Of a DNA stretch of 21,606 nt, positions 1 through 21,606 are shown in pieces. Made by a program: the position numbers and the translations under genes. Source of the stretch: a virus; the IMG/VR virus record IMGVR_UViG_3300009149_000341, positions 1-21,606 of that record; one strand, written 5' to 3'. The notes beneath the pieces were generated by a model, which had not been told where the DNA came from, searched no databases, and worked only from the letters and a program-made list of their open reading frames with translations. Each line of letters starts with the position of its first letter. Position 1 is the first letter of the stretch.

Positions 1-722
1 AGTGGCAGGTACTTAGCATACGTGCCGTTATCCAATGTGCATTTCAGTGTGTGCATGTCAAGGGAGAGTAGTTTAGTAGCTCCGGCAGTAAGCCCATTAA
101 GGCTCATGAACACACCATCGGAGTCGAGGTCGGTAACAGTCCCAGTGGCTGCTAAGTAAAGGAAGCCAGATTGCGAACCCGTACCAGGCGCGCCAAACGA
201 TGTTCCTGCCTGTCCTACCCACTCAACCTCAAGTGGATAGAAGGCGCCAGCGCAAGCTCCACTCGGCATTTTAATCTCGCAGTTGACGGCGGACAGGAGA
301 CCAGTAGTACCTCCAGCACTGGCGTCAACGTAGCCCTTGAGGGCATTGACGTATGGGCCCGAGTTACCACTGAGCGTCAGCTCAACTCCGAACGGTCTGC
401 CAGTCCTGCCAACAGTGGCCCAAGTGGACGAGACCGTGAGCTTCCCGGCAGCATTGGTGACAAGAATGTCGCTGTCGTTGAAGTTCAGGATGGTGCCCAA
501 GCCGAGCGTGAACAGGCCTCCAACCTCTATGCCGAAGGTGCCCCCGCTCTCGATGTTCAGGTTTGCACCGTCTTCAACCTCCATCTCGCCGCCGCTTTCG
601 ACCTCAATCTTGCCGCCTGACTCCACCACAAGCACGCCACCGGATGCGATCTGTTGCTCACCAGCAATAGTCCAGATGTCGTCTCCGGTGACTGGGTTGT
701 ATCCTCTGTAGTTAGCTCCCAT
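1..722 (-). CDS. Glycine-rich repetitive probable virion protein (3' end beyond window)
   Basis: An open frame begins at an ATG complementary to 720-722 and runs without a stop off the left edge, giving at least 240 residues. GGAGG lies about 7 bases upstream of the start. After a short N-terminus (MGANYRGYNPVTGDD) residues about 25-75 form short repeats of the type (V/I)-E-S-G-G-x-(hydrophobic)-x-V, which suggests a beta-helix or beta-roll. The rest is rich in Gly, Thr, Ser and Ala, as in surface-exposed virion proteins. It lies directly downstream of the major capsid gene in the same operon, where decoration, fibre or head-tail joining proteins are often found. I do not recognise the family, and the function is inferred from position and composition only. 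Plus-strand open frames across this stretch are shadows of it. Confidence 0.75.
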   Translation of the reverse strand, partial: MGANYRGYNPVTGDDIWTIAGEQQIASGGVLVVESGGKIEVESGGEMEVEDGANLNIESGGTFGIEVGGLFTLGLGTILNFNDSDILVTNAAGKLTVSSTWATVGRTGRPFGVELTLSGNSGPYVNALKGYVDASAGGTTGLLSAVNCEIKMPSGACAGAFYPLEVEWVGQAGTSFGAPGTGSQSGFLYLAATGTVTDLDSDGVFMSLNGLTAGATKLLSLDMHTLKCTLDNGTYAKYLP

Positions 723-792
723 TTCTTTCCTCCAGGGCGGGGCGGTAATGCTCCCAACCACGCGCCCTATTTCATTTCGTTCACGTCACCTA

Positions 793-2016
793 CTAGGCTT
801 CGGTCAGCAGGACTATGGGCTTCTGGGCAGCCCGCATCGCTGAACCACCGACACGCTTGGTGGCAAGGAACCCAACCAACCCAGCTTCAGCGTAGAGCTC
901 GGTAAGCCGCTGGATGGTTATGCCCTTGCGATCGATGATGCGGTATCCTGCCTTCCAGTCACCGAATGCTCCGATGACTTCGGCTGTGTCACTGAGTTCC
1001 TTCATGTCATCCTGGGTGTGGATGGGATAGCCGAGGAAGGTATTGGGACGTCCGGCCTGGACGCTCGGCTGCCACATGAAGGGTCCCTCATAGGTCAACC
1101 CGGTCAGAGACCTCAGCTGTCGCATGAAGAGCTCAGTCGTGGAGTTGACCACAAACTCGCCATTCCTGCGGTACTGAGTGGGACAGGTGTAGACCATTTC
1201 GAGGAACTTCTCGATGGTGACTGCAGCAGCCACGGTCGTAGTGACAGTTGCAGCCACGAGGGTGGCGTTGATACACACGCCCTCAGGGGCATCTGAATCG
1301 TGACCAGCACCACGGAAGAACGCAAGATCCTCCGCCTCACCGAGAGCCCTGCTGAACGAATCAGCAAAAATGGACTCAAGAGCGAAGTCACTGTCTGCCA
1401 GTTCGTCCACACCAATCTTGGCCAGTCCTTGGAGGTTCTCGATGTACTGGTACGTGGGGACACCAGGAGTAGGCTCAGACTCTTCTGGGTCTGTCCCTGT
1501 CTCAAGCTTCCCCCATCCAACTGACACTTCACCGAGGCTACGCATCTTGATGCGATCTGAGCCTATAGACCGCTGAGTCGCCAGACCACGCATGACCGTG
1601 ATCTTGGGAAGGGTGCGGACAATCTCCGCATCCAGTTCCTCTGTCACAAGGTATTGGCCGGTAGCGTCCTCTACCAGTGCCTTGCGCTCAGCAGGCTCAA
1701 GCACTCCAAGTCCCCCACGACACCACTTGAGGAATACAGCTTTGCGCTCCTTCGCCTCAGGGGTTGCAGAGCCACCATCAGCATCTGACACTGCGGGGGA
1801 AGGGATGCTGGCCTGTTGCATCTTGAGGTCAAGGTCATCGAGCCGGGCATTGAGCTTCTCTATCATCGCCACAGTCTCACCGCTGGCCTCGCCATGCTTC
1901 TTGATCTCTTCGTCCTGCCGGACTACGGCTGAACGAAACTCCGCCACAGCAGACTGGATCAGGTCTGCCAATCCGCTTGGGGTCGCCTGGGTCTTCTCTT
2001 CCGTTTCAGGTGGCAT
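793..2016 (-). CDS. Major capsid protein, HK97 fold
   Basis: The 407-residue product forms the icosahedral shell. Residues about 10-75 are a charged, coiled-coil-prone delta or scaffolding-like segment, followed by a Ser/Pro/Ala-rich linker where the prohead protease could cut. The remainder has HK97 capsid features: a TGQYLVTEEL segment, an E-loop-like stretch (GWGKLETGTDPEESEPTP), a spine-helix region (DELADSDFALESIFADSFSRA) and a C-terminal P-domain region with FLGYPIHTQDDM and GAFGDWKAGYRIIDRKG. The start chosen is ATG at 2016, with AAGGAG 8 bases upstream just after the protease stop. A 24-codon upstream extension would overlap the protease gene and has no such site. It follows the protease gene, the usual HK97-like order. 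Family assignment is from recognisable sequence features. Confidence 0.93.
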   Translation of the reverse strand: MPPETEEKTQATPSGLADLIQSAVAEFRSAVVRQDEEIKKHGEASGETVAMIEKLNARLDDLDLKMQQASIPSPAVSDADGGSATPEAKERKAVFLKWCRGGLGVLEPAERKALVEDATGQYLVTEELDAEIVRTLPKITVMRGLATQRSIGSDRIKMRSLGEVSVGWGKLETGTDPEESEPTPGVPTYQYIENLQGLAKIGVDELADSDFALESIFADSFSRALGEAEDLAFFRGAGHDSDAPEGVCINATLVAATVTTTVAAAVTIEKFLEMVYTCPTQYRRNGEFVVNSTTELFMRQLRSLTGLTYEGPFMWQPSVQAGRPNTFLGYPIHTQDDMKELSDTAEVIGAFGDWKAGYRIIDRKGITIQRLTELYAEAGLVGFLATKRVGGSAMRAAQKPIVLLTEA

Positions 2017-2020
2017 TTCT

Positions 2021-2815
2021 TTACTCCTTGTTGGGGTTGATCTGGTCAAGCAACGACTGTATCCTGGCCTCAGCAGCACGAGCGTCAAACCTCTCGTTCA
2101 TGGCTTTGAGGGTCCCAACAGAACTAACCAACCGCTGCATATCAGGATCATCGCTCTTGTCTGGATCCCCTTCTGTATTTGCCTGAGTTTCGCCTTCCAG
2201 TTCTGCGGCTCCTTCCTCAACAGCATCAGATTCTTGAGTGGATTCCTCCGGCTCAGATTTCCTGCCTACTGAATCAAGGAGTGCCTGGAATGCATCAACA
2301 GCAGTGGCAAGTTTCTCACCTGCCACAGTGATAGCCTCAACAGCAGCATCGGTGTTCTCCTGCTTCACACTCAGAATGATAGCCTCCGGATTGGCTGCAA
2401 AGGTTACCGGGGAAACATCGAATAGCCTGAGTTCCTTGAGGTGGCGAACTCCTTCCATATTGACCTGCTTGATGGTCTCGAAACCGATACTCATCACGCT
2501 GACTACACCATCTTTCATGAGAGCTAGGATCTCCCGAGCACGCTGGACACCGAGTGTGAGCTGCCCTTTGACTAGCAGTCCCTTGACGTCCTCTGCGATC
2601 TCCAGAGGTTTGCCGATTGGTTCCCATATGTCATGATTCCAGAGAATCACAATCCTGTTCCGGTCCTCTTTGAGTGTCTTCTTGAAGGCACCAGGGTCAA
2701 TGATATCCCCATAGCTATCAGGTCTCTTGCTGAAAGTGGCCGCATAGCCGGTGAATACTCCGGTCTCCTCATCAAGATCTTTGATTTCAAATCCGAGTGT
2801 CTTACGTTCCATCAT
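2021..2815 (-). CDS. HK97-family prohead protease (peptidase S78)
   Basis: This 264-residue protein is the serine protease that matures the prohead by removing capsid delta domains and then digests itself. Its N-terminal half matches the family: FTGYAATFSKRPDSYGDII, then WNHD with the probable catalytic His61, IGKPLEIAEDVKGLLVKG, MSIGF with the probable nucleophile Ser109, and LFDVSPVTFAANPEA. The His-Ser spacing of about 48 residues is normal for the family. The C-terminal third (about 150-264) is acidic and Glu/Gln-rich, with a coiled-coil-like end that may interact with scaffold. Two tandem ATGs (2815 and 2812) are possible starts behind a weak GGGGGT site. It sits between the Mu-F-like gene and the capsid gene, as expected. 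Confidence 0.92.
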   Translation of the reverse strand: MMERKTLGFEIKDLDEETGVFTGYAATFSKRPDSYGDIIDPGAFKKTLKEDRNRIVILWNHDIWEPIGKPLEIAEDVKGLLVKGQLTLGVQRAREILALMKDGVVSVMSIGFETIKQVNMEGVRHLKELRLFDVSPVTFAANPEAIILSVKQENTDAAVEAITVAGEKLATAVDAFQALLDSVGRKSEPEESTQESDAVEEGAAELEGETQANTEGDPDKSDDPDMQRLVSSVGTLKAMNERFDARAAEARIQSLLDQINPNKE

Positions 2816-2830
2816 AATACCCCCATTGCC

Positions 2831-3478
2831 TTACCTAGTCCCAAAGGTCTCAACACACCTGCAGTTGATATCCTTCTCACCTGGGTACATTGAACCGTCA
2901 GAATAGGGCTCATCAAAGGCTACTGTCTCTCCATCAAGAGCAGCATGCTCGTCTCTTACTCTATCATCACGACTGCTCAACCAACTGTGAGTCTTCACTA
3001 TGCTAGACTGCCTGGCGGCTTCCCTCTGCCCGGCTCCAGCAGCATGATTTACCTCAGTGCGGGCTACTCGCATAGCCTTGTACGCATTGTTGTCAGCATA
3101 GAACTGCCTGACATTCTTGGCGATCTGTGAAGTAGTCAGATTTTCTTCGACCCCGGCAAGTATGACCCTCTTCACGTCAGCAAGGTCAGTCGCCAGAATT
3201 GATGTGATACTCTCAGCTCCATTCTTGGCAATCCACGCCCGGATGGCCTCACTTGTTGGATCAAACTCCCACTTGAATTCCTCTGGACCCATTGAGACCT
3301 TTGCCCCCAAGTCATCAGCAATCTCCTCTCCGAAATCCTCAATGAGAGCAAGGTGGATTGCCGTCAGTGTCTTCTCCCACTGGGGCTGCTGAGCCTTTAT
3401 AGCCTTCTTGGCTGCAGCTGCCAACGAAGCAGCTGACTTGCTCCTGTAATATGACGAGGCTCCAAGCTTCAGGTTCAT
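2831..3478 (-). CDS. Mu F-like / SPP1 gp7-like head morphogenesis protein
   Basis: This 215-residue minor capsid protein probably enters the head with the portal during assembly. The C-terminal half shows the family signature: VARTEVNHAAGAGQ (about 138-151), W166, SSRDDRVRDEHAALDGE (168-184) and YPGEKDINCRC (198-208). The N-terminal half is helical and Lys/Ala-rich. The start chosen is ATG at 3478, overlapping the upstream TGA as TGATG, which suggests translational coupling. A GTG at 3505 would add nine residues but overlap the neighbour further. In many phages this domain is fused to or follows the portal. Here the portal carries a methyltransferase instead and a small cysteine-rich gene intervenes. 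Confidence 0.85.
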   Translation of the reverse strand: MNLKLGASSYYRSKSAASLAAAAKKAIKAQQPQWEKTLTAIHLALIEDFGEEIADDLGAKVSMGPEEFKWEFDPTSEAIRAWIAKNGAESITSILATDLADVKRVILAGVEENLTTSQIAKNVRQFYADNNAYKAMRVARTEVNHAAGAGQREAARQSSIVKTHSWLSSRDDRVRDEHAALDGETVAFDEPYSDGSMYPGEKDINCRCVETFGTR

Positions 3479-3687
3479 CACACTCTTGCCTTTCTCCCTA
3501 AGCACTTACCATCAGCATCGAGATGGACATCCATCGACTTACAGTGGCCTCCCTCATTCCATTGGCAATCATCGTCATCACAAGTCAGCGAGACCTTGCC
3601 GAGTTCACACCCTTCTTTGGTCCAGTGATTGCACTGCGTTGCCTGGCATATCCAACGGCCATCCTGCTTCACATAGTCGCAGGTCAT
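3478..3687 (-). CDS. Small eight-cysteine protein, possibly DUF1540-like
   Basis: The 69-residue product has cysteines at 3, 14, 19, 27, 36, 41, 49 and 62 plus His21 and His48. The pattern looks like two consecutive small metal-binding units. The second (SLTCDDDDCQWNEGGHCKSMDVHLDADGKC without its first residues) resembles the C-x4-C-x7-C-x12-C layout of DUF1540 domains. That resemblance is from memory of the family and is unverified. Its ATG overlaps the portal stop as ATGA and its stop overlaps the next start as TGATG, so it is translationally coupled to portal and Mu-F-like genes. A structural, chaperone or metal-dependent role in head assembly is possible, but no function can be assigned. 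Confidence 0.8.
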   Translation of the reverse strand: MTCDYVKQDGRWICQATQCNHWTKEGCELGKVSLTCDDDDCQWNEGGHCKSMDVHLDADGKCLGRKARV

Positions 3688-5750
3688 GCAACCTCCAGCA
3701 ACGCCACGAGGATCTTATGCTTCTCTCCGAACTCATCAAAGTTCTCCTCTTGCTCAGAGTAGATGTCCACAATAGAGAAACCCACCTCTTTCACTAGAGT
3801 GGTGAAAGCTTCCATGGTGGTGTACTCCTCTCGACTCCCATCTACTAGCTGTGTGTCTGCATAGAGATAGATGAAGGCTACCCCAGAAGGCATCAACACC
3901 CTGTGCACCTCTGGTATGGACTTCATCAGGTCACTAGCGTGGAGGACGGACAATGAGAACACTGAGCCAAACTCCTCGTCATTGAAGGGAAGCTCTTCTG
4001 CATTAGCTACCATAAAGTCCACAGGCACTTCTGCTTCCTTGGCGTTCTCCTTGGCTAGCTTGATAGCACTAGGTGCCACGTCAATAGCTGTAACCTTCAG
4101 CTTGGCCCTAGCGAAGAATATGCTGTCCCTACCATTACCGCAGCCTATCTCTAGGACAGAGGGCAGCTTTCGCTCCTCCAGCTCCTTGATAAACTCCTGA
4201 GCAAACAGGGAGGGGTCCATATCGACAGCCCAATGAGGAGGGTCATCACTATATGCGGCTTCCCAGTCCCTTGGAGTCATCGCCTTCGCCTTATGTGCAC
4301 TCAAGGCCTTCCCCACGGCCACTCCTTCTGCCTTGTAGAGTGGTTCAATCTTCTGACTCACTACCTTCCACCAGTTCACCCTCCGCTGGTCTATCCGCTT
4401 CCAATGAGCGGCCTTTGCCTCTTCTGTTTGCAGATTGAGTGACTTGTAATCAGGAGAAGTCAGCAGTAGTTTCTCCGGCTCCTCCTCTTCTTCTTCTGTA
4501 GAAGGAGTGCCAGTATCTCCGACAACTGTGAGGTTGAGAGGCAGATAACCCTTGTCTGATCCAGGGAACTCGTCAAAGCCCATCTCCAGCCTGGCATTGA
4601 TCTGGTCAAAGGGTACTCCCAGTGACCACAACGTCTTTGCCTGATTGACCTTGTCACTATAATCTCCCCGGAGAGCTACAACCCTCGAAGTGTCATAGTC
4701 CACAGTGATTCCACCTCCGTAGATGGAGGGGACCTTGAGATTCAGTGTGGACTTAACATCTTCCAACAGGGGAATGATAGTGTCCTGGTAGAGGCCTCTG
4801 CGAGCCTCTGCTACGTTGTTATAGGTTGAAGCACTCTTATCACCCAACCACCACCCATCCAGCCCAAAGGCAGTTGCTATAGCCCTCAGGTTGGACAACC
4901 GTGATGCTATGTAGTCCATCTCAACAACCGTCTGACCCATCTGTTCCCACTTGGCACCACTACCAACCACCCAGGGCTCACGCCGCTTCTGCTTCCCCAG
5001 GTACTTCTCCCTCACCTGGCGGGAGGCTTCCTCAAACTGTTCCTGATTCAGAGGGACAGCAAAGGTGAAGACGCCATCAGGCGTCCCTCGGTTCTGCATA
5101 CTGATCTTCTGCGTATCCTGCATCTCATTATCAGTATCAACCACCCGAGCTGCAGCTGCCAGAGCCCCGGTTCCCCAGTATGGATTGGCTGGATCCATCT
5201 GCATGAAGTGCCAGAACTGTTTAGGTGGCACATCAATCTGCTGGTTGGGAAGGGTAACTCGCCACCCCTTGAGCCATTCACTGATGTTAGCTGATGGGAT
5301 GGGCTGAACCAGGTCTGGCATAACTGTCCATATCTCCCTGACTCTATGGCGGACCACCAGGGGTTGCAACAGTGCATTACCTGCTAGCAAGAGGTGAGAT
5401 ATCAGGAACTCCATCATGTCCTGGCCAGAGAAGAAGGGATTGGGACGTTGCATTATCAATGTGAAATCGTGATCAACAATCTCCTCACCCTTCTTGTCCA
5501 GCACAATCCATGGAATGACGGAGGCGGACTGCACGATGAGGCGCACAGCCCGGTAGACGTAGACGCTCATCTTGTACCCATCGCGGGTAGCCTTCTGAAC
5601 AGTCATGTCCGTCCAGATTGGAACGTCAGGCATACGGTTGGACATGGCGTGGAGAAGAGGACCTTGGCCAGGTGCTTTCAGTGCCTGTCGAGATGCTCCC
5701 GGCAACAGAGCTAGCGCCACTCGACTCCTGACAGTATCAAGTATCGACAT
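3684..5750 (-). CDS. Portal protein fused to a C-terminal class I SAM-dependent methyltransferase
   Basis: One uninterrupted 688-residue frame contains two proteins' worth of sequence. Residues about 1-415 are an HK97-type portal: VYRAVRLIVQSASVIPW, the (H)DFTLIMQRPNPFFSG region, LLLAGNALL, and the clip and stem region with AFGLDGWWLGDKSASTYNN. An acidic run of six Glu (419-424) and a helical linker (about 445-490) follow. Residues about 490-688 are a full class I methyltransferase: DWEAAYSDDPPHW, motif I LEIGCGNGR (533-541), acidic motif II with D557 in VTAIDVAP, AEELPFND, and VFSLSVLHASD. There is no DNA-methylase NPPY or DPPY motif, so a protein or small-molecule substrate is likelier. AGGAG lies about 8 bases from ATG 5750 and overlaps the terminase stop. 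Most phage portals end near residue 400-500, or carry a Mu-F domain here instead. Confidence 0.92.
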   Translation of the reverse strand: MSILDTVRSRVALALLPGASRQALKAPGQGPLLHAMSNRMPDVPIWTDMTVQKATRDGYKMSVYVYRAVRLIVQSASVIPWIVLDKKGEEIVDHDFTLIMQRPNPFFSGQDMMEFLISHLLLAGNALLQPLVVRHRVREIWTVMPDLVQPIPSANISEWLKGWRVTLPNQQIDVPPKQFWHFMQMDPANPYWGTGALAAAARVVDTDNEMQDTQKISMQNRGTPDGVFTFAVPLNQEQFEEASRQVREKYLGKQKRREPWVVGSGAKWEQMGQTVVEMDYIASRLSNLRAIATAFGLDGWWLGDKSASTYNNVAEARRGLYQDTIIPLLEDVKSTLNLKVPSIYGGGITVDYDTSRVVALRGDYSDKVNQAKTLWSLGVPFDQINARLEMGFDEFPGSDKGYLPLNLTVVGDTGTPSTEEEEEEPEKLLLTSPDYKSLNLQTEEAKAAHWKRIDQRRVNWWKVVSQKIEPLYKAEGVAVGKALSAHKAKAMTPRDWEAAYSDDPPHWAVDMDPSLFAQEFIKELEERKLPSVLEIGCGNGRDSIFFARAKLKVTAIDVAPSAIKLAKENAKEAEVPVDFMVANAEELPFNDEEFGSVFSLSVLHASDLMKSIPEVHRVLMPSGVAFIYLYADTQLVDGSREEYTTMEAFTTLVKEVGFSIVDIYSEQEENFDEFGEKHKILVALLEVA

Positions 5751-5760
5751 CTATAATCTC

Positions 5761-7074
5761 CTATCCAACCATGAACGGTGGGTGTTCCCGAATCCCCGAC
5801 AGGTCCTCAAGTGCTCCCGAGAGTGCATCAACCTGATCATCATGAGAGCCTGAAGGGAACAACTCCAGTTCATCCAACAGTGCTACATTCCAGGGAGCCC
5901 GGACGATCTTGATATTGCCGGCCTCCGCCTGACTAGCGACAGGATTGGCGCGGAGCTCTTTTGGTCCTGTTGATGGGATTCCTGCAAAGTCATAGCCCAT
6001 CAACACTCTGCGCCGGTAATCATCAATGACGGTAATCCCACTAGAGCCCGGCTCCTGTTCCATCCGGACCTTCACGTACTTCCCATCCAGCTGAGCAGTC
6101 TGCTTGATGAGCTGTTCTGTTGCATTGGAAGAGCTTCGTACCCTCCGCACATCCATGATATAGAGGACGTTGTTGGTGGACTTCCCCAGCTTCAGCCCTA
6201 CAGTCCAATCAGGGTCCTTGCCAGGCTTAGCCTCAGTAGCTGCCATGTCCCATCGACGTACTGCAGACACCTCCACTGGAGCCTCGTCAACGATCCCAAA
6301 CCACTCCCGGCGAAACTTGTTGCCACCATGCCGTGCAGTCCAGTCTCCTTCCTCGATCTGACGCCGGGTGATTGGATCCAACTCTGCCAGAGACCTGCGA
6401 TACTGCTCTGCATCGATATGAGGATTGTCACGGATACGTGCAGGGAGAAAGATGCGGTCAGTAGTCTTCTCATCCATGAATCGCCGTTTCACCCAATCAT
6501 GACCAATACCTCCTGGGTTGGATGCACTCCTCATCCTGATAGGAATGTCAGAGTTAGCATGCCGCCGGAGCCGACCAAACATGAACGTGTAGTCAGATTC
6601 AGGGAACTGGGTGAGTTCATCAAATGCAACGAAGTGAAATGCTGCACTCTGATAACGGTACTTGTCCCGTACATTGTCCATATATCCAAAGGTGACAGTT
6701 GCTCCTGATGGGAAGTGCCAGGTCTTCTCAAGATCAGACCATCGTGCATCTGTATTCATCAGCCATTCAGATGCCATATCCATCAAGGCTCCGGGTAGAG
6801 AGAGGTCTGTGTATGTCTTGCGGATGATGATTGCAGCATAGTCTTTGGTGTCTACATACTGCAATGCACTGATAAGAAGTGCTGTGGACTTCCCAGGGCC
6901 ACCTGCACCACCAAAGAGGACTTCAAGATGGGGTAAGAGAAGGAAGGCTAGTTGACGTGAGGTAGGTGTTACCGGAATGTATCGAGTCCAAGCAAGAGAC
7001 AGTGTATCAATAGAAGGACCGAGGTTCCAGTTGATGGAGGAGTCCTTACCACGTACAACTGTTGGTGCTAGCAT
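5761..7074 (-). CDS. Terminase large subunit
   Basis: This 437-residue ATPase-nuclease cuts concatemeric phage DNA and pumps it through the portal. The ATPase half shows Walker A GGAGGPGKST (55-64), Walker B FVAFDE (148-153) and the coupling motif SASNPGG (183-189). The nuclease half shows an RNase H-like set: RRWDMAAT with D276, QEPGSSG with E341, and GSHDDQVDALSGA with D412, D413 and D416. The length is normal for the family. ATG 7074 is preceded by AAGGGAG, which overlaps the TerS stop. All expected catalytic residues are present, so it should be active. Whether packaging is cos or headful cannot be decided from the window. Confidence 0.96.
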   Translation of the reverse strand: MLAPTVVRGKDSSINWNLGPSIDTLSLAWTRYIPVTPTSRQLAFLLLPHLEVLFGGAGGPGKSTALLISALQYVDTKDYAAIIIRKTYTDLSLPGALMDMASEWLMNTDARWSDLEKTWHFPSGATVTFGYMDNVRDKYRYQSAAFHFVAFDELTQFPESDYTFMFGRLRRHANSDIPIRMRSASNPGGIGHDWVKRRFMDEKTTDRIFLPARIRDNPHIDAEQYRRSLAELDPITRRQIEEGDWTARHGGNKFRREWFGIVDEAPVEVSAVRRWDMAATEAKPGKDPDWTVGLKLGKSTNNVLYIMDVRRVRSSSNATEQLIKQTAQLDGKYVKVRMEQEPGSSGITVIDDYRRRVLMGYDFAGIPSTGPKELRANPVASQAEAGNIKIVRAPWNVALLDELELFPSGSHDDQVDALSGALEDLSGIREHPPFMVG

Positions 7075-7082
7075 CGTCTCCC

Positions 7083-7646
7083 TTAGTTAGGGCTGAACTG
7101 GATTGCTCCACAAGTGACAAGAGCCTCAAGCGCCGGTCTCAGTTCATCCTGACCAATTACCTTCATCTCCTGTTTGATAGCACCACCGTCAGCTCCAGTA
7201 ACCTCTGTGTGATGCCGATCTCTCCAATAAGATGGCTGACGGTTCTTCAGCCAGAATATCTGTGCAACAGTATCTGGGAGTGCCTGCTTCACTACGGTCT
7301 TGACCTTGATGGCAGGGATCTTCTCTCCATCTGTTCCAGCCACCACGATCTTCTCATAGGTGATCTCTTCATACTGGTAGCCCATTGCACGCTCATACAG
7401 TCGTTTGACTACTCTACCATCAGCAGGATTCCGGCCATCTTTTATAGCACTTTTGAACGCGGGGTAAGTCCTCATCCATTTCTCAATAGAGGGGAGACTG
7501 ACATTGAAGACACCTGCAAGCTGCTCATTGGTCAAACCCAACAGGCTGAGCTTATGGGCTGTAGGTACGTACTCATCCCGGTACAAGGTGGGGGCTCCAA
7601 CCTTCTTGTGGGTCCTTCTGACCAGTGGTGGTTTCGTTCTTACCAT
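7083..7646 (-). CDS. Terminase small subunit
   Basis: The 187-residue product is the DNA-recognition subunit of the packaging motor. Residues about 34-60 form a helix-turn-helix (LSLLGLTNEQLAGVFNVSLP followed by SIEKWMRTYP), then AIKDGRNPADGRVVKRLYERA and AMGYQYEE. Further on, LPDTVAQIFWLKNRQPSYWRD is a block typical of phage TerS proteins. The start chosen is ATG 7646, with AGGGA about 8 bases upstream. A GTG at 7652 lies too close to that site. It is the first gene of the leftward operon and overlaps the large-subunit ribosome binding site. The repeat-rich DNA immediately upstream could contain its binding or packaging site. Confidence 0.9.
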   Translation of the reverse strand: MVRTKPPLVRRTHKKVGAPTLYRDEYVPTAHKLSLLGLTNEQLAGVFNVSLPSIEKWMRTYPAFKSAIKDGRNPADGRVVKRLYERAMGYQYEEITYEKIVVAGTDGEKIPAIKVKTVVKQALPDTVAQIFWLKNRQPSYWRDRHHTEVTGADGGAIKQEMKVIGQDELRPALEALVTCGAIQFSPN

Positions 7647-7682
7647 GATCACTTCCCTGTGTAGCTTATTCTATATGGAGAA

Positions 7683-7733
7683 TGGGGAAAAACCTAATTT
7701 CTTGGGATTTTCTGGGATTTTGTGGGGAAAACC
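7683..7733. repeat. Repeat cluster in the divergent control region
   Basis: Two copies of TGGGGAAAA(A)CC (7683-7694 and 7723-7733) flank two direct copies of TGGGATTTT starting at 7703 and 7713, ten bases apart. That is about one helical turn. The cluster lies between the TerS gene and the rightward promoter. It could be an operator array for a phage regulator or a terminase recognition site. The leftward strand has TATAGAAT near 7672-7665 as a possible -10, but no convincing -35. Confidence 0.6.
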
Positions 7734-7735
7734 AC

Positions 7736-7764
7736 TTGACTTTTCAGTGAAGACCATATATTAT
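7736..7764 (+). promoter_or_regulatory. Sigma-70-type promoter for the rightward operon
   Basis: TTGACT (7736-7741) is separated by exactly 17 bases from TATTAT (7759-7764), a near-consensus housekeeping bacterial promoter. The predicted start of transcription, about 7 bases after the -10, falls at 7770-7772, on the ATGATG start of the next gene. The mRNA would then have essentially no leader. Confidence 0.75.
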
Positions 7765-7768
7765 AGTA

Positions 7769-8161
7769 ATGATGACGACAGCACAGGTTCCCCAGCTTCC
7801 CCACATGAAGAACGTCCGGCTTGGTCAGCAGGGTGAGAAGATGGCCAAGGCTGCCCTGAAGACTCACTTCACCAACGTCCGCTCACTCAACGCTATTCAT
7901 CACAACGCACCCTTCGACTATACAGGGATTGACCGCGTTACAGGCATTCGCGTCGGGATCGAAGTCAAGACTGTTCGCAAAGACACTGGCAAGCTGGTCC
8001 ACATCGAAGCCCCCGCAATGGCCCGTAAGGTGACATTCCTGAAAGAGACAAATCGTGATGCAGGAGTTGTCCTCCTCATCGTCAAGAACGGCACCACCCA
8101 ATTCTACCTTGCACCACTAAAGAGCCACATCAGCACAGGCTGCTTAGTTGAGATCAAGTGA
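7769..8161 (+). CDS. PD-(D/E)XK nuclease-superfamily protein
   Basis: The 130-residue product carries a probable PD-(D/E)XK core: GQQGEKMAKAAL helix with E23, NAPFD with D50, then GIEVKTV with E65 and K67. This is followed by a strand-helix region ending in DAGVVLLIVKNG and FYLAPL. The layout fits small resolvase-like or restriction-like nucleases of this fold. The substrate is unknown, and early phage position suggests recombination, host DNA breakdown or anti-defence. It starts at ATGATG (7769 or 7772) with no ribosome binding site, right at the predicted transcription start. An internal ATG at 7805 also lacks a good site. It is the first gene of the rightward arm. Confidence 0.72.
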   Translation: MMTTAQVPQLPHMKNVRLGQQGEKMAKAALKTHFTNVRSLNAIHHNAPFDYTGIDRVTGIRVGIEVKTVRKDTGKLVHIEAPAMARKVTFLKETNRDAGVVLLIVKNGTTQFYLAPLKSHISTGCLVEIK

Positions 8162-8177
8162 TAGGAGGATCAAAACA

Positions 8178-8444
8178 ATGACAACAGGAATACACACCCT
8201 AGAAGTAAGCACCCTCAATCAGGATCCTACTCTCTCCGGCCCCTATCCTCTCTGCCCAGTGGACAACAGCAAGCTCGTTGAGCAGGAGTTCCTCTCAATG
8301 GGCCCAGGCTACAGCGAGTTTGAGAGCGGGGAATCTGAGTGGGTCTGCCCCATCTGCCAGCGCCACTACCACATCAGCCACGAGATGAGTTGCGTTCTAG
8401 CCAATCTAGACGAGGAGCAGGCAAAGGAGGTGACAACCGTCTAA
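8178..8444 (+). CDS. Small zinc-ribbon-like protein
   Basis: The 88-residue product has CPVD (C26) and CPICQRHYH (C57, C60, H63, H65), so a single zinc site built from C26, C57, C60 and a histidine is plausible. The start is ATG 8178 with AGGAGG (8163-8168) nine bases upstream. No enzyme motif is visible. Small zinc proteins at this early location are often host-takeover factors, but that is inference. Its stop codon TAA lies at the 5' base of the leader RNA structure described at 8444-8505. Family not recognised. Confidence 0.75.
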   Translation: MTTGIHTLEVSTLNQDPTLSGPYPLCPVDNSKLVEQEFLSMGPGYSEFESGESEWVCPICQRHYHISHEMSCVLANLDEEQAKEVTTV

Positions 8445-8505
8445 TTGATTCACGACATGGCCCGAGCAAATGTTAGCACTCGGGCCTCGTGGTGAGGCAA
8501 TCAGT
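8444..8505 (+). promoter_or_regulatory. Structured leader RNA motif, copy 1
   Basis: The outer helix pairs ATTGATT (8444-8450) with AATCAGT (8499-8505), seven pairs including one G-U. An inner helix pairs CACG (8451-8454) with CGTG (8488-8491). The apical hairpin pairs GGCCCGAG (8459-8466) with CTCGGGCC (8479-8486) around a 12-base loop. The 3' strand holds CGTGGTGAGGCAA (8488-8500), identical to copy 2. The AGGAGG of the next gene follows at 8508-8513. Confidence 0.65.
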
Positions 8506-8523
8506 ATAGGAGGGAATGAGAGA

Positions 8524-8682
8524 ATGACAGAACCAGATTGCAGCGCGATTGAACTAGAACGCAACGAAAGGGAGGGAGCCACACATCAGCATCCCGAAGT
8601 GCGGGGGACTGTTGCGCGCCCTGTTACCTTTAGCCAAGAGTGGCTAGATGCCCCGATTGACTGGAAACGCAACGATAGCTAG
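8524..8682 (+). CDS. Small hypothetical protein, 52 residues
   Basis: A short acidic protein (MTEPDCSAIELERNERE...) with no recognisable domain. ATG 8524 has AGGAGG ten bases upstream, and the gene sits between the two matching leader RNA structures. The stop codon TAG at 8680-8682 is inside the outer helix of the second structure. The strong ribosome binding site and the positioning relative to both RNA motifs are the main evidence that it is real. Function unknown. Confidence 0.6.
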   Translation: MTEPDCSAIELERNEREGATHQHPEVRGTVARPVTFSQEWLDAPIDWKRNDS

Positions 8683-8735
8683 TTAGCTCACGCCCGGGGC
8701 CGGAGCGAATCCGGCTCCGTGGTGAGGCAACTAGC
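8678..8735 (+). promoter_or_regulatory. Structured leader RNA motif, copy 2
   Basis: The outer helix pairs GCTAGTT (8678-8684) with AACTAGC (8729-8735), seven perfect pairs. An inner helix pairs CACG (8689-8692) with CGTG (8718-8721). The apical hairpin pairs GCCGGA (8699-8704) with TCCGGC (8710-8715), with a competing GGAGC/GCTCC pairing. CGTGGTGAGGCAA (8718-8730) is identical to copy 1. AAGGAGG of the next gene follows at 8742-8748. Confidence 0.65.
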
Positions 8736-8754
8736 CTCAGGAAGGAGGAATGAG

Positions 8755-8931
8755 ATGGATGGATTAAGTGCTGAAGCAAAGTTGCAGGGGTACAGATTGG
8801 AAGGAGCAGATGACCATGTCCTCGAACTTTGGTTCAAGAACAGGAGAGTGGCGATCTTCTCTCAGACAGGAGTCACTGTAGAAGCCCTGAATCACGAAGT
8901 CAGCCGGGACATCCAGGAAAATACGAACTGA
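8755..8931 (+). CDS. Small hypothetical protein, 58 residues
   Basis: The product (MDGLSAEAKLQGYRLEGADD...) has an alternating pattern, YRLEGADDHVLELWFKNRRV, suggesting a small beta-sheet, followed by a helix near EALNHEVSRDI. ATG 8755 follows AAGGAGG by six bases, and the second leader RNA motif lies just upstream. A GTG at 8719 would give a longer product but lies inside the conserved RNA strand and lacks a site. Family and function not recognised. Confidence 0.65.
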   Translation: MDGLSAEAKLQGYRLEGADDHVLELWFKNRRVAIFSQTGVTVEALNHEVSRDIQENTN

Positions 8932-8943
8932 GGAGGTGATGGT

Positions 8944-9357
8944 ATGGCAAGGGAAATGAAAACCGCTGAGGGACTCACCCACATCCGCTGGGTGTGGGAA
9001 CACCAACTAGACTGGATCCACCACGTCATGCGGACATCTAACAATTCAAAGGGATACAAGTACTGTCTCGTGCCCTCACGGTACAGTTCTCAGCTCTTCA
9101 GCCTACGTACCAACATGAAGCTCACACAACGACTGGCGAACCGCCTATATTCCCGACCGTTCACCACAGCGATTGGCAAGTATTTTGCCAACAGGGAGAC
9201 GGAGGAGGAATGGCAGCCGGGGAAACCAGTCATGCGCAGAACAAAAGGGAAACCAGTCATGCACAGAACAAAATGGGAGGATAGGAGGAAGAATGGGAGC
9301 AACAGAGAGACACTGGATGGTGAGGTCAGCAAGCGAGACGCTGCTTACGCTCCGTAA
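8944..9357 (+). CDS. Hypothetical basic protein with a repeated C-terminal segment
   Basis: The 137-residue product starts at ATG 8944 after AGGAGG at about 8932-8937. The first 75 residues look like a compact domain (GLTHIRWVWEHQLDWIHHVM, then YKYCLVPSRYSSQLFSL). The C-terminal part is low-complexity and basic, with two adjacent nine-residue copies of GKPVMxRTK encoded by a 27-base tandem duplication at 9220-9273. The last 65 bases overlap the next gene in another frame. That overlap, unusual among the short overlaps here, may mean the tail was extended by the duplication and loss of an earlier stop. No family recognised. Confidence 0.6.
   Translation: MAREMKTAEGLTHIRWVWEHQLDWIHHVMRTSNNSKGYKYCLVPSRYSSQLFSLRTNMKLTQRLANRLYSRPFTTAIGKYFANRETEEEWQPGKPVMRRTKGKPVMHRTKWEDRRKNGSNRETLDGEVSKRDAAYAP
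9220..9273. repeat. 27-bp tandem duplication
   Basis: Two head-to-tail 27-base units (9220-9246 and 9247-9273) differ at one base (GCGCAG versus GCACAG). The length is a multiple of three, so the frame of the host gene is kept and nine residues are repeated. The second unit ends just before the ribosome binding site (AGGAGGA, 9283-9289) of the next gene. Confidence 0.85.
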
Positions 9358-10198
9358 ACAGCTTGAAGCGTACACACCGTCTACACAGCTGGATGCTGTA
9401 CTTCAACAGCTTGACGAAGTAGAGTCAGCAGGAGAAGGTCTCGGAGATGTAACGAAGACCTTCAGGAAGTGTCTGGATGAGCAAAGCATAACACTCGCAG
9501 AAGCTGAGCTGAAGGTGGAGATCACGGGAGCAATAGAGAGCTTAGCCTCAACGCTGGAAGAGATCGGAGACGACTTGCAGGAGTCAATTGATGCGCTGCA
9601 GGAGCACTTCCAGGATAGAGCAGATGAGCTTGAAAGCAACTGGAGTTGGGTAGAGGAAACCAAACAAGCAGTTGAAGAGCTCGACGAACTCTGGAAGAGC
9701 ATCGACGACATACACTGCTCAACTTGCAATGGCCAGTACAATCCAAACGAAGCGACAGAGGATGGTGGTTGTCCTATATGCAAGAGAGCAGAGGAGGTCA
9801 AGAAATTGAGCGCTTTACCAATCGACCAGAGAGGTGGTCAGACAGCATTTGCTACAAAGGAGCAAGCACAGAAGGCATTCAACAGCTTCCTTGCTGCAGT
9901 CAAGTCTGAAGTCATTTACCTCATGCCTTCACCTTCACGAATACTCGGAGAAGAAGAGGGAATCAGCTGGAACGAGATACCGAGAGCGACCGTAATGTTT
10001 GCCTTTGAGGTGGGGTTCAACTTACCTCCACACGAATACATTGCGGAGTACACGTCACAGCCTGCTAGGCTCTCAGCCAAATTCTTTGACGACGTCAAGG
10101 CTGCTGCTTTGGAGCATCTGAAGAGTAGAGCTATCAACTGGAATAACACTCGTTCACATGGATTCGTTTATCTCGACGGAAGACAAGGAGAAGGGTAG
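9293..10198 (+). CDS. Coiled-coil protein with a central CxxC-CxxC zinc motif
   Basis: The 301-residue product starts at ATG 9293 behind AGGAGGA. Residues about 60-140 are long, charged, heptad-like helices. Then CSTC (142-145) and CPIC (160-163) make a rubredoxin-like zinc knuckle. The C-terminal half (about 170-301) is globular, with EEGISWNEIPRATVMFAFEV and aromatic residues. A longer frame extends to 9173 but its first 40 residues have no ribosome site and cross the tandem duplication. The coiled coil plus zinc hook recalls Rad50/SbcC-type dimerisation hooks in outline, but no ATPase parts exist here, so that is only a shape analogy. It lies upstream of the SNF2 helicase. Function unknown. 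Confidence 0.75.
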   Translation: MGATERHWMVRSASETLLTLRKQLEAYTPSTQLDAVLQQLDEVESAGEGLGDVTKTFRKCLDEQSITLAEAELKVEITGAIESLASTLEEIGDDLQESIDALQEHFQDRADELESNWSWVEETKQAVEELDELWKSIDDIHCSTCNGQYNPNEATEDGGCPICKRAEEVKKLSALPIDQRGGQTAFATKEQAQKAFNSFLAAVKSEVIYLMPSPSRILGEEEGISWNEIPRATVMFAFEVGFNLPPHEYIAEYTSQPARLSAKFFDDVKAAALEHLKSRAINWNNTRSHGFVYLDGRQGEG

Positions 10199-10395
10199 TG
10201 ACACAGCTATACGCTCCCGCGTCCACGTGGAACAAGTATCCAACAGCGTCACAGCTTAGCTCACTCAAACGAGCTTGGCGCATCCTCAACTACGACTACA
10301 CAGAGAGAGACCTTCCCTGGACGCGTTGGGAAGCCCGCAACGTCATTTACGATCTGTGGAACAAGGTGAGACTGCTCAAAGGGAAGCACTCATGA
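10198..10395 (+). CDS. Small hypothetical protein, 65 residues
   Basis: The start is GTG 10198, sharing one base with the upstream TAG, preceded by AAGGAGAAGGG. The product (MTQLYAPASTWNKYPTASQL...) is basic and aromatic with a helical middle (SLKRAWRIL) and end (ARNVIYDLWNKVRLLKGK). It might be a small DNA-binding or helicase-accessory protein, because its stop overlaps the helicase start by ATGA and the two are probably translationally coupled. No family recognised. Confidence 0.7.
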   Translation: MTQLYAPASTWNKYPTASQLSSLKRAWRILNYDYTERDLPWTRWEARNVIYDLWNKVRLLKGKHS

Positions 10396-12017
10396 ACACA
10401 GCATCACAATACACGGCCACTCTCAAAGGAAGTGTGATAGAGATCCGCTTTCCCTTCAATTGGGACATCCTAACAGCAGTGAAATCCATCCCTGGACGGA
10501 GATTCCAGAGTAATGGAAACGGGAAATACTGGACAGCCCCACTATCTGTTGAGGCTATCGAGATATTGAGGCAAGCGTGTTTCCAGCTGGATCCTCAACT
10601 TGAAACCTTCCTGTCCCGATCGACGACCACAATTGATGATGTAGGGGAAGTGGATGTCCAGATGAAGAAAGAGCTCTTTCCCTTCCAGCGGCAGGGTGTT
10701 GCATTCATTGAGCATCGGGATGGGCGTGCCCTCATCGGCTCTGAAATGGGGCTCGGCAAAACCATCCAAGCACTTGCATACCTTCATCTCCATCCGGAGA
10801 AGCGGCCAGCAGTAGTCGTATGCCCAGCCCATATCAAGCTGGTATGGGACAGGGAAATACGAGAGTCCATGCCTGGCCAACAGAACACTCAGATCCTCTA
10901 CGGGACTACTCCGGGACCGGTGAAGGGTGATATCATCATCGTCAACTACGATATCCTACCCCAATGGTTAGACACCTTTCTTGCACTACACCCCCAGGTG
11001 CTGATAGTGGATGAAGCCCACTACTGCAAGAACAATAAGGCACAGCGAACGAAGGCCACCAAGAAACTGGCAAGAAAGGCTCCGCATGTCCTCTGTCTCA
11101 CTGGTACACCAATTGTGAACCGGCCCATTGAGGGTTTCAACATCGTACAGATGGTGGACCGCACAGTGTTCCCTGACTTCTGGAAATATGTGCACACCTA
11201 TTGTGATGCCAGATATACAGGATTTGGGTGGGACTTCTCCGGAGCCAGCAACAAAGAGGACCTCCACGAGAAGCTACAGAGAGTGATGATACGCCACAAG
11301 AAGTCGGAAGTGCTCAAGGAGCTACCAGACAAGATTCACTCCTACATTCCGATGGAGATTAGCAACACTATGGAGTACCAGTGGGCGGAGAAGGACTTCA
11401 TCACGTATCTGCAGGAGACGAAAGGTGCCCAAGCTGCACAGAAAGCCTCTCAAGCGAAGTTCCTGGTCATGATAGAGACGCTGAAGCAGCTGGCCATCAA
11501 GGGCAAAATGACCCCAGCGATACAGTGGATCCGTGACTTCATTGAGAGCAGTGATGGCAACGGCAAGCTGGTCGTGTTTACTGTCCACAAAGAGACCGTA
11601 GAGACACTGATGAAGGAATTCAGAGACATCGCTGTCCGGGTTGACGGATCGGTCACAGAGAAGCAAAGGGAGTGGAGTATAGATGCCTTCCAGAATGACC
11701 GCAATGTCAAGCTATTCATCGGTAACATCCAAGCCGCCGGAACTGGTATCACTCTGACTGCTGCCTCATCTGTCGCATTCATTGAGCTCCCATGGGTAGC
11801 CGGGGAGCTATCTCAGGCAGAGGACCGCTGTCACAGGATCGGACAGAAGGACGCCGTCAATGTGTACTATCTACTCGCGAACGATACCATTGAAGGAAAG
11901 ATAGCGACTCTACTAGACAAGAAGAGACTGGTCTTGGACGCTGTGCTGGATGGCAGAGACGCCAAGGACTCTCCATTACTCACCGAACTGATACACTCAT
12001 ACAGGGAGGAGAAATGA
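10392..12017 (+). CDS. SNF2-family helicase, SMARCAL1-like
   Basis: The 541-residue product is a double-stranded DNA translocase. Residues about 12-50 resemble a HARP-type annealing domain (IEIRFPFNWDILTAVKSIPG and KYWTAPLS). Helicase motifs follow in order: LFPFQRQGV (Q-motif region), GSEMGLGKT (about 115-123, motif I), DEAH (about 206-209, motif II), LTGTP (motif III), LVVFTVHKET (motif IV), QAAGTGITLTAA (motif V) and QAEDRCHRIGQ (about 473-483, motif VI). SMARCAL1-like enzymes anneal RPA-coated strands and remodel stalled forks, so a role in phage replication or recombination is likely. The start is ATG 10392, overlapping the upstream stop. A longer upstream extension exists in frame but overlaps a real gene. 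Confidence 0.93.
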   Translation: MNTASQYTATLKGSVIEIRFPFNWDILTAVKSIPGRRFQSNGNGKYWTAPLSVEAIEILRQACFQLDPQLETFLSRSTTTIDDVGEVDVQMKKELFPFQRQGVAFIEHRDGRALIGSEMGLGKTIQALAYLHLHPEKRPAVVVCPAHIKLVWDREIRESMPGQQNTQILYGTTPGPVKGDIIIVNYDILPQWLDTFLALHPQVLIVDEAHYCKNNKAQRTKATKKLARKAPHVLCLTGTPIVNRPIEGFNIVQMVDRTVFPDFWKYVHTYCDARYTGFGWDFSGASNKEDLHEKLQRVMIRHKKSEVLKELPDKIHSYIPMEISNTMEYQWAEKDFITYLQETKGAQAAQKASQAKFLVMIETLKQLAIKGKMTPAIQWIRDFIESSDGNGKLVVFTVHKETVETLMKEFRDIAVRVDGSVTEKQREWSIDAFQNDRNVKLFIGNIQAAGTGITLTAASSVAFIELPWVAGELSQAEDRCHRIGQKDAVNVYYLLANDTIEGKIATLLDKKRLVLDAVLDGRDAKDSPLLTELIHSYREEK

Positions 12018-12529
12018 TCGAACAGCTCAACATGATCCGGCAGATTGCCTGGTCATACACCCGGACACATCCGGAGATGGAGTTTGATGACCTGTTCTCT
12101 GAGGCGTGTCTTGCCTGCCTTGAGGCTTCCCCTAGATATGATTCATCCAAGGGGAAGAGGACCACATACTATCATCATGTTGCACATAGCCACCTCAACA
12201 ATCTGATACAGCGGGAGTCCCGCCGGACATTCAGAGAGACAGTGGTAGATCTCTCCACATATGAAGAAGTGCTGGCAAGTGATGATCCTGAGCCAGAGGA
12301 ACGATTGGCATCTCAGCAACGATGGGAAGAGATGCTCACCATGCTGTCCCCGGAAGCACAGATGGTATGCTCCATCATAACCAATGAGAAGGCTGTGTTT
12401 CTTCCGATGGACAAGCCCAAACACTGCCGTGGTATCATCTCCCGCCTCCTGCGAGGAAGGGGATGGAGCTGGAACAGGATCAGCTGCACGTTCCAGGAAT
12501 TGAAACAGGCCACAGCAATGCTTGCCTAA
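12014..12529 (+). CDS. Sigma-70-like factor with a degenerate region 4
   Basis: The 171-residue product has a sigma region 2-like N-terminus: EFDDLFSEACLACLEASPRY followed by DSSKGKRTTYYHHVAHSHLNNLI, matching the D-L-x-Q-E-x-x-L-x-L-x-x-A pattern and the promoter-opening aromatic stretch. The C-terminus has only a vague region 4: LSPEAQMVCSII (about 111-122) and a possible recognition helix at WSWNRISCTFQELKQA (151-166). It could direct host RNA polymerase to phage promoters, for example the matched elements at 12537 and 21194, or bind DNA as a regulator. The start overlaps the helicase stop by ATGA with GGAGG just upstream. Divergence from housekeeping sigma factors is strong, so the activity is inferred. 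Confidence 0.7.
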   Translation: MIEQLNMIRQIAWSYTRTHPEMEFDDLFSEACLACLEASPRYDSSKGKRTTYYHHVAHSHLNNLIQRESRRTFRETVVDLSTYEEVLASDDPEPEERLASQQRWEEMLTMLSPEAQMVCSIITNEKAVFLPMDKPKHCRGIISRLLRGRGWSWNRISCTFQELKQATAMLA

Positions 12530-12536
12530 CATGAAT

Positions 12537-12563
12537 GAAACCAAGCTAGATTGTATAATAAGG
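12537..12563 (+). promoter_or_regulatory. Putative phage promoter, copy A
   Basis: A consensus TATAAT (12554-12559) lies 18 bases before the next ribosome binding site region, but the -35 position has no recognisable hexamer. Instead GAAACCA (12537-12543) ends ten bases before the -10. The same GAAACCA, seven variable bases, then TTGTATAATA occurs at 21194-21217. It serves the gene at 12577. Confidence 0.6.
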
Positions 12564-12576
12564 GAAAGGAGGCAGA

Positions 12577-12933
12577 ATGAGAATTGACATCATCGGACTG
12601 AAGCCTGACCGCGAAGGTGAGTGCTATCAGCGGGGAAACCACATCCACGCGGAGTCATCGATCAAGATGATGTACTCAGGTGGTACGTGCATCATTCCCC
12701 TGGAGACTATCGACGAGCACATCACCACAAGCGGGGAGGCTTTCAATAAGGATGTTGCAGAGGCCATCGCTTGGTTGGCCGACAAGACTGACACAGAAGT
12801 CTTCGCCGTCATCGTCGCCCTCGTCCCCAAGAGGACGAAGGATGCGCTATGGGCTGACCCTGTGACATTTGAGGAAGTTGATGAACCCCGACGTGGTAAT
12901 ATTAGGATAGGAGAGGAGTCAAAGGATGAGTAG
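12577..12933 (+). CDS. Hypothetical protein, 118 residues
   Basis: ATG 12577 has AAAGGAGG upstream and is the first gene after the TATAAT promoter at 12554. The product begins with a beta strand (MRIDIIGLKP), has a mid region IPLETIDEHITTS and a helix EAIAWLADKTD, then a strand FAVIVALVP. It is a small alpha/beta protein that I cannot assign to a family. Its stop is inside the first codons of the next gene (8-base overlap), so it heads a tight string of small genes. Confidence 0.7.
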   Translation: MRIDIIGLKPDREGECYQRGNHIHAESSIKMMYSGGTCIIPLETIDEHITTSGEAFNKDVAEAIAWLADKTDTEVFAVIVALVPKRTKDALWADPVTFEEVDEPRRGNIRIGEESKDE

Positions 12934-13366
12934 CGCACTACGACGGGGCAGGACCCTGAACCCCTATGCCGTGAGGCGAGCCAAGAAGCACCAGCAGCAG
13001 AGGCTCAAATACCTGCTCGGAGACGGCAGCGTAGAGCATCGGATAACCCTGACCTTCGCTGAGAGGGCGGAAGCTCGTAGTGACTGGCAGATGGGACTTC
13101 TGGGAGGTGAAGGCATGAAAGAGACACGAGTACCACTACATCTTGCGGGGATACCAAGCTGGATAGGCCAAGAGTTCGACTACGCAACTCAATTCTACCA
13201 CTTCAAGCTAAGACTCGGGGCTGACGTTGTGGTCACCGCTCAGGAGATTGTGTCCACAACCAGAGACAATGTCTGGAGGGAGCCCGTGCTCAGGAGCCTT
13301 CGCCGGATGGTTGTCAGTCTCCAAGAGAGAATTGACGAATTGGAGAGCACAAGGGAGACAATCTGA
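12926..13366 (+). CDS. Hypothetical protein, 146 residues
   Basis: The longest start is ATG 12926 (behind AAAGG, with GGAGAGGAG further up). The first 60 residues are strongly basic (RRGRTLNPYAVRRAKKHQQQ). Residues about 64-146 look like a separate compact unit ending in a heptad-like helix (RMVVSLQERIDELESTRE). A second start, ATG 13115, has its own good site (GGGAGGTGAAGGC) and would make an 83-residue protein, so two products from one gene are possible. Family not recognised. It is followed by TGATG coupling to the next gene. Confidence 0.65.
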   Translation: MSSALRRGRTLNPYAVRRAKKHQQQRLKYLLGDGSVEHRITLTFAERAEARSDWQMGLLGGEGMKETRVPLHLAGIPSWIGQEFDYATQFYHFKLRLGADVVVTAQEIVSTTRDNVWREPVLRSLRRMVVSLQERIDELESTRETI

Positions 13367-13668
13367 TGGACAACATAGTGCTGACGTCGAGGCAGATTGA
13401 ACAGGCGTGGAATGAGGCAGATAGAGTGTGGATTCGTGAGAGTAGCCCTGTTCCGTGGCACGAGTTCTGGGCATTGTGGCTCTGCCGAGCACAGGTGGCG
13501 AAGTTTGTCGAATGGCTCTGCAAACGCGACAAAGGGGTTGACTCAGAAGGCTATCTGGGAGGCGAGTTAGTTGTTGACCGCGACGAATTCGACAAGGCCC
13601 TGATTGCCGAGCAGATACCTAGTTGGCCTGATGTCCGTGCCGCAGCAGGCATGGAAGGAGGGGAGTGA
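13366..13668 (+). CDS. Hypothetical protein, 100 residues
   Basis: The start ATG 13366 overlaps the upstream stop as TGATG. The product is mostly helical and rich in Trp (EQAWNEADRVWIRE, WHEFWALWLCRAQVAKFVEW), then an acidic end (VVDRDEFDKALIAEQIPSW). No motif or family is recognised. Its end carries the 17-base junction GAAGGAGGGGAGTGATG (13654-13670), which also supplies the next gene's ribosome site and start. Confidence 0.65.
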   Translation: MDNIVLTSRQIEQAWNEADRVWIRESSPVPWHEFWALWLCRAQVAKFVEWLCKRDKGVDSEGYLGGELVVDRDEFDKALIAEQIPSWPDVRAAAGMEGGE

Positions 13669-13880
13669 TGAGGTATCTAGTGTACGAGAGGGATAAGCAC
13701 GACATAACAGCACCGTGGGTGTTGTTCGCTGAGTGCTTCAAGAAGAGTGATGCGGAGTTCATTGCTCGAACATGTGAAATGCACTCTGACAGGATATACC
13801 GCGTAACGAGCACTGAGGAGGCCCCGATACCGAAGGAGGGGAGTGATGGACGGTCCAACAGAACAGGACATGCTCAATGA
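13668..13880 (+). CDS. Small hypothetical protein, 70 residues
   Basis: ATG 13668 follows GAAGGAGGGG and overlaps the upstream stop as TGATG. The sequence reads as a small alpha/beta domain: MRYLVYERDKHDITAPWVLF, helix KKSDAEFIARTCEMH, strand DRIYRVTS. This is the pattern of a small antiparallel beta protein with one helix. The last 12 residues overlap the next small gene and look unstructured. No family recognised. Confidence 0.6.
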   Translation: MRYLVYERDKHDITAPWVLFAECFKKSDAEFIARTCEMHSDRIYRVTSTEEAPIPKEGSDGRSNRTGHAQ

Positions 13881-13995
13881 AGAGTACCAGCGCGAGCAAG
13901 AGCGCGAGTGGGCACACAAGATGGAACAGGCGGAGTGGGAAGCAGCTATGGCAGAGGCGGAAAACGCTGCAAACATGGAGGCCCCCGATGCGTAG
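13846..13995 (+). CDS. Small acidic coiled-coil protein, 49 residues
   Basis: A short gene with an excellent start: ATG 13846 in GAAGGAGGGGAGTGATG, the same 17 bases that start the preceding gene. The product is nearly all charged helix (MLNEEYQREQEREWAHKMEQ, then AEWEAAMAEAENAANME), consistent with a short coiled coil. It overlaps the upstream gene by 35 bases. The alternative frame through this stretch gives a Lys/Arg/Ser-rich sequence with no ribosome site. Function unknown. A short acidic helical phage protein could be an inhibitor or mimic, which is speculation. Confidence 0.55.
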   Translation: MDGPTEQDMLNEEYQREQEREWAHKMEQAEWEAAMAEAENAANMEAPDA

Positions 13996-14065
13996 CCAAT
14001 GTCTTCGCGACCCCGAGGCCCACACACTGGACCTGACAGGCGAGTGTGAGAAAGGAGGGTTGAAG

Positions 14066-14194
14066 ATGCCTGACGAGGAGTACATTTGCCAGTTCTGTGG
14101 CTACCGTGGCTCTGGGTGGCTGAATGGCGGCCAGACCTGCCCTGTTTGTCACCGGGACTATGACGCGCTGCTCGCACAGGATTCTGAGGAGTGA
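14066..14194 (+). CDS. Minimal zinc-ribbon protein, 42 residues
   Basis: Nearly the whole protein is one zinc ribbon: CQFC (8-11) and CPVC (25-28), separated by 13 residues (GYRGSGWLNGGQT). The start chosen is ATG 14066 with AAAGGAGGG seven bases upstream. A second possible start, ATG 13988, also has GGAGG at the right spacing and would add 26 residues while overlapping the upstream stop by 8 bases. I cannot decide between them from sequence alone. Similar rubredoxin-like knuckles recur through this gene string. Role unknown. Confidence 0.6.
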   Translation: MPDEEYICQFCGYRGSGWLNGGQTCPVCHRDYDALLAQDSEE

Positions 14195-14195
14195 G

Positions 14196-14636
14196 ATGAA
14201 GAAGGAATTCACAGGAGTGGTAGCTCGTGGGGGCATCGACAAGAATGGTATAGCCCTCACCCCTGAGGCCTTGAGACAGCTAGCACAGCAGGCACCGGGC
14301 AAGCCCGTTGATGACGCACCCATAGGAGCACCAGGAACCACCCACATCGGCAAGGTGGTTAGTGCTGATTACGATCCCGAAGATGACTCTGTTGTCGTCA
14401 GGGCGCATGTCGATGTGAAGGGCTTCACACCCCCCATGTTCGCTGTACCACACTTCATTGTGAGGACACAGCACTTTGAGGCCGGTGTGAGGATAGTAGA
14501 GGACATGGAACTGCTAGGGCTATTCCTCACTAATGACCCAGCAGATGCGCACCTGACCCCAATAGACGAGGGCTTCGAGCCGGAAAAGCTGAAGGAGGCG
14601 TTGGGAAGAATGAAAGCAGAGAGCCATGAGGACTGA
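14196..14636 (+). CDS. Probable inactive prohead-protease-like protein
   Basis: The 146-residue product starts at ATG 14196 behind GAGGAG. Read beside the phage's own prohead protease it keeps the same order of blocks: FTGVVA (compare FTGYAA), ID-x-x-G-x-x-L-x-P-E-A-L (DIIDPGAF), IGKVVSADYD (IGKPLEIAED), VVVRAHVD (LLVKGQLT), and GVRIVEDMELLGLFLTNDPA (GVRHLKELRLFDVSPVTFAA). The block corresponding to the nucleophile MSIGF reads FAVPHF, without serine, and no WNH equivalent is clear. It may be a non-catalytic protein of the same beta-barrel fold, used outside head maturation since it is in the early arm. The match is by eye and needs a profile comparison. Confidence 0.55.
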   Translation: MKKEFTGVVARGGIDKNGIALTPEALRQLAQQAPGKPVDDAPIGAPGTTHIGKVVSADYDPEDDSVVVRAHVDVKGFTPPMFAVPHFIVRTQHFEAGVRIVEDMELLGLFLTNDPADAHLTPIDEGFEPEKLKEALGRMKAESHED

Positions 14637-14637
14637 A

Positions 14638-14799
14638 ATGACCAAACGAGAGTGGGAGATACGAGGGCTGCAGGAGCAGATAAGACAAGACCGTGAAGCT
14701 CTCAATCGTGAGTGGAAGAGTGAATCTCCCAGGCTGGATGTAGTACTCCAGCTGTCCGGTCATATCAAGCACTGCGAGGAGAAGCTGAAGGAGGTGTGA
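14638..14799 (+). CDS. Small helical protein, 53 residues
   Basis: ATG 14638 follows the upstream stop by one base, with a weak AGGA site (probably translation is coupled). The product, MTKREWEIRGLQEQIRQDRE onwards, is two charged helices joined by an SPRLD turn, ending HCEEKLKEV. The last codons (AAG GAG GTG TGA) double as the ribosome site of the next gene, in an 18-base junction repeated exactly at the next boundary. It resembles a helical hairpin, but no family is assigned. Confidence 0.6.
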   Translation: MTKREWEIRGLQEQIRQDREALNREWKSESPRLDVVLQLSGHIKHCEEKLKEV

Positions 14800-14800
14800 G

Positions 14801-15010
14801 ATGCTGATGAGCCCAGAGAAGATCAGGAGTATAGTCAGAGGCCGGGGGAACGCAGCTGCGTGGCAGATGGACATCTATAAGGACCTTGTGTCTGCAGTCG
14901 GGAAGGAGCTAGTCATCTGGCTGAGGAGAAGGGCTGCTGATGCAGGTCCCCTTAGCAGGGACTACATCGCCCTGCACGAGGCCGCTGACGTACTTGAGAA
15001 GGAGGTGTGA
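14801..15010 (+). CDS. Small hypothetical protein, 69 residues
   Basis: The start ATG 14801 is six bases after AAGGAGG. The product is helical: SPEKIRSIVRGRG, then WQMDIYKDLVSAVGKELVIW, and a final helix ALHEAADVLEKEV. It ends in KEV-stop, encoded by the same GAAGGAGGTGTGAGATGC junction (14998-15015) found at its own start (14787-14804). The helix pattern suggests a small dimeric or partner-binding protein. Unknown function. Confidence 0.65.
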   Translation: MLMSPEKIRSIVRGRGNAAAWQMDIYKDLVSAVGKELVIWLRRRAADAGPLSRDYIALHEAADVLEKEV

Positions 15011-15011
15011 G

Positions 15012-15302
15012 ATGCCTGAATGGCTGATATTTCTGATTCTCGTTACCATCATGGTCCTGGTGTTTGCCTCTGGCCGGATAGTAGAGCGCAAGAATGCCGT
15101 GTACTGTAGGGCGTGTGGCCGGAGGATACCCGGTAAAGAGGCCGTGTTTGTTCACTCGGAGCAGCAAGGGGTGACATGCACTGATTGTGAGGTGAAACAC
15201 TGCCACCCAACTACCCGAACGAGGACTTTGACACCCGAGGACCTGGAAGCCCTCACCACCAAGGTCGTCGAGAACATCAACGAGCGCCAGAGGAGACAGT
15301 GA
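15012..15302 (+). CDS. Membrane-anchored zinc-ribbon protein
   Basis: The 96-residue product starts at ATG 15012 behind AAGGAGG. Residues about 4-20 (WLIFLILVTIMVLVFAS) form one transmembrane helix, then Arg/Lys positive residues indicate the rest faces the cytoplasm. A zinc ribbon follows, CRAC (32-35) and CTDC (56-59), with an additional C64, H65. The C-terminus (about 70-96) is a charged helix. A membrane-tethered zinc module in an early operon could modify or block a host envelope or defence protein, but nothing direct shows this. It could also be an accessory to lysis. Family unknown. Confidence 0.7.
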   Translation: MPEWLIFLILVTIMVLVFASGRIVERKNAVYCRACGRRIPGKEAVFVHSEQQGVTCTDCEVKHCHPTTRTRTLTPEDLEALTTKVVENINERQRRQ

Positions 15303-15622
15303 TGGGTTTCGTACCACCAGCCCTACCCAGATGCGGGCCTCCCCCCTTCAGTCGAGGTGAACTCGCTCCCCTACTCCACACCTGTCACAAGTGCGGAGCC
15401 CGGCTGCTGATTGAAGAAGTCAGGTACACTGAGCCGAAGGACGAGAGACACCTCCTATTCCCCGATGGCAAGATGGAGGCGTTTCTCCGGTGTCCTGAGA
15501 GGACCTGGCTGAGCAGGATATTCGAGGGCTGGTTCACCAGAGAGCATGGCGAGCGAACCTATTTCTCCGCAGACGGCGGAGCCTCATGGCACCTAGATCT
15601 CGGAGTGAGTGTGAGAATATGA
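15302..15622 (+). CDS. Hypothetical protein with a CxxC pair, 106 residues
   Basis: The start ATG 15302 overlaps the upstream TGA as TGATG, behind GAGGAGA. The N-terminus is Pro-rich (MGFVPPALPRCGPPPFSRGE). CHKC (28-31) may be half of a zinc site with C64 as another ligand. The rest has Trp and aromatic residues (RTWLSRIFEGWF, TYFSADGGASWHLDL), suggesting a beta-rich domain. No family recognised. Confidence 0.6.
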   Translation: MGFVPPALPRCGPPPFSRGELAPLLHTCHKCGARLLIEEVRYTEPKDERHLLFPDGKMEAFLRCPERTWLSRIFEGWFTREHGERTYFSADGGASWHLDLGVSVRI

Positions 15623-15646
15623 AAACATCGATGAAGGAGACATGAA

Positions 15647-16141
15647 ATGATCAATTGTTCAGCGACAGTCATACCAATTCTAGTTGGGGACGGCGGACGG
15701 CTTGTGTTCATCCGACGAGGACCTGATGACACCTTCGCTGGACTACTCGTGGTGCCTGGGGGCAGGGTAGAGGAGACCGATGGGGTGGGCGTAGAAGAGG
15801 TCCAATACTACGCTGCTGAGTTCGCTGCTGTGAGGAGACTATTTGAGACGACCGGGCTCGCCTTCAAGTGGAATGAGGTGCACTACTTCAATACCCACGT
15901 GCTTCCCGGTGGCCATACCACTGTGAGCTATTATACCTTCGTCAACGTCATTGACGTCTTGAAAGCCGAAGGTTTCCAGGACCGAGTGGTGATCCTCCGG
16001 CCCCAGGAGGTCATAGCTCGGAATGACTTCGCTCCTGGCATGAAGATGGAGGTGGTAGAGCTGATGCGTAAGCTCGGCATGAATATGGGCACGTTTCAGC
16101 CACCGAAGCAGGACCCTCAGAGGCCCATAGGACTCAACTAA
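15647..16141 (+). CDS. Nudix-fold protein with a degenerate Nudix box
   Basis: The 164-residue product starts at ATG 15647 with AAGGAG seven bases upstream. The N-terminal beta sheet (ATVIPILVGDGGRLVFIRRG) and WVVPGG-like block (LLVVPGGRVEE, 34-43) are typical Nudix. The box itself deviates: the usual REUxEExGU reads RRLFETTGL (63-71), so the first metal-ligand Glu is Arg and the last is Thr. About ten residues (TDGVGVEEVQ and on) are inserted before it. Nudix enzymes hydrolyse nucleotide-linked diphosphates using those glutamates, so this protein may be inactive or may bind a nucleotide or NAD-type ligand. Binding-only Nudix domains are known in regulators and defence-related proteins. Confidence 0.75.
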   Translation: MINCSATVIPILVGDGGRLVFIRRGPDDTFAGLLVVPGGRVEETDGVGVEEVQYYAAEFAAVRRLFETTGLAFKWNEVHYFNTHVLPGGHTTVSYYTFVNVIDVLKAEGFQDRVVILRPQEVIARNDFAPGMKMEVVELMRKLGMNMGTFQPPKQDPQRPIGLN

Positions 16142-16154
16142 GGAGGACGAAGCG

Positions 16155-16415
16155 ATGAAGAAGATAGCAGAGGTCATGTTCTTCCCCAACGGCAACACAG
16201 CCGTATTCGACCAAGAAGGAGAGCAAATACCAGAACTGCAGAGCCCGTGGCTCAGGGTTGCTATCGAAGCCATAGGCGATCTCTCCTACACTGTTGCCGG
16301 GAAGCGAGGTGTGGACGGGCAGATTGATTGGGACAAGGTGAAGATCCTCCTGCCGGACGGCCGGAAGGCCAAGATATTTGAGACTGATGAAGGCTGGAAC
16401 TGGAGCATCGAATGA
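16155..16415 (+). CDS. Hypothetical protein, 86 residues
   Basis: ATG 16155 follows AAGGAGGACGAAGC at good spacing. The product starts with two beta strands (KIAEVMFFPNGNTAVFDQEG), then a helix SPWLRVAIEAIGDL and strands around KVKILLPDGRKAKIFETDEG. This is a small alpha/beta fold without recognisable catalytic motif. Its stop overlaps the next start as ATGA. Family unknown. Confidence 0.7.
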   Translation: MKKIAEVMFFPNGNTAVFDQEGEQIPELQSPWLRVAIEAIGDLSYTVAGKRGVDGQIDWDKVKILLPDGRKAKIFETDEGWNWSIE

Positions 16416-16720
16416 CCACTAAACAGGAACCGAGCGGAGCATGGAAAGTTTCACGACAGGAACAGAAACGCTGGGATACCGCAGTGGGGAAGCTGCCTCC
16501 ATTCCTACGAATCCTGCTACGACATCACCTGCGGCATGGCGAGGAACTGGAGTTTGCCCGGATAGTGAAGGTCTCTGAAACCTGCGCAAAGGAGGCGGGC
16601 GGTTGCAACGACTGCCCGCTGGAGGAGATATGCAAGATCGGCTGGGACTTGAGGGTGAGGCACACTGGCAAACTGCGAGAGTACGTTGAGACTATGAAAG
16701 AATTGCAGCGGAAACTCTAG
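16412..16720 (+). CDS. Small protein with a four-cysteine cluster, 102 residues
   Basis: The start ATG 16412 overlaps the upstream stop (ATGA). The N-terminal half is basic and helical (PPFLRILLRHHLRHGEEL). C58, C65, C68 and C74 give a C-x6-C-x2-C-x5-C cluster. The tight spacing is compatible with an iron-sulfur cluster or a zinc site, and the spacing alone cannot distinguish them. A charged helix (RHTGKLREYVETMKEL) ends the protein. Located just upstream of the primase module. Not recognised. Confidence 0.65.
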   Translation: MTTKQEPSGAWKVSRQEQKRWDTAVGKLPPFLRILLRHHLRHGEELEFARIVKVSETCAKEAGGCNDCPLEEICKIGWDLRVRHTGKLREYVETMKELQRKL

Positions 16721-16730
16721 GAGAGTGCGA

Positions 16731-17225
16731 ATGAAGAACAATTCACAATCACAAGAGACAAAGTGCAACGGTTGCGGGGCCATCACAACACTGAACCCTC
16801 ACAAGATCAAGGTCCTTGGTGGAGAATGGAGAGATGACAGACTATGTGATGCCTGTCTGGAATCCGTGACTACACGACCCAATCAGAAACACCTTGACCT
16901 AGCCAAACCCCCCAAGCCCCAATTCAGGCGGGCTGTCGATATGGTCTGGCAATCCAATCAGGGACTATCGCCTGGGATCAATCCTATGGGTGGATGGGAC
17001 ATGATTGGAACAATGCAGGATGAGTTCAATACAAAATATGCAGACCACCCCATGAGCTTCACCTTCCTCATTGACCACAAAGTCCGATATTGCTGGAGAT
17101 CCCCCTGGCAGAATCCTCACTATGATAAGAACATGATGCGGCGGCTCTCTTCTCTGATACGCAGCACTGCGCGCTCCACCAAGCGCAGTAATGCTTATCC
17201 CCATTTGAACTTGGGAGTGTTGTGA
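16731..17225 (+). CDS. Zinc-finger protein upstream of the primase
   Basis: The 164-residue product starts at ATG 16731 with AGGAG seven bases upstream. The N-terminus has CNGC (12-15) and CDAC (39-42), a clear four-cysteine zinc finger. Residues about 60-164 look like a separate domain with Pro/Gly-rich stretches, then a basic helix near MMRRLSSLIRSTARSTKRS. The last bases overlap the GTG start of the primase (GTGA). This coupling suggests a replication role, perhaps DNA binding. No family recognised. Confidence 0.7.
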   Translation: MKNNSQSQETKCNGCGAITTLNPHKIKVLGGEWRDDRLCDACLESVTTRPNQKHLDLAKPPKPQFRRAVDMVWQSNQGLSPGINPMGGWDMIGTMQDEFNTKYADHPMSFTFLIDHKVRYCWRSPWQNPHYDKNMMRRLSSLIRSTARSTKRSNAYPHLNLGVL

Positions 17226-18127
17226 TAGAACAACTACTGAGAGACTATAGTGTCCCATACGTCACAGAAGGGCACAAGCACAGTTCTGCTGGATGGGTGA
17301 ACGTTCATTGCCCATTCTGCGCGGGCTCGCAGAACTACCATCTTGGGATTCATGAAGACGCATCTGCCAGCCACTGCTGGCGGTGTGGTCCTCATCCGGT
17401 GGTGGACGCACTGAGTAAGCTCCTCGGTATCCCACCGTCAGAAGTGAAGCGTATCCTGAGAAAGAACAGAATTGGTATCATACGCTCTACACCAACCTCA
17501 GAGCCGAAGGTGTCAATACATCCACTCAAGTTCCCCCAACCTTCATTCGCTCTGAACAGTCAGGGCCATCAGTACCTGAGCAGGAGAGGCTTCAATGCGG
17601 AATATGTAGAACAAGAATGGGGGCTGCTCCAGACCGGACCCGTCAGCTTCCTGGATGGTATCTCATACAATCACCGCATCCTGATTCCCATCTACTGGAA
17701 CAGCCGGGTCGTCAGCTTCTCCTCCCGAGATATCACAGGGAAGAGTGACAAGAAGTATCTGGCCTGTCCATCGAAACGGGAGTCAATACACCACAAGAGC
17801 ATCCTGTATGGGAAACAGGAAGGCTGGCAGAAGAGGGATATTATCGTTGTTGAAGGTCCTGTGGATGTATGGAGGTTCGGACCGATTGCCGCAGCGACGT
17901 TCGGCACAGCATTCAAGATGGAGCAAGTGCTTCAGCTTGCCCGTCATGGTGACCGGTTCTTCATAGTGTTTGACAATGAGCCGCAGGCGCAGGACCAGGC
18001 ACGGGCACTAGCTGTGAAGCTCCGGACGCTAGGGAAAGAGGTTCACATTGAAACGGTTGAAGGAGATCCCGGCGACATGAAGCAGGAGGACGCAGACCAT
18101 TTCGTGAAAGGACTGGTCGGCAAGTAA
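17222..18127 (+). CDS. DnaG-type phage primase (zinc finger plus TOPRIM)
   Basis: The 301-residue product makes RNA primers for lagging-strand synthesis. The zinc domain has CPFC (30-33) and CWRC (52-55). The core includes YLSRRGFNAEYV, ILIPIYWNSRVVSFSSRD and KYLACPSK (the RNA polymerase domain as in T7 gp4-type primases). The TOPRIM part has IIVVEGPVDV (Glu at about 211) and FIVFDNEP, with DNE where DxD is usual. There is no helicase domain; the helicase is a separate gene downstream. The start is GTG 17222 overlapping the upstream TGA, with GGGAG nearby. The length is short compared with DnaG but right for a stand-alone phage primase. Confidence 0.88.
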   Translation: MIEQLLRDYSVPYVTEGHKHSSAGWVNVHCPFCAGSQNYHLGIHEDASASHCWRCGPHPVVDALSKLLGIPPSEVKRILRKNRIGIIRSTPTSEPKVSIHPLKFPQPSFALNSQGHQYLSRRGFNAEYVEQEWGLLQTGPVSFLDGISYNHRILIPIYWNSRVVSFSSRDITGKSDKKYLACPSKRESIHHKSILYGKQEGWQKRDIIVVEGPVDVWRFGPIAAATFGTAFKMEQVLQLARHGDRFFIVFDNEPQAQDQARALAVKLRTLGKEVHIETVEGDPGDMKQEDADHFVKGLVGK

Positions 18128-18139
18128 GGAGAAGACATC

Positions 18140-18334
18140 ATGACGAAGATCAAGCAGGCACGATTGGAGAAGGGGCTCTCGCAGATGAAAGCCGCCGGGT
18201 TGATGGGTGTGTCCTATCTCACCTATGTCCTGTGGGAGAATGGGGTGACCAAGAAGCCCACTCAGAAGAACCAGGAGAAGTTGAAGGAAGTTCTTGGCAT
18301 AGAATGGGGAGGGGTGGTTGATGAAGCGGAATAG
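18140..18334 (+). CDS. Xre/Cro-type helix-turn-helix regulator
   Basis: The 64-residue product is one Cro/C1-type domain: KIKQARLEKGLSQMKAAGLM followed by GVSYLTYVLWENGVTKKPT and a closing helix QEKLKEVLGI. It starts at ATG 18140 behind AAGGAG, and its last 14 bases overlap the initiator gene. Domain-only proteins of this kind bind operators as dimers. The phage operators it could bind are the repeats at 7683-7733, the palindrome at 21195-21209 or a site inside the replication module. Whether it is a Cro or a repressor cannot be seen. A role in lysogeny is possible but there is no integrase in the window. Confidence 0.85.
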   Translation: MTKIKQARLEKGLSQMKAAGLMGVSYLTYVLWENGVTKKPTQKNQEKLKEVLGIEWGGVVDEAE

Positions 18335-19592
18335 ATACCCGCACAGACTTCCTGATGCCGTCAATCTAAGCCCAAAGACAGAATTCACACAGATCAAGAA
18401 CGAACTGCTACGGGATGAGAACCTCTCATTCAAAGCAAAAGGGCTGCTGTGCCTACTTCTATCAAACGAAGTGGGTGAGTGGACCAGCTATCAACAGACT
18501 CTCTCACAGTCCAGTAGAGATGGCGTTGATTCGATAAGGAATGGGCTAACTGAACTGGAGGAGAGGGGCTATCTCCTCAAAGTCCACTACGTAGATAAGG
18601 CGACAAAGCGCCGGAGAGGGTCGTTCTGGGCGTACACGGATTCATTCAACCAGTTTGAGGTCCGGGACAACCTGGAATTCCTTGAGAAGCATGGGATGGT
18701 GATTCAAGACAAGGCCATTGCACATTTCCTTTTGCCCAATGAGGGTGGAAGGGAAAACCCAAATATGGAAAACCCAAATATGGGTCTGCCAAATATGGAG
18801 AATCCAAGACTAAAAAGACTAATTCCTAAGAATACCAACAAAGGAGATAATAGTATTCGCGAGAATGCAGACCTTTTCCAAGAAAACGAAGCCTCTCCAT
18901 CAGTAAACCAGCTCATCCAGATGTACCACAAGTACTGCCCATCACTTCCCAAGGTGTTGAAGGCCACAGAGCGCAGGAAGCAGACCATCAACGCACGCCT
19001 GCGAGAGTATCCCCTACGCTCTATCAAGACTGTGTTCCAGAAGGCAGAAGCCTCTGACTTCCTCTCAGGCAGAAGTGGGCACTGGGCTGGCTGCAATCTA
19101 GACTGGCTGATGAATGAGAACAATCTGATCAAGGTGCTGGAAGGGAAGTATGACAACAATGGTATGTCTCAAGCCCAGGATCCTGACGATGGACGTTCTC
19201 CAGAGGACCTGATGAACGATGTCTTTAGAGATCAGACACTCAGAAAGGCCTTTGTCAAAGGGTGTCTAGCACCAGCAAAGGCACTTCTCCAGATTGATGA
19301 AGGTCCGGATGAACTCAGACTGGTAAGGGCTCTGCTCAAGCTCAAGGCTGACATTGAAACCTCACAAAAGCAGAACCTCTCGGAGGAGTTGAGAGGGCTG
19401 CTACCTGGGTCCATCAGTATCATTGCATCATACGTTGCGTGGTTGAGAGAATCCAGTTGGATTACAGACTTCCATCAGGGGATGTTCTCTACCTCATCAC
19501 AGAAGATGTTCGCCCGGTTCAGACGAGACCAAGCCAAGGAGGACAATCAAGAGCGTGACCCATTGACAGGTAAATCGTACATAAGGGCGTGA
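18321..19592 (+). CDS. Replication initiator with winged-helix domain (O/DnaD-like)
   Basis: The 423-residue product resembles phage replisome-organiser proteins. Residues about 25-95 form a winged helix (LSFKAKGLLCLLLSNEVGEW, then TSYQQTLSQSSRDGVDSIRN, GLTELEERGYLLK). Residues 144-163 are four five-residue repeats (ENPNM, ENPNM, GLPNM, ENPRL) encoded by DNA iterons. Later, FLSGRSGHWAGCNLDWLMNE and LIKVLEGKYDN match the end of many phage initiators. About 120 more residues follow, mostly helical, possibly for helicase loading. The start is ATG 18321 with GGGGAGGGG upstream, inside the previous gene's end. It is directly followed by the helicase gene, as in lambda O/P arrangements. Confidence 0.82.
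   Translation: MKRNRYPHRLPDAVNLSPKTEFTQIKNELLRDENLSFKAKGLLCLLLSNEVGEWTSYQQTLSQSSRDGVDSIRNGLTELEERGYLLKVHYVDKATKRRRGSFWAYTDSFNQFEVRDNLEFLEKHGMVIQDKAIAHFLLPNEGGRENPNMENPNMGLPNMENPRLKRLIPKNTNKGDNSIRENADLFQENEASPSVNQLIQMYHKYCPSLPKVLKATERRKQTINARLREYPLRSIKTVFQKAEASDFLSGRSGHWAGCNLDWLMNENNLIKVLEGKYDNNGMSQAQDPDDGRSPEDLMNDVFRDQTLRKAFVKGCLAPAKALLQIDEGPDELRLVRALLKLKADIETSQKQNLSEELRGLLPGSISIIASYVAWLRESSWITDFHQGMFSTSSQKMFARFRRDQAKEDNQERDPLTGKSYIRA
18752..18811. repeat. Iteron array, candidate replication origin
   Basis: Four 15-base units in register begin at 18752, 18767, 18782 and 18797: GGAAAACCCAAATAT twice, GGGTCTGCCAAATAT, and GGAGAATCCAAGACT. Immediately downstream (about 18811-18860) is an A+T-rich stretch (TAAAAAGACTAATTCC, AATACCAAC, GATAATAGTATTC). 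Four iterons inside the initiator gene next to an AT-rich segment is the layout of the lambda origin. Confidence 0.65.
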
Positions 19593-19593
19593 C

Positions 19594-21180
19594 ATGAAAG
19601 ACGAAGCTGAATTCATTGAGCGGAGAATAATCATTGGATTGATCATCAGCAAGGACTTCCATGAACGCATTCAGCGGGTGTGGTCCCCAGAACTGCTTGA
19701 ATCCCCTGAACTCAGGATGGTTGCGTCGTGGTGTGTTGATTACTTCACGAAGTACGGCCGAGCCCCGGATAGCGACATACAGAACATCTACATGGAACAG
19801 CTTCAATCAGACCGTCTTTCCAAAGCTGTTGCGCAGTACATCGAGGAGCTCCTATCAAACCTCAGCGACGAATATGGCAGGGACACACAGTTCAATGCAC
19901 CATACCTTTATGACCAGACCGTGCAGTATCTCAAATCGCAGGAGCTGGAGCGGCACAATCGAGAAGTCCAAGCCCTTATTGATGCTGGGCAGATCGATGA
20001 GGCAGAGAAGCTCACCCAATCCTTCACCCCATCCATAATGGATAATACAGATATTGGTATTGATCTGGCAAGTGAAGAAGCACTGAAATGGATTGACCGA
20101 GCCTTCCGCGAGACCAGCCAGCGGCTTGTAGAATATCCTGGAGCACTGGGGAATATGTGGAATGAGCAGCTTGTCAGAGGGGGCTTCGTCACCTTTCTAG
20201 CCTCGGAGAAGCGTGGAAAGTCATTCCTGTTGATGGAGATCGCACTCAGAGCTATTCGGCAAAGGGCTAACGTCGCTTTCTTTGAGGCTGGTGACATGAC
20301 TGAGAGCCAGATACTCAGGAGGATATGCGTGTACATTGCCCAAAGATCAGACCGGGAATCAAATTGTGTAGAACGGTTCCGGCCGATAGGGGACTGTGTG
20401 TACAATCAGTTAGATGAGTGCCAGCGTCCCGATCGGAACTGTGATCATGGCATATTCGACCTCACAATAGATGACTTCAATCCTCAAGTTCACCAGCTTA
20501 TCAACATTGATACACTGATGGAGAAGTATGAAGAATTTCCAGACTATGCGCCGTGCCGGGCATATGGATGCGGGAGAAGACGGGGTTCCATATGGCTTCA
20601 GAAAGTGAAACCCACGAAGCTGCTGACCGTTGATGATGCGAAGGAGGAAGTGCACAAATTCTTCGCAAAATACCGCAGGAGATTCAAGCTGGTGAATTAT
20701 CCTGCGGGCTTCCTGACGGTCTCAGAAATCCGGAAATGTCTGAGCGACTGGGAAAGGCATGACAACTTCGTTCCAGATATCATAGTGGTTGATTATGCAG
20801 ATCTCCTCTCAGCTGATGATGGTCATGTCACGGAGTTTCGCCATCGCCAGGACCACATCTGGAAGGGTCTGAGAGCTTTGTCTCAGGAGAAGCATGTGCT
20901 GTTACTATCTGCAACTCAGGCCGATGCTGATTCATACAAGCGAGGCCGGTTGTCCATATCGAATTTCAGTGAGGATAAGCGCAAGCTAGCCCATGTAACC
21001 GCACAGTATGGACTCAATCAGGACCCATCTAGTCGGGAGAAGAAACTGGGGGTGATACGCATCAATGAGATTGTGGTGCGAGAGGGAGCTTTCAGCGAGG
21101 ACAACGAGGTATGTGTATTGCAGGACCTCGCAGTGTGCCGTCCTTTCCGAGAGAGCTATGCACTCAGAAGCAAGGGATGA
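19594..21180 (+). CDS. DnaB-like replicative helicase with cysteine-rich insertion
   Basis: The 528-residue product unwinds DNA at the fork. Residues about 5-120 resemble a DnaB N-terminal helical domain. The RecA-type domain has Walker A ASEKRGKS (203-210), followed by FFEAGDM, then Walker B IIVVDYADLL (396-405) and LLLSATQADADSY (motif H3 region, 436-448). Between Walker A and B the distance is about 190 residues, clearly more than in ordinary DnaB. The extra part carries cysteines at 245, 258, 268, 276, 283, 321 and 326. ATG 19594 lies one base after the previous stop with only a weak AAGGG site, so coupling is likely. A loader gene was not found; the initiator tail may do that job. Confidence 0.87.
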   Translation: MKDEAEFIERRIIIGLIISKDFHERIQRVWSPELLESPELRMVASWCVDYFTKYGRAPDSDIQNIYMEQLQSDRLSKAVAQYIEELLSNLSDEYGRDTQFNAPYLYDQTVQYLKSQELERHNREVQALIDAGQIDEAEKLTQSFTPSIMDNTDIGIDLASEEALKWIDRAFRETSQRLVEYPGALGNMWNEQLVRGGFVTFLASEKRGKSFLLMEIALRAIRQRANVAFFEAGDMTESQILRRICVYIAQRSDRESNCVERFRPIGDCVYNQLDECQRPDRNCDHGIFDLTIDDFNPQVHQLINIDTLMEKYEEFPDYAPCRAYGCGRRRGSIWLQKVKPTKLLTVDDAKEEVHKFFAKYRRRFKLVNYPAGFLTVSEIRKCLSDWERHDNFVPDIIVVDYADLLSADDGHVTEFRHRQDHIWKGLRALSQEKHVLLLSATQADADSYKRGRLSISNFSEDKRKLAHVTAQYGLNQDPSSREKKLGVIRINEIVVREGAFSEDNEVCVLQDLAVCRPFRESYALRSKG

Positions 21181-21193
21181 GAGTGCCCTGCAC

Positions 21194-21219
21194 GAAACCA
21201 TGATGGTTTGTATAATAGG
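21194..21219 (+). promoter_or_regulatory. Putative phage promoter with palindromic operator, copy B
   Basis: TATAAT (21211-21216) is preceded by GAAACCA (21194-21200), matching the element near 12537. AAACCATGATGGTTT (21195-21209) is a perfect palindrome with seven-base arms around one G, ending one base before the -10. This position would let a dimeric repressor block polymerase. No consensus -35 is seen. The predicted leader contains GGGG and CCCC around 21227-21240, a weak hairpin. Confidence 0.65.
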
Positions 21220-21266
21220 GTAGAAGGGGAAACAAACCCCAAATCAGAAGTAAAGGAGACACAGAA

Positions 21267-21606
21267 GTGGACAAGAAGCAGATGGTGAACGCAGCGGAGG
21301 AACTCAATGAGACCCTGGGACTTGAACCGGCAATCAACACTGAGCAGCCCATCAAGGAGTTGAAGGAGGAGCTCCTCGCGGCCGTAGAATTGCTGGAAGC
21401 GGGGGATGCCCTCTCTGAGGAGACAGAGAAGACGATTGAGGAACTGAAGACGATCGAGGATGACGATCTTCCAGAGGAGGCACCAGCGAAGAAAGCGGCC
21501 CCGGCAAAGAAGGCTACTCCTGCACCGGCAAAAGCGGCTCCAGCGAAGGCTGCTCCAGCGAAGGCTGCTCCAGCGAAGGCTGCTCCAGCGAAGGCTGCTC
21601 CAGCGA
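21267..21606 (+). CDS. Acidic protein with an Ala-Pro-Ala-Lys repeat tail (3' end beyond window)
   Basis: At least 113 residues start at GTG 21267, with AAAGGAG eight bases upstream. An ATG five codons later has no site. Residues 1-72 are acidic helix (KELKEELLAAVELLEAGDAL, EETEKTIEELKTIEDDDLPEE). From about residue 73 the sequence becomes Ala/Pro/Lys, with five-residue AAPAK repeats running off the window. Such tails occur in histone-H1-like and nucleoid-associated proteins and in flexible linkers of structural or single-strand-binding proteins. The acidic first part argues against a simple DNA-binding histone mimic. It has its own promoter just upstream, separate from the helicase. Confidence 0.75.
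   Translation, partial: MDKKQMVNAAEELNETLGLEPAINTEQPIKELKEELLAAVELLEAGDALSEETEKTIEELKTIEDDDLPEEAPAKKAAPAKKATPAPAKAAPAKAAPAKAAPAKAAPAKAAPA
21537..21606. repeat. 15-bp tandem repeat (coding minisatellite)
   Basis: The unit GCTCCAGCGAAGGCT is repeated perfectly four times (21537-21596) and begins a fifth copy at the window edge. Upstream, less perfect versions of the same codons (about 21480-21536) are more diverged. The total number of copies is unknown. Confidence 0.9.

Follow-up and report, generated by a model that had tools for sequence, protein, structure and literature searches.

The fused gene and its surroundings

The window considered here is the whole 21,606-nucleotide stretch of viral DNA that was analysed (IMG/VR record IMGVR_UViG_3300009149_000341), in which a block of head genes occupies the minus strand. 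Read along that strand, the block comprises the terminase small subunit (7083–7652; phrog_309, 5.8e-46), the terminase large subunit (5761–7074; Pfam and PHROGs), a 688-residue open reading frame (3684–5750, with its ATG at 5750 and its stop codon at 3684–3686), a small cysteine-rich protein (3478–3687), a MuF head-morphogenesis protein (2831–3505; Pfam Phage_Mu_F, 2.1e-17), the prohead protease (2021–2815; Peptidase_S78, 2e-27) and the major capsid protein (793–2088; Phage_capsid, 1.7e-43). In the half of the window that is transcribed away from the head genes lie a SNF2-type helicase gene (10275–12017, plus strand) and then a gene for a sigma-70 region 2-like protein (12014–12529).

The first-pass annotation had described the 688-residue frame, without giving its strand, as an HK97-type portal continuing into a class I methyltransferase, and profile searches bear this out. 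The portal part (residues 1–415; 4506–5750) matches Pfam Phage_portal (PF04860) over residues 65–378 with an E-value of 7.1e-53, covering profile positions 3–309 of 321 and thus nearly the complete portal core, and also matches phrog_2662 (8e-61); the adjoining terminase large subunit and the nearby capsid gene are those expected beside a portal of this type. Residues 416–490 (4281–4505) form an acidic stretch and helical linker, and residues 491–688 (3687–4280) the methyltransferase domain, in which the generic class I models Methyltransf_11 and Methyltransf_25 match residues 531–627 (1.6e-20). The SAM-binding motif I, LEIGCGNGR, is found at residues 533–541 (4128–4154; alignment A2) and the acidic residue at D557, both exactly where they had been placed.

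Every methyltransferase copy of this family comes from a metagenomic contig. Two lines of evidence bear on the junction. A second assembly (L001) is 99.95% identical to the window across 10,892 bases, and three distinct phages (L002, L015 and L022) share the order portal, linker, methyltransferase, the portals of L002 and L015 being 62% and 59% identical to that of the window. The in-frame fusion is therefore real, an assembly chimera is ruled out and a chance origin is excluded; nor do related phages all encode the two parts as separate genes.

Origin of the fusion in a portal–MuF gene

The family phrog_2662 is itself a portal–MuF fusion of 717 positions. The window's portal aligns with its positions 15–524 and the next gene but one, that encoding MuF (2831–3505), with positions 496–706. 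In two relatives, L003 and L004, portal and MuF form a single unbroken protein. Residues 3–472 of the window's fusion are 60% identical to residues 1–466 of the L003 protein, and residues 23–224 of the window's MuF protein are 66% identical to its residues 480–681 (blastp). Aligned with L004, the two halves from the window meet exactly, one ending at 215 and the other starting at 216. Both halves thus find their match in one protein: a cassette of the methyltransferase and the small gene split an ancestral portal–MuF gene. Judged by these alignments, the window's MuF gene is the C-terminal half of that fusion, now standing alone, and the methyltransferase occupies the place that MuF has in the relatives. 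L003 and L004, which share the portal, linker and MuF domain but lack both the methyltransferase and the cysteine-rich gene, are direct empty-site relatives.

The linker appears in a different light as a result. An acidic, helical linker had been proposed, and it is indeed present, but it is no special hinge: the segment AHWKRIDQRRVNWW corresponds to the portal-to-MuF linker of L003 and L004 (alignment A1, blastp) and on that alignment is the old linker, cut off by the cassette. In L006 the same cassette sits ~55 residues earlier, ahead of the linker.

Other elements are found in the same region. In L006 the MuF gene is broken by a 216-residue ORF (9294–9944); a CxxC pair stands close to the beginning of this ORF, which may represent an inserted homing endonuclease. 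The terminase gene of L003 (3068–4954), when read by eye, seems to be interrupted by an intein (CVAEGTLVTTH...HNC), and an HNH-like ORF (7786–8439) comes after the portal–MuF gene; this head region seems to attract homing elements as a hotspot. The portal–methyltransferase protein of L030 (2116–5796) also contains an intein, with a LAGLIDADG domain (Pfam).

A cysteine-rich partner gene

The 69-residue protein encoded directly downstream of the methyltransferase (3478–3687, minus strand), which the first-pass annotation had overlooked, belongs to a family of ~70-residue proteins whose seven invariant cysteines fall into two similar C-x4-C...C...V-x-L blocks, represented in the window by the motifs CxxxxC...C and MDVHLDADGKC. 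Its start overlaps the methyltransferase stop codon (ATGA); across the family the two genes mostly overlap by 1 or 4 bases, which suggests coupled translation. The gene adjoins 46 of the 55 methyltransferase loci found, and of the nine loci without it four end at a contig edge and five belong to a subclade of giant proteins (L027, L032/L074, L071 and L077). An independent search with the cysteine-rich alignment alone gave the same picture from the other side, the methyltransferase lying immediately upstream in 49 of 49 loci. No match to the gene was found among the phage and plasmid records of the collections.

The sequence resembles DUF1540 weakly: the window's protein scores 18.9 bits against a Pfam gathering cut-off of 22.1, and 7 of 35 family members match at E<=0.01 (best 7.6e-6). 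A sequence match to Trm112 is absent, and the predicted structure, at a pLDDT of 48, was set aside. The cysteine pattern suggests that the protein is probably metal-binding. Members of the family vary far less than immunity proteins typically do.

The methyltransferase domain

The domain has the Rossmann-like fold, the motif I and the acidic residue after strand 2 that define class I SAM methyltransferases. Kept across alignment A2 are the SAM motif, the acidic residue and an N-terminal cap (W...Y...HW...PS). Domain positions G46 and G48–F56 are invariant, partly by construction, as GNGRDSIF was one of the search patterns; more divergent members may for the same reason be missing. The motif [DNS]PP[YFW] of DNA N6-adenine and N4-cytosine methylases is absent, the corresponding region reading FSLSVLHS/T, so that a DNA methylase is ruled out; the first-pass annotation had judged DNA modification less likely from the lack of such a motif. 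By its sequence motifs, the enzyme is predicted to be a class I SAM methyltransferase of the small-molecule or protein kind.

An AlphaFold model of the domain has a mean pLDDT of 93.7, and its nearest folds are small-molecule methyltransferases: 7bgg, a heterocyclic toxin methyltransferase (Z 23.0), and 6mro (Z 22.3) by VIA-align. Ecm18 (4nec), the echinomycin disulfide S-methyltransferase, is among the closest folds by Foldseek and VIA-align, and weaker matches include the TehB and arsenite-methyltransferase families. As modelled, this is a fold common to many class I enzymes, and it does not name the substrate. A PADLOC match to mad2 (1e-21) was not accepted as a link to defence, since it is no better than the generic Pfam methyltransferase matches.

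The dN/dS values lie mostly between 0.04 and 0.2, with one exception among the measurable pairs (0.34, a close pair), and at the amino-acid level the methyltransferase is better conserved than its portal in most pairs. Together with motif conservation, this rules out a decayed domain.

Distribution and carriers

Used as the query against viral contigs, the methyltransferase domain alone recovered 28 loci, whilst an alignment of 23 domains recovered 55. A tree was built with 48 different viral domains. The fusion proves to be recurrent and not tied to portals, a point missed at first reading. Thirty of the 48 domains are C-terminal extensions of portals from five families (PF04860, PF06074, PF06381, phrog_10963 and phrog_30703), with 18 on PF04860, six on Portal_Mu, three on Phage_portal_3, two on phrog_10963 and one on phrog_30703 followed by MuF; the order portal–MuF–methyltransferase is found only in this last case (L029). 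One domain is attached to a prohead protease (L026), four follow a ~60-residue helical segment that has a gene of its own in L045, and four lie within giant proteins. The remaining nine are separate genes, including one cut by a contig end (L016), so fusion is not obligatory.

The viral domains form one clade, set apart from the cellular ones with a support of 100/100, and the tree requires 15–16 changes of partner class. Methyltransferases that are 56–63% identical are found on unrelated portals of just 22–24% identity. Covariation between enzyme and partner gave a Mantel r of 0.38 overall and 0.50 in the PF04860 subset, but 0.75 with the portal, which indicates that inside the PF04860 family the enzyme has mostly been inherited together with its portal.

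The giant carriers L032/L074, L071 and L077 are phage proteins of more than 2,300 residues, and RadC or LPD38 domains occur in two of these. In L047 (1–6615), ~2,000 residues precede the methyltransferase domain, a part that gave no match in Pfam or PHROG.

A scan of 85k cellular genomes with a single 8-residue pattern, by which divergent copies could be missed, returned only ordinary cellular-type methyltransferases, 21–43% identical, with no cysteine-rich gene nearby, and a prophage or host link was dropped. A cultured representative was likewise rejected: portal matches covered at most 70% of the query, none reaching 80%, and methyltransferase matches in phage records were weak (<60% identity) and partial.

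A proposed head-borne enzyme and its alternatives

What has to be explained is an in-frame fusion with intact motifs, under purifying selection, recurring on unrelated head proteins and tightly paired with a second gene. The explanation we favour, with moderate confidence and partly by analogy, is a conserved two-gene module of tailed-phage heads in which an enzyme would be held in the head and used at infection. Its first gene would encode a head protein, here the portal, ending in a class I SAM methyltransferase of the non-DNA type, and its second the ~70-residue cysteine-rich, probably metal-binding protein, usually translationally coupled to the first. Having entered and split an ancestral portal–MuF gene, the cassette would use the head protein (12 copies in the case of the portal) as a carrier that keeps the enzyme inside the procapsid. 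The C-terminal end of portals faces the head interior in established portal structures, and the carriers of the methyltransferase (portals, portal–MuF, the prohead protease and giant packaged-type proteins) mostly share that location, which favours a head-carried enzyme. We infer the substrate, the role of the partner, the position within the head and the delivery as follows: the cysteine-rich protein may bind the enzyme as activator, adaptor or restraint, and upon entry of the genome into the cell the enzyme may act on a host or co-packaged target other than DNA. The analogy with MuF and portal effector fusions makes delivery with the genome probable. Since a portal is not ordinarily ejected, such delivery would require cleavage or a MuF-like route.

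A more specific version, held tentatively, is that this is an undescribed head enzyme system, a methyltransferase with a dedicated cysteine-rich metal-binding partner repeatedly joined to unrelated head-interior proteins, present at ~12 copies per virion at the portal and acting on a host protein or metabolite at DNA entry, possibly against defence.

The strongest alternative, although an unlikely one, is that nothing is injected and that the tethered enzyme methylates the capsid, the scaffold, MuF or its partner during procapsid maturation. The gene does adjoin the MuF, protease and capsid genes, and in L026 the enzyme is fused to the protease, which is active solely in the procapsid. Separate copies, however, also occur in phages with sheath-like neighbours (the sheath being read by eye), and both the carriers and the surrounding head genes come from unrelated families, leaving no common structural substrate save the cysteine-rich protein.

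That protein might itself be the substrate, methylated for instance on cysteine or at its N-terminus, or might present a bound metal or metalloid for methylation, the product being a small modified packaged protein. We regard this as less probable again. Near-exclusive pairing, translational coupling and seven invariant cysteines would suit it, as would the likeness to 4nec and the weaker ones to TehB and arsenite methyltransferases, but such fold similarities are generic to class I methyltransferases, and the giant-protein subclade (L027, L032, L071 and L077) retains the enzyme without the cysteine-rich gene.

It is distinctly improbable that the fusion frame is incidental and that function resides in a free methyltransferase translated from an internal start. 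The window and many relatives do have an ATG at the domain boundary, and where the enzyme is a separate gene its start can be strong, as in L021 (Shine-Dalgarno score -11.1). The window's internal ATG at 4280 has a moderate score (-4.8) and, as a start site, could yield some extra free methyltransferase. In 11 fused copies, though, the stretch between 12 codons ahead of the boundary and 4 codons past it lacks a start codon, so their enzymes must be made fused; candidate internal starts in the others mostly score weakly, and the frame has been retained through the 15–16 changes of partner. The portal copy in the fusion is moreover the only one in the window, and the fusion must thus form the ring unless it is processed.

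That the pair is a mobile passenger without a head function, lodged at an insertion-tolerant portal/MuF site, is very unlikely: the insertions in L003 and L006 lie in the same region and L030 has a portal intein, but the enzyme is under strong purifying selection, has been kept over deep divergence and persists in frame on unrelated carriers.

Portals are essential dodecameric rings, usually regarded as purely structural. That one conserved enzyme, with its nearly inseparable partner, has repeatedly been joined in frame to a protease and to portals of five families suggests that selection maintains an enzymatic function in the head. The system is also a clean one to test: each of its three parts (carrier, enzyme, partner) amounts to about one domain, relatives with an empty site provide controls, and the methyl acceptor can be searched for directly.

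Comparison with known systems

Methyltransferases that depend on Trm112 (PMC5372719) likewise pair a class I enzyme with a small zinc protein, and the fold matches here include one enzyme partnered by Trm112 (6f5z); given that the cysteine-rich protein does not match Trm112 in sequence, the resemblance is one of principle only.

Another parallel is offered by the polymorphic toxins of the MuF type (Jamet et al. 2017, PMC5576092), in which a head protein from the packaging module likewise carries a C-terminal enzyme and is followed at once by a small gene. Within the head, SPP1 gp7 and other MuF proteins bind the portal (PMC5576092). Those toxins combine an N-terminal MuF domain with a C-terminal toxin, whereas here the enzyme is carried by the portal, MuF has a gene of its own, the effector shows no polymorphism and the partner is uniform and cysteine-rich. 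MuF toxins also occur in prophages, whilst no copy of the portal methyltransferase was seen in 85k cellular genomes scanned with a single pattern.

A further parallel is the group of polyvalent proteins and portal-fused effectors of Iyer et al. (2017, PMC5512222), in which a portal, MuF or another protein packaged in the virion bears an enzyme domain. The fusion fits this description, packaging being expected, and giant proteins bearing LPD38 and RadC domains contain related methyltransferases here. Portal fusions to 2H phosphoesterase, PBECR and InPase domains were published there, so that the earlier view of Mu-F/SPP1 gp7 domains as the only known portal extensions was too strong. That paper names a DNA adenine methylase in giant proteins; no mention was found in it of a non-DNA methyltransferase on portals or of a cysteine-rich partner gene. 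That effector domains can be attached to portal or MuF proteins is well accepted (PMC5512222, PMC5576092), and the principle is thus known. A literature search found no portal–methyltransferase fusion, with or without a fixed cysteine-rich partner, which is no proof of absence; as far as that search reaches, what is new here is a methyltransferase of the non-DNA kind carried on portals together with a fixed cysteine-rich partner gene.
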